DNA of 45,381 nt from Pseudomonadota bacterium (GCA_963204795.1 CAUJHX010000243.1:1-45381); one strand, 5' to 3'. Positions 1 through 45,381 are shown, numbered from the stretch's first letter. Notes: generated by a model not told the origin, from the letters alone. Made by a program: numbers and translations.

Positions 1-689
1 GCGGCGATCGTCGGACGGGCGATCCGCTGCGCGAACCCGTCGCGCCAGCGATCCGTGTCGCGCCCGTCCTTGATCGGATACCACAGCGCGACCACGCCGG
101 TCGCAAAGCGCTCGAGCGCGTCATGGACGGCACTCGCCGCCGCGCGGAAATCGCCGCGCGTGTCTTCATAGGGCGGATCGATCAGCACGAGGCCGCGACG
201 CTCAGCCGGCGGCAGGTGCGCGCGCAGGCGCTGATAGCCATCGCCGTGCTCGGCAAGAACCCGGGTTTCGCGCCCGAGCGCCTTGCGCAAGGCTTCGAAT
301 TCCGCGGGCTGCGCCTCGACCGCCACGCCGCGATCATGCGGGCGCAGCACATGAGCGGCGATCAGCGGCGAGCCGGGATAGTCGTGGGGCGCGCCGGCGC
401 TGCGACGCCAGGCTTCGATCACGGCGACGTAGTCGGCGAGTTCCGGGGTGGTGAGGCGCCGCGCCCCGGCGTCCTGCAATGCCGTGAGCAGCCGGACGGC
501 ACCGCTGCGCGACTCGTTGCTGACGAGCGCATCGCCACGGGTGAGCGTGTAGCGTCCGCGCCCCGCGTGGGTATCGAGGTAGAAGAAGCCCTTGTCCTTG
601 CGCTGCAAGGCGCGCAGCAGTGCAAGCAGCGCGACGTGCTTGTGCACGTCCGCGAAATTGCCGGCGTGGAAGGCGTGCCGGTACTTCAT
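1..689 (-). CDS. rlmJ: 23S rRNA (adenine(2030)-N6)-methyltransferase RlmJ, C-terminus cut by window edge
   Basis: RlmJ uses S-adenosylmethionine to methylate A2030 of 23S rRNA. The reading frame starts with ATG at 687-689 and stays open to base 1, giving about 229 of the roughly 280 residues usual for the family. The N-terminus MKYRHAFHAGNFADVHKH is the family signature, followed by a YLDTHAGRGRY segment (cofactor-binding region) and an IDPPYE motif, which is the catalytic (D/N)PPY motif of N6-adenine methyltransferases. It lies 14 bp downstream of topA on the same strand and may be cotranscribed with it. The identification is firm; only the C-terminal end is unseen. Confidence 0.93.
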   Translation of the reverse strand, partial: MKYRHAFHAGNFADVHKHVALLALLRALQRKDKGFFYLDTHAGRGRYTLTRGDALVSNESRSGAVRLLTALQDAGARRLTTPELADYVAVIEAWRRSAGAPHDYPGSPLIAAHVLRPHDRGVAVEAQPAEFEALRKALGRETRVLAEHGDGYQRLRAHLPPAERRGLVLIDPPYEDTRGDFRAAASAVHDALERFATGVVALWYPIKDGRDTDRWRDGFAQRIARPTIA

Positions 690-702
690 CGGCGCGCGCG
701 CC

Positions 703-3177
703 TCAGGCCGGCTTCGGTTTCGCGGGCGCTTTGGTCTTGACGGCCGCCTTCTTTTTCGTCACGGCTTTCTTCTTCGGGGCCGCAGTCTTCTTCGGTGCAG
801 CCTTTACTTGCAACGGGGGTTCCGCCGGCGCTGCAGCCTTGTTGCCGCCCTTCATGGCGCCCCGCCCGCGGCCGAAGCGCCCACCGCGCTCCGGCGCCGC
901 GGCGAGCAGCGCACGGCATTCCTCGAGCGTGAGCGTCTTCGGGTCGCGGTCCTTCGGGATCTTCGCGTTCTTCTTCTTGTCGGTGATGTATGGCCCATAG
1001 CGGCCGTTCAGCACCTGGATGTCATCGACGCCGAAGTCCTGGATGATCCGGTTCGCGTCGGCGAGCTTCTTCGCGGCGATCACTTCGAGCGCCCGCTCGA
1101 GCGTGATCTTGTAGGGATCGTCTTCCTTGAGCGATGCGTATTTCGCGCCGTACTTCACGTAGGGCCCGAAGCGGCCGATGTTGGCCTGCACGGGTTCGCC
1201 CTCCGCGGTCTCCCCGAGGTTGCGCGGCAGCTTGAAGAGCTCCATCGCCTCCTCGAAGCTGATCTTGTCCATCTTCTGCCCCGGGCGCAGCCCCGCAAAA
1301 CGCGGTTTGTCCTCATCGTCCCGGGTGCCGATCTGCACAAAGGGCCCGAAGCGGCCCATGCGCACGCTGACCGGCTTGCCGCTCGCAGGATCCTTGCCAA
1401 GTTCGCGCGCCTGCGCGACTTCGTCGCGCGACACATTCTTCTCCGTGTGCTCGACGAGGTCGATGAAGGGCTTCCAGAACTTCTTCAGCGGCTCCGTCCA
1501 GTCCTCCTCGCCGCGGGATACGGCGTCGAGCTCGTCCTCCATCGCCGCGGTAAATCCATACTCGACGTAGCGGTGGAAGTGCTTCGAGAGAAAGCCATTG
1601 ACGATCTTGCCGATGTCGGTCGGGATGAACCGCCGGCTGTCCATGTCGACGTATTCGCGGTCCTTCAGCGTCGAGATGATCGACGCATAGGTCGACGGCC
1701 GGCCGATGCCGTGTTCCTCGAGTGCTTTCACGAGCGAGGCCTCGGAATAACGCGGTGGTGGCTCCGTGAAGTGCTGCGCGGGGTGCACGCCGAGCAGCGT
1801 GACCGCATCGCCCTCCTGCATTGCGGGCAGTACGTGGTCGGAATCATCCTCGACGCTGTCATCCTGGCCTTCCTGGTAGACGGCGATGTAGCCGGGCTTC
1901 ACCAGGGTGGAGCCATTGGCGCGCAGCACATGCGGACCGGCGTTCATGTCGACCGCGACTGTGTCGTACAGTGCGTGCGCCATCTGGCACGCGACCGCGC
2001 GCTTCCAGATGAGCGCATAGAGCTTCCACTGGTCCGGGTCGATGCGACCATCGATCAGCTGCGGGGTGATCGCGGCCGACGTGGGTCGCACCGCTTCGTG
2101 CGCTTCCTGCGCATTGCGCGACTTGACCTTGTAGACGCGCACCTCCTCGGCCACCGCTTCCTTGCCGTAAAGCTTCGCGGCAACACTCCTGATCTCGGCG
2201 ACGGCATCGACCGCCAGTGACACCGAATCGGTGCGCATGTAAGTGATGAGGCCGACGCTGCCCTCGCCGTAGTCGACACCTTCGTAGAGCTGCTGCGCGA
2301 GGCGCATCGTGCGCTGCGCGGAGAAACCGAGCTTGCGCGCCGCTTCCTGCTGCAGGGTCGATGTCGTGAACGGTGGCGCCGGGTTCCTGCGCCGCTGCTT
2401 GCGATCGATGCGCGAGACAGTCAGGTGCCCGTGCGTCTGCGTGTCACCACCACCGCCTGCCGCCTCAATCAGTGCCTTTTCGGCCGCATGTGCGGCAGCG
2501 GCGTTCGTGAAGCTGAACTGCTCGACCTTCGTGCCGGCGTACTCGACGAGCTTCAGTGGAAACGCCTGGCCGGAATGCCCGCCCTCGGCGTCGATCGTCC
2601 AGTATTCCTGCGCGATGAAGCGCTGGATCTCCTCTTCGCGCTCGCAGATCATGCGCAGCGCCGGGCTCTGCACGCGGCCGGCGGAAAGCCCGCGCCGCAC
2701 CTTTTTCCACAGCAGCGGCGAGAGGTTGAAGCCGACGAGGTAGTCGAGTGCGCGGCGCGCCTGTTGCGCGTTGACCAGGTCCATCGACAGCGGTCGCGGC
2801 TCCTCGATCGCCTGGCGAATGGCGTTCTTCGTCACTTCGTAGAAGGCGACGCGGTGCACGGCCTTGCCGTCGAGCGCGCCGCGGTCATCGAGCAGTTCCT
2901 TCAGGTGCCAGGAGATCGCCTCACCTTCCCGGTCGGGGTCGGTGGCGAGGTAGAGCGCGTCGGCTTTCCTGAGTGCGCGCGCGATCGCATCCACGTGCTT
3001 CTCGTTCTTCTCGAGCACGCGATACTGCATCGCAAATTTCTTTTCCGGATCGACCGCACCTTCCTTCGGCACGAGGTCGCGCACGTGCCCATAGGAAGCG
3101 AGCACCTCGAAATCCTTGCCGAGGTACTTCTTGATGGTGCGCGCTTTCGCGGGCGATTCGACGATGACGAGGTTCAA
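703..3177 (-). CDS. topA: DNA topoisomerase I (type IA)
   Basis: TopA relaxes negative supercoils by transient single-strand cleavage. The 824-residue protein opens with a TOPRIM domain (NLVIVESPAKARTIKKYLG, then TDPDREGEAISWHL) and carries the active-site tyrosine at about residue 313 in GLITYMRTDS. The C-terminal third has glycine-rich topoisomerase C-repeats (GRFGPFVQIG, GRFGPYVKYG, GRYGPYITD) rather than the Cys4 zinc ribbons of E. coli TopA, and ends in a Lys/Ala/Pro-rich tail. I place the start at TTG 3175-3177, because homology begins there and it overlaps the smg stop codon as TTGA; the open frame further upstream runs inside smg. It is the third gene of the unit dprA-smg-topA. Confidence 0.96.
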   Translation of the reverse strand: MNLVIVESPAKARTIKKYLGKDFEVLASYGHVRDLVPKEGAVDPEKKFAMQYRVLEKNEKHVDAIARALRKADALYLATDPDREGEAISWHLKELLDDRGALDGKAVHRVAFYEVTKNAIRQAIEEPRPLSMDLVNAQQARRALDYLVGFNLSPLLWKKVRRGLSAGRVQSPALRMICEREEEIQRFIAQEYWTIDAEGGHSGQAFPLKLVEYAGTKVEQFSFTNAAAAHAAEKALIEAAGGGGDTQTHGHLTVSRIDRKQRRRNPAPPFTTSTLQQEAARKLGFSAQRTMRLAQQLYEGVDYGEGSVGLITYMRTDSVSLAVDAVAEIRSVAAKLYGKEAVAEEVRVYKVKSRNAQEAHEAVRPTSAAITPQLIDGRIDPDQWKLYALIWKRAVACQMAHALYDTVAVDMNAGPHVLRANGSTLVKPGYIAVYQEGQDDSVEDDSDHVLPAMQEGDAVTLLGVHPAQHFTEPPPRYSEASLVKALEEHGIGRPSTYASIISTLKDREYVDMDSRRFIPTDIGKIVNGFLSKHFHRYVEYGFTAAMEDELDAVSRGEEDWTEPLKKFWKPFIDLVEHTEKNVSRDEVAQARELGKDPASGKPVSVRMGRFGPFVQIGTRDDEDKPRFAGLRPGQKMDKISFEEAMELFKLPRNLGETAEGEPVQANIGRFGPYVKYGAKYASLKEDDPYKITLERALEVIAAKKLADANRIIQDFGVDDIQVLNGRYGPYITDKKKNAKIPKDRDPKTLTLEECRALLAAAPERGGRFGRGRGAMKGGNKAAAPAEPPLQVKAAPKKTAAPKKKAVTKKKAAVKTKAPAKPKPA

Positions 3178-3650
3178 TGCGGTGCAGAGCCGTCGCTGTC
3201 GAACACGAGATCTTCCATGCGTGCGTACGCCTCGCCCTGCCCGGGCTGACTCGACAGCACCATCAGCACGACCCATTTCAGCTGGTCGATGGAGAGCTCC
3301 TCGGCATCGAGCGCGAGCAGGCGGTCGATCACGATTTCGCGCTGTACGGCGCTGAGGATACCGGTGCGTTCGAGCGTGAGTAGGAATCCGCGCGACTCGG
3401 TGGACATGCGCGTGAGCTCGCCCTCGGCATAGACGCGGATCGCGCGCGGGCCCGCCGCGAACTCCGGCCGGTGGCGTTCGCCCGCGAGATCGGCCAGCCA
3501 GTCGAGTGCGCGCTCGACGTTCGGCGGGGCAAAGCCCGCGCGCTCGAGATCGTGTGCGAGCGTTTCACGCTCGGGCACGTCGGGCGTGTCTTCGAGCATG
3601 TAATGGTCGAAGACGTAAATAAGGATGTCGAGAACGCTGCCAGTAATCAT
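3174..3650 (-). CDS. smg: Smg family protein (DUF494)
   Basis: This 158-residue protein matches the Smg/DUF494 family, whose biochemical role is unknown; the gene regularly sits between dprA/smf and topA in gamma- and betaproteobacteria. The typical opening is present (MITGSVLDILIYVFDHYML) and so is the C-terminal LKWVVLMVLSSQPG stretch. The start ATG overlaps the dprA stop as ATGA (3647-3650) and the stop overlaps the topA TTG start, so all three are probably translationally coupled. It is acidic and predicted cytosolic, with no signal peptide. Confidence 0.93.
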   Translation of the reverse strand: MITGSVLDILIYVFDHYMLEDTPDVPERETLAHDLERAGFAPPNVERALDWLADLAGERHRPEFAAGPRAIRVYAEGELTRMSTESRGFLLTLERTGILSAVQREIVIDRLLALDAEELSIDQLKWVVLMVLSSQPGQGEAYARMEDLVFDSDGSAPH

Positions 3651-4750
3651 CGTTGCTGCTGGATACGGCCGTAACGGCCACCCGGGTAAGGGGCAATCCG
3701 TCCCTCGAGTTCGAGTATGAGGAGCATTGACGCCACCGAATCGGCCGGCAATCCGGTCCGTTCGACGATCGCATCGACGCCCGTGGGGTCAAAGCCGAGC
3801 GCATCTAACAGGATTTCGTATTCCTTGTCCAACCGCGGGGCAGCCTCGCCGGGACTCGCGACGAGCGCAAGTGATTGTCTTGTAAAGGGTATTTTGAGCT
3901 CCTCCAGAATGTCGGCGGCACTTTCCACGAGTTTCGCCCCGCTCCTGATCAGCTGGTGGCAGCCGCGGGAGAGCGGGTTGTGGATCGAGCCCGGGATCGC
4001 GAAGACCTCGCGACCCTGATCGGCAGCGTGCTTGGCGGTGCTGAGGGATCCGCTGCGGCGGGCCGCCTCCACGACGAGCACCCCGAGCGCGAGGCCGCTG
4101 ATGACCCGGTTGCGCCGGGGAAAATGCGCCGGAAGCGGTGGAGTCCGCGGCGGGAACTCCGAGACGAGCACGCCCGCGGCGGTTATCTCCGCGGCAAGGG
4201 CCTCGTGATCGTGGGGGTACACGATGTCGAGACCCGTGCCGCACACGGCAACGGTGCGCCCGCCGGCCGCGAGGGCGCCGCGGTGCGCCGCGCCGTCGAT
4301 GCCCAGGGCAAGGCCGCTCGTGATCGTGAGGCCACCGGCTGCGAGATAACGGGCGAACTCCCGCGCATCCGAGCGCCCGCCGGCAGTGGGGTTGCGGCTG
4401 CCGACGATCGCCAGCTGCGCGGAAGCGAGCAGTCCGGCATCGCCGCGCGCCCAGAGAAACGCCGGCGCGTGTTTCACCTCGCGGAGCAGCGGCGGGTACT
4501 CTGCATCGAGACATCCGATCAGCTGCGCGCCGCAGGCTTCAAGCCACTCGCGGTCGCGGTCGATCGCGGCGCGATCAGGCGCCGCGGCCCACGCCACCGC
4601 GGGGTCCTGCCATCCGCACTCGCGCAGGTGCGCCTCGGGCAGGCGCAGGGCGCGATCAGGATTGCCCGCAACCGCGAGTGCCGCAGTGAGCCGCTCCGCC
4701 GTGAGGCCGGGGCAGCGCGCGAGCGCGAAGGCACTGGCATCGGGATGCAT
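3647..4750 (-). CDS. dprA: DNA-processing protein DprA (Smf)
   Basis: DprA binds incoming single-stranded DNA during natural transformation and loads RecA. The 367-residue protein has an N-terminal helical region, then a Rossmann-like DprA core: AIVGSRNPTAGG (about residues 115-126), TSGLALGIDGAAH, GTGLDIVYP, FPRRNRVISG and an SGSLSTAKHAADQGREVFA segment. A C-terminal winged-helix (DML1-like) region follows, LLDALGFDPTGVDAIVERTG. I chose ATG 4748-4750 because the frame extends upstream but only non-homologous sequence overlapping the maiA start is gained. It heads the dprA-smg-topA unit and is divergent from maiA, with 69 bp between the starts. Its presence is compatible with natural competence, though dprA is also common in non-competent species. 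Confidence 0.95.
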   Translation of the reverse strand: MHPDASAFALARCPGLTAERLTAALAVAGNPDRALRLPEAHLRECGWQDPAVAWAAAPDRAAIDRDREWLEACGAQLIGCLDAEYPPLLREVKHAPAFLWARGDAGLLASAQLAIVGSRNPTAGGRSDAREFARYLAAGGLTITSGLALGIDGAAHRGALAAGGRTVAVCGTGLDIVYPHDHEALAAEITAAGVLVSEFPPRTPPLPAHFPRRNRVISGLALGVLVVEAARRSGSLSTAKHAADQGREVFAIPGSIHNPLSRGCHQLIRSGAKLVESAADILEELKIPFTRQSLALVASPGEAAPRLDKEYEILLDALGFDPTGVDAIVERTGLPADSVASMLLILELEGRIAPYPGGRYGRIQQQR

Positions 4751-4819
4751 GGCCGGAGAATACTGCGGGTTGCGGCGGCCCGCGCCGCGCGTTTCGGGGC
4801 CAAGCACGGCGAAACACGC

Positions 4820-5461
4820 ATGCAACTGCACACCTACTGGCGCAGCAGCGCCGCGTACCGCGCGCGCATCGCGCTCAATCTCAAAGGACTCGCCTATGAG
4901 CAGGTGGCGCACCATCTGGTGCACGGCGAGCAGCGCAGCGCGGCCTATCTCGCCCTGAATCCGCAGGGGCTCGTGCCGGCGCTCGCAACGGCAGGTGCCG
5001 TGCTCGGGCAGTCGCTTGCGATCATCGAGTACCTCGACGAGACGTATCCGGAACCTCCGCTACTGCCACCGGACGCGCTGGCGCGCGCGCAGGTGCGGGC
5101 GATGGCCCTGAGCGTGGCTTGCGACATTCACCCGCTCGGCAACCGGCGCGTCCTCCTGTATCTGCGCGAGACGCTCGCGCAGTCCGAAGCGGCCGTGAAC
5201 GACTGGACGCGGCACTGGATCGAAACGGGGTTTGCAGCGCTCGAGGAAGCCGTGCGCCGCCACTCGCAGGACGGGCGGCACTGCTACGGGGCGGGCGTCA
5301 CCCTGGCCGACGTGTGTCTGGTGCCGCAGATGTACAACGCACGGCGCTTTGACTGCGATCTCGCAGGCATGCCGACGCTCGTCGCAATCGACGCGGCGCT
5401 CAGGAAAAGGCCGGAATTCGCGGCGGCGGCGCCCGAGTTGCAACCGGACGCCGCCGCGTGA
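4820..5461 (+). CDS. maiA: Maleylacetoacetate isomerase (zeta-class GST fold)
   Basis: This enzyme isomerises maleylacetoacetate to fumarylacetoacetate with glutathione in tyrosine/homogentisate breakdown. The 213-residue protein has the zeta-class GST N-terminal domain. The SSAAYRARIALNLKGL segment corresponds to the SSxxxRVRIAL glutathione-site motif, with Ala in place of the usual Cys or Ser. A GQSLAIIEYLDETYP thioredoxin-fold segment and a C-terminal helical domain (TLADVCLVPQMYNARRF) follow. Start ATG 4820 gives the family N-terminus MQLHTYWRSSAAYR; the open frame extends far upstream but is antisense to dprA. No other homogentisate-pathway gene is nearby, so a different zeta-class GST function is possible. 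Confidence 0.88.
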   Translation: MQLHTYWRSSAAYRARIALNLKGLAYEQVAHHLVHGEQRSAAYLALNPQGLVPALATAGAVLGQSLAIIEYLDETYPEPPLLPPDALARAQVRAMALSVACDIHPLGNRRVLLYLRETLAQSEAAVNDWTRHWIETGFAALEEAVRRHSQDGRHCYGAGVTLADVCLVPQMYNARRFDCDLAGMPTLVAIDAALRKRPEFAAAAPELQPDAAA

Positions 5462-5479
5462 AGCGAGGCGGGCGGCGCC

Positions 5480-6706
5480 TTACGGCGTGCGCACCGTGTC
5501 GGCGACCCGGATCGCGTGTGACGCACCGACCACGATCGCGAAACTCATGCGCTCGTAGCTCTTGAAGACGAGCGCCGTGCCGGCGCGTTCATCGGGCAGC
5601 TTCACTTTCGAATCGAACGCACTGCCGCCCTTGAAGAAGCTGGTGCCCTGGCTGCGACCCTTGTCGCGCACCGTGAGCCCCGCCTGGTCGACCGCGAGAA
5701 TGTGGCCGGGCGCAAGGCCATGACGCGTGCCGCGGTTGACCGCGATGATCTGGTAGGTGCCGATCAGCGTGGTGTCATCGACCACCGAGATGATCGAGCC
5801 GTTGATCGGCGCGTTCGGTACCCGCACCTCGAAGCTCGCGGGCGCGTCGGTGTCGTTCGCGATAAGCACGTCACCTTCGAGGGTCTCGCGCGTCGTGTCC
5901 GTGAGTTTCGCGGTGAGCGGCTCGCCGGGGCGCGTGACGCGCGCAGTCGCCGCGTAGACGCCCTCGTAGCCGAGCACGTCGCCCGTGTCCGGATCGCGCA
6001 ACTTCTGGCCGACATGCACCACGGCGTAGCGCGCGTCGATCGGCGCGTCGAGGTTGCGGACGTAGATGTCCTCGCCGGTGGCACCGATCATGTGTTCGTC
6101 GCGGAAGGCAAGCACGTGCGGCGCCCTGTCGAGTTGCTCCTTCGACAGCAGCGAGGGGCGTGACAGAAAACCGGCTATCGCCGCATACGGAATGGTTTCG
6201 ATGGGGCCTTCGGTGGGCGTGCTGCGCAGGCGCGGATTCAGGCGCGCGGCGCCCCCCTGCTCGAGGATCACGCGCGGTGTGCCGTCGGCGCCATAGGCGA
6301 GCGCCAGCACGTCGCCGGGATAGATGAGATGCGGATTCTCGACCTGCGGATTCACGTACCAGATTTCGGGCCACAGCCACGGATCGCGCAGGAACATGTT
6401 CGAGATGTCCCACAGCGTGTCGCCACGCTTCACCGTGTAGCGGCTCGGTGCGTCAGGGCGCACGGCGTTCGCGGTGACCGCAGGGGTCGGGGCGGTGGCG
6501 GCCTCGCTCGTGACGGTGGCGGCCTCGGTGGCGGTGAGGTCGTCGGTCGGCGGGGCCTCGCCGGCCTCTGCCACGTACTCCTGCTGCGGCGCCGCAGCCC
6601 GCGTCGCCTTCTCGGGCGAGGAACAGGCGGCGGCGAAGGCCACACAGGCGATGAGAGCCGCGCGCGACCAGGCTGCCGCGGGGCTAACTGACTGATTCGA
6701 AAACAT
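5480..6706 (-). CDS. LysM-domain lipoprotein (TsaP-like)
   Basis: This 408-residue envelope protein has an N-terminal signal ending in a lipobox (AFAAAC followed by SS), an Ala/Thr/Pro-rich linker to about residue 85, and one LysM peptidoglycan-binding domain at about residues 88-138 (YTVKRGDTLWDISNMFLRDP...YPGDVL). The rest is a beta-rich region with repeated strand patterns. Position next to dprA and divergent from def is where Pseudomonas carries the LysM gene PA0020/tsaP, linked to type IV pilus secretin anchoring. That assignment rests on gene order plus domain layout and is an inference. A good ribosome site (GAGGAG, 7 nt upstream) supports ATG 6706. Confidence 0.85.
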   Translation of the reverse strand: MFSNQSVSPAAAWSRAALIACVAFAAACSSPEKATRAAAPQQEYVAEAGEAPPTDDLTATEAATVTSEAATAPTPAVTANAVRPDAPSRYTVKRGDTLWDISNMFLRDPWLWPEIWYVNPQVENPHLIYPGDVLALAYGADGTPRVILEQGGAARLNPRLRSTPTEGPIETIPYAAIAGFLSRPSLLSKEQLDRAPHVLAFRDEHMIGATGEDIYVRNLDAPIDARYAVVHVGQKLRDPDTGDVLGYEGVYAATARVTRPGEPLTAKLTDTTRETLEGDVLIANDTDAPASFEVRVPNAPINGSIISVVDDTTLIGTYQIIAVNRGTRHGLAPGHILAVDQAGLTVRDKGRSQGTSFFKGGSAFDSKVKLPDERAGTALVFKSYERMSFAIVVGASHAIRVADTVRTP

Positions 6707-6748
6707 CCCTCACTCCTCTATACCGGGTGGGGCAAGCGACCCCGCTGT

Positions 6749-6754
6749 TATAAT
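6749..6754 (+). promoter_or_regulatory. Candidate -10 box (TATAAT) for the def operon
   Basis: A perfect TATAAT sits about 100 bp upstream of def in the 149-bp gap between the divergent LysM gene and def. No good -35 hexamer is visible at 16-18 bp, so this is a weak promoter call. Transcription from here would leave a leader of about 95 nt before the def ATG. Confidence 0.35.
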
Positions 6755-6855
6755 CGCCCATGGAACCGGTGCACACGACCCGATGTCAACTTTGTGCGCT
6801 GGTTCAAATAAATACGAGCCCGTTGAATACATTAGCAGCATTGTCGTAGGTTTCC

Positions 6856-7404
6856 ATGTCCCTCCTCACGATCCTCGAGTACCCCGATCCGCGGCTGCGG
6901 ACCCGCGCCGAGCCGGTGACGGTCTTCGACGATGCCCTCGGCCGCCAGATCGACGACATGTTCGAGACCATGTACGCGGCGCCCGGGATCGGACTCGCGG
7001 CGACGCAGGTCGATTACCACCGGCAGCTGATCGTGATCGACACCTCGGAAACGAAGGATGACCGCCGCGTATTCATCAATCCCCTGATACTGGAGAGAAG
7101 CGGCACGGCGGTCACCGAGGAGGGTTGCCTCTCCGTGCCCGGTGTCTTCGACGAAGTGCAGCGCGCCTCGAACGTGCGGGTGCGGGCGCGCGACCGCCAC
7201 GGCATCGAGTTCGAGCAGGATCTCGAGGGGATCCTCGCCGTGTGCCTGCAGCACGAGATGGATCACCTCGAGGGCAAACTCTTCGTTGACTACCTGTCTG
7301 ACCTCAAGCGCGAGCGGATCAGGAAGAAGCTCGACAAGGACCGCAAGGCGCGCGCGACCTCAAATCCCCTGCCGGCGACGCCCGTTCGCGTGCCGGCGCT
7401 CTGA
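6856..7404 (+). CDS. def: Peptide deformylase
   Basis: Def removes the formyl group from the N-terminal methionine of nascent proteins, using a bound divalent metal. The 182-residue sequence carries all three family motifs: GIGLAATQV (44-52), EGCLSVPG (89-96, with metal ligand Cys91) and QHEMDHLEG (132-140, with metal ligands His133 and His137 and catalytic Glu134). Its length is normal with a slightly long basic C-terminal tail. It is the first gene of a co-directional run def-fmt-rsmB-DUF4390-ntrY-ntrX; fmt starts 16 bp after its stop. Confidence 0.97.
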
Positions 7405-7420
7405 TCACGGAGCCCTGACC

Positions 7421-8350
7421 GTGCGCATCGCGTTCGCCGGAACGCCCGGGTTCGCGCTGCCGCCGCTGCGCGCGCTTGCCGCGCGCCACGCCATCGTCGG
7501 CGTCCTGACACAGCCCGATCGGCCCGCAGGTCGCGGCCGATCGCTCACGGCGAGCCCCGTGAAGCTCGAAGCGCTGTCGCGGGGCTGGCCCATCGCCCAG
7601 CCGGCGTCCCTGAAGAGCGCAGCCGATCGCGTCGCGCTTGCGGCCTGGCAGCCTGACCTCCTGGTCGTCGTTGCCTACGGGCTCATCCTGCCGCAAGCCG
7701 TGCTCGACCTGCCGCGCCTCGGCTGCATCAATGTGCACGCCTCGCTCCTGCCGCGCTGGCGCGGCGCGGCGCCCATCCAGCGCGCGATCCTCGCGGGCGA
7801 CACGCAGAGCGGGGTTGCCATCATGCGCATGGAGGCCGGGCTCGACACAGGTCCGGTCTACGCAGTGCGCACCGTCGCGATCGGACCTCGCATGACGGCG
7901 GGCGAACTGCATGACGTGCTTGCCGAAGAGGGTGCGACGGCGCTGCTCGCGGTGCTCGAGGATATCGGGACGGGCACGGCGCGTGCCACGCCGCAGCTTG
8001 CCGCGGGTGTCACGTACGCTGCCAGGATCGACAAGTCCGAGGCGCACATCGACTGGGGCATGAGCGCCGCCGGGATCGACCGGCAGGTGCGCGCTTTCAA
8101 CCCCTGGCCGATCGCGCAGACACGCTTCCAGGGCGAGCAGCTGCGCGTGCTGCGGGCCCATCCGGCGACTGCCACGGAGCGCGTGCGCGCGGTGCCGGGC
8201 ACCGTGCTCGGCGTCGATTCCGCCGGGCTCGCGGTTGCGTGCGGTGAAGGCGTGCTGACCCTCGAGATCGTGCAGCGACCGGGCCGGCGGCCGGTGTCGG
8301 CGTTCGACTTCGCACTCGCTGCGTCGCTCGAGGGTGTGGTGCTCGGGTGA
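7421..8350 (+). CDS. fmt: Methionyl-tRNA formyltransferase
   Basis: Fmt formylates Met-tRNAfMet for translation initiation, using 10-formyl-tetrahydrofolate. The 309-residue protein begins RIAFAGTPGFALPPL and has the diagnostic CINVHASLLPRWRGAAPIQ segment containing the catalytic Asn and His, then a C-terminal OB-like domain (FNPWPIAQTRFQGEQLRVL). I place the start at GTG 7421 with GGAG 7 nt upstream; the frame is open further upstream but overlaps def out of register. The stop overlaps the rsmB GTG start (GTGA, 8347-8350). Pairing with def is conserved across bacteria. Confidence 0.97.
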   Translation: MRIAFAGTPGFALPPLRALAARHAIVGVLTQPDRPAGRGRSLTASPVKLEALSRGWPIAQPASLKSAADRVALAAWQPDLLVVVAYGLILPQAVLDLPRLGCINVHASLLPRWRGAAPIQRAILAGDTQSGVAIMRMEAGLDTGPVYAVRTVAIGPRMTAGELHDVLAEEGATALLAVLEDIGTGTARATPQLAAGVTYAARIDKSEAHIDWGMSAAGIDRQVRAFNPWPIAQTRFQGEQLRVLRAHPATATERVRAVPGTVLGVDSAGLAVACGEGVLTLEIVQRPGRRPVSAFDFALAASLEGVVLG

Positions 8351-9624
8351 CGGAAGGCACGGCCGTGCTCACCGCGGCGGCGCGCGCCGTCATGCGGGTC
8401 GCGCACGAGCACCGCTCGGCTGACGACGTGCTCGAGATGGGCGGAATTGAAGGCAGCGCCGCCGTGCGCGCGATCGCACTCGGCACACTGCGCTGGTATT
8501 TGCGCCTCGCGCCCGCGATTGCGCGTCTGCTGGCGCGGCCTGTCACGAGCATGGCGCCGGCGGTGCACGCGCTGCTGGTGACCGCCGCACACCAGATCGT
8601 CTATTCGCGCAACGCCCCGCAAGGTGTCGTCGACGCCGCCGTCGATGCGTCGCGCGCGCTCGGCGCCGGGCGCGCCAGCGGCTTCGTGAACGCCGTGCTG
8701 CGGCGCTTCGTGCGTGAGCGTGAGGTGCTCCTTGCGCAGCTCGACGCGGATCCGGCCGTGCGTCATGCGCACCCGCGCTGGCTCGTGGACGCGCTGCACA
8801 AGGAAGTGCCCGAGCGGCTCGAGGATGTTCTGGCAGGCGGCAACGTGCGCGCGCCCATGACGCTGCGCGTCGACCTCTCCCGTACCACCGTGGCAGAGGC
8901 GCAGGCGGCGTGCGCCGCGCGCGCCATGGCCGCGCAGCCGCTCACCGGTTACGGGGCCGCACTCGTGCTCGATGCGCCGGTCGCGGTCGAGAGGCTGCCA
9001 GGCTTTGCCGAGGGGCTGGTTTCGGTGCAGGACGCTGGCGCACAGCGCGCCGCCGTGCTGCTCGATCTGCGGCCCGGGCAGCGGGTGCTCGATGCCTGCG
9101 CGGCGCCGGGCGGCAAGACCGGGCATCTGCTCGAGATGGCTGGTGGCGACATCGACCTGCTGGCAGTGGACCATGATGCCGATCGCCTGATGCAGGTCGC
9201 CGGGAATCTCGAGCGCCTCCGGCGGCACGCGCGCCTCGCGCGCCTCGATCTGCGGGACACCCGCGCGCTCGAAGGCGAGGCGCTCTTCGATCGCATCCTC
9301 ATCGACGCACCGTGCTCGGCGACCGGCGTGATCCGCCGCCATCCCGACATCAAGCTGCTGCGTCGTGCAGGCGATGTCGCGGCCCTTGCCCGTACCCAGA
9401 GTGAGATCCTCGCGAACTGCTTCGCGCATCTCGCGCCCGCCGGGCGCCTCCTTTATGCCACCTGTTCGATTCTGGCCGCGGAGAACAGCCGGGTCATCGA
9501 GCGCTTCGTCGCAGAGACCCCCACCGCACGTCTCGTCGGTACGCCGGAACAGCTGTGGCCGGGGGTCCGGGCGGTGACCGACGGCTTCTATTATGCTTCC
9601 CTGACCAAGGCGGCCCCGACATGA
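8347..9624 (+). CDS. rsmB: 16S rRNA (cytosine(967)-C5)-methyltransferase RsmB
   Basis: RsmB methylates C967 of 16S rRNA. The 425-residue protein has an N-terminal NusB-like RNA-binding domain (about 1-145, including QIVYSRNAPQGVVDAAVDASR) and a Rossmann methyltransferase domain. The latter has DACAAPGGKTGHLLE (cofactor motif I) and two key cysteines in IDAPCSATGVIRRHPD and LYATCSI, as expected for NOL1/NOP2/Sun enzymes. The start is GTG 8347 overlapping the fmt stop; the stop TGA overlaps the next ATG (9621). Both overlaps suggest translational coupling. Confidence 0.96.
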   Translation: MTEGTAVLTAAARAVMRVAHEHRSADDVLEMGGIEGSAAVRAIALGTLRWYLRLAPAIARLLARPVTSMAPAVHALLVTAAHQIVYSRNAPQGVVDAAVDASRALGAGRASGFVNAVLRRFVREREVLLAQLDADPAVRHAHPRWLVDALHKEVPERLEDVLAGGNVRAPMTLRVDLSRTTVAEAQAACAARAMAAQPLTGYGAALVLDAPVAVERLPGFAEGLVSVQDAGAQRAAVLLDLRPGQRVLDACAAPGGKTGHLLEMAGGDIDLLAVDHDADRLMQVAGNLERLRRHARLARLDLRDTRALEGEALFDRILIDAPCSATGVIRRHPDIKLLRRAGDVAALARTQSEILANCFAHLAPAGRLLYATCSILAAENSRVIERFVAETPTARLVGTPEQLWPGVRAVTDGFYYASLTKAAPT

Positions 9625-10193
9625 AGCGCGTTTCGCAAGCCCTGACCGCATTGCTCGCGAGTTTCCTCGTGGGAGCGGGCGCGCTCGCGAACGGCCTCGA
9701 TGGCGTTCTCGAGGTCAGTTCGGCCTATGTCAACGTCGATCACGGCGTGTTCAAGCTGCACGCACGCGTGCAGTACCCCGAGAACGAAGACATCCGCGTT
9801 GCGCTCAACGACGGCGTGACCCTGATGTTCGACGTCGAAGCCGTCATTGCCCGAGAACGCCGCTACTGGTTCGATGCCGACGTGGTGTCGGTCACGCTGC
9901 GGCGCGAATTGTCGTATCACGCGGTGAGCAACCGCTACGTCGTGCGCGGTAGCCCCGACAGCGCCACGCAGGAAAGCTACGCCACGCTGCACGAGGCACT
10001 CGAGGCGATCGGCGCGGTCGACGATTGGCCGGTGCTCGTCGAGCCACAGCTGTCGCGCGATGCGCGTTATCGGGTGAGCGTGCGGGCGAGCGTACGCCGC
10101 GGCCGACTGCCGGATACGCTGCGCGTGCTGATGTTCTGGACCGACAGCTGGCATCGCACGAGCGAGTGGTACTCGTGGTCGCTGCCCGTCTGA
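9621..10193 (+). CDS. DUF4390 domain-containing exported protein
   Basis: This 190-residue protein has a signal peptide (MKRVSQALTALLASFLVGAGALA) followed by a beta-rich domain of the DUF4390 family. I recognise the family from its position between rsmB and ntrY and from the terminal SWHRTSEWYSWSLPV segment. No enzymatic motif is visible. The family is commonly found beside ntrYX-type kinases in gamma- and betaproteobacteria, so a periplasmic sensory or accessory role for the kinase is a reasonable inference. Start ATG 9621 overlaps the rsmB stop as ATGA, and the 3' end overlaps the start of ntrY by about 19 bp. Confidence 0.85.
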   Translation: MKRVSQALTALLASFLVGAGALANGLDGVLEVSSAYVNVDHGVFKLHARVQYPENEDIRVALNDGVTLMFDVEAVIARERRYWFDADVVSVTLRRELSYHAVSNRYVVRGSPDSATQESYATLHEALEAIGAVDDWPVLVEPQLSRDARYRVSVRASVRRGRLPDTLRVLMFWTDSWHRTSEWYSWSLPV

Positions 10194-12397
10194 AGCGCTT
10201 CCGCTCAGCCGCACTCATCGCGCTGTGGGTCGCGATCGGTGCGGCGGCACTGATCCTCCTCGCCAAGACCGCACAGAACTCGGCGCAGTTCGGACGCCTG
10301 CAGCCGTGGATCCTGCTGCTCAATATCGCGGGCGTCCTCGCGCTCATGGTGCTGCTGGTGCGGCGCCTCGCGCATCTCGCGCGCGACTATCGCGACCACG
10401 TGCCGGGGTCGCGGCTCACGGTGCGCAGCGTCGCGACCTTCGGTGCGCTCGTGATCGCGCCGCTCGTCGTCGTATATCTTTTTTCGCTCGACTTCCTGAA
10501 CCGCGGCATCGACAGCTGGTTCAAGGTCGAGATCAAGCAGGGACTGTCCGATGCACTCAGCCTGTCGCGCGCGGCCGTCGATCTGCGGTTGCGCGAGCAC
10601 GCCGGACGCACGGAGGCCTTCGCGCAGCGCCTCGCGGACATGCCGGACCTCGAGCTCGTTGCCGCGATCGACGCCGAGCGGCGCGCGAGCGGCGCGCTCG
10701 AAGTCGTGCTGTTCGGCGCAAATTCGCGGCTCATCGCGGCGAGCAGCGCGGCGCTGCTGTCGGGCGCGCCGGCGCGACCGACTGAAGAGATCGCGCGCCA
10801 GGTCGGCGAGGGCCGGCCGTATGTCGCGCTCGAGCCCCGCGCGGACGGCGAGTACTACATCCGGATCGCCGCGCCGCTGGGTAATGCCCGCGTGCGGCGC
10901 GACCCGCGCTTCGTGATGGCGGTGTACGAGGTGCCGCCCCAGCTCGCTGCGCTGTCGGAAGCGGTGCAGCGCTCCTATTCGCAGTATGGCGAGCTCGCCG
11001 CGATGCGTGAGCCGCTCAAGAGCGTCTTTCGGCTGACGTTGACCCTCGTGCTCCTTATCGCGATGCTCGCGGCCGTCAATGGTGCGATCGTGTCCTCGCG
11101 GCGATTCGCCCGCCCGGTGCAGGACCTGATCGCCGGCACGCGCGCGGTCGGCAAGGGCGACTTCGGCGCACGTCTGCCGCTGCCGTCGCGTGACGAACTC
11201 GGTTATCTCGTCCAGTCGTTCAACGACATGACGCGCCGACTGCGGCGTGCGCGCGAGGAGGCGAACCGCAGCCAGACCGAGGTCGAGCACGAACGCGAGC
11301 GGCTCGCGGTGATCCTCGCCCGCCTGTCGACCGGCGTGCTTTCGGTCGATCGCGAGTTCAAGGTGCGCCTCGCCAATGAATCCGCGAGCGCGATCCTCGG
11401 CGCCGACCTCGCGGCGCAGGTCGGCGACGACCTCGCAAGCCTCGCGGACCGCAATCCGCGCGTGGCGCACTTCGTGCGTGAACTGCGCGTGCGCACTGAT
11501 GCCGGGCGCGAAGAGTGGCGCGAGCAGATCGAGCTGCCGGGAGAGGCGGGGCGTCGCGTGTTGATGTGCGCCTGCACGCCGCTGCCGGGCAGCGGGGAAG
11601 AGGCCGGCTATGTGCTGGTCTTCGACGACATCACCAACCTCCTCGCCGCCCAGCGGGAGGCGGCCTGGGGCGAGGTGGCGCGCCGCCTCGCCCACGAGAT
11701 CAAGAATCCCCTCACGCCGATCCAGCTGTCCGCCGAGCGCATGCGGCGCCGCTTCCTCGCGCAGATGAACGCCGCGGACGCGGCTGTGCTCGAGCGCGCG
11801 ACGCACACGATCGTGCAGCAGGTCGAGGCGATGAAGCAGATGGTGAACGCATTCAGCGAGTACGCGCGCACCCCCGACATGACTATTGCCCGGTTCGGGC
11901 TGAATCAACTCGTCACGGAAGTGGCGGACCTGTATCGTGCGCAGAACGCCAGCGTGACGCTGCACCTCGACCTCGCCGGCGAGGTCGACTCGGTCGAGGC
12001 GGACCGCGGCCGGGTGCGACAGATTCTCAACAATCTGCTGGCGAACGCCTTCGAGGCGGTCGAGGGCCGGACCGGCGCGCGCATCGACGTGATGACGCGC
12101 CCCGGGACGGAAGGGAGCGATCCTGTGGCAACGATCACGGTCAGTGACAACGGTCCCGGATTCAGGTCCGATATCATCGAACGGGCGTTCGACCCCTATG
12201 TGACCAGCAAGACCAAGGGGACGGGGCTCGGACTTGCGATCGTGCGGCGCATCGCCGAAGAACACGGCGGGCACGTCGAGGTCGAGAATGTGGTGGAGGG
12301 CGGGGCGCGCGTGCGGGTCACGCTGCCGCTGTCCGACGCCGCGCGGACCCACGCGGGCCGCGAACGCCGGAACGAATTGCGAAGGGAGCGGGCATGA
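10175..12397 (+). CDS. ntrY: NtrY-type sensor histidine kinase
   Basis: This is a membrane-bound histidine kinase of about 740 residues. Two N-terminal transmembrane helices and a further one near residues 90-110 precede a periplasmic sensor region. After the next helix (about 290-305) come a HAMP linker (about 305-360), a PAS domain (about 380-490), the dimerisation/phosphoacceptor helix with His507 in RLAHEIKNPLTPIQLSAER, and an ATPase domain with NNLLANAFEA, DNGPGF and GTGLGLAIV boxes. The start is uncertain: GTG 10175 and GTG 10166 are both in frame and overlap the preceding gene. Its stop overlaps the ntrX ATG (12394-12397). NtrYX systems act in nitrogen, redox or envelope control; the stimulus here is unknown. 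Confidence 0.9.
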   Translation: MVAARLKRFRSAALIALWVAIGAAALILLAKTAQNSAQFGRLQPWILLLNIAGVLALMVLLVRRLAHLARDYRDHVPGSRLTVRSVATFGALVIAPLVVVYLFSLDFLNRGIDSWFKVEIKQGLSDALSLSRAAVDLRLREHAGRTEAFAQRLADMPDLELVAAIDAERRASGALEVVLFGANSRLIAASSAALLSGAPARPTEEIARQVGEGRPYVALEPRADGEYYIRIAAPLGNARVRRDPRFVMAVYEVPPQLAALSEAVQRSYSQYGELAAMREPLKSVFRLTLTLVLLIAMLAAVNGAIVSSRRFARPVQDLIAGTRAVGKGDFGARLPLPSRDELGYLVQSFNDMTRRLRRAREEANRSQTEVEHERERLAVILARLSTGVLSVDREFKVRLANESASAILGADLAAQVGDDLASLADRNPRVAHFVRELRVRTDAGREEWREQIELPGEAGRRVLMCACTPLPGSGEEAGYVLVFDDITNLLAAQREAAWGEVARRLAHEIKNPLTPIQLSAERMRRRFLAQMNAADAAVLERATHTIVQQVEAMKQMVNAFSEYARTPDMTIARFGLNQLVTEVADLYRAQNASVTLHLDLAGEVDSVEADRGRVRQILNNLLANAFEAVEGRTGARIDVMTRPGTEGSDPVATITVSDNGPGFRSDIIERAFDPYVTSKTKGTGLGLAIVRRIAEEHGGHVEVENVVEGGARVRVTLPLSDAARTHAGRERRNELRRERA

Positions 12398-13767
12398 GCG
12401 CAGCGCATATTCTGGTGGTGGACGACGAGAGCGACATTCGCAGTCTCCTCACGGAGATCCTCTCGGAAGAGGGGTACGAGGTCGATGCCGCGGCCAACGC
12501 GAGCGAGGCACGCGCCTCGCGCGCCAACCGCTTGCCGGATCTCGTGTTGCTCGACATCTGGATGCCGGACGTCGATGGCATCACGCTGCTGCGGGAGTGG
12601 TCGAACCAGGGCGGCGAGAGCTGCCCCGTCGTGATGATGTCGGGGCACGGCACCGTGGAAACCGCAGTCGAGGCGACGCGACTCGGTGCCTTCGATTTCG
12701 TCGAAAAGCCGCTCTCGCTCGCGAAGCTGCTGCGAACGGTCGAGCGGGCGCTCGACGCGGGCCGGCGCCGACGCGGCGGTGGGCGCCTCGCGGTACCGCC
12801 GTTGATGGTACCGGTGGGCAAGAGCCCGGTGATGCGCCAGCTGCGCACGGATCTCGCGCAAGTTGCCCACAGCGGGCGAGTGCTGTTCACCGGCGAGTCC
12901 GGCAGCGGCCGCGAAGCATTTGCGCGTTACTTGCGCGAGGCGGGGGATCGCGCGTCGCGGCCGCTCGTGACCCTCGTCGCGAGCACCGTGCGCGAAACGG
13001 ATGCCGAGTCGCTGCTGCTTGGCAACCAGTCCGGCAGTGACGCGGGTTCGGGGCCGAGGAAGGGCATTCTCGAACAGGCAACGGGCGGCACATTTTTCAT
13101 CAGGGACATCGACGACCTGCCCTCCGCGGCGCAACGCATCCTTCTCGGGGTGCTCGAAACAGGCAGCTTCACGCGGGTAGGCGGCACCGAGCCCGTGCCG
13201 TTCGATGCGCGCGTGTTCGCATCCGCGCGGCCGGGCATCGAGCAGCGCGCGGGCCTCGGCGAATTTCGCAGTGACCTGCTCGCGCAACTGAACACGCTCG
13301 TCTTTCGCGTGCCGCCGCTGCGCGAGTATGCCGAGGACGTGCCGGAGCTGCTGCGCTACTACGTCGACCGGCTGGTCGATGCGGAGGGTCTGCCGTTTCG
13401 CAAGTTCAGCGTGGCTGCGCAGAACCGCCTGCGCAACTATCCCTGGCCGGGCAACATCCGCGAACTGAAGAACCTCGTGCATCGCCTGTTGCTGAAAGGT
13501 GGCGCGGACGAGATCGGCCTCGATGAAGTGGAGCGCGAGCTCGCCGTGCAATCGCCATCCGAGGAACCGCTCGTCAAGCAGGACCTCCTGGCCCTGCCGC
13601 TGCGCGAGGCGCGCGAGCAGTTCGAGCGCACCTATTTGCAGCAGCAGCTGCTGCTGTGCAACGGCAAGGTCGGGCTGCTCGCCAAGCGCGTCGGCATGGA
13701 ACGCACGCACCTTTATCGCAAGTTGCGCTCGCTCGGCGTCGAGTTTCGCGGTATCGGCGATGAGTAG
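12394..13767 (+). CDS. ntrX: NtrX-type response regulator with degenerate AAA+ domain
   Basis: The 457-residue protein has a receiver domain (about 1-120; phosphoacceptor Asp54 in VLLDIWMP, acidic pair Asp10/Asp11, Lys105), a central AAA+ domain (about 140-370) and a Fis-type helix-turn-helix (about 405-450; KVGLLAKRVGMERTHLYRKL). The AAA+ domain deviates from sigma-54 activators. Walker A reads GESGSGRE with Arg173 where Lys is expected, Walker B reads FFIRDI instead of LFLDEI, and no GAFTGA loop lies in the region 205-224. It probably neither hydrolyses ATP normally nor contacts sigma-54. Cotranscription with ntrY is indicated by the ATGA overlap. Confidence 0.9.
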   Translation: MSAAHILVVDDESDIRSLLTEILSEEGYEVDAAANASEARASRANRLPDLVLLDIWMPDVDGITLLREWSNQGGESCPVVMMSGHGTVETAVEATRLGAFDFVEKPLSLAKLLRTVERALDAGRRRRGGGRLAVPPLMVPVGKSPVMRQLRTDLAQVAHSGRVLFTGESGSGREAFARYLREAGDRASRPLVTLVASTVRETDAESLLLGNQSGSDAGSGPRKGILEQATGGTFFIRDIDDLPSAAQRILLGVLETGSFTRVGGTEPVPFDARVFASARPGIEQRAGLGEFRSDLLAQLNTLVFRVPPLREYAEDVPELLRYYVDRLVDAEGLPFRKFSVAAQNRLRNYPWPGNIRELKNLVHRLLLKGGADEIGLDEVERELAVQSPSEEPLVKQDLLALPLREAREQFERTYLQQQLLLCNGKVGLLAKRVGMERTHLYRKLRSLGVEFRGIGDE

Positions 13768-13802
13768 GGCGTGACCGCGCCCTGGGTCGCGACCTCGCCC
13801 TG

Positions 13803-14714
13803 ATGGACGAGCCTGGCGCCGGCACACCGGATTCCGAGGCGCCGATCGCCGTATTCGTGGCGGACGATCTGCGCGCCTGCGAAGAGCGCGCGTTCGTGCT
13901 GACGGCCGTCGGCATCCCGCATCTCGTCGCGCTCGCGCCCGCAGGCCATGCGCTGCTCGTTGATCCAGCGCGCGCCGCGGAGGCGCGTGAGCACCTCGTG
14001 CGCTATGCTGCGGAGCGACGCGCGCCGCCACCCTCGCCACTGCCTGTGCCCCGTCCCGGCCATCCGTTCGCCTGGCTCGGCAGTCTCGTCTACGCGCTCG
14101 TGCTGTTTGCGACCGGTCTCGCGATTGGCGCCGGCATCGGCCCGCTCGACGCCTACCCGCGCGGTGTCGCAGACGCGGAGCTGATCCGGCAGGGCGAATG
14201 GTGGCGCGCGCTCACCGCGCTCACGTTGCACGTCGATGCGCCACACCTCGTCGCGAACCTCGTGGCAGGGGCGTGGTTCGGCTATCTCGCGGGCCGCCGG
14301 CTCGGGCCTGGCACCGCATGGCTCCTGACGCTGCTCGCGGCCGCAACGGCGAACGGCATCGAGGCGCAGTTCGGCCCCGTGCCACACCGCTCGGTCGGGG
14401 CGTCGACTGCGGTGTTCGCGGCGCTGGGTTTGCTCGCCGCACACGCGTGGCGCGAACGCTATCCGCTGCGCGCCCGCTGGGTCGTACGCTGGGCGCCACT
14501 CGTCGGCGGGGTGCTGCTGCTCGGCTGGCTCGGAACGGAGGGCGAGAACACCGATGTCATGGCGCATGTGCTCGGCTTCGGTTGTGGCACCCTGGCCGGG
14601 CTCGTGGTCGCGCGGGCGACCGTGGCGCGCGCACTTGCGCGCGTGCCACAGGGGCTGGCAGGCGCGGCTGCGCTGGCGCTGCTCGGGCTCGCGTGGCTGC
14701 GCGCTACCGGCTGA
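13803..14714 (+). CDS. Rhomboid-family intramembrane serine protease with N-terminal cytosolic domain
   Basis: Rhomboids cleave transmembrane substrates inside the membrane. The 303-residue protein has a soluble N-terminal region (about 12-72) resembling the small DUF2007-type fold, then a Pro-rich linker and about six hydrophobic helices from residue 88 on. The catalytic dyad is visible as Ser201 in RSVGASTAVF and His255 in DVMAHVLGFG. His148 and Asn152 in HLVANL match the oxyanion-stabilising residues. It starts 35 bp after ntrX and may be the tail of that operon. Substrates cannot be inferred. Confidence 0.85.
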   Translation: MDEPGAGTPDSEAPIAVFVADDLRACEERAFVLTAVGIPHLVALAPAGHALLVDPARAAEAREHLVRYAAERRAPPPSPLPVPRPGHPFAWLGSLVYALVLFATGLAIGAGIGPLDAYPRGVADAELIRQGEWWRALTALTLHVDAPHLVANLVAGAWFGYLAGRRLGPGTAWLLTLLAAATANGIEAQFGPVPHRSVGASTAVFAALGLLAAHAWRERYPLRARWVVRWAPLVGGVLLLGWLGTEGENTDVMAHVLGFGCGTLAGLVVARATVARALARVPQGLAGAAALALLGLAWLRATG

Positions 14715-14725
14715 GCAGCGCGCCG

Positions 14726-15781
14726 TCAGCTTTTCAGCTCCTTGACCATCGCCTGCAACTGCTCGCCCGGCACCGGCAGGTGGTGCGGCAAGCCAATCGT
14801 CGTGCACACCCCGTCCCAACGCGCCTTGAGCTTCGGTACCAGTTCCCCGTAGGTGGCGACAACGGCGAATTCTTCGAGCATCCCGTCGGTGATGAGCTCG
14901 CCCATCTTCTCCCAACACCTGTTTTCGAGAGACATCCGGTGCAGCTGCAGGCCGATGTCCTCCCATCCGTGGGCCGCGAACACGCCGTGATAGCTGCGGG
15001 TCGATCCGAAGAATGCGATGAATTCCTTCATGGCTTTCTTCTTCGACTCGATCTCCGCGCCATCCTTGCCCGTGAGGATGACGCCACCCCCCACAAGGTC
15101 GATATCGGCAAGTTTGCGTCCTGCGCTGTGGCATCCCTCTTCGATGGCGGGCAGCAACACTTTCCTGAAGTACTGCGACGTGATCCAGCCGGGCGGGCGA
15201 ACGCCATCGGCGATCTCGCCCGCCAGGCGAGCCATGAAAGGATTGACGGCGGCGAGGTAGATCGGAATGTGCGGATGGGCAGATGGCCCGTGGTGAGAAA
15301 AGGGATTGAACGTCGGCTGGAGTGTCGTGAACTGGTAGTGCTCGCCCTCGAAGAAGCTCGGCGTGTCCGAATTGAAGCTGCGGAAGATCGCCCGCAGGCA
15401 CAGGACGTATTCGCGCATGCGCGGCACGGGCGGCCCGGACCACGTGGTCGAATAGCGGCGCACGATATTGCCCTTGACCTGACTGCCGAGGCCCAGCTGA
15501 AACCGCCCGCCCGAGAATTGCTGCAGGTCCCACGCGAGCTGGGCCGTGACGAACGGGCTGCGCGGAAAGGCGACCGCCACGTTGGTGCAGAATGTCAGAC
15601 GCTGCGTGTGTTCGATCGCAATCATGAACGGCAGGAAAGGGTCGTGCCCGACCTCGGCCGTCGTGCAACCGTCGAAGCCCGCGCGCTCAATGAAGCGGGC
15701 GGTCTCCGCGATGTCGCCTGGCCGGGTGTGAATCGGGCCGCCCGTGTCAAAGGCGCCTTGCAGCATGGTCTCGACCCGCAT
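14726..15781 (-). CDS. LLM class F420-type oxidoreductase (TIGR03617-like)
   Basis: This 351-residue protein belongs to the luciferase-like monooxygenase (TIM-barrel) superfamily and resembles the F420-dependent branch, with AGFDGCTTAEVGHDPFLP near the N-terminus, LGLGSQVKGNIVRRY and IYLAAVNPFMARLAGEIADG as the cofactor/substrate-side segments. Cofactor use (F420 versus FMN) cannot be read from sequence alone, and no F420 biosynthesis gene is in the window. It lies 2 bp downstream of a LysR regulator on the same strand, so the two form a likely operon, and is convergent with the rhomboid gene. The substrate is unknown. Confidence 0.85.
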   Translation of the reverse strand: MRVETMLQGAFDTGGPIHTRPGDIAETARFIERAGFDGCTTAEVGHDPFLPFMIAIEHTQRLTFCTNVAVAFPRSPFVTAQLAWDLQQFSGGRFQLGLGSQVKGNIVRRYSTTWSGPPVPRMREYVLCLRAIFRSFNSDTPSFFEGEHYQFTTLQPTFNPFSHHGPSAHPHIPIYLAAVNPFMARLAGEIADGVRPPGWITSQYFRKVLLPAIEEGCHSAGRKLADIDLVGGGVILTGKDGAEIESKKKAMKEFIAFFGSTRSYHGVFAAHGWEDIGLQLHRMSLENRCWEKMGELITDGMLEEFAVVATYGELVPKLKARWDGVCTTIGLPHHLPVPGEQLQAMVKELKS

Positions 15782-15783
15782 CG

Positions 15784-16668
15784 CTATGATGGCTCCGTCT
15801 CGCGCAGCTTCCCGCTGAGGTAGTCCGCGAAGGTACGGATTGTGGCGCGCCGGAGCGTCTCGGGCAGGGCGTAGAGACAGATCTCCACATTCCGGGTGAA
15901 CTCCGGCAGGTCGAGCGGAATCATCCCGGGGTCGTCAGTCAGGAGAAAATCCCAGGCCAGCACGGCGCCCAGTCCCGCGCGGGCGAGTTGCAGGGTCGCA
16001 GTACCGGAAGACGCCATGGCGACGATCCTGGAATCGGGCCCGAGCGCCGACGGGGCGCGTCGCGACAGCTCATCGGTGATCTGCGAGGTATCCCAGGCGA
16101 TCCAGTCGATGTCCTGCGCACGTGGTGCGCGCGAACGACCCCCCTGGTACGACCGATGCACATAGGCCCGGACCCGGCGATGGCCGAGCGAGATGCGTTC
16201 GTATCGATCGGAGATGTACGACGGCGCGAGGCGCGGGAAGATGTGGATGTCGGCGAGCCCTCTGCTGACGTCGACGAACTCATTCGTCATGTCCAGTTTC
16301 CAGACAATGGCCGGATGCTGCTGCTGGAAGCTTGCAAGAAAGGGCGCCACGAGCCGCACCATGGATTCCGACAGCGAGATTCGCACGACGCCCTGCAGCG
16401 CTGTGCCGGGGTGAGTCGCCTGCTGCTCGAAGTGCGCGAACGAGGCCTCGATGGCCTCGAATGTCGCCAGCAGGTCCTGGCCCGTGCCTGTCAGCGAATA
16501 GTGTGAGGCCTGCTTCCTGAAAAGACGCGCGCCCACGAAGGCTTCCAGGACGCGGATCCGCCGGGCGATCGTGGTGTAGTTGACCGACAGTCGCCGCGAG
16601 GCCCCGGAGATGGTTCCGGCGCGATAGAGCGCGAGGAAGTAGCGAACGTCGTCCCAGTGAAAGTTCAC
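15784..16668 (-). CDS. LysR-family transcriptional regulator
   Basis: This 294-residue regulator has an N-terminal winged helix-turn-helix (about 5-65; VRYFLALYRAGTISGASRRL and YTTIARRIRVLEAFVGARLF) and a C-terminal effector-binding domain of the periplasmic-binding-protein fold (about 90-290). It is unusual in being transcribed in the same direction as, and just before, its likely partner (the LLM oxidoreductase) rather than divergently. It resembles the LysR subgroup in which the linker begins soon after LTGTGQDLL. The inducer is unknown. It sits 49 bp downstream of bdhA behind a probable terminator, so it is probably separate from the 3HB locus. Confidence 0.92.
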   Translation of the reverse strand: MNFHWDDVRYFLALYRAGTISGASRRLSVNYTTIARRIRVLEAFVGARLFRKQASHYSLTGTGQDLLATFEAIEASFAHFEQQATHPGTALQGVVRISLSESMVRLVAPFLASFQQQHPAIVWKLDMTNEFVDVSRGLADIHIFPRLAPSYISDRYERISLGHRRVRAYVHRSYQGGRSRAPRAQDIDWIAWDTSQITDELSRRAPSALGPDSRIVAMASSGTATLQLARAGLGAVLAWDFLLTDDPGMIPLDLPEFTRNVEICLYALPETLRRATIRTFADYLSGKLRETEPS

Positions 16669-16691
16669 GAGGGGTACAAATAGGGAATCGG

Positions 16692-16712
16692 GCGCGACTT
16701 GTCCAGTCGCGC
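16692..16712 (-). terminator. Probable intrinsic terminator downstream of bdhA
   Basis: A perfect 8-bp inverted repeat, GCGCGACT / AGTCGCGC with a 5-nt loop, lies 5 bp past the bdhA stop codon. On the minus strand the stem is followed by a moderately T-rich stretch (CGATTCCCTATTTG). Stem strength and position fit a terminator; the T-tract is imperfect. It would separate bdhA from the downstream LysR gene. Confidence 0.55.
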
Positions 16713-16717
16713 GACGC

Positions 16718-17479
16718 TCACTGCGCCGTCCACCCCCCGTCGATCGCGATGGCCTGCGCGGTCACGTTGCGCGCGGCGTCCGAGATCAGATACCCGGTGA
16801 GCGCGGCAATTTCGGCGACCGTGACGAACGCCTTCTTGGGCATCGGCTTCAGCATGATGTCGCTCACGACGCGCTCGGGCGTCAAGCCGTGCTCGCGCGC
16901 CTGCGCCTCGATCTGCTTTTCGACGAGCGGCGTGCGCACGTACACCGGGCAGATCGTGTTCACCGTGATGTCGACGTCGCCATTTTCGAGTGCGAGCGTC
17001 TTCGAGAGGCCGATGAGGCCGTGTTTCGCCGCGATGTAGGCGCTCTTGAACGGCGAGGCGACGAGCGAGTGGATCGAGCCGATGTTGACGATGCGTCCGA
17101 AGTTGTTCATACGCATTCCCGGAAGCACGGCGCGCGCCATGTTGGCAGCGCCCGTGAGCATCACCGCGACGAGCAACGCCCAGCGGTCGGCGGGAAATTC
17201 CTCGAGGCGCGCCACATGCTGCAATCCCGCGTTGTTGACCAGTACATCGACACGACCCGCGGCGCGTACCGCCGTCTCGACCGCGGAGGGCTGCGTCACG
17301 TCGAGGCCATAAGCGACGGCCGCTCCGCCGCGTTCCAGGATCGCATCAGCGACACGCAAGGCGGCTGCGCGGTCGATGTCGGTGGCGATGATCTCGTGTC
17401 CGGCGGCGGCGAGCAATGTCGCCAACTCGGCGCCGATGCCGCTGCCGGCGCCGGTGATCAGAATGCGTCGTGAAGTCAT
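16718..17479 (-). CDS. bdhA: D-3-hydroxybutyrate dehydrogenase (SDR family)
   Basis: BdhA oxidises D-3-hydroxybutyrate to acetoacetate with NAD+. The 253-residue protein is a classical short-chain dehydrogenase: GAGSGIG cofactor loop (residues 10-16), NNAG, and the catalytic Ser135, Tyr148 and Lys152 in IGSIHS and YIAAKHG. The segments GLQHVARLEEFP and GSIHSLVASPFKSAY are characteristic of the 3HB dehydrogenase subfamily, whose His and Gln residues bind the carboxylate. I prefer ATG 17477-17479 over an in-frame GTG two codons upstream. It is divergent from the 3HB-oligomer hydrolase gene 57 bp away, with a shared dyad between them. Confidence 0.9.
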   Translation of the reverse strand: MTSRRILITGAGSGIGAELATLLAAAGHEIIATDIDRAAALRVADAILERGGAAVAYGLDVTQPSAVETAVRAAGRVDVLVNNAGLQHVARLEEFPADRWALLVAVMLTGAANMARAVLPGMRMNNFGRIVNIGSIHSLVASPFKSAYIAAKHGLIGLSKTLALENGDVDITVNTICPVYVRTPLVEKQIEAQAREHGLTPERVVSDIMLKPMPKKAFVTVAEIAALTGYLISDAARNVTAQAIAIDGGWTAQ

Positions 17480-17516
17480 GTGCACACGTTAGCGGATACA
17501 CCCACGATCGGGTGCT

Positions 17517-17530
17517 GATACCTTAGTATC
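17517..17530. promoter_or_regulatory. Candidate operator, site 1 (GATACCTTAGTATC)
   Basis: A dyad with perfect 5-bp arms GATAC/GTATC lies in the gap between the divergent bdhA and oligomer-hydrolase genes. Its core TACCTTAGTA differs by one base from TACCTTGGTA in the next divergent promoter region of the same locus (21831-21840). It is only 6 bp from the hydrolase ATG and 37 bp from the bdhA ATG. The spacing TAC-N4-GTA would suit a dimeric NarL/LuxR-type regulator, which is an inference. Confidence 0.5.
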
Positions 17531-17536
17531 AAGCTG

Positions 17537-19435
17537 ATGACACATAAACCTGTTGCTCCCGCCGCGGCATTTGTCGGGGCGCTGCTGGCCGGCTGTGCCA
17601 TGACATCACCGAAGCCTTCGTCCGGGGGGCCGACCGGCGTCTATCGCGCCGAGCGCATCGGCGCGCCGATCCGCTACGAACTCGACGGGACCAGTGACGA
17701 TCTGCTGACCGCGGGACTCGGCACCGCGGAGCTCCTCGGCGCGCCGCCCGCTTTCGCCGATCCGCGCCATCCCACCGCGCGCGAACTGCGTCGCCGGGCG
17801 ATCTACACGAACTATCGCGGCCTCGTCGATCTGCGCGATGCGCCCGGCGGCGGACCCGCGGTGCCGGGTGTCGAGTTGTTGGTCAGCCTGCACTCTTCCG
17901 TGGGCGCATCCACCGCGATGTTGCAGATCCCACGCGACTTCGACGCGGCGAATCCCTGCCTGATCGCGGTGGCGAGTTCCGGCTCACGGGGCATCTACGG
18001 CGCGCTTCCGACCGCGGGCGTGTGGGGTCTGCGCCACGGTTGCGCGGTCGTGCATACCGACAAGGGTACAGGTAGCGGAGTCTTCGACGTCGCGAGCAAC
18101 CGCGGATTGCGCATCGACGGCACGATCGGCGCGGCGGGCGATCCACTGTTGTCATTTGCGCCCGATGCGGCGGCGGTCGCGAAACTCGCAGCCAGGCGGC
18201 CGAACGCGGTGCTCTTCCGTCACGCGAACTCCAGCATGAATGTCGAGACGCACTGGGGGGAGTATCTGCTGCAGGCGATCGATGTCGCGTTCGAGCTCCT
18301 GAACGGTGAATACCCGGGGCGCGTAACGCCGTTCACGCCGACCAACACTGTCGTGATCGCGTCGGGCATCTCGAACGGGGGTGGCGCCGTGCTGCGCGCC
18401 ATGGAGCTCGATTCCGCCGGCTGGATCGACGGCGCGGTAGTCTCCGAACCGAACATCCCGGTGCCGGGCTTGCGGGTTTTCGGTTATGAGGCACGGCCCT
18501 TGTACGATCTGGTCGTCGCGCACCTGCTGCTGCAGCCATGCGCCGTGCTCGCCGACGAAGACCAATCCGCACCCTTTCTCGCCGCGACCACGACCGCGAA
18601 GCCGGCACTCGAACAATGGTGCCGCGACCTTGCCGCGCGTGGCGAGATCGCGGCGACAACTGGCGATACAGCAGCGCTCGCTCGTGCGGCGCGCGACAGA
18701 CTCCTCTCGCTCGGCATCCTCCCCGAGGCGCTGCGGCTCGGGCACGCGAATGTGCACACCTCGCTCTGGAGCGCGATCGGGGTGTCGTACGCGGCCGCCT
18801 ACGCAGGTATGGCGCCTGATGAGCTGCCCTGCGGTGTGAGCTTCAGTGCGACTGACGCGAAAGGTGCCCCGCGTGTACTCACGGATGAGGAGTTCGCACG
18901 CATGTTCACCGATAGCAATGGCATTGCGCCGACGGCAGGTATCAACCTCGTGATGCCGGGGGAGGGTGGCGTGCTGCGCGCCGCCAATTTCGGCAGCATC
19001 GACCTCGCATTGTGCCTGCGCGGTCTGCGCGCAAGGCTTGCACCAGGAATCGATGCGGTGGCGGCCCACCCGGGTATTGATGCACGGCCGTTGATCGTGA
19101 TCCACGGGCGCGGCGACGGGCTCATCCCGGTCAACCACACTTCGCGGCCTTACTATGCCGCGAGCATGGCCGCAGGCGGCACCGATGCGGGCATTCGGTA
19201 TTACGAAATCGAGCGCGGCCAGCACTTTGACGCGCTCCTGCCGCTCCCCGGCTTCACCGGGCACTATGTTGCGATGCAGCCGTTCCTGGAGTCCGCGATG
19301 GACCTGATGGCGTCGCGCCTGCGCGACAGCAGCCGGCCGTTACCGCCAAGTCAGGTCGTGCGCAGCGTGATTCAGGCGGCGCCCGGCGCAGACGCGATCA
19401 CCCTCAAGGGCGGGAAGCTCGCCATCCCGCCCTGA
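17537..19435 (+). CDS. D-(-)-3-hydroxybutyrate oligomer hydrolase, lipoprotein
   Basis: This enzyme cleaves short 3HB oligomers, products of polyhydroxybutyrate (PHB) depolymerisation, to 3HB monomers (EC 3.1.1.22 family). The 632-residue protein has a short signal with lipobox (GALLAGC, Cys20), suggesting anchoring in the envelope. Family segments include ASSGSRGIYGALPTAG and VVHTDKGTG. A G-x-S-x-G nucleophile motif, GISNGG, has Ser279, and a conserved His is in ERGQHFDALLP near the C-terminus. Length is near the family norm (about 650-700). The gene is divergent from bdhA, which uses its product. Exported rather than cytosolic location points to use of external oligomers. Confidence 0.88.
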   Translation: MTHKPVAPAAAFVGALLAGCAMTSPKPSSGGPTGVYRAERIGAPIRYELDGTSDDLLTAGLGTAELLGAPPAFADPRHPTARELRRRAIYTNYRGLVDLRDAPGGGPAVPGVELLVSLHSSVGASTAMLQIPRDFDAANPCLIAVASSGSRGIYGALPTAGVWGLRHGCAVVHTDKGTGSGVFDVASNRGLRIDGTIGAAGDPLLSFAPDAAAVAKLAARRPNAVLFRHANSSMNVETHWGEYLLQAIDVAFELLNGEYPGRVTPFTPTNTVVIASGISNGGGAVLRAMELDSAGWIDGAVVSEPNIPVPGLRVFGYEARPLYDLVVAHLLLQPCAVLADEDQSAPFLAATTTAKPALEQWCRDLAARGEIAATTGDTAALARAARDRLLSLGILPEALRLGHANVHTSLWSAIGVSYAAAYAGMAPDELPCGVSFSATDAKGAPRVLTDEEFARMFTDSNGIAPTAGINLVMPGEGGVLRAANFGSIDLALCLRGLRARLAPGIDAVAAHPGIDARPLIVIHGRGDGLIPVNHTSRPYYAASMAAGGTDAGIRYYEIERGQHFDALLPLPGFTGHYVAMQPFLESAMDLMASRLRDSSRPLPPSQVVRSVIQAAPGADAITLKGGKLAIPP

Positions 19436-19469
19436 ATGGCCGAATAACCGAAAACCCGGCACCATTTTC

Positions 19470-21770
19470 TCAATACTGGTACCGCACGCTGAACGTATAG
19501 GTCCGCGGCGGACCGTAGTAGCCGATCTGGCTCACGTTCGCGAACGTGCCTGTCGTGCCGAAGTCGTAGCCTGCCGTGCGGTACCACTTGTCAGCAACGT
19601 TCTTCGCATCGACCGCGAGACGCCAGTGCGAGTCAGCCGTGACGTAGGACAGCCCGAGATCGAGGAGGCCGTACGCCGGCTGATCCGTCGGGCTCGTCAG
19701 GCTGAAAGGCGGCGGGGCGATCGAGGTGTCGTCACGCCACTGGTAGCCGACGCGCGCCGTGGCCTTGCCGTTGCCGACATCGAAGCGATACTGCGCGTCG
19801 ATCGAGAGTGTCCAGTCAGGCGCGTTGATCACCGGCGTGACCGATGCATAGTTCACGATCGTACCGGGGCTCGCCGGATTCGAAGCGAAGAACTCCTTGA
19901 ATTCGGCGTCGAGGTAGCCGATCGAAGTCGAGAGCGTGAAAGCGTCGACCGGCTGCCAGACGGTCTCGATTTCGGCGCCCTGATTCACCTGCTTGCCGGC
20001 GTTCAGCACCGCTGTCGCGTTCGTCGGCACGCCCATCACAGTCACGAACTGCTGCGTCGTCACCTGTACATCGGTGTAGTCGGCGTAGAAGACCGTTGCG
20101 TTGAAGCGCAGGCTGCCGTCGAGCACCGTGGAACGCAGGCCCAACTCGTAGTTGTCGACCGACTCCGGCTTGTAGCCGTTGACCGTGCCGGGGAACACCG
20201 TGGCGTTGCCGCGCATGTCGAAGCCGCCACTCTTGAATCCTGCGCTGTACTGGGCGTAGAGCATGACGTCGTCGGTCACCTGGAAGTCGACGCCGAGCTT
20301 TGGCGACAGTTCGCTGTCGCTGCGTTCACTCTGGTAGTTGCTCTGCGGTGCGCCGAGGGGGAATACGCCCGGCGGCAGGCGTGTCGGATCGAACACGCTG
20401 CCATTCGAGGGTATCTGCCCGCCGTACTGCGCGACGAACACGCGCGCGTTCTTCCTGTCCTCGTTGTAGCGGGCCCCGAAATTGAGATCCCAGCGATCCG
20501 TCAGCGCGAACGTGCCGTCGAAGTAGCCGGCGAAGCTCTCGGTGCCAACGGATCCCTGCGTGAGGCCTATCAGGCCGCCGAAGAGCGGGAAGGTACCGAG
20601 TACCGCATCGAACGAACCGGCCGCCGTGCCGTCGAAATAATAGACACCGCCGACGCCCTTGATGCGGCTGCCCGTGTAATTCACCTGCAGCTCGCCGCTT
20701 GCCTGGTGATCCGAGTATTTCGCCGGGACGTTGAACTGGTTGACGTTGCGCGTCTCGAAGTCGAGGAACGTCGTGCCGTCGCCCTCGCGATACGCGCCGA
20801 CCGCCTTCAGCGCCCACTGATCGTTGAGCGATGTCGTATAGGTTGCCGAGACGCCCTTGTTCTCGAAGTTCTCCTCGTTGACAGGCATGTCATTGCGCAC
20901 GTCATAGCGGCTTTTGAGTCTTGGGCCGAACACATCGTTCAGGCGCTGGCCGCCGCGCACGTTGGAAGTGTCCTTGACGAAGTCGCCCATGATACGCAGG
21001 CGACTCGAAGCCCCCCACAGGAAATTCACCTCGGCGCGTCCCGCGAGGATGTTCTTGTCGCTGACATCCTCGCCGACGTGGTTGAACTGGTAGGGGTTGA
21101 CATCGGGGACCACTTCGCCGAAGCCGTTGCGCGTGAGCTTGGCGAGCGATGCGCCGACGTACACATGTTCGCCGATGGCACGCGAACCGGCCAGTTTCAT
21201 GTCGATCTGGCCGTAGCTGCCCGCCGCGAGGGTCGCGTCGAACGCCGGCTCGCCGACGATGTCGCGCGTCACATACTTGATCGCGCCCGCGAGCGTGTTC
21301 TTGCCGTAGAGCGTGCCCTGCGGCCCGCGCAGGATCTCGATGCGCTGCACGTCGTAGACGTCGAGAAGTGCACCCTGCGGGCGGGCGATATAGACGTCGT
21401 CGATGTAAATGCCGACGCCGGGCTCGAATCCCCACAGCGGATCGTTCTGGCCGACGCCGCGGATGTACGCGTTGATCGTGTTGCTCGTGGCGCGGCCGGG
21501 GTTCACCTTGATGTTCGGCGCGAGCGAGTTGATGTCCTCGAGGTTCGTGATCGCAAGCTCGCGCAACTGATCGGCGGAGAAGGCGGAGACGGCCGCGGGC
21601 ACGTCCTGCAGATTCTCCTCGCGCCGGCGAGTCGTCACGACGACCTCCTCGAGCACAGGACCGGTGCTCTCGGCCACGTCCTGGGCGCGCGCCGGTGTCG
21701 TGACGGCACCACTCGCTGCAAGGCTCACCAGCGCCGCAATCGCGAACGGTGTCGCTTCTCTGATCGTCAT
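19470..21770 (-). CDS. TonB-dependent outer-membrane receptor
   Basis: The 766-residue protein has a signal peptide (cleavage near ARA-Q, about residue 29), a TonB box-like LEEVVVTTRRREE, a plug domain with LRGPQGTLYGKNTLAGAIKYV and a C-terminal 22-strand-type barrel ending in the aromatic residue pattern TYTFSVRYQY. It belongs to the FecA-like group common in sphingomonads and gammaproteobacteria. I place the start at ATG 21768-21770, 6 nt after AGAGGGG; an in-frame ATG two codons upstream abuts the same motif. It is convergent with the oligomer-hydrolase gene (34 bp apart) and divergent from a GntP permease. The context suggests 3HB oligomers as substrate. Confidence 0.93.
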   Translation of the reverse strand: MTIREATPFAIAALVSLAASGAVTTPARAQDVAESTGPVLEEVVVTTRRREENLQDVPAAVSAFSADQLRELAITNLEDINSLAPNIKVNPGRATSNTINAYIRGVGQNDPLWGFEPGVGIYIDDVYIARPQGALLDVYDVQRIEILRGPQGTLYGKNTLAGAIKYVTRDIVGEPAFDATLAAGSYGQIDMKLAGSRAIGEHVYVGASLAKLTRNGFGEVVPDVNPYQFNHVGEDVSDKNILAGRAEVNFLWGASSRLRIMGDFVKDTSNVRGGQRLNDVFGPRLKSRYDVRNDMPVNEENFENKGVSATYTTSLNDQWALKAVGAYREGDGTTFLDFETRNVNQFNVPAKYSDHQASGELQVNYTGSRIKGVGGVYYFDGTAAGSFDAVLGTFPLFGGLIGLTQGSVGTESFAGYFDGTFALTDRWDLNFGARYNEDRKNARVFVAQYGGQIPSNGSVFDPTRLPPGVFPLGAPQSNYQSERSDSELSPKLGVDFQVTDDVMLYAQYSAGFKSGGFDMRGNATVFPGTVNGYKPESVDNYELGLRSTVLDGSLRFNATVFYADYTDVQVTTQQFVTVMGVPTNATAVLNAGKQVNQGAEIETVWQPVDAFTLSTSIGYLDAEFKEFFASNPASPGTIVNYASVTPVINAPDWTLSIDAQYRFDVGNGKATARVGYQWRDDTSIAPPPFSLTSPTDQPAYGLLDLGLSYVTADSHWRLAVDAKNVADKWYRTAGYDFGTTGTFANVSQIGYYGPPRTYTFSVRYQY

Positions 21771-21828
21771 GGGCATCCCCTCTTTCCGGATGTGCGGCAA
21801 CGTACCCCGTTCCCGCCGGGGTCGCATT

Positions 21829-21842
21829 GCTACCTTGGTACT
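21829..21842. promoter_or_regulatory. Candidate operator, site 2 (GCTACCTTGGTACT)
   Basis: A dyad with core TACC-TT-GGTA sits between the divergent receptor (ATG 59 bp away) and permease (ATG 40 bp away) genes. It matches site 1 (17517-17530) at 10 of 14 positions, including TACCTT and GTA. Both sites are in divergent promoter regions of genes proposed to act in one pathway. Confidence 0.5.
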
Positions 21843-21882
21843 ATGGTGTGGCCGTCGTGCAACAGTGCAACGTGCGCGCCCT

Positions 21883-23190
21883 ATGCTGAGTCTTTTCGGC
21901 TTGCTGCTCGGGCTCGCGCTCCTCATCTGGCTGACGATGCGCGGCACCGAGCTGCTGATCGCGGCGCCACTTTGCGCGCTGCTGGTCGCCGCATTGTCGG
22001 GATTCGCGATTTTTCCCCAGCTTGCGATGGAGGGTGCGCCGAGCTTCACGGCAAGCTACATGCGCGGCTTCGTCGACTTCGTGCAGAACTGGTTCTTCAT
22101 GTTCCTGCTCGGATCACTCTTCGGCAAGATGATGGAATGCACCGGCGCGGCCGACAGTGTCGCGAACTGGATCGTCGCGAAGCTCGGCGCGAAACACGCC
22201 GTGGGCGCCGTGGTGCTCGCGTGCGCCGTGCTGACATACGGGGGCGTGAGCCTCTTCGTGGTCGCGTTCTCGGTCTATCCGATGGCCGTGAGCCTCTTCC
22301 GGCGTGCCGATCTGCCCCGGCGGTTCCTCCCCGCGACGGTCGCCTTCGGCTCGGTTACGTTCACGATGACGTCTGCCGGCTCGCCCGAAATCCAGAACTG
22401 GATCCCGATCCGCTTCCTTGGCACGACGCCCTACGCGGGCTGGGAAGTGAGCCTCGTGGTCGCACTCTTCATGCTCGCGGTGGGGCAGTGGTGGCTGGTG
22501 CGCACGGTGCGCCTCGCGGGTGCACGCGGCGAGCGCTTCGAGGCGCGTACCTCGGACCCCGTGCCGCACGACCGCTACCTTCCCGCCATGTGGCGGGGGC
22601 TCGCACCGCTCGTCGTGGTGCTCGTCGTTTCCTTCATTTTGCACAAGCGGCTCGCCGAGTCGGCGCTGATCGTTGCGCTCGGCTCGGGCGTGCTCGCGGC
22701 TCTCGCGCTCAACTACCGCTACGCGCATCGCCTGGCGGCGGCCGCAACGGCGGGCGCGGTCGGCGCGCTGATCGCGATCGCAAACACGGCCGCCGTGGTC
22801 GGTTTCGGCGGTGTCGCCAAGCTGACGCCGGGCTTCCAGGCGGCGGTCGACGCCATGACAAGCCTGCCGGGCAGTCCACTGGTCGGTGCCGCGGTGGCCG
22901 TGAGCGTGATCGCGGGGCTCACCGGTTCAGCGTCAGGCGGGCAGTCGATCGCGCTGCCGCTCCTCGCACCGCACTATCTCGCCCAGGGCGTCGATCCCGA
23001 AGCCCTGCACCGCGTCGTCGCCATTTCCTCCGGTGGGCTCGATTCGCTGCCGCACAACGGCTATGTTGTCACGACGATCCGGTCGATTTGCGGCGAATCG
23101 TACGCGGCGGCCTATCCCGCGATGGGTATGCTCACCGTGATCGTCCCCGTGCTCGGTACGGTACTGGCGGTGGTGCTCTTCAGCTTGTGA
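21883..23190 (+). CDS. GntP-family permease, probable 3-hydroxybutyrate (short hydroxy acid) transporter
   Basis: This 435-residue integral membrane protein has about 11-12 hydrophobic helices. The GntP/gluconate-permease family pattern is visible in the GSLFGKMMECTGAADSVANW segment and in VIAGLTGSASGGQSIALP and SSGGLDSLPHNGYVVTT in the C-terminal half. Family members carry gluconate and other small hydroxy acids, and some are linked to 3HB use. Placement in a locus with 3HB dehydrogenase and oligomer hydrolase suggests 3HB as substrate, which is an inference. I take ATG 21883 (MLSLFGLLLGLALL) as the start, since the frame upstream crosses the receptor promoter. The kinase gene follows 15 bp after its stop, so the two may be cotranscribed. 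Confidence 0.88.
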   Translation: MLSLFGLLLGLALLIWLTMRGTELLIAAPLCALLVAALSGFAIFPQLAMEGAPSFTASYMRGFVDFVQNWFFMFLLGSLFGKMMECTGAADSVANWIVAKLGAKHAVGAVVLACAVLTYGGVSLFVVAFSVYPMAVSLFRRADLPRRFLPATVAFGSVTFTMTSAGSPEIQNWIPIRFLGTTPYAGWEVSLVVALFMLAVGQWWLVRTVRLAGARGERFEARTSDPVPHDRYLPAMWRGLAPLVVVLVVSFILHKRLAESALIVALGSGVLAALALNYRYAHRLAAAATAGAVGALIAIANTAAVVGFGGVAKLTPGFQAAVDAMTSLPGSPLVGAAVAVSVIAGLTGSASGGQSIALPLLAPHYLAQGVDPEALHRVVAISSGGLDSLPHNGYVVTTIRSICGESYAAAYPAMGMLTVIVPVLGTVLAVVLFSL

Positions 23191-23205
23191 GACGATAACG
23201 GTGGC

Positions 23206-26200
23206 ATGCTGACACCGTGGCTGATCGCGCTGGTCGGGCTCGCCTACGTGGGCGTGCTGTTTGTCGTCGCACACCTCGGCGATCGCATGGCGGCCGAAGG
23301 TCGCGGGCTCGCCGCGCGCCCCTGGGTCTACAGTCTCTCCCTCTCGGTGTACTGCACCTCGTGGGCGTTCTACGGCACGGGCGGCCAGTCAGCGCGGCTC
23401 GGCTGGTGGCTGCCGCCGACCTATGTCGGCACGATCCTCCTGTTTCTTTTCGGCACCCGCTTCCTCGACAAGATGATCCGCCTCGGCCGCAAGCAGAAGA
23501 TCACCTCGATCGCCGACTTTCTCGCTGCACGCTACGGACGCGATCCGCGCGTTGCGGTACTCGTGACCATCGTCGCGGTCTGCGGGCTCACGCCTTATGT
23601 CGCCTTGCAGCTGAAGGCGATCGACATCAGCTTCATCGCACTCGCGGGCCTCGACGCCGGTGCGGGTATCGGCAGCCGACTCTTCGCCGACACTGCACTT
23701 TACGTCGCGATCACACTCGCGATCTTCGCGATCCTCTTCGGCACGCGTCACGCCGACGCGACCGAACACCATCCCGGCATGATGCTCGCGCTCGCCTTCG
23801 AATCGATCGTGAAGCTCGGCGCGTTCGTGGCGGTCGGCGTGTTCATTACGTTCGGCCTCTTCGCTGGCCCTGCGGATCTCGCTGCACGTGTCGCTGCCGA
23901 CCCGCAGGTGCGCGCGCTGCGCGAGGCGACACGCCCGGCCGGACACTATCTCGCGCTCACCGTGCTTGGACTGCTCGCGATCTTCTGTCTGCCGCGCCAG
24001 TTTCATGTTGCGGTGGTCGAGAACTCGGGGCCGCGCGACCTGCGCGTCGCGCGCTGGCTCTTTCCGCTGTACCTCATCGCGATCAGCATCTTCGTCCTGC
24101 CGGTCGCCAACGCGGGGCTGGCGATGTTCGGCGCCGCGGCGCCCGATCCGGATCTTTTCCTGTTGAACCTGCCACTCGCGAGTGGCCAGCCGGCGCTCGC
24201 ACTCCTCACCTTCATCGGCGGCCTCTCCGCGGCGACCGGCATGGTGATCGTCGCCTGCATCGCGCTCTCGACGATGATCTGCAACGAGATCGCCATGCCG
24301 GCACTGCTACAGCTGTTCCCGAGCCTGCGCCGTCGCGAGGATCTCACGGGACTCCTGCTGCGCGTGCGCCGTGTCGCGATCGTGCTGCTGCTCGCTGCAG
24401 CCTATTTCTATTACCGCTCGATCGCCTACGCGGGGGCGCTCGCGGAGATTGGCGAGATCGCGATGGCGGCGGTCGCGCTGTTCGGGCCGCTCGTGTTTGC
24501 CGCACTCTACTGGAAACGCGCGAACAGCGCTGGTGCGCTCATCGGGCTTGCCTGCGGTTTTGTGGTGTGGCTGTACACCCTGATCGTGCCCGTGCTCGCG
24601 ACGGCGGGCCACCTGCCGGCCACGCTCGTGGCCGCGGGTCCGTTCGGTCTTTCATGGCTGCGACCCACGGCACTGCTCGGCGTCGAAGGCGTGAATACGC
24701 TGGCGCACGGGCTTGCAGCGAGCGTGTTCGCGACGACCGTCGGGCTCATCGCGGGTTCTCTCGCGACCCGCCGCACGCTCGTGGACCGGATTCAGGCTGC
24801 GGCATTCATCGACGCGAGCGACGAGGGGCATGCCGAGTACTCCGGTGCCCGCCACGGCGCGCTGACGCTCAGGGAACTGCACGTGCTCGTCTCGCAGTTC
24901 GTCGGCGTTCATCGCACCGAGGCTCATTTTGCACAGTTTCGCGCCACGCCCGGGCGGCGCGCGAGCGGCGCGCAACTCGAGTCGGCGCAGCGGCTCCTTG
25001 GCTCGGTGATCGGCTCGGCGTCCGCGCGCCGCGTGATCGATGCGGCGGCTTCCGGCAAGGAACTCGTACTCGAGGACGTCGTCACGATGGTCGACAGCGC
25101 CTCGCGGGCGCTCGAATTCAACCGCGAGCTGCTGCAGGCCACGATGGAGAACGTGAGCCAGGGCATCAGCGTGGTCGACGCCGAGCTGCGGCTCGTCGCA
25201 TGGAATCAGCGCTATCTCAGGTTGTTCGATTACCCGCCGGATCTCCTCCACATCGGCAAGCCGATCCAGGAAGTGCTCGAGTTCAACGCTGCGCGCGGCG
25301 AGCTGGGCGCAGGCGAGGCCGCGCAGCTCGTGGCGCGCCGCATGAGCCACCTGCGCCGCGGCACCGACTATGTATATAAGCGCGTCGGACCCGACGGCAC
25401 GGTGCTCGAGATACGCGGCAACCGCATGCCCGGTGGCGGCTTCGTGACCAGCTACACCGACGTCACCGAGTACAAGCGAATCGAAGCCGCGCTCGAGCAA
25501 CGCGTCAGCGAGCGCACCCGTGCGCTTTCGGCGATGAACGAGGAGCTGGCCGCCGCCAAGTCAGCAGCCGAGCATGCGAACCTCGGCAAGACCCGCTTCC
25601 TTGCCGCCGCGAGCCATGACGTGCTGCAACCGCTCAACGCCGCGGGCCTCTTCGCAGGTGCGCTGTTGCAGACGCTCGACGGTCCCGAGGAGAAAGCTCT
25701 CGTCGGTGACATCGAGCAATGCCTGCGCTCGGCCGAGGGCGTGCTCACAGACCTGCTCGACATCTCGAAGCTTGATGCCGGCGTGGTGCAGACACAGGTG
25801 AACGATCTGTCAGTGCAGGACCTGTTCCGCGCGCTCGACGCGGAGTTCGCGCTCACGGCGCGCGCGCGCGGGCTCGAACTTCGCGTGCGACCGAGCCAGG
25901 CGGTGGTGCGCAGCGACGTGAAGCTGCTGCGGCGCGTCCTGCAGAATTTCGTCGCGAATGCGATCCGCTACACCTCGCAGGGTGGCGTGCTGATCGGCTG
26001 CCGCCGCCGGGGCGGGCTGCTTCGCATCGAAGTGCGGGACACCGGCCCGGGCATCGCGGGCGACCAGCTGGGGCGCATCTTCGAGGAGTTCTATCGCGCA
26101 CCTGCCGCCAAGGCGGGCGATGCCGCGGCGGGCAAGGGCTTCGGCCTCGGTCTCGCAATCGCCGATCGCATCGCGCGGCGGCTCGGACATCGGCTCATCG

Positions 26201-26712
26201 TCCAATCGACCCCCGGCCGCGGCTCGATGTTCGCCCTCGAGGTGCCGCTTGGTGCGGTGGCCCGGCATGCCGCACGCCCGGTGCGCCAGCTGCGTGCCGT
26301 GGGTTCGCTCGCCGGCGTGCGCGCGCTCGTGATCGACAACGACGCCGCGGTGCTGCGCGCGATGGGCGTACTCCTCGAGTCCTGGCAATGCGAAGTGCGT
26401 GCGGCGGTCTCGGAGCAGGAGCTGCCCGCGCTTGCTGGTTGGTGCCCGGATGTCCTGATCGCGGACTTTCATCTCGACGACGGGGTCACAGGGATCGCGG
26501 TCGCAGCAAGAGTCAGGGCAGAGGCGGGCGCAGAACTGCCACTCATCGTGATTACCGCCGATGGCACAGACTCGACCCGGGAAGCAGTCGAGGCCGCCGG
26601 AGGTGTCTGCTTGCGCAAGCCGGTGCGGCCGCTCGCATTGCATGGCGTGCTGCGACGGGTCGTGTCGCACGGCGCCGGTCAACGCTCGAGGGAAAGCGGG
26701 GCGACGTCCTGA
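23206..26712 (+). CDS. Hybrid histidine kinase with sodium/solute-symporter-like sensor (CrbS/MxtR-like)
   Basis: The 1168-residue protein begins with about 12-13 transmembrane helices of the SSS (sodium:solute symporter) fold (about 1-520). A PAS domain follows (about 640-760; GISVVDAELRLVAWNQRYL), then a phosphoacceptor domain with His804 in AASHDVLQPLNAAG, an ATPase domain (LQNFVANAIRYTSQGG; DTGPGI; GFGLGLAIADRIA) and a C-terminal receiver domain with Asp1087 in VLIADFHLDDG. This layout is that of the CrbS/MxtR group, which with LuxR-type regulators controls acetate and short-chain carbon use in Pseudomonas and Vibrio. It follows the permease by 15 bp and overlaps the convergent LuxR-type regulator by 34 bp. 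Confidence 0.92.
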   Translation: MLTPWLIALVGLAYVGVLFVVAHLGDRMAAEGRGLAARPWVYSLSLSVYCTSWAFYGTGGQSARLGWWLPPTYVGTILLFLFGTRFLDKMIRLGRKQKITSIADFLAARYGRDPRVAVLVTIVAVCGLTPYVALQLKAIDISFIALAGLDAGAGIGSRLFADTALYVAITLAIFAILFGTRHADATEHHPGMMLALAFESIVKLGAFVAVGVFITFGLFAGPADLAARVAADPQVRALREATRPAGHYLALTVLGLLAIFCLPRQFHVAVVENSGPRDLRVARWLFPLYLIAISIFVLPVANAGLAMFGAAAPDPDLFLLNLPLASGQPALALLTFIGGLSAATGMVIVACIALSTMICNEIAMPALLQLFPSLRRREDLTGLLLRVRRVAIVLLLAAAYFYYRSIAYAGALAEIGEIAMAAVALFGPLVFAALYWKRANSAGALIGLACGFVVWLYTLIVPVLATAGHLPATLVAAGPFGLSWLRPTALLGVEGVNTLAHGLAASVFATTVGLIAGSLATRRTLVDRIQAAAFIDASDEGHAEYSGARHGALTLRELHVLVSQFVGVHRTEAHFAQFRATPGRRASGAQLESAQRLLGSVIGSASARRVIDAAASGKELVLEDVVTMVDSASRALEFNRELLQATMENVSQGISVVDAELRLVAWNQRYLRLFDYPPDLLHIGKPIQEVLEFNAARGELGAGEAAQLVARRMSHLRRGTDYVYKRVGPDGTVLEIRGNRMPGGGFVTSYTDVTEYKRIEAALEQRVSERTRALSAMNEELAAAKSAAEHANLGKTRFLAAASHDVLQPLNAAGLFAGALLQTLDGPEEKALVGDIEQCLRSAEGVLTDLLDISKLDAGVVQTQVNDLSVQDLFRALDAEFALTARARGLELRVRPSQAVVRSDVKLLRRVLQNFVANAIRYTSQGGVLIGCRRRGGLLRIEVRDTGPGIAGDQLGRIFEEFYRAPAAKAGDAAAGKGFGLGLAIADRIARRLGHRLIVQSTPGRGSMFALEVPLGAVARHAARPVRQLRAVGSLAGVRALVIDNDAAVLRAMGVLLESWQCEVRAAVSEQELPALAGWCPDVLIADFHLDDGVTGIAVAARVRAEAGAELPLIVITADGTDSTREAVEAAGGVCLRKPVRPLALHGVLRRVVSHGAGQRSRESGATS

Positions 26713-27356
26713 ATCTCGAGCGACTTGAAGACGAGGGTTGCCTGCGTGCGATTGCGCGCGCCGAGCTTCGCGAGCGTGGCGGACACGTGCGCCTTGGTCG
26801 TTTGCTCGGTGATGCCGAGTTCGGCCGCGATCTGCTTGTTGAGCCTGCCGAGCGCGAGCAGTTCGAGCACCCGATACTGTTGTGGCGTCAGGCTCGCGAG
26901 GCGCGCGGCGATCGCCGCCGGAGCCGCTGAGTGTGCGGCGGCATCTTCCAGCGCAGCTGCCGGAAACCATTGCCCGAACCCGAGCACAGTGCGGATCGCG
27001 GTCACGAGATCGCCGAGTGGCGCCGACTTCGGCACGAAGCCCGCGGCGCCGAACTCGAGCGCCGCACGAGCCACGGCGGCGCTCTCGTTCGCCGACACGA
27101 CTATCACCGCCATTCCCGCGTGCTGGCTGCGCAGCCACGCGAGCGGCGCGAAGCTGCGGCTGCCCGGCATCATCAGGTCGAGCAGCACGAGATCGGTATC
27201 CGGCGCACGCGCGGCCGCTGCGCGCAGTGACTCGACATCCGCAGCTTCGATCACCTCCGCTGCGCCGACTGCCTCCTCGAGCGCGCGACGCAGAGCCGCG
27301 CGAAAGAGCGGATGGTCATCCGCGATCAGCACCGTTCGACGGGCGGGCTCGTGCAT
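26679..27356 (-). CDS. LuxR/NarL-family response regulator (CrbR-like)
   Basis: The 225-residue regulator has a receiver domain (about 8-125; phosphoacceptor Asp60 in VLLDLMMPG, acidic pair Asp13/Asp14, Lys in GFVPKSA) and a C-terminal LuxR-type helix-turn-helix (about 150-210; LTPQQYRVLELLALGRLNKQIAAELG). I start it at ATG 27354-27356, because the upstream open frame is repeat-derived. It converges on, and shares 34 bp with, the hybrid kinase gene, so its partner is almost certainly that kinase. It is the best candidate to bind the two TACCTTRGTA dyads in this locus. Confidence 0.92.
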   Translation of the reverse strand: MHEPARRTVLIADDHPLFRAALRRALEEAVGAAEVIEAADVESLRAAAARAPDTDLVLLDLMMPGSRSFAPLAWLRSQHAGMAVIVVSANESAAVARAALEFGAAGFVPKSAPLGDLVTAIRTVLGFGQWFPAAALEDAAAHSAAPAAIAARLASLTPQQYRVLELLALGRLNKQIAAELGITEQTTKAHVSATLAKLGARNRTQATLVFKSLEIQDVAPLSLER

Positions 27357-27381
27357 TGCGCGGGCATTCTCGCAGGGGCGC

Positions 27382-27409
27382 GGGCGGCGAGCTACGGGCG
27401 GCGAGCTAC
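27382..27409 (+). repeat. 14-bp tandem repeat, two copies
   Basis: Two exact head-to-tail copies of GGGCGGCGAGCTAC lie upstream of the LuxR-type regulator. The GGGCGGCGAGC portion is nearly the inverse of GCTCGTCGCCC at 27518-27528, so together they form the arms of a larger imperfect palindrome in this 243-bp intergenic region. See the repeat entry at 27514. Confidence 0.7.
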
Positions 27410-27513
27410 GCGCAAGAATCGTGGCTTGATGTTCGTCAATCTTGTACTGACCAGCGTGCGACGCGCGGCGATGAGTTGGCGTGCAGCAGAGCGCAGCGCT
27501 CATGCCCGTTGCC

Positions 27514-27529
27514 CGTCGCTCGTCGCCCG
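27514..27529 (+). repeat. 16-bp intergenic repeat core, copy 1
   Basis: CGTCGCTCGTCGCCCG differs by one base from CGTCGCTCGCCGCCCG, which occurs at 28986, 36816 and 40126, always intergenic and in the same orientation. The gap 27357-27599 between the regulator and the CNNM gene otherwise holds only GC-rich low-complexity sequence; I see no gene in it. Confidence 0.65.
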
Positions 27530-27599
27530 CGGCCCGTGCCGCGCCGCCCGCCGCGACCCCGTGCTACGCTCGGCTGCTCCCCGGTCACCTGACGGGATC

Positions 27600-28880
27600 A
27601 TGGTCTCAACCGAAATCGTCGTCATTCTCATTCTTGTCCTGCTGAACGGCTTTTTCGCCCTCTCGGAGATGGCGCTCGTCTCTTCGCGCCGCGCGCGGCT
27701 GCAGGCGCGCGCCGAACAGGGCAGTCGCGGCGCGCGGATCGCGCTCGCGCTCCTCGAAGACTCGACCAGCTTTCTCTCCGCCGTGCAGATCGGCATCACG
27801 CTGATCGGTATCGTGACGGGCGTCTACAGCGGCGCGACCCTTGCGGCCCATCTCGACGATGTGATCGCAGCGTGGGGCGTGCCGATGGCATATGCCGAAG
27901 AATTCGCGTTCGCCACGATTGTGGTAGTGATCACTTTCGTCACCCTGATCCTCGGCGAGCTCGTACCGAAACGCATCGCGCTCGAGAACGCCGAGGGTCT
28001 TGCGATCCTCGTCGCGCCCGTCATGCGTGGCTTCTCGCTCGCCATGACGCCGTTCGTCTGGCTGCTGCGTGGTGCCGTCGACGTCCTCCTGAAGCTCGTG
28101 CCGGTTCCCGCGGCTTCGCAGAAGTCGGTCACCGAAGACGACGTACGCGCGATGATCGCCGAGGGCACGCGCTCCGGCGTGTTTCTCGCGAGCGAGAAGC
28201 GGTTGATCGAAGGCGTGCTGGCGCTCGCCGACCAGCGGATCGGCGCGGTGATGGTGCCACGCCAGGATATCGTCTGGCTCGATCTGGACGAACCGCTGCC
28301 AAATCTCTGGCAGGAGGCGAAGGAGAGTGGTCACGCGCGCTTTCTCGTGGCCCACGGCTCGCTCGAGCAGCTCGCCGGCGTGCTGACGCTCGCAGATCTC
28401 AGCGAGGCCTTGCGCCGTGGCAGCCTCGATCCCGGGCACGACATAGTGCCCGCGCTGCACGTGCCCGAGAGCATCACGGTGATGCAGATGCTCGACCAGT
28501 TCCGTCGCTCGAGCACACACCTCGCAGTCGTGATCGATGAGTACGGCGTGGTTGAGGGCATCGCGACGCCCATCGATATCCTGAAGGCGATCGCAGGTGA
28601 GCTGCCTGATGTCGGTAGCCGGGAGCGACCCGAGATTCTCACGCGCGAGGACGGCTCGCTGCTCATCGATGGGCACCTGTCAATCGACGAGCTGCAGCGC
28701 ACCCTCGGGCGACGCGACATGGCCTCGGGCGAATATCACACGGTGGCCGGCTTCGTGCTGGCGCGCCTCGGCCGCATTCCCAAGGCGGGTGATATCGTCA
28801 CCTGGCGCGGACTGCGCATCGAGGTCGTCGACATGGACGGCAAGCGGATCGACAAGGTGGTGGTCGTGAGGGCGGGCTGA
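27600..28880 (+). CDS. CNNM/CorC-family membrane protein (hemolysin-like, tandem CBS)
   Basis: The 426-residue protein has an N-terminal DUF21/CNNM transmembrane domain (about 1-195; LNGFFALSEMALVSSRRARL, LGELVPKRIALEN), two CBS domains (about 210-335) and a C-terminal CorC/HlyC domain (about 350-426; EYHTVAGFVLARLGRIPKAGD). Family members are linked to magnesium/cobalt efflux or homeostasis; the historical name 'hemolysin' is misleading. I use ATG 27600 because family similarity begins there. A perfect hairpin begins 2 bp after the stop. Confidence 0.9.
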   Translation: MVSTEIVVILILVLLNGFFALSEMALVSSRRARLQARAEQGSRGARIALALLEDSTSFLSAVQIGITLIGIVTGVYSGATLAAHLDDVIAAWGVPMAYAEEFAFATIVVVITFVTLILGELVPKRIALENAEGLAILVAPVMRGFSLAMTPFVWLLRGAVDVLLKLVPVPAASQKSVTEDDVRAMIAEGTRSGVFLASEKRLIEGVLALADQRIGAVMVPRQDIVWLDLDEPLPNLWQEAKESGHARFLVAHGSLEQLAGVLTLADLSEALRRGSLDPGHDIVPALHVPESITVMQMLDQFRRSSTHLAVVIDEYGVVEGIATPIDILKAIAGELPDVGSRERPEILTREDGSLLIDGHLSIDELQRTLGRRDMASGEYHTVAGFVLARLGRIPKAGDIVTWRGLRIEVVDMDGKRIDKVVVVRAG

Positions 28881-28881
28881 G

Positions 28882-28904
28882 CTCGCCGCGCTTCGCGCGG
28901 CGAG
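28882..28904 (+). terminator. Strong hairpin after the CNNM gene
   Basis: CTCGCCGCGC and GCGCGGCGAG form a perfect 10-bp stem with a TTC loop starting 2 bp past the stop codon at 28880. No T-tract follows, so it may stabilise the 3' end or belong to the adjacent palindromic element rather than act as an intrinsic terminator. Confidence 0.45.
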
Positions 28905-29001
28905 CAATGGGCGACGGGCAATGGGCAATGGGCCAGAGGCGCGCTTCGCGCGCCGAAGACCAGGCGACGCCTCTGGCCTATTGCCCGTCGCTCGCCGCCC
29001 G
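28899..29001. repeat. Palindromic intergenic element (short form) with nested inverted repeats
   Basis: Between convergent genes lie two nested perfect inverted repeats: a 12-bp outer pair (28911-28922 with 28980-28991, GCGACGGGCAAT/ATTGCCCGTCGC) and an 11-bp inner pair (28931-28941 with 28968-28978, GGCCAGAGGCG/CGCCTCTGGCC). An alternative inner hairpin lies at 28938-28954. The inner arms match the terminal arms of the 99-bp elements at 36711 and 40014, and the right flank carries the shared 16-bp core (28986-29001). It looks REP- or MITE-like. Confidence 0.7.
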
Positions 29002-29017
29002 ACGCCGGGGGTCGGCA

Positions 29018-30118
29018 TCAGCGCTGCGCCATCTCCCCATCGGCGCGAATCTCCAGTGCGCCGTCGGGAAACGCGCTGGTCGTCAGCTCCCGGATGAGCG
29101 CGAGCGCCCGCGCCTGCGGATCGATCGAGGGGCCGTCGGGTCGTACCTGGATCGTCGAATCGATGTGCCCGCTGCGAAAGTGCCCGTCGGCATCGAGACG
29201 GGCGGTGAGGATCGGTGCGATGCCGCGGTTGCCCTCGACACCGATGCCGTAATACGTCGCGAAGTTGCCGAGGCTGTAGGCGATCAGCCGGTCGCGATAG
29301 AGCTCCATCGCGCGCGGTACGTGCGGGCCGTGGCCGAGCAACAGGTCGGCGCCAGCGTCCACCATCGCGCGCGCGAAGTACACGACATCACCGCGATCCT
29401 CGCCGACATAATACTCGCGATCGAAGGGGAGACGCTCCGCGCCGTCGCCTTCGGCGCCTGCGTGGAACGAAACGATCACGATGTCATTCGTGACGGCGAG
29501 CGCGCGCACGCGCTCTACCGCAATGTCGTGATCGTTGAGTGAGTTTGCACCGACGTTCGGCGTGAACGCGATCATCGCGACGCGCACGCCTTTCACCGTC
29601 ATCTCGGCCCAGGTGCCTTCGCGCCCCGAGTGGCGGATGCCCACCGCGTCGAGCGCGGCCATGCTTGAATCACGGCCCGCCTCGCCGAAGTCGCGCGCGT
29701 GGTTGTTCGCAAGACTCAGGAGGTCGAAGCCCGCGGCGGCGAGGTACGCCGCGTAGCGGGTGGGGGTGCGAAAAAGAAAACAGCTCGTCGAGGCGCCGCA
29801 CTTCTTGACCGGCTCGCCGCCATCCATCAGCACGCCTTCAAGGTTACCGAATGCGATGTCGGTCGCCGACAGGATCGGTGTGACGTGGCGCAGAAAGCCG
29901 GCACCGTCGTCATCCGGCAGGATGTTTTGCGGAAAGTCGGTGCCCAGCATGATGTCGCCGACCGCGGCGATCGAGATCACGGTGGGCGATGGGGGTGGCG
30001 GAGGTGGCGGTGCGACCTCAGCGGGTGGCGGAGGCGGGGCGGGAGGTGGCGGTGCCGTCGCGCAGGCACCGAGTACCGCGGCGGCCGCGATCAGGATCGC
30101 GGTCGCGCTGGAACGCAT
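29018..30118 (-). CDS. CapA-family lipoprotein (PgsA/CapA metallophosphatase-like fold)
   Basis: The 366-residue protein has a lipobox signal (LGAC, Cys19), a proline-rich linker (about 22-45) and a CapA domain. CapA-type motifs are visible: AAVGDIMLGTDFP, FGNLEGVL, LSLANNHARDFG, GHGPHVPRAME and AYSLGNF. In Bacillus, CapA/PgsA works in poly-gamma-glutamate synthesis; in Proteobacteria without pgsBC (none here) the role is unclear and probably hydrolytic. I place the start at ATG 30118, since the frame upstream lacks homology. The next gene upstream ends 4 bp before it, so the two are likely cotranscribed. Confidence 0.88.
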   Translation of the reverse strand: MRSSATAILIAAAAVLGACATAPPPPAPPPPPAEVAPPPPPPPSPTVISIAAVGDIMLGTDFPQNILPDDDGAGFLRHVTPILSATDIAFGNLEGVLMDGGEPVKKCGASTSCFLFRTPTRYAAYLAAAGFDLLSLANNHARDFGEAGRDSSMAALDAVGIRHSGREGTWAEMTVKGVRVAMIAFTPNVGANSLNDHDIAVERVRALAVTNDIVIVSFHAGAEGDGAERLPFDREYYVGEDRGDVVYFARAMVDAGADLLLGHGPHVPRAMELYRDRLIAYSLGNFATYYGIGVEGNRGIAPILTARLDADGHFRSGHIDSTIQVRPDGPSIDPQARALALIRELTTSAFPDGALEIRADGEMAQR

Positions 30119-30122
30119 GCGC

Positions 30123-30494
30123 TCACCCTCGCGCGTCAGCACGGCCGATCCACCAGTACACGATGAGCGCTGCAATCCAGGCCGGGATCAGGTACACGGC
30201 GAGCGCGATCAGTCCAAGCGGCCACAAATTGCCGAAGCCGAGCCAGACGAACCCATAGAGGAACTGGCCGAGCCACAGGCCGATCAGGATCGGCGCGAGC
30301 GCCGAGCGGCGTCGTGAGTACCACGCAAGCCCTGCACTGATCAGCACGAGCCCGAACCAGTACACATAGCCGGAATCCCACGGCTCCGCGGTATGCGTGA
30401 TGAGCGGCGACAGCACCCAGACGGCTGCCCCCGCTGCAGTGGCCCATGCTGCGAGCGCGACGTACGACGGGTGGTTTGCGGGCTTTTCGTCCAT
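30123..30494 (-). CDS. Small integral membrane protein, unrecognised
   Basis: The 123-residue protein has about four predicted hydrophobic helices and no signal peptide or catalytic motif that I recognise. It starts with MDEKPANHPSYVALAAW at ATG 30494, 2 bp after the SPOR gene, and ends 4 bp before capA, so it is embedded in an argS-SPOR-membrane protein-CapA series. I cannot assign a function. Confidence 0.7.
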   Translation of the reverse strand: MDEKPANHPSYVALAAWATAAGAAVWVLSPLITHTAEPWDSGYVYWFGLVLISAGLAWYSRRRSALAPILIGLWLGQFLYGFVWLGFGNLWPLGLIALAVYLIPAWIAALIVYWWIGRADARG

Positions 30495-30496
30495 GT

Positions 30497-31069
30497 TCAG
30501 TCCCCGACGCGAATGACGAGTGCGTCGATGTCCGCCGATCGCAGCCGGTCGCGCACGCGGTTCAATTCCTTCAGATCGGCGATCGGCCCGATGCGCACGC
30601 GGTGCCATACGTCCGCGTCGACCGCCACCCGCTGCACGACGGCCTGGATGCCCTGCAACGCCAGTTGCGAGCGCACGCGCTCGGCGTCGGGCTGGTTGCG
30701 GTAGGAGCCGGCCTGCAGGACATACACGCCGGGCCGCTCGACCAGGGACGCCGGCGCGTCGCGCTTCACCTCGCGGTCCTTTTCGGGCACCACGACCTCG
30801 AACTTCGGCAGCATCTCGTAGAAGTCGTACTGCTTGCCGGCCGCTTCGTCGTCTGTGGGTGCCGCGTCGGCTGTCCCGACCGCGGCACGCGGTTCGGGGC
30901 GGGGCGACTCGCGCTCGCCGGAAGCCTGCAGCGCGCGCTGGTTCATCACGACAAACACGAGCAGGGCAACGGCGAGTCCGCAGCCGAGACCATAGCCGAA
31001 CTGCCGATAGCGGCCAGGATCGAGTCTGCCGCCACGCAACGTCTTGTAATCGCGCGCCGTCGGTCTCAC
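30497..31069 (-). CDS. SPOR-domain membrane protein (FtsN-like position)
   Basis: The 190-residue protein has a short cytosolic N-terminus, one transmembrane helix (about 26-43), a Pro/Glu-rich linker and a C-terminal SPOR domain (about 112-188; VYVLQAGSYRNQPDAERVRSQL), which binds denuded peptidoglycan at the septum. Location directly after argS is where FtsN-type genes lie in gammaproteobacteria, often followed by hslVU, which is absent here. The start is GTG 31069 overlapping the argS stop (GTGA). An FtsN role in division is plausible but the protein is shorter than E. coli FtsN. Confidence 0.88.
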   Translation of the reverse strand: MRPTARDYKTLRGGRLDPGRYRQFGYGLGCGLAVALLVFVVMNQRALQASGERESPRPEPRAAVGTADAAPTDDEAAGKQYDFYEMLPKFEVVVPEKDREVKRDAPASLVERPGVYVLQAGSYRNQPDAERVRSQLALQGIQAVVQRVAVDADVWHRVRIGPIADLKELNRVRDRLRSADIDALVIRVGD

Positions 31070-32829
31070 ATCGATTCCGGAGCGGACACGCCGAGGAGGC
31101 CAAGACCATTGCGCACGACCTGTTGAACAGCGAGTGCAAGCGCGATGCGCGCGTTGCGCAGTGAGGGGTCCTCGACGATGAAAGTCGCGGCGTTGTACCA
31201 GGTGTGGAATGCGTTCGCGAGATCGCGCAGGTAATGCACGAGCGTGTGTGGCGTGCGGTTGGCGGCGGCCTGGCGCACGGTTTCGGGATAGCGCACGAGC
31301 GCAGTGAGGGCAGCCTGCTCGTGCTCATCGACGAGGAGCCCGAGATTCGCGCGCGCAGCCGCCTCGTCGTAGCGATAGCCCTTCGCGGCGAGTTGCTTCA
31401 TGACGCTCGAGACACGCGCGTGTGCGTACTGGATGTAGTAGACCGGGTTCTCGTTCGAGCGCGACTTCGCGAGCTCCAGGTCGAAGTCGAGCGGCTGGTC
31501 GTGGCTTCTCATCAGATAGAAGAAGCGGCAGGCGTCGGTGCCGACTTCCTCGCGCAGCTGGCGCAGGGTGACGAACTGGGCGTCCCGCTTGCCCATCGGG
31601 ATCTTCTCCTCGCCGCGCCACAGGCTCACGAACTGGATGAGGATCACCTCGAGGCAGTCGGCTGGCTGCCCCATCGCGACGAGCCCGCCGCGCACGCGCG
31701 CGACGTAGCCATGGTGATCGGCACCGAGCACATCGACCAGGAGCTCGAAACCCCGTTCGCGCTTCTCGAGGTGATAGGCGATGTCGGAGGCGAAGTAGGT
31801 CTTCTCGCCATTCGCACGCACGACGACACGATCCTCGTCGTCGCCGAACTCGGTCGCGCGAAACCAGGTCGCGCCGTCCTTCTCATGGAGACGGCCCTGG
31901 CCGCGCAGCACTTCGAGCGCATGGTCGATCGCGCCACTCGTCGTGAGCGTGCGCTCGGAATACCAGCGGTCGAACACGACGCCGAAGTCGGCGAGGTCCG
32001 TTCTGATGTCGGCGAGCATGGCGTCGAGCGAGAAATCGAGCACACGGCGGAAGTCGACTTCGCCGAGGAGGGCGCGCATGCGCTCGATGATTGCGTCGAC
32101 GTACTTGTCCTTGTCGCCGCCCGCGGGCTCATCGGGCGGCAACGCCGCGAGGACCGCAGCGGCGGGCTGCCGGAACACGTCGCCCGCGGCCGCCTGAAGT
32201 GCCCGCGCGAGCGCGCGCACGTAGTCGCCGCGATAGCCGTTCGACGGAAATTCGAGCGTCTCGCCGCAGGTTTCGAGGTAGCGCAGCCACACACTCACCG
32301 TGAGGATGTCCATCTGCCGGCCGGCGTCGTTGATGTAGTACTCGCGGTGTACGGCGTAACCGGTCGCCTCGAGGAGATTGCCGAGCGTGGCGCCGAAGGC
32401 GGCCTGGCGGCCCGTGCCGACATGCACCGGACCGGTCGGATTTGCCGACACGAATTCGAGGATCACCCTGCGTCCGCCTCCGGGCTCGGCGCTGCAGCCG
32501 TACTTCGCACCGGCCTCGAGCACGCGCCACAGCTCGTCGAGGTTGGCGGCAGCAAACAGGTGAAAATTGATGAAGCCGGCCCCGGCGATCTCCGCGCGGG
32601 AGACGAGCGCGCTCGCGGGCAGCGCAGCGATGATCTCCGCCGCGAGCTCGCGCGGATTGCGCCCGGCAGCCTTGGCGAGCCGCAGCGCCACGTTCGACGC
32701 GAAATCACCGTGCCTGGCATCGCGGGTGCGCTCCACCACGATCGCGGCAGGGTCCGTGGGCGGCAGACGCCCCCTTTCGCCGAGCTGGGTCAGGGCTGCG
32801 GCGAGCAGTTTCTCGAGTTCGGCTTTCAA
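31066..32829 (-). CDS. argS: Arginyl-tRNA synthetase
   Basis: ArgS charges tRNA-Arg with arginine (class I). The 587-residue protein has the N-terminal tRNA-binding domain (about 1-110), the catalytic Rossmann fold and a C-terminal anticodon-binding helical domain with family end motif LGVSAPESM. The HIGH-box region reads PTGPVHVGTGRQ (His136-Thr139), with Thr in the last position instead of the usual His. The KMSK-equivalent region is the degenerate MGKRDAQFVTL form normal for many ArgRS. Its stop overlaps the SPOR gene. Length is normal. Confidence 0.96.
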   Translation of the reverse strand: MKAELEKLLAAALTQLGERGRLPPTDPAAIVVERTRDARHGDFASNVALRLAKAAGRNPRELAAEIIAALPASALVSRAEIAGAGFINFHLFAAANLDELWRVLEAGAKYGCSAEPGGGRRVILEFVSANPTGPVHVGTGRQAAFGATLGNLLEATGYAVHREYYINDAGRQMDILTVSVWLRYLETCGETLEFPSNGYRGDYVRALARALQAAAGDVFRQPAAAVLAALPPDEPAGGDKDKYVDAIIERMRALLGEVDFRRVLDFSLDAMLADIRTDLADFGVVFDRWYSERTLTTSGAIDHALEVLRGQGRLHEKDGATWFRATEFGDDEDRVVVRANGEKTYFASDIAYHLEKRERGFELLVDVLGADHHGYVARVRGGLVAMGQPADCLEVILIQFVSLWRGEEKIPMGKRDAQFVTLRQLREEVGTDACRFFYLMRSHDQPLDFDLELAKSRSNENPVYYIQYAHARVSSVMKQLAAKGYRYDEAAARANLGLLVDEHEQAALTALVRYPETVRQAAANRTPHTLVHYLRDLANAFHTWYNAATFIVEDPSLRNARIALALAVQQVVRNGLGLLGVSAPESM

Positions 32830-32912
32830 GCCGCCATTTTAGCGGAACCCCGCTGTCAACCGGCAGGTCCCAGCTGCGTTGAGTTGATTTGCCAAACCCC
32901 CGGAGCTCTGCG

Positions 32913-33392
32913 ATGAAACCGATCTTGATTGCCCTGACCCTGATAGCCACACCGCTCGCGGGTGCCGCCGGCACCCCCCCGGATGCGGGTTCCGACCACC
33001 CGATGAAGGATGACGCCTCCCTGATCCAGCGCCTCGACAAGGACGGCGACGGGCGTGTCTCGCGCAAGGAGGCGACTGATGCCGCCATCGAGCGTGCCGG
33101 GAGTCGTTTCGACCAGCTCGACACGAACAAGGACGGGTTCATCACGAAGGACGAGGTCAACGCCGCGCGCTCCTCGATGCGCGAGCGCATGAAGGAGCGC
33201 GCCGGCGAGCACTGGAAAGCCGCCGACAAGGACGGAGATGGCGCGATCTCGCGCGGTGAGGCCGAGGCCAGCATGCCGATGCTCTTCAGGCGCTTCGATC
33301 AGCTCGACGCCAACAAGGACGGCAAGATCACGCGCGACGAAATGCCGCAGGGCAAACGCATGGATGGCATGCGGCCCATGCCCTCAAAATAG
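32913..33392 (+). CDS. Exported EF-hand calcium-binding protein
   Basis: The 159-residue protein has a signal peptide (about 1-19) and four EF-hand loops with full ligand spacing: DKDGDGRVSRKE (42-53), DTNKDGFITKDE (70-81), DKDGDGAISRGE (105-116) and DANKDGKITRDE (132-143). All keep acidic residues at positions 1, 3, 5 and 12, so calcium binding is likely, in the periplasm or outside the cell. I start at ATG 32913 with CGGAG upstream; an in-frame ATG eight codons earlier lacks support. It is divergent from argS, and its last 9 bp overlap the convergent 3' end of priA. A role cannot be inferred. Confidence 0.9.
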   Translation: MKPILIALTLIATPLAGAAGTPPDAGSDHPMKDDASLIQRLDKDGDGRVSRKEATDAAIERAGSRFDQLDTNKDGFITKDEVNAARSSMRERMKERAGEHWKAADKDGDGAISRGEAEASMPMLFRRFDQLDANKDGKITRDEMPQGKRMDGMRPMPSK

Positions 33393-35567
33393 TTCGAGCG
33401 GGTCCACGTCGAGCGCCCAGCGGACTCGCCGGGCGCTCGGCAGGTTCTCTGCCATCGGCAGCCACGCGTCCAGGTAGCGATGCAGTGCCGCGCGTTCGGT
33501 GCTTTCGACGAGCAGTTGCGCGTGATAGCGGTCGGCACGCCGCGCCATGACCGCAGGTGCCGGGCCGAGCAATCTGATGGCGCGCGGCGCTGCCATCATG
33601 CGCCGCACATCGCCGAGAAACTGGATCGCGTCCTGCAGCGAGCGCGCCGAAGCGCGCACCGCGGCGAGCCGCCCGAAGGGCGGCCAGCCGGCGTCGCGGC
33701 GCTCCGCGAGCGCAGTCTCGGCGAACCCCTCGTAACCGCGCGCCAGCAGGCTCGTGAGGAGCGGGTGCTCCGGATACTCGGTCTGGATGAGCACCTGGCC
33801 CGGGCGCGCGCCGCGCCCCGCGCGGCCTGCCACCTGCACGATCGTCTGCGCGAGGCGTTCGGCAGCGCGAAAATCCGTGCTGAAGAGTCCGTGGTCGGCG
33901 TTCAGCACGACCGCAAGCGTCACGTCCGGGAAATCGTGGCCCTTCGTCACCATCTGCGTGCCGACGAGGATGCGTGCCTCGCCCGAGGCGACGCGCGCCA
34001 GCACCGCGGTCAGTTCCTCGTCCCGGCGCACGACATCACGGTCGAGCCGCGCAAGCCCCGTATCGGGAAAAAGCGCCGCGAGCGTTTCCTCCACGCGCTC
34101 GGTGCCCTGTCCCACGGCGCGCACCTCGTAGCCGCACTTCGGGCAACGCGCGGGAAGGGCAGCGTCGGCTCCACAGTGGTGACACTTGAGGCGCGCGGCG
34201 CGCGCATGCACGGTGAGCCGTGCGTCGCAGGAATCGCAGCCTGCGATCCAGCCGCAGGCTGTGCACGCGAGCGTCGGCGCGTAGCCGCGGCGATTGAGAT
34301 AGACGAGCACCTGGCCGCGCTCGTCGAGATGCCGGCGCATGGTTTCGACGACGAAGGTGGAAAGTCCGTTGCGCATGGCCTCGGCGCGCAGGTCGACGAG
34401 TGCGAGCCGCGGCGGCAACGCCACTCCGGTGCGCCGCGGCAACATCAGCCGCACATAGCGGTCCTGCTGTGCATTGTGCAGGCTCTCGAGCGAGGGCGTC
34501 GCCGAGCCGAGCACGATCGGTACGCCGGCGCGCTGTGCACGCATCACCGCGACGTCGCGCGCCGAGTAGCGAAAGCCGCCTTCGTGCTGCTTGAACGATG
34601 CATCGTGCTCCTCGTCGATCACGATGAGCCCGAGCCCTGCGAGCGGCGCGAACACTGCCGAGCGTGTGCCGAGCACGATACGCGCGTGACCGGACAAGGC
34701 ATCGCGCCAGGCTGCGAGCCGCGTCGTGCCCGTGAGGGCGGAATGCAAGGTCGCCATCGGCACCGCAAAGCGCGCAGCGAAGCGGCCAACCAGCTGCGGC
34801 GTGAGGCCGATCTCAGGCACGAGCACGAGTGCGCGCTCGCCACGCGCGAGCACCCGTTCGACGAGCCGCAGATACACTTCCGTCTTGCCGCTGCCGGTGA
34901 TGCCGTGGAGCAGGAAGGCGCCGAAGCAGCCCTGCCCCGCCTCGATCGCGTCGACCGCGGCTTCCTGCTCGGGCGTGAGGTGGAAGGGCGAGGGGCGCGC
35001 CGTGCCAAGGGCAGCATCCGCGCCGCATGTGTCCCGCGCCTCGTGCGTCGCGGCCCAGCCGCGCTTGACGAGCGCGTGCGCGGCGTCGCGTGCCCCGGCT
35101 CCCAGCGCCGCGAGCGCTTCGGCGTCAAGGCCGCCGTGTCCGATGAGCGCTGCCAGCACGACTCGCTGGCGCGGTGCGCGACGCAGCGCGCCCGCACGAT
35201 GTGCCGCCGCGCCATCTGCGGTCGCAACCCACCGTTCGCGCAGGGCGCGCGCGGGCGCACCTTCGCGTGCGAGCTTCGGCAAGGCCGCGAACAGCACTTC
35301 ACCGATCGGGTGGTGGTAATAGTCTGCGGCCCAGCGAAGCAGCGCGAGCAGCTCCGCGTCGAACACTGGTGCGGGATCGATGATGTCCTGAACGCGTTTC
35401 AGTTTCTCGCGCGGCAGGTCCGAGCTGGCGGCGAGCTCAAGCACGACACCGATGAGTTGACGACGACCGAACGGAATGCGCACGCGCACGCCGGGCTGCG
35501 GCTCGGCCTCGCCCGCGAGATAGTCGAAGGTCCTGCGCAGCGGCGTGTCCACCGCGACGCGTACCAC
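33384..35567 (-). CDS. priA: Primosomal protein N' (replication restart helicase PriA)
   Basis: PriA recognises abandoned forks and reloads the replisome. The 727-residue protein has the N-terminal DNA-binding domain (VAVDTPLRRTFDYL, then RIPFGRRQLIGVV), a superfamily 2 helicase core with Walker A GITGSGKTEVYLR and DEEH box VIDEEHDASFKQ, and a zinc region with paired cysteines (CTACGWIAGCDSC and LKCHHCG ... CPKCG). Further motifs include YLNRRGYAP and GTQMVTKGHDFP. The start is GTG 35567. The priA-argS-SPOR order is gammaproteobacterial, interrupted here by the EF-hand gene. It is divergent from the sigma-factor gene. Confidence 0.96.
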   Translation of the reverse strand: MVRVAVDTPLRRTFDYLAGEAEPQPGVRVRIPFGRRQLIGVVLELAASSDLPREKLKRVQDIIDPAPVFDAELLALLRWAADYYHHPIGEVLFAALPKLAREGAPARALRERWVATADGAAAHRAGALRRAPRQRVVLAALIGHGGLDAEALAALGAGARDAAHALVKRGWAATHEARDTCGADAALGTARPSPFHLTPEQEAAVDAIEAGQGCFGAFLLHGITGSGKTEVYLRLVERVLARGERALVLVPEIGLTPQLVGRFAARFAVPMATLHSALTGTTRLAAWRDALSGHARIVLGTRSAVFAPLAGLGLIVIDEEHDASFKQHEGGFRYSARDVAVMRAQRAGVPIVLGSATPSLESLHNAQQDRYVRLMLPRRTGVALPPRLALVDLRAEAMRNGLSTFVVETMRRHLDERGQVLVYLNRRGYAPTLACTACGWIAGCDSCDARLTVHARAARLKCHHCGADAALPARCPKCGYEVRAVGQGTERVEETLAALFPDTGLARLDRDVVRRDEELTAVLARVASGEARILVGTQMVTKGHDFPDVTLAVVLNADHGLFSTDFRAAERLAQTIVQVAGRAGRGARPGQVLIQTEYPEHPLLTSLLARGYEGFAETALAERRDAGWPPFGRLAAVRASARSLQDAIQFLGDVRRMMAAPRAIRLLGPAPAVMARRADRYHAQLLVESTERAALHRYLDAWLPMAENLPSARRVRWALDVDPLELF

Positions 35568-35626
35568 TTTGAGCTTTGTGTTCAGAAAAAGCCGTGTGAA
35601 AACATGTACTTGCGATCTACGTCAAC

Positions 35627-35650
35627 GAACCATCCGCGAGCGCGTTATCT
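35627..35650 (+). promoter_or_regulatory. Candidate ECF-type promoter upstream of the sigma-factor gene
   Basis: A GAACC box (35627-35631) and a TCT box (35648-35650) are separated by 16 bp in the priA/sigma divergent gap. The layout resembles RpoE-like (GAACTT...TCTGA) promoters but only partly matches the consensus. If real, it would suggest autoregulation and favour a start codon downstream of 35657. Confidence 0.25.
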
Positions 35651-35656
35651 TCCCTC

Positions 35657-36310
35657 ATGGACGCTCTTGCGGCGTGGCCGCGCGCTTATAGCATGACCAT
35701 TGCCCGAGGCGACGGCCACGACATGCACGATGCCACAGAGGCGCGCAGCGCCGCCTTCGATCAGTTTTTCGTCGCGGTCGAGCGCAAGGCGTTTCGCATC
35801 GCGCAGCTGGCGCTGCGACAGGAGGACGATGCGCTCGACGCCGTGCAGGATGCGATGCTGCAGCTCGTGCGCGCCTATGGAGCGCGACCCGCAGCGGAAT
35901 GGAAACCCCTCTTCTATCGTATCCTCGAGAACCGTATCCGTGACGTACAGCGACGCCGCAAGGTGCGCGGGCGGGTCTTCGCCTGGTGGCCGACGCGCGG
36001 CCCCGATGCCCACGACGGTGGCGATGGCGATGGCGAGTTTGACCCCGCCGCCAATGCACCGAGCCCCGAGGCTGGCCCGCAGGTGCTCATGGAGACCGAG
36101 CAATCGATGGCATTGCTTGGCGAGTTCCTCGCGCAGCTGCCTGCGAGGCAGCGGCAGGCGTTTCTGCTGCGGAACTTCGAGGAACTCGATGTCGCCGGCA
36201 CCGCGGCCGTGATGGGGTGCTCGGAAGGCAGCGTCAAGACTCATTACTCCCGCGCCGTGCATACCCTGCGCGCGCGGCTCGGCGCCGAAAACGGGGAGGC
36301 CGCGTCGTGA
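35657..36310 (+). CDS. ECF-type RNA polymerase sigma factor
   Basis: The 217-residue protein has region 2 (about 34-105; ALDAVQDAMLQLVRAYG and LFYRILENRIRDVQRRRK) and region 4 (about 150-210; LAQLPARQRQAFLLRNFEELDVAGTAAVMGCSEGSVKTHYSRA), the pattern of sigma-70 ECF members. An acidic, Gly/Asp-rich linker separates them. The start is uncertain: ATG 35657, 35693 and 35723 are in frame, and similarity begins only around residue 30, so 35723 may be the true start. It overlaps the next gene by GTGA (36307-36310), which probably encodes its regulatory partner. Confidence 0.85.
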   Translation: MDALAAWPRAYSMTIARGDGHDMHDATEARSAAFDQFFVAVERKAFRIAQLALRQEDDALDAVQDAMLQLVRAYGARPAAEWKPLFYRILENRIRDVQRRRKVRGRVFAWWPTRGPDAHDGGDGDGEFDPAANAPSPEAGPQVLMETEQSMALLGEFLAQLPARQRQAFLLRNFEELDVAGTAAVMGCSEGSVKTHYSRAVHTLRARLGAENGEAAS

Positions 36311-36654
36311 CTGATTTCGAAAACCGCACTCGCGCTGCGCTCGAGGCGAGCGTCCTGCATCTCGACGGACGCGTGCGCTCGCGTCTCACGCGCGCGCGGC
36401 ATGCCGCGCTCGACGAAGTACGACGTGCTCACCGCCGCCGCGCGATCTGGTGGTCACTCCTGCCGGTCGCGACCGTCGGCGCCGCGGCGGTGATTGCGAT
36501 CGTGCTGTGGTCGCAGCAACCCGTGCCCACGGCGCAGGTGCCGACGGAGCCGGCGTCGACGTCGCAGTTCGCGTCAACATCGGGCGACGAGATCGATTTC
36601 CTCCTCGGCGAGGATCTCTTCGCGGACGCATTGCAGGCCGAGCCGGCGAGCTGA
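36307..36654 (+). CDS. Single-pass membrane protein, probable anti-sigma-like partner
   Basis: The 115-residue protein has a basic cytosolic N-terminus (about 1-45), one transmembrane helix (about 47-66; SLLPVATVGAAAVIAIVLW) and a Ser/Thr/Pro-rich external tail. The layout and GTGA overlap with the sigma gene suggest a membrane anchor that controls the sigma factor, as in small DUF3619-like proteins beside such sigma genes. No zinc-binding (ZAS) motif is present. The start is GTG 36307. It is followed at once by a repeat-rich region instead of the DUF3106-type gene that often follows. Confidence 0.7.
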   Translation: MTDFENRTRAALEASVLHLDGRVRSRLTRARHAALDEVRRAHRRRAIWWSLLPVATVGAAAVIAIVLWSQQPVPTAQVPTEPASTSQFASTSGDEIDFLLGEDLFADALQAEPAS

Positions 36655-36710
36655 GAGCGGCGCGCGCCGCCCGCTGCCCGGCGCGCAACGGGCTGCGGGC
36701 TGCGGGCTGC

Positions 36711-36871
36711 GGGCCAGAAGCGCTGCTGAGTCGTGCACGTGCTTTCGGGTCGCCTGCCACACTTCCTGTGTCAGCTGCGCGACGTCAAGCGAGCACATGC
36801 CTCTGGCCCGGTGCGCGTCGCTCGCCGCCCGCCGCGCTTCTCCATCATCCGCGCCTTGCAGACCTCGACCG
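36711..36871 (+). repeat. 99-bp palindromic element, copy A, with flanking duplicated sequence
   Basis: Bases 36711-36809 are a 99-bp element with terminal inverted repeats GGGCCAGAAGC/GCCTCTGGCCC; it matches 40014-40112 with two substitutions. Internal sequence can fold further (for example ACAC-TTCCT-GTGT). Duplication continues through the 16-bp core (36816-36831). After 4 bases, 36836-36871 matches 40244-40279 inside the FixJ-type regulator gene with one mismatch. Relative to the right-hand copy, about 100 bp are missing between these blocks. Confidence 0.85.
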
Positions 36872-36872
36872 C

Positions 36873-37224
36873 TGGGACCTCAGCGACCTCCCGGCCTATC
36901 AACCGTCGCGAGTCGTCTCCGGAACGATCCGCATTGGCAAGGCCGAGTACTTGCGCACCGGCACGGTGATGGAGCAGTGAGCGGCGGAGTTCGCGAAGCA
37001 CCATCCGCAGATCCGGTTTGAGCATTCCGGGGCATGGTCTCGCGACAGAGCTGGCGGATCTGGTCCAGCAACGTGGCTACACATTCGGCGAGTGGCAGGA
37101 TGCGATGCTGGTGCGGCGGAGCTGTCCGCTGGAGATCGAGATGGCCACCGGTTCCTACGACGTGCTGGGCCCGTCAGTTGAACTCGTATCTCAGGTCGAT
37201 CAGGCTGAGCGGGTCACGGTCTGA
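36873..37224 (+). pseudogene. Decayed phosphate-type substrate-binding protein fragment
   Basis: Translation shows a PstS-like periplasmic binding-protein N-terminal region: LPAYQPSRVVSGTIRIG, then a TGA (36978-36980) where Trp would be expected, then AAEFAKHHPQIRFE in the same frame. After a frameshift near 37030 the +1 frame continues with GYTFGEWQDAMLVRR and PLEIEMATGSYDV, which resembles the family's PLEVEVATGSYDV segment. Both ends are missing, and the left end abuts repeat copy A. The family assignment is from memory of the motifs. The rest of 36655-37506 holds no convincing gene; bases 37225-37506 show only short unrelated frames. Confidence 0.5.
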
Positions 37225-37413
37225 CCTGTTTGCCATCACGCTGTGAACAACCTTGCTTGACCTTCTGCGTGCCTTCCTCTGTGCACCAGCTCAAGTTGAT
37301 GATGTGCGGGCGTTTGACCCTACGCGGGTCGGCTCACGTTCTTCGGTCTCCGTTCGGCCAGTTGTGTCGCCCACTCGGGGCGCTACTTTGACCTGGGCCC
37401 CCGGCCCAACGAC

Positions 37414-37438
37414 CCCACCCTTCCCTGAGCAGGGTGGG
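37414..37438. terminator. Hairpin downstream of the secreted-protein gene
   Basis: A perfect 8-bp inverted repeat CCCACCCT/AGGGTGGG with a 9-nt loop lies about 70 bp past the stop codon of the minus-strand gene at 37507. No T-tract follows on either strand, so terminator function is uncertain. Confidence 0.3.
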
Positions 37439-37506
37439 AGGCGTCCATACCACTTCCTATCCGCAAAGATCATATGGCATGGATATCTGCGATCGCAGAC
37501 AGCCAC

Positions 37507-39237
37507 TCACTGTCTCGGCATGGTTTGTGTGCGCTTGCTCTCGCCTCCCGTCGAGCAGTCGCTCCAGACGCTGACCTCGGCTTTTGCGCCCCGGTAGAGC
37601 TGGAACCAGTCGGGTCCGCGCGGATGCTGTGCGTCGGGCGAGGGTATCTGCGAGCGACTCCAGAGATCACGGGTCCAGGAGAATTCGTGCCGGATTTCGT
37701 GGCCGAACACCAGGGGCATCACCAATCTTTGCCCGAAGCCCATGACCGGCAGCGTGGTGTCGGGTTGGCTGTAGAGCTCACCACGGATCGGCTGCCTGCG
37801 CACATACCTGCTGGTGCGAGGCGTGGGGCCGCTCACCCGGTCGCCAGGGAACTCGTTGCGGAAGTCGATCTTGCCGTAGAGGCGGCATTCGCCCTGGCCG
37901 GCGTCGGCGAGGTGCCGGTTGCGCACGATCTCCACTCGCGCGATCGGCGGCACGTCGATCGAATGTGGAGCCGGCTTGGTGATCACCTCGTTGGGCAGGC
38001 ATAGTGGCTCACGCCCGTACTGATGCGCCTCCTCGGCTCCGGTACAGCCCGGCGAGTAGGCGGTCGATTTCATGGTGTCAGCCGCCGACTCGAGACTCTT
38101 GCGCAGCAGTTTCTTGCAGGGACCAATGCATGGAACACCGGTCTGCGAGGCAACGGCACTTGCGGCAAATGTCACCGCAGAGTCCAGCCCCTCATCGAGC
38201 AACTGGTTGAAATTCGGCATCGAGGGCGGGATGCCGAGCGCAAGCATGCCGGCGTCAGCCGCGGCATTGGCGACCGTGCGACAGGTGCTGGCTGCAGCCT
38301 TGCCGGCAACGCCGATGATGTTGCAGGCTTGGGTGACCTCGAGGATCGTGTTGACCACCGTGGCCTTCAGATCGTTGTAGGCACCCGCGACCCAGTCGAA
38401 GGCATCCTTGATGCCGTTCGCGGCCCACTTGAGGAAGTCGCCGAAGGATTCGATTGGTGTGCCGGCACCGCGGTAGGCTTTGGGGCAGATCTCCGCGCCG
38501 AGCGGAAAGCGCTTTTCGATCGGGGTCGCGATCTCATTCCCCGGGGGGGCATAGCGCGGCAGATCGAGTCCCTGGCGGGTCTTCTTGTAGCCGGTGACGA
38601 CCACGCAGCCCCAGCGGTTCGGATCGAAGAAATCGGCAGGCGTGAAATCGATGAGCTTCACACTGTAGAGATTCGGCGTCCGTCTCACCGGCACCGGGGG
38701 CGGCAGCTTCAACTCCGGCCCGGCGGGCATCCTGCCGGAGTAATAGACCCGGATGACATTCGAGGGCGCGCCGGCGACGGCTTTCGCGCCGGTGGTCGGG
38801 AGCGGCAATACGCGCACGTAGAGACTGTCGACCGAGCGGCGCCCGAGCAACTTCCTGAAGTCGCCGGCGAAATAGCCGCGCTTGCCGTTGCCTTCGCCAT
38901 CGGCAAGGAGCCCAGAGGGATTGAAGTCGCCGCGCTTGCCACCAGCGAAGGCGGGAAAGGGCTCCGTTGCGATCTGCCAGCGGACCGCGCCGGCTCCGGC
39001 GACGTTCTCGAGGTTCCAGTAGAAGGTGTAGAGGGCTTCGCGATCCTTCGGTCTCGCCTGATAGCTGTCGCTGACTGCGATGTCGCCGCTCATCCAGTAC
39101 ACCTTGGCGTCCATTGGTACCGCACTTACAGGTTTGGCGATGAATGCCGACGGCGGGGCGGAGATTGCGACCGATGCGGCAATCGCGAAGCTCGCGACAG
39201 CAAGCACGGAAGCGGACAAGCAGCTCAGAAGTCTCAT
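37507..39237 (-). CDS. Large secreted protein of unknown function
   Basis: I do not recognise this 576-residue protein. It has a signal peptide (about 1-27), a beta-rich N-terminal part (about 40-200) and a central region (about 265-395) that is Ala-rich and amphipathic-helical with paired cysteines (Cys305, Cys319, Cys370, Cys374). Its LGIPPSMPNFNQLLDEGLD stretch is the kind of segment that recurs in large exported proteins of many bacteria. The C-terminal part (about 430-570) contains HEIRH at 513-517, formally an HExxH zinc-site pattern, flanked by LVFG and EFSW. Start ATG 39237 follows AGGGAGCAAGTC. It is divergent from a second secreted protein and lies inside the repeat-bracketed island. 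Confidence 0.75.
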   Translation of the reverse strand: MRLLSCLSASVLAVASFAIAASVAISAPPSAFIAKPVSAVPMDAKVYWMSGDIAVSDSYQARPKDREALYTFYWNLENVAGAGAVRWQIATEPFPAFAGGKRGDFNPSGLLADGEGNGKRGYFAGDFRKLLGRRSVDSLYVRVLPLPTTGAKAVAGAPSNVIRVYYSGRMPAGPELKLPPPVPVRRTPNLYSVKLIDFTPADFFDPNRWGCVVVTGYKKTRQGLDLPRYAPPGNEIATPIEKRFPLGAEICPKAYRGAGTPIESFGDFLKWAANGIKDAFDWVAGAYNDLKATVVNTILEVTQACNIIGVAGKAAASTCRTVANAAADAGMLALGIPPSMPNFNQLLDEGLDSAVTFAASAVASQTGVPCIGPCKKLLRKSLESAADTMKSTAYSPGCTGAEEAHQYGREPLCLPNEVITKPAPHSIDVPPIARVEIVRNRHLADAGQGECRLYGKIDFRNEFPGDRVSGPTPRTSRYVRRQPIRGELYSQPDTTLPVMGFGQRLVMPLVFGHEIRHEFSWTRDLWSRSQIPSPDAQHPRGPDWFQLYRGAKAEVSVWSDCSTGGESKRTQTMPRQ

Positions 39238-39378
39238 GACTTGCTCCCTCAGGTGTTGGCCGGCCCGTCGGCATCAAGGTTCTTCCCTGATTCTGCGGAC
39301 ACTACCATCTCCTCTTCGCCAAGCCGTAATGCTGTACCCTCGGCCCGAAGGTTCATTGACATGCCGGGGGAGGGAGAG

Positions 39379-39789
39379 ATGAACAAGCTCGTTGCGTTGC
39401 TTTGTGCTGCGATCGTGATGATGGTCTCCAGCGCGAGTCCGGCGGTGGCCCGGAATCCGTCGGGAGTTCAGGCGGACGAAGCCGTCGTCGATAATTGTTC
39501 CGTGCGAAGCGTCGCAGCTTTCGTGGACCGCGTGCATGTTCTCTGTGTGCCCGAGGCAATCTGGCGTCCCGGACGGGACCAGGCGTTGAAGAGTGGTGCG
39601 ATCCGCTATTTCGCCGTGCAATACAGCGCGTCGACAAGTGCCATGGCATTGGCTGTCTTGAGCGTGGCGCATTTCGCATCGCAGCGGCAGCTGACCGTGA
39701 CTGTCACCTACCGTACGGATCCGAAGGAGAATCCTCCCGGGTGCCTTGTGGGCGATTGTCGGCGGATCACCGGGATCATGGTGAATTGA
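39379..39789 (+). CDS. Small secreted cysteine-containing protein, unknown function
   Basis: The 136-residue protein has a signal peptide (about 1-25; MNKLVALLCAAIVMMVSSASPAVA) and a compact domain with cysteines in NCSVRSV, VHVLCVPEA, GCLVGDC and a C-terminal RRITGIMVN, suggesting two disulfides. The pattern resembles a widespread but unnamed family of small exported proteins with a C-x-x-x-DCR-x-I ending. I prefer ATG 39379, which has a GGGAGGGAGAG ribosome site, over the in-frame ATG 39361. It is divergent from the 576-residue secreted protein (141 bp apart) and followed immediately by a transposase remnant. Confidence 0.75.
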   Translation: MNKLVALLCAAIVMMVSSASPAVARNPSGVQADEAVVDNCSVRSVAAFVDRVHVLCVPEAIWRPGRDQALKSGAIRYFAVQYSASTSAMALAVLSVAHFASQRQLTVTVTYRTDPKENPPGCLVGDCRRITGIMVN

Positions 39790-39792
39790 CGC

Positions 39793-40010
39793 AGAGCAGG
39801 CCGCCACCGACACCCCGACACGTCGCCATGAGTTGGGCGCGCAGGCTCAAGCGGGGTGTTCGGTTTCGAGATCAAGGCGTGCGCCCGCTGTGGCGGGTAG
39901 CTTGCGATCATTGCGAGCCCGAGGAGCCAGAGATGATCGCGAAGATCCTCGTGCATCTGGAGAAGATGGCTCCTGATCGGCTCCAGGCCGAACTACCGCT
40001 CGCTGCGCGC
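39793..40010 (+). pseudogene. IS91-type transposase C-terminal remnant
   Basis: The translation resembles the C-terminal tail of IS91/IS1294-type transposases: PPTPRHVAMSWARRLKR in one frame, then VFGFEIKACARCGG ended by TAG in the next, then EEPEMIAKILVHLEKMAPDRLQAELPL back in the first. Two frameshifts and a stop make it non-functional, and no upstream catalytic part is present. It ends against repeat copy B. The whole gap 39790-40178 holds this remnant, the repeat and low-complexity sequence; no intact gene. Confidence 0.6.
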
Positions 40011-40013
40011 TGC

Positions 40014-40141
40014 GGGCCAGAAGCGCTGCTGAGTCGTGCACGTGCTTTCGGGTCGCCTGCCACACCTCCTGTGTCAGCTGCGCGACGTCAAGCGAGCACA
40101 CGCCTCTGGCCCGTGGCCCGGTGTGCGTCGCTCGCCGCCCG
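40014..40141 (+). repeat. 99-bp palindromic element, copy B, plus 16-bp core
   Basis: Bases 40014-40112 match 36711-36809 at 97 of 99 positions, in the same orientation. Ends are GGGCCAGAAGC and GCCTCTGGCCC. The shared 16-bp core CGTCGCTCGCCGCCCG follows at 40126-40141. The element lies between the transposase remnant and the 3' end of the FixJ-type regulator. Confidence 0.85.
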
Positions 40142-40151
40142 TAGCGCGTCG

Positions 40152-40187
40152 CCCGCCGCGCTATGCGCGCCCGCCGCGCTATGCGCG
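40152..40187 (+). repeat. 18-bp tandem repeat, two copies, running into the regulator's 3' end
   Basis: Two exact copies of CCCGCCGCGCTATGCGCG (40152-40169 and 40170-40187) are adjacent. The second copy supplies the TAG stop and the last two codons of the minus-strand FixJ-type regulator (stop at 40179-40181), so the gene's end has been shaped by the repeat. Confidence 0.75.
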
Positions 40188-40793
40188 CCCGGCGGCAAGC
40201 TCGCTTCCCGCGCGCACCACATCGGCAAGCGTGCGGCAGCCGAGCTTCTCCATCATCCGCGCCTTGTAGACCTCGACCGTGCGGGGGCTGATCTCGAGCT
40301 GTTGCGCGATCTCGCGAAGCTGGCAGCCCTGCGCGAGCAGGCGCAGCACGTCCCGTTCGCGTGGCGTCAGGCGCCCGAGGCGCTCGGCCGCCGCTGCCCT
40401 GGCGTGCGTCACGGTGTGCTGCTCGGCGTCGATGCGGATCGCATTGCCGAGGACGTCCATCAACACGGCATCGTCGACCGGCTTTTCGAGGAAGTCGACC
40501 GCGCCATTCTTGAGCGCCGCGCGCGCAGTCGCGACGTCGCCATGTGCCGTGAGCACGATCACGGGAAGCAAGATGCCGCGCGCCTTCAATTCGGCCTGCA
40601 ACTCGAGCCCCGACATGCCCGGCATCTGCAGGTCCGCAAGCAGGCAGCCGCGCCACTCGCTTCGATAGGTCTCGAGGAAATGTTCGGCCGATGCAAACAC
40701 CTGGGCCCGCAGCCCCCGTAGCGAGATGAGCAGGCTCAGCGCGTCGCGGATCGCGGCGTCGTCATCGACTACAAAGACGGTGGCGTCACTCAC
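40179..40793 (-). CDS. FixJ/NarL-type response regulator
   Basis: The 204-residue regulator has a receiver domain (about 1-120; acidic residues Asp10-Asp12, phosphoacceptor Asp54 in LLADLQMPGMSG, Lys in FLEKPV) and a LuxR/FixJ-type helix-turn-helix (about 140-195; LTPRERDVLRLLAQGCQLREIAQQLEISPRTVEVYKARMMEKL). The start is GTG 40793, overlapping the kinase stop codon (GTGA), so the two are a cognate pair. Its last codons lie in a tandem repeat. Target genes are unknown; the operon context suggests cell-envelope genes. Confidence 0.92.
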   Translation of the reverse strand: MSDATVFVVDDDAAIRDALSLLISLRGLRAQVFASAEHFLETYRSEWRGCLLADLQMPGMSGLELQAELKARGILLPVIVLTAHGDVATARAALKNGAVDFLEKPVDDAVLMDVLGNAIRIDAEQHTVTHARAAAAERLGRLTPRERDVLRLLAQGCQLREIAQQLEISPRTVEVYKARMMEKLGCRTLADVVRAGSELAAGRA

Positions 40794-42538
40794 GTTTCGC
40801 CCGCAAGTGGCAATCGCAGCTCGAACCTCGCCCCGTTCCCATTGCCTGCCTCCCGGAATTCGAGTTCGCCGCCCTGCGCGCGCAGCAGCGAACGGCTGAT
40901 CGCGAGCCCGAGCCCCATGCCGCCCGGCTTGGTCGTGACGAAGGGTTCAAAGACGCGCGCAGCGATGTCCGTCGCGACGCCAGGACCGGTGTCGGCGACC
41001 GCAAGGTGCACATGGCCGTCGCGCTGTTCGGCGCTGATCTCGATGCGCTTCACGGCGTTGTCCGCGGCAGTCATCGCATCGATTGCGTTCGCGACGAGAT
41101 TGTGAAGCACGATCTCGAGTTGCGTCGGGTCAGCGGAGATCGCGGGCAATACCGCGCTCACGTTGCAGGTGAGCTCCACGCCCGCGCGGCGCAGTCGCTC
41201 CTGGAACGCGCCGCACACGCTGCTGCACAGCGTCGCGAGCGAGAGTGGCGCGCGCGCCATCTGCCCCGTGCTGTAGAAATCGCGCAGTCTTCGCAGCACC
41301 GCGGACGCGCGTATCGCCTCGCTCGCAGCCTTGCCGAGCGTTTCGGGCAGGCGCGTGTCGCGTTCCTCACCGGGCGTCGCGAGGATCTCGGCAGCGCGCA
41401 GATAGGATACGAGCGCCGTGATCGGCTGATTCAACTCGTGCGTGAGCGCCGAGGCCATTTCTCCAGCCGTCGCAAACCGCATCGCGCGCGCGAGCGCCTC
41501 GTCGCGTTCGCGCAGTTGCGCCTGCGCGCGCAACCGTTCGCTGACGGTGGCGCCGAGGATCAGCGCCGTGAGGTTGAGCGTCAGCATCAGGAATTGCAGT
41601 TCGAAGAGCGGCGGTGCCGCGCCCACGTCCTTGACCATGAATGCGAGCCCGATCTGGATCGCGAGCGCGCCCACGACGGCGCCGACCACGCCCCAGCGCA
41701 GCGCGATCCAGATCATCGGCACGAAGAGAGGATAGAAGAACCGCAGCGCCTGATCCGCGAGCACCACGAAAATGATCCACATCGTGAAGCCCAGCACCAC
41801 GAACTGCAGCAGCACTTCGCTGCGGCGCGCGCGCAGCGCAGCGAGGCCCTTGCGCCACGACGGTGCCCACATGAGCAGCGGCGTGAGCGTGAGCACGCCA
41901 TTGAAGTCGCCGACCCAGTAGCGCCCCACGCCGCCGAGCGCCACGTCTCCGGGCAGGGCGCCCATCGCGAACATGATCGCGATGAATCCCGCGCCTACAA
42001 AGAGCGTTGCGCCGAGACAGGCAGCGACGAAGCGCGCGGCGTCCACGGGCGTCGAGACGAGCGAGGCGCGGCCCTTGCGACGCAGGACGGCAGCGAGCCC
42101 CGTGTAGGCGATTGCGATCCAGATCGAGGTCGCAATCGCCGCGACACTACCCGCAGGGACGTCGCGTACGACGACCTCCGAGAGCAACGCCGCGAGCGCC
42201 ACGGCCGCTGCCCCACGCGGGCCCTGCCAGATCAGGAACGCGAGGGCGAGTCCGGTCTGGGGGTTCCAGGGCGTGATGCCAAGCTGCAGAACCGGCTGCA
42301 GGTAGCTGAGCCAGTCGACGAGGACGTATGCAACGATGAACAGCGCGGAATCGAGGAGATAGCCAGCGCCGGGCAGGGGGTACGCCCGGCGCCGACTGGA
42401 ACCGGGACTTCCCGATGGACGGGGACCCGATTCCTCACTCTCGCGAGGAGAAAGGTTAGGGAGTGGCTCACCCGGCTGCAATTCGGCGCCCCCCGTAAGG
42501 GCTTGCCCGTATGCGTTCGCCATTTCATGACTCGCCAT
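40790..42538 (-). CDS. MASE1-type membrane sensor histidine kinase
   Basis: The 582-residue kinase has a Ser/Pro-rich N-terminus, about eight transmembrane helices resembling the MASE1 sensor domain (about 50-320), a phosphoacceptor helix with His367 in ALTHELNQPITALVSYLR, and an ATPase domain (LHNLVANAIDAM; DTGPGV; GMGLGLAISRSLL). The HELNQP form is typical of FixL-like kinases paired with FixJ-type regulators. I choose ATG 42538, two bases after the lipoprotein stop; ATG 42523 is an alternative. The stop overlaps the regulator start. The signal is unknown, but location behind mrcB and its lipoprotein suggests envelope or peptidoglycan status. Confidence 0.9.
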   Translation of the reverse strand: MASHEMANAYGQALTGGAELQPGEPLPNLSPRESEESGPRPSGSPGSSRRRAYPLPGAGYLLDSALFIVAYVLVDWLSYLQPVLQLGITPWNPQTGLALAFLIWQGPRGAAAVALAALLSEVVVRDVPAGSVAAIATSIWIAIAYTGLAAVLRRKGRASLVSTPVDAARFVAACLGATLFVGAGFIAIMFAMGALPGDVALGGVGRYWVGDFNGVLTLTPLLMWAPSWRKGLAALRARRSEVLLQFVVLGFTMWIIFVVLADQALRFFYPLFVPMIWIALRWGVVGAVVGALAIQIGLAFMVKDVGAAPPLFELQFLMLTLNLTALILGATVSERLRAQAQLRERDEALARAMRFATAGEMASALTHELNQPITALVSYLRAAEILATPGEERDTRLPETLGKAASEAIRASAVLRRLRDFYSTGQMARAPLSLATLCSSVCGAFQERLRRAGVELTCNVSAVLPAISADPTQLEIVLHNLVANAIDAMTAADNAVKRIEISAEQRDGHVHLAVADTGPGVATDIAARVFEPFVTTKPGGMGLGLAISRSLLRAQGGELEFREAGNGNGARFELRLPLAGET

Positions 42539-42540
42539 GC

Positions 42541-43068
42541 TCAGGGCGTCGCCAGCGCCTCGGCCCGTTGCGCAGCTTCCTGCGCCGCGATGTTGCGGCC
42601 ACGCGCGCGCAGGGCGTCGGCGATCAGTCGCCAGGCACTCGACTGTTCGCGTGGGGCGCCGGCGGCCAGCGCGAGAGCGCGTCGACCCATGTTTTCCGCC
42701 TGTGGTGCGTCTCCGCTCGCGAGCCTCATCCTGCCCATCTCTATCCAGACGAGCGGGTTGTCGGGTTCGATGCGCAGCGCGCGCTCGAGTGTCGCGGCGG
42801 CGGCGTCGAAGTCGCCGCTCGCTGTGGCGCCGCGCGCCTGCGTGACGAGCGCGCCGGTCGCGGTACCCAGTCGGTACGATTTCGGCGCCGGCGCCGGTAC
42901 GGGTGTCGGAACCGGAGTCGGTGCCGGCTGGGGTGTCGCAACATCGGGCGGAATCGACTGACTCGATCCGGGGGGTGGCTGTGGCAAGGGCTGGTACGGC
43001 GGAGTGACGCACGCAGCGAGCGCGAGTGTCACGGCGACGGCAAACAGGGGACCGACTCGGTGCGCCAT
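42541..43068 (-). CDS. lpoP: LpoP-like TPR lipoprotein, putative PBP1b activator
   Basis: The 175-residue protein has a lipoprotein signal (LALAAC, Cys20), a Pro/Thr/Val-rich linker (about 22-62) long enough to cross the periplasm partly, and TPR-like helices (about 75-170; FDAAAATLERALRIEPDNPLVWIEMGRMRL). In Pseudomonas, the TPR lipoprotein LpoP is encoded next to mrcB/ponB and activates PBP1b from the outer membrane. Same position and domain layout support that role here by inference. The ATG overlaps the mrcB stop by one base (TGATG), and the kinase gene starts 2 bp after its stop. Confidence 0.78.
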   Translation of the reverse strand: MAHRVGPLFAVAVTLALAACVTPPYQPLPQPPPGSSQSIPPDVATPQPAPTPVPTPVPAPAPKSYRLGTATGALVTQARGATASGDFDAAAATLERALRIEPDNPLVWIEMGRMRLASGDAPQAENMGRRALALAAGAPREQSSAWRLIADALRARGRNIAAQEAAQRAEALATP

Positions 43069-45356
43069 CAGCGCATGATGCCACGGAGCCAGTCGACGAT
43101 GCCGGGCGGCGGCGCGCAGCCGGCCATGAAGGGCGTCTGCGTGCCCCGCGGCACTGCGACAATGACCTCATCCTGCGAGCAGCCGGTCGTGACGCGCAGG
43201 CCGGACGGGTAATCGATCGCCATGTCCTCGAGCGATTCGGGCATCGGAGGCTGCCACGAGTTCGTATCGAGCGCCGACATGATCTTCTGCCAGACGATCA
43301 GCGAACCGCTCGAACCCGTGACACCGGTCGGACGATTGTCGTCGTAACCGATCCATACGACGGCGAGGTGACTGCCGGAGAAGCCTGCGAACCAGCCGTC
43401 GCGCAGGTCGGAGGAACTGCCGGTCTTGCCCGCGACGATGAGTCCGCGCGGCAGTCGCGCCGCCGCCGCGCGTCCAGTGCCGCGCGAGATCACGTAGGTC
43501 ATCATGCGATCGACCTGGTACACCGCATCGGGCGCGGCAACGGGCGCGATCCTCACCGGGTAGGCGCCTATGCGCTCACCCCGCGCGCTGACGACGGTGC
43601 GCACCGCGCGCAGGGGCACGTGGAAGCCGCCGTTGGCGAGCCCGTTGTAAAGCTGCGCGACGCTGATGGGCGGCAGATCCACGGCGCCGAGGAGCAGCGA
43701 GGGCAACGGCGGTGGTGCCGTCTCGAGGCCAAAGCGCGTGAACATCTGCGCAACCCTCGGCACGCCGACGTCGAGGCCGAGGTGCACCGTCGCGAGATTG
43801 AGCGATTCGCTGAGCGCACGCACCATCGACACCGGGCCGTTCCAGTCGCGCGAGAAATTCTGCGGGCGCCAGACCTTGCTCTTCGAGAGTGGCACTTCGA
43901 TGGGTGTGTCATCGAGCACACTCGTCGCGTTCCAGCGACCCGTCTCGATGGCCGCGAGATACACGAAGGGCTTGACGAGCGAGCCGATCGGGCGCGCACC
44001 GGCAAGCGCGCGGTTGAAGCCGTCGAAGCTGACGTTTCGTCCGCCGACCATCGCGATCACTTCGCCGCTCTGCGGCAGCGTCACGACCGTGGCGCCTTCG
44101 AGCCCTGCCTTGCCAGCGGGCGGCTTGCGTGTCCGGTCGAGGCGCGCCAGTTCACCCTCGAGTGCCCGCTCGGCCGCGAGCTGCGCCCGCGGATCAAAGC
44201 TCGTGAAGACGCTGAGGCCCGCTTCGGTGAGGTCCTCTTCCTTGTAGTCGCGACGCAAGGTCTGGCGGACGAAATCGAGATAGGCCGGGTAGTAACCGCC
44301 CGAGGGTCGTGCAGCGACGCCGAGCGGCCTGGCGGCCGCGGCGGCCGCTTCTGCCTCAGTCACGACCCTTTGCTGCGCGAGGATGCGCAGCACGAGATCA
44401 CGGCGCTTGCGCGCGCGTTCGGGGTATCTGCGCGGATCGTAGTAAGGAGGCCCGCGCACGATCGCGACGAGCAGCGCAACTTCCGGCAGATCGAGTTCCT
44501 CGAGTGGCTTGCCGAACCAGAACTGGCTTGCGAGGCCGAAACCGTGGATCGCGCGATCCCCCTGCTGCCCGAGGTAGATCTCGTTGATGTAGGCGGTCAT
44601 CAGGTCGCGCTTGTCGTAGCGTGCCTCGAGCGCGAGCGCCATCATCGCCTCCTCGAGTTTGCGACCGAGCGTGCGGCGGCCGTCGAGGAAGTAGCTCTTC
44701 ACGAGTTGCTGCGTCAGCGTGCTGCCGCCCTGTTCGACTTTGCCGGCGCGCAGGTTGACCCACATCGCGCGTGCGATCGCCGCGGTGTCGACGCCATGGT
44801 GCGTGTCGAACTTGCGGTCCTCCACCGCCTTGATCGCCGCGGGCAGGAGCGGCGGCACTTCATCGGGCGTGAGGACGATGCGGTCCTCGCCGTGGATCGG
44901 AAAGATGCTGCCGATCAGGAGCGGGTCGAGCCGGAAGATCGGGATATCGGCATTTCCCGCATCGCGCAGACTCGCGATCGCGCCACCCTCGATCGTGATG
45001 GCGACGATTCTGGCCGGGCGCTCCTCGTCCGCGAAGCGCGCCGCACGCACGGCGATCTCGAAGCGCCCGCGGCGGCGCCGGTAAGTGCCTGGGCGTGTGA
45101 GCTCCGTCGCGTCGCGATAGTGCAGCCGCGTGAGCTCGGCGATCAGGTCGTCCGACGAGAACGGCAGGCCGGCGTACAGCTCGAGCGGCGCGGCATAGAC
45201 CTTGGCAGGCAGTGTCCAGCGCCGGCCCTCGAACTGGCGTGCAACCTGTCGATCGTAATAGAGGAGCGCCACTGCGAATGCGAGCACCACGGCCGCGGCG
45301 AGCGCGCCGGCCGCAACGACGGCCCTCCGCAGGAGCTTCCTTGTGCGTGCCTTCAT
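43068..45356 (-). CDS. mrcB: Penicillin-binding protein 1B (bifunctional peptidoglycan synthase)
   Basis: PBP1b polymerises lipid II and cross-links the peptides. The 762-residue protein has a transmembrane helix (about 12-33), a UB2H-like regulatory domain (about 45-140; LPAKVYAAPLELYAG), a GT51 transglycosylase domain with catalytic Glu179 in VEDRKFDTHHG and EQGGSTLTQQLVK, and a transpeptidase domain. The latter carries the nucleophile Ser459 in GSLVK, the SLN motif in ALSESLNLATV and KTGSSSD. UB2H is the docking site for LpoB/LpoP-type activators, and a LpoP-like gene follows. It is the first gene of a four-gene minus-strand operon. ATG 45356 gives a normal N-terminus. Confidence 0.95.
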   Translation of the reverse strand: MKARTRKLLRRAVVAAGALAAAVVLAFAVALLYYDRQVARQFEGRRWTLPAKVYAAPLELYAGLPFSSDDLIAELTRLHYRDATELTRPGTYRRRRGRFEIAVRAARFADEERPARIVAITIEGGAIASLRDAGNADIPIFRLDPLLIGSIFPIHGEDRIVLTPDEVPPLLPAAIKAVEDRKFDTHHGVDTAAIARAMWVNLRAGKVEQGGSTLTQQLVKSYFLDGRRTLGRKLEEAMMALALEARYDKRDLMTAYINEIYLGQQGDRAIHGFGLASQFWFGKPLEELDLPEVALLVAIVRGPPYYDPRRYPERARKRRDLVLRILAQQRVVTEAEAAAAAARPLGVAARPSGGYYPAYLDFVRQTLRRDYKEEDLTEAGLSVFTSFDPRAQLAAERALEGELARLDRTRKPPAGKAGLEGATVVTLPQSGEVIAMVGGRNVSFDGFNRALAGARPIGSLVKPFVYLAAIETGRWNATSVLDDTPIEVPLSKSKVWRPQNFSRDWNGPVSMVRALSESLNLATVHLGLDVGVPRVAQMFTRFGLETAPPPLPSLLLGAVDLPPISVAQLYNGLANGGFHVPLRAVRTVVSARGERIGAYPVRIAPVAAPDAVYQVDRMMTYVISRGTGRAAAARLPRGLIVAGKTGSSSDLRDGWFAGFSGSHLAVVWIGYDDNRPTGVTGSSGSLIVWQKIMSALDTNSWQPPMPESLEDMAIDYPSGLRVTTGCSQDEVIVAVPRGTQTPFMAGCAPPPGIVDWLRGIMR

Positions 45357-45381
45357 CCAGACAATGTTAATGAAAGCCGGG

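Follow-up and report, generated by a model that had tools for sequence, protein, structure and literature searches.

A Conserved Gammaproteobacterial Gene Module Predicted To Scavenge External 3-Hydroxybutyrate Oligomers

A six-gene module at positions 16718 to 27356 of a 45,381-nucleotide stretch of DNA (here called the window) encodes a D-3-hydroxybutyrate dehydrogenase (BDH), a 3-hydroxybutyrate (3HB)-oligomer hydrolase (3HBOH), a TonB-dependent receptor (TBDR), a GntP-type permease, a hybrid kinase, and a regulator, and it is found again in five or more gammaproteobacterial families. We assign a probability of about 0.7 to the reading that these genes are dedicated to scavenging 3HB oligomers of external origin. 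Two observations are new beyond the first-pass annotation of the window: an operator common to both divergent promoters and the spread of the module to loci with other esterases. The source of the window is a draft genome (G000; 3.17 Mb, 91.8% complete), the closest named relatives of which are Steroidobacteraceae metagenome-assembled genomes.

RESULTS

Gene content and borders of the module

All the genes named in the first-pass annotation (BDH, oligomer hydrolase, receptor, GntP-type permease, and two-component pair) were found by profile searches and in the open reading frames (ORFs), and comparison with congeners showed that its borders, from BDH to the regulator, are also those of the conserved module. 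The six genes have the same order in four congeners and in G229, a member of another genus in which the receptor is only about 40% identical. Because the genes are syntenic in these genomes and recur in unrelated families, we conclude that the module is not a chance arrangement. The mechanical ORF list has over-long ORFs for the receptor (start at 22049) and the permease (start at 21664), which are start-choice artifacts, and the starts common to relatives (21776 and 21883, respectively) were adopted instead. The features of the module are as follows.

16718..17485, minus strand: D-3-hydroxybutyrate dehydrogenase (BdhA type); TIGR01963, 336.6 bits (cut-off, 307.05)
17515..17531, no strand assigned: candidate CrbR-like operator TGATACTAAGGTATCAG, in the gap separating the divergently oriented BDH and 3HBOH genes; position weight matrix (PWM) rank 7 in the window
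17537..19435, plus strand: lipoprotein 3HB-oligomer hydrolase; PF10605, E value of 8e-139; lipobox MTHKPVAPAAAFVGALLAGC
19470..21776, minus strand: TonB-dependent receptor of the PLWGFEPG clade; PF07715 and PF00593
21827..21843, minus strand: candidate CrbR-like operator TAGTACCAAGGTAGCAA, in the gap separating the receptor and permease genes; PWM rank 1 in the window
21883..23190, plus strand: GntP-type inner-membrane permease, predicted 3HB importer; 435 amino acids, 10 hydrophobic segments
23206..26712, plus strand: CrbS-like hybrid histidine kinase (SLC5 symporter, PAS, HisKA, HATPase, and receiver domains); NF041832, 409.4 bits (cut-off, 400)
26679..27356, minus strand: ErdR/CrbR-like LuxR-family response regulator; best NCBIfam match NF041830 (ErdR), 206 bits, below the cut-off of 390

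A LysR regulator gene and a gene for an F420-type luciferase-like oxidoreductase (TIGR03617) lie at 14726 to 16668, between a rhomboid-like gene and BDH. They were dropped as module parts since they are absent at the same place in congeners, and for this reason the conserved module is taken to run from BDH to the regulator. Their presence in the window and not in congeners makes the pair look like a lineage-specific insertion.

BDH and the exported 3HBOH

The window BDH passes the TIGR01963 cut-off, as do 9 of 9 further BDHs scanned. Its closest solved chain is 3v2h, a D-beta-hydroxybutyrate dehydrogenase, with which the active-site block SxHxxxxxxFKSAYxxxK aligns. The 3HBOH scores 464 bits against PF10605 (cut-off, 27), covers positions 27 to 659 of the 688 in the profile, and has the lipobox LLAGC at its N terminus. 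Residues S279, D527, and H563 are invariant among 22 homologues, and the AF2 model (pLDDT of 90.9) matches the folds of feruloyl esterase, CalA lipases, and MHETase; the invariant residues and the alpha/beta-hydrolase fold would fit the predicted oligomer hydrolysis.

The first-pass annotation had the hydrolase exported, and in the receptor-linked loci examined an export signal is present wherever the receptor is present, as either a lipobox or a signal peptide; the signals of G073 and G203 are weaker. The 3HBOHs of 12 genomes have no export signal, and none of the 12 has a receptor nearby; in the 6 that were checked genome-wide, no clade receptor is present anywhere. The Burkholderiales-type 3HBOHs and those of families f47 and f198 are exported, yet have no receptor nearby, and the clade receptor was not found in the Burkholderiales-type 3HBOH genomes that were checked genome-wide. 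The association between export signal and receptor is modest at the genus level (P = 0.04).

The receptor and its linkage to PF10605

Based on its domains, its AF2 model (pLDDT of 84; plug plus barrel), and its match to FyuA, the nearest structure, the receptor conforms to the TonB-dependent receptor plan of a plug and a 22-stranded barrel. Its clade carries the motif IRGVGQxDPLWGFEPG. The best NCBIfam match is to the TonB-siderophor subfamily, below the cut-off, and a structure search returned generic siderophore receptors only, with no ligand hint.

The window receptor was searched genome-wide in eight genomes, including that of the window. In 7 of the 7 other genomes (G211, G229, G073, G307, G459, G580, and G659), the best match adjoins 3HBOH, which is the neighborhood link to 3HB genes whose absence would, according to the first-pass annotation, have refuted its proposal. 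Locus receptors in these seven genomes, some of which have dozens of candidates, score 319 to 1566 bits and any other TBDR scores 284 bits or less; in G459, the top two matches are its two locus copies. In a maximum-likelihood tree of 81 receptors, the locus receptors are apart from the 14 paralogues tested, and the hydrolase-linked receptors occupy five branches. Both an ancient link followed by exchange of the hydrolase and repeated gain would fit this pattern, which is no proof of ancestry because the sample was partly found via the hydrolase.

Co-occurrence of the receptor clade with PF10605, the check suggested in the first-pass annotation, was examined in one draw of 369 gammaproteobacterial genomes, with a clade receptor defined by an E value of 1e-90 or better. 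A clade receptor was found in 9 genomes (absences are soft, two candidates per genome having been scored at first look), PF10605 in 11, and both in 5. The two are associated: PF10605 is present in 5 of 9 receptor genomes versus 6 of 360 others (Fisher P of about 1e-6, rising to 2e-5 when the window genome is left out, for lineages that are not independent of each other). In all five genomes that have both, the receptor and PF10605 genes are within about 10 kb of each other.

The remaining four genomes have the receptor only. G640 has BDH, a MetX-like esterase, the permease, the regulator, the kinase, and operator-like repeats; G567 has the kinase, the regulator, and a CoA ligase, with no 3HBOH in the stretch; and G549 and G644 have an SSS symporter and a CoA ligase. 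A near-perfect palindrome, GTACCTAGGTAC, is located ahead of the regulator and CoA ligase genes of G567 (locus L217, 3435 to 3446).

Permease, kinase, and regulator

The permease scores 23.8 bits against TIGR00791, below the cut-off of 292.75, and by this measure appears to be a distant GntP member only. Its plasmid relatives carry the annotation "GntP family permease." Permease copies that are 62 to 91% identical adjoin the receptor in most loci; there are at most a few such GntP homologues per genome, and when the locus includes one, that copy is the best match.

The kinase is an SLC5-type sensor kinase with a NahK/ErcS-type C-terminal half, and its N-terminal part matches PDB entry 10ed ("histidine kinase") with an E value of 9e-66. 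It is the sole copy found in G000, G211, and G229, and in most carriers it is itself a second copy. The kinase and regulator genes overlap at their 3' ends, and related loci keep the regulator in synteny with the kinase. At most, the locus regulator may work like CrbR.

A repeat common to the two divergent promoters

The published CrbR (ACTU) sites have the core TAnnACYAWSGTC (PMC5715377). The best window hit of a PWM made from six published ACTU sites is at the receptor/permease promoter, with a small margin over the next hit and with a core of GTA versus the published GTC. PWM P values are weak in several lineages, and therefore the case for an operator rests on conservation and not on PWM score. 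Of 11 further BDH/3HBOH intergenic regions, 10 have a TAC-N4-GTA inverted repeat at the corresponding position, against a background of 0.09 per 200 bp; the site in locus L137 is weaker. In 41 of the 44 loci rows examined, the receptor and permease genes are divergent (one genus accounts for all three exceptions), and their intergenic regions have ATAGTACYAWSGTACA-like repeats in common, which in most lineages keep a constant spacing to a TAnnnT -10-like box ahead of the receptor gene. The exact sequence TADTACYAWSGTM occurs once in G000, at the receptor/permease operator; its two occurrences in G211 and its single one in G229 also belong to this locus, and the candidate operator is nearly unique to the locus genome-wide. 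Extra exact copies of TADTACYAWSGTM in Idiomarina and Rheinheimera genomes were considered as further targets, but none is obvious and they look like chance occurrences. A reasonable reading is that a CrbS/CrbR paralogue is dedicated to the locus, with its regulator predicted to bind these repeats.

Conservation and variants of the locus

PF10605 was searched across the order, class, and phylum, and the regions around the hits were then read out. The same gene set, or nearly so, is present in G307, G930, and G459 (family f28), in G659 and G1043 (f195), and in G580 (f189); the G1043 stretch shows no BDH. The module is also present in Simiduia aestuariiviva, which was found via the receptor search. 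G073 and G203 have the receptor, a CoA ligase, 3HBOH, and the permease in a different order. In G170, exported 3HBOH and BDH genes with an operator have no receptor within 10 kb; the clade receptor, permease (75%), kinase, and regulator, with their own operator, were predicted and then found on the contig of these genes at a distance of 20 kb. Contig C8 of G459 carries two diverged module copies about 33 kb apart (L133 and L134), the second of which is without BDH and with a CoA ligase. Plasmid PF10605 genes of Pseudomonas luteola (L150) and Microvirga ossetica (L151) have a different neighborhood, with AtuA-like genes and LysR regulators and with a citrate-type symporter or a tricarboxylate-transporter binding protein alongside.

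Genome contigs were also scanned with a receptor profile, and the neighbors of the best 80 loci were clustered. Among these 80 loci, those of Idiomarinaceae and Rheinheimera keep the receptor, GntP, the regulator, and the SLC5 kinase, with a MetX-like esterase in the hydrolase slot, and the Rheinheimera locus keeps BDH as well. The MetX-like esterases of both groups have an N-terminal signal peptide, as judged by eye, and 3HB oligomers may be their substrate. Those replacing 3HBOH include the "E22" esterases at L050 5584 to 6777 and L061 7715 to 8896. In Microbulbifer, the receptor occurs with BDH, the regulator, the kinase, a cytoplasmic Abhydrolase_3 protein, and a transporter-like membrane protein; in other Cellvibrionales, its partners are an SSS symporter and a hydrolase that is cytoplasmic; and in Caulobacterales, its partner is an MFS transporter, and 3HB genes are absent. 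In L075, L088, L117, and other Caulobacterales loci, the receptor is directly upstream of the MFS transporter, and the regulators are of the TetR or LytTR type. Since Caulobacterales and others pair the receptor with transporters of the MFS or SSS type and have no 3HB genes there, the receptor clade as a whole is not 3HB specific. Judging from gene neighborhoods, the clade appears broader than 3HB, with GntP-bearing branches that are consistently 3HB-like.

DISCUSSION

In the mechanism that we propose, the receptor would carry 3HB oligomers across the outer membrane, and the lipoprotein hydrolase, predicted from its sorting signal to be at the outer membrane and from its PF10605 membership to be active on such oligomers, would cut them to 3HB in the periplasm. 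The GntP-type permease, as its conserved neighborhood suggests, would take 3HB through the inner membrane, and BDH, for which the family assignment is strong, would convert 3HB to acetoacetate. The CrbS/CrbR-like pair would sense substrate or product via the SLC5 domain and would activate both divergent promoters by binding the conserved ACTU-like inverted repeat. 3HB dimers and trimers are perhaps small enough for porins, which counts against this mechanism, as does the fact that exported 3HBOHs of the Burkholderiales type do without this receptor.

The receptor clade might instead be a broader importer of small-carboxylic-acid esters, the ligand at this locus being some other 3-hydroxyacyl ester that releases 3HB, such as mixed hydroxyalkanoate oligomers, lactones, or 3HB-decorated molecules. 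This would account for the observation that both the hydrolase (3HBOH, MetX-like, or cytoplasmic alpha/beta) and the permease (GntP, MFS, or SSS) vary beside one receptor clade. However, PF10605, TIGR01963 BDH, and permeases that are 62 to 91% identical recur jointly across families, and we consider it unlikely that the ligand is of this other kind.

It is far less probable that the protein is an ordinary siderophore receptor to which the 3HB genes are merely neighbors. FyuA is nearest in both fold and sequence, most solved relatives are siderophore receptors, and the best NCBIfam subfamily, although below cut-off, is the siderophore one, but the FyuA match says little on ligand because siderophore receptors dominate structure libraries. 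The linkage and the operator are common to several families, and no Fur-like site above the shuffled level was detected in 10 of 11 receptor intergenic regions, the Rheinheimera region L061 being borderline.

The source of the oligomers also bears on the possibility that the module recycles the cell's own poly-3-hydroxybutyrate (PHB), or 3HB oligomers leaked into the periplasm, with the receptor recapturing losses. phaC is present in G000, G091, G211, and G170, and thus own PHB is a possible source in the window genome. In contrast, the Simiduia, G229, G073, and G203 genomes have the hydrolase and receptor and no PhaC_N match, which indicates that their modules are not for own PHB and argues for the external origin advanced in the first-pass annotation; the hydrolase, moreover, is exported, and recycling seems a very doubtful function. 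No PF10503 depolymerase was found in the window genome (91.8% complete). The combination of phaC without PF10503, in an assembly that is incomplete, would fit a user of oligomers made by others, and we infer that the oligomers originate from the depolymerases of other organisms.

A wider proposal, which we hold tentatively and at slightly under even odds, is that the clade marked by IRGVGQxDPLWGFEPG serves ester-linked small acids and that the 3HB branch of this clade would have drawn a CrbS/CrbR paralogue and an ACTU-like operator from acetate control and would constitute a self-contained "polyester utilization locus" in which the esterase was exchanged at least twice (3HBOH, MetX-like, and cytoplasmic alpha/beta hydrolase).

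Polysaccharide utilization loci and carbohydrate utilization loci containing a TBDR (PUL/CUT loci) are co-regulated sets of an outer-membrane receptor, a periplasmic hydrolase, an inner-membrane permease, a catabolic enzyme, and a dedicated regulator. The same predicted functions are together in this locus, and the analogy drawn in the first-pass annotation is borne out by the retention across genomes of a TBDR with a linked hydrolase, transporter, and regulator. Unlike PUL/CUT loci, this locus is predicted to act on polyester oligomers, has PF10605 or another esterase with no glycan enzymes and no SusD, and has a GntP-type permease and CrbS/CrbR-like regulation. Like Ideonella MHETase, which is among the 3HBOH fold matches, the 3HBOH is an exported lipoprotein alpha/beta hydrolase that would finish a polyester oligomer outside the cytoplasm, but MHETase acts on a PET-derived ester, and we know of no homologous receptor for it.

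The CrbS/CrbR (MxtR/ErdR) acetate regulon (PMC5715377, PMC8402216) likewise has an SLC5-PAS-HK-REC kinase and a LuxR-type regulator, with ACTU sites that are TAC-N4-GT inverted repeats ahead of the -10 region. The predicted targets here are the receptor, permease, BDH, and 3HBOH, whereas there they are acs and actP, and the right half-site is GTA here and GTC there. The route that runs through an extracellular 3HB-oligomer hydrolase and then through BDH (Zhang et al. 1997 and Sugiyama et al. 2004, as cited in PMC7830162) has the identical hydrolase family and oxidation step, but the Burkholderiales-type 3HBOH loci examined lack such a receptor nearby. DdvT of Sphingobium SYK-6, which takes up a lignin-derived aromatic compound in a TonB-dependent manner (PMC6874591), is also a TBDR for non-sugar carbon nutrition with a dedicated catabolic pathway, but its substrate is aromatic and the hydrolases and regulators are unrelated. 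In the open-access literature, we found no published description of a TBDR linked to 3HB or PHB, which agrees with the first-pass annotation, whose author knew of no established account of a system of this kind that has an outer-membrane receptor of its own.

PHB, which is also a commercial bioplastic, ranks with the most common storage polymers of microbes, and the uptake by Gram-negative bacteria of the oligomers that depolymerases leave is usually put down to porin diffusion. If the scavenging function proposed here is correct, oligomer uptake would become a set of named genes with a marker sequence, testable in the culturable Simiduia aestuariiviva and Rheinheimera, and the idea of the CrbS/CrbR regulon would be extended beyond acetate.
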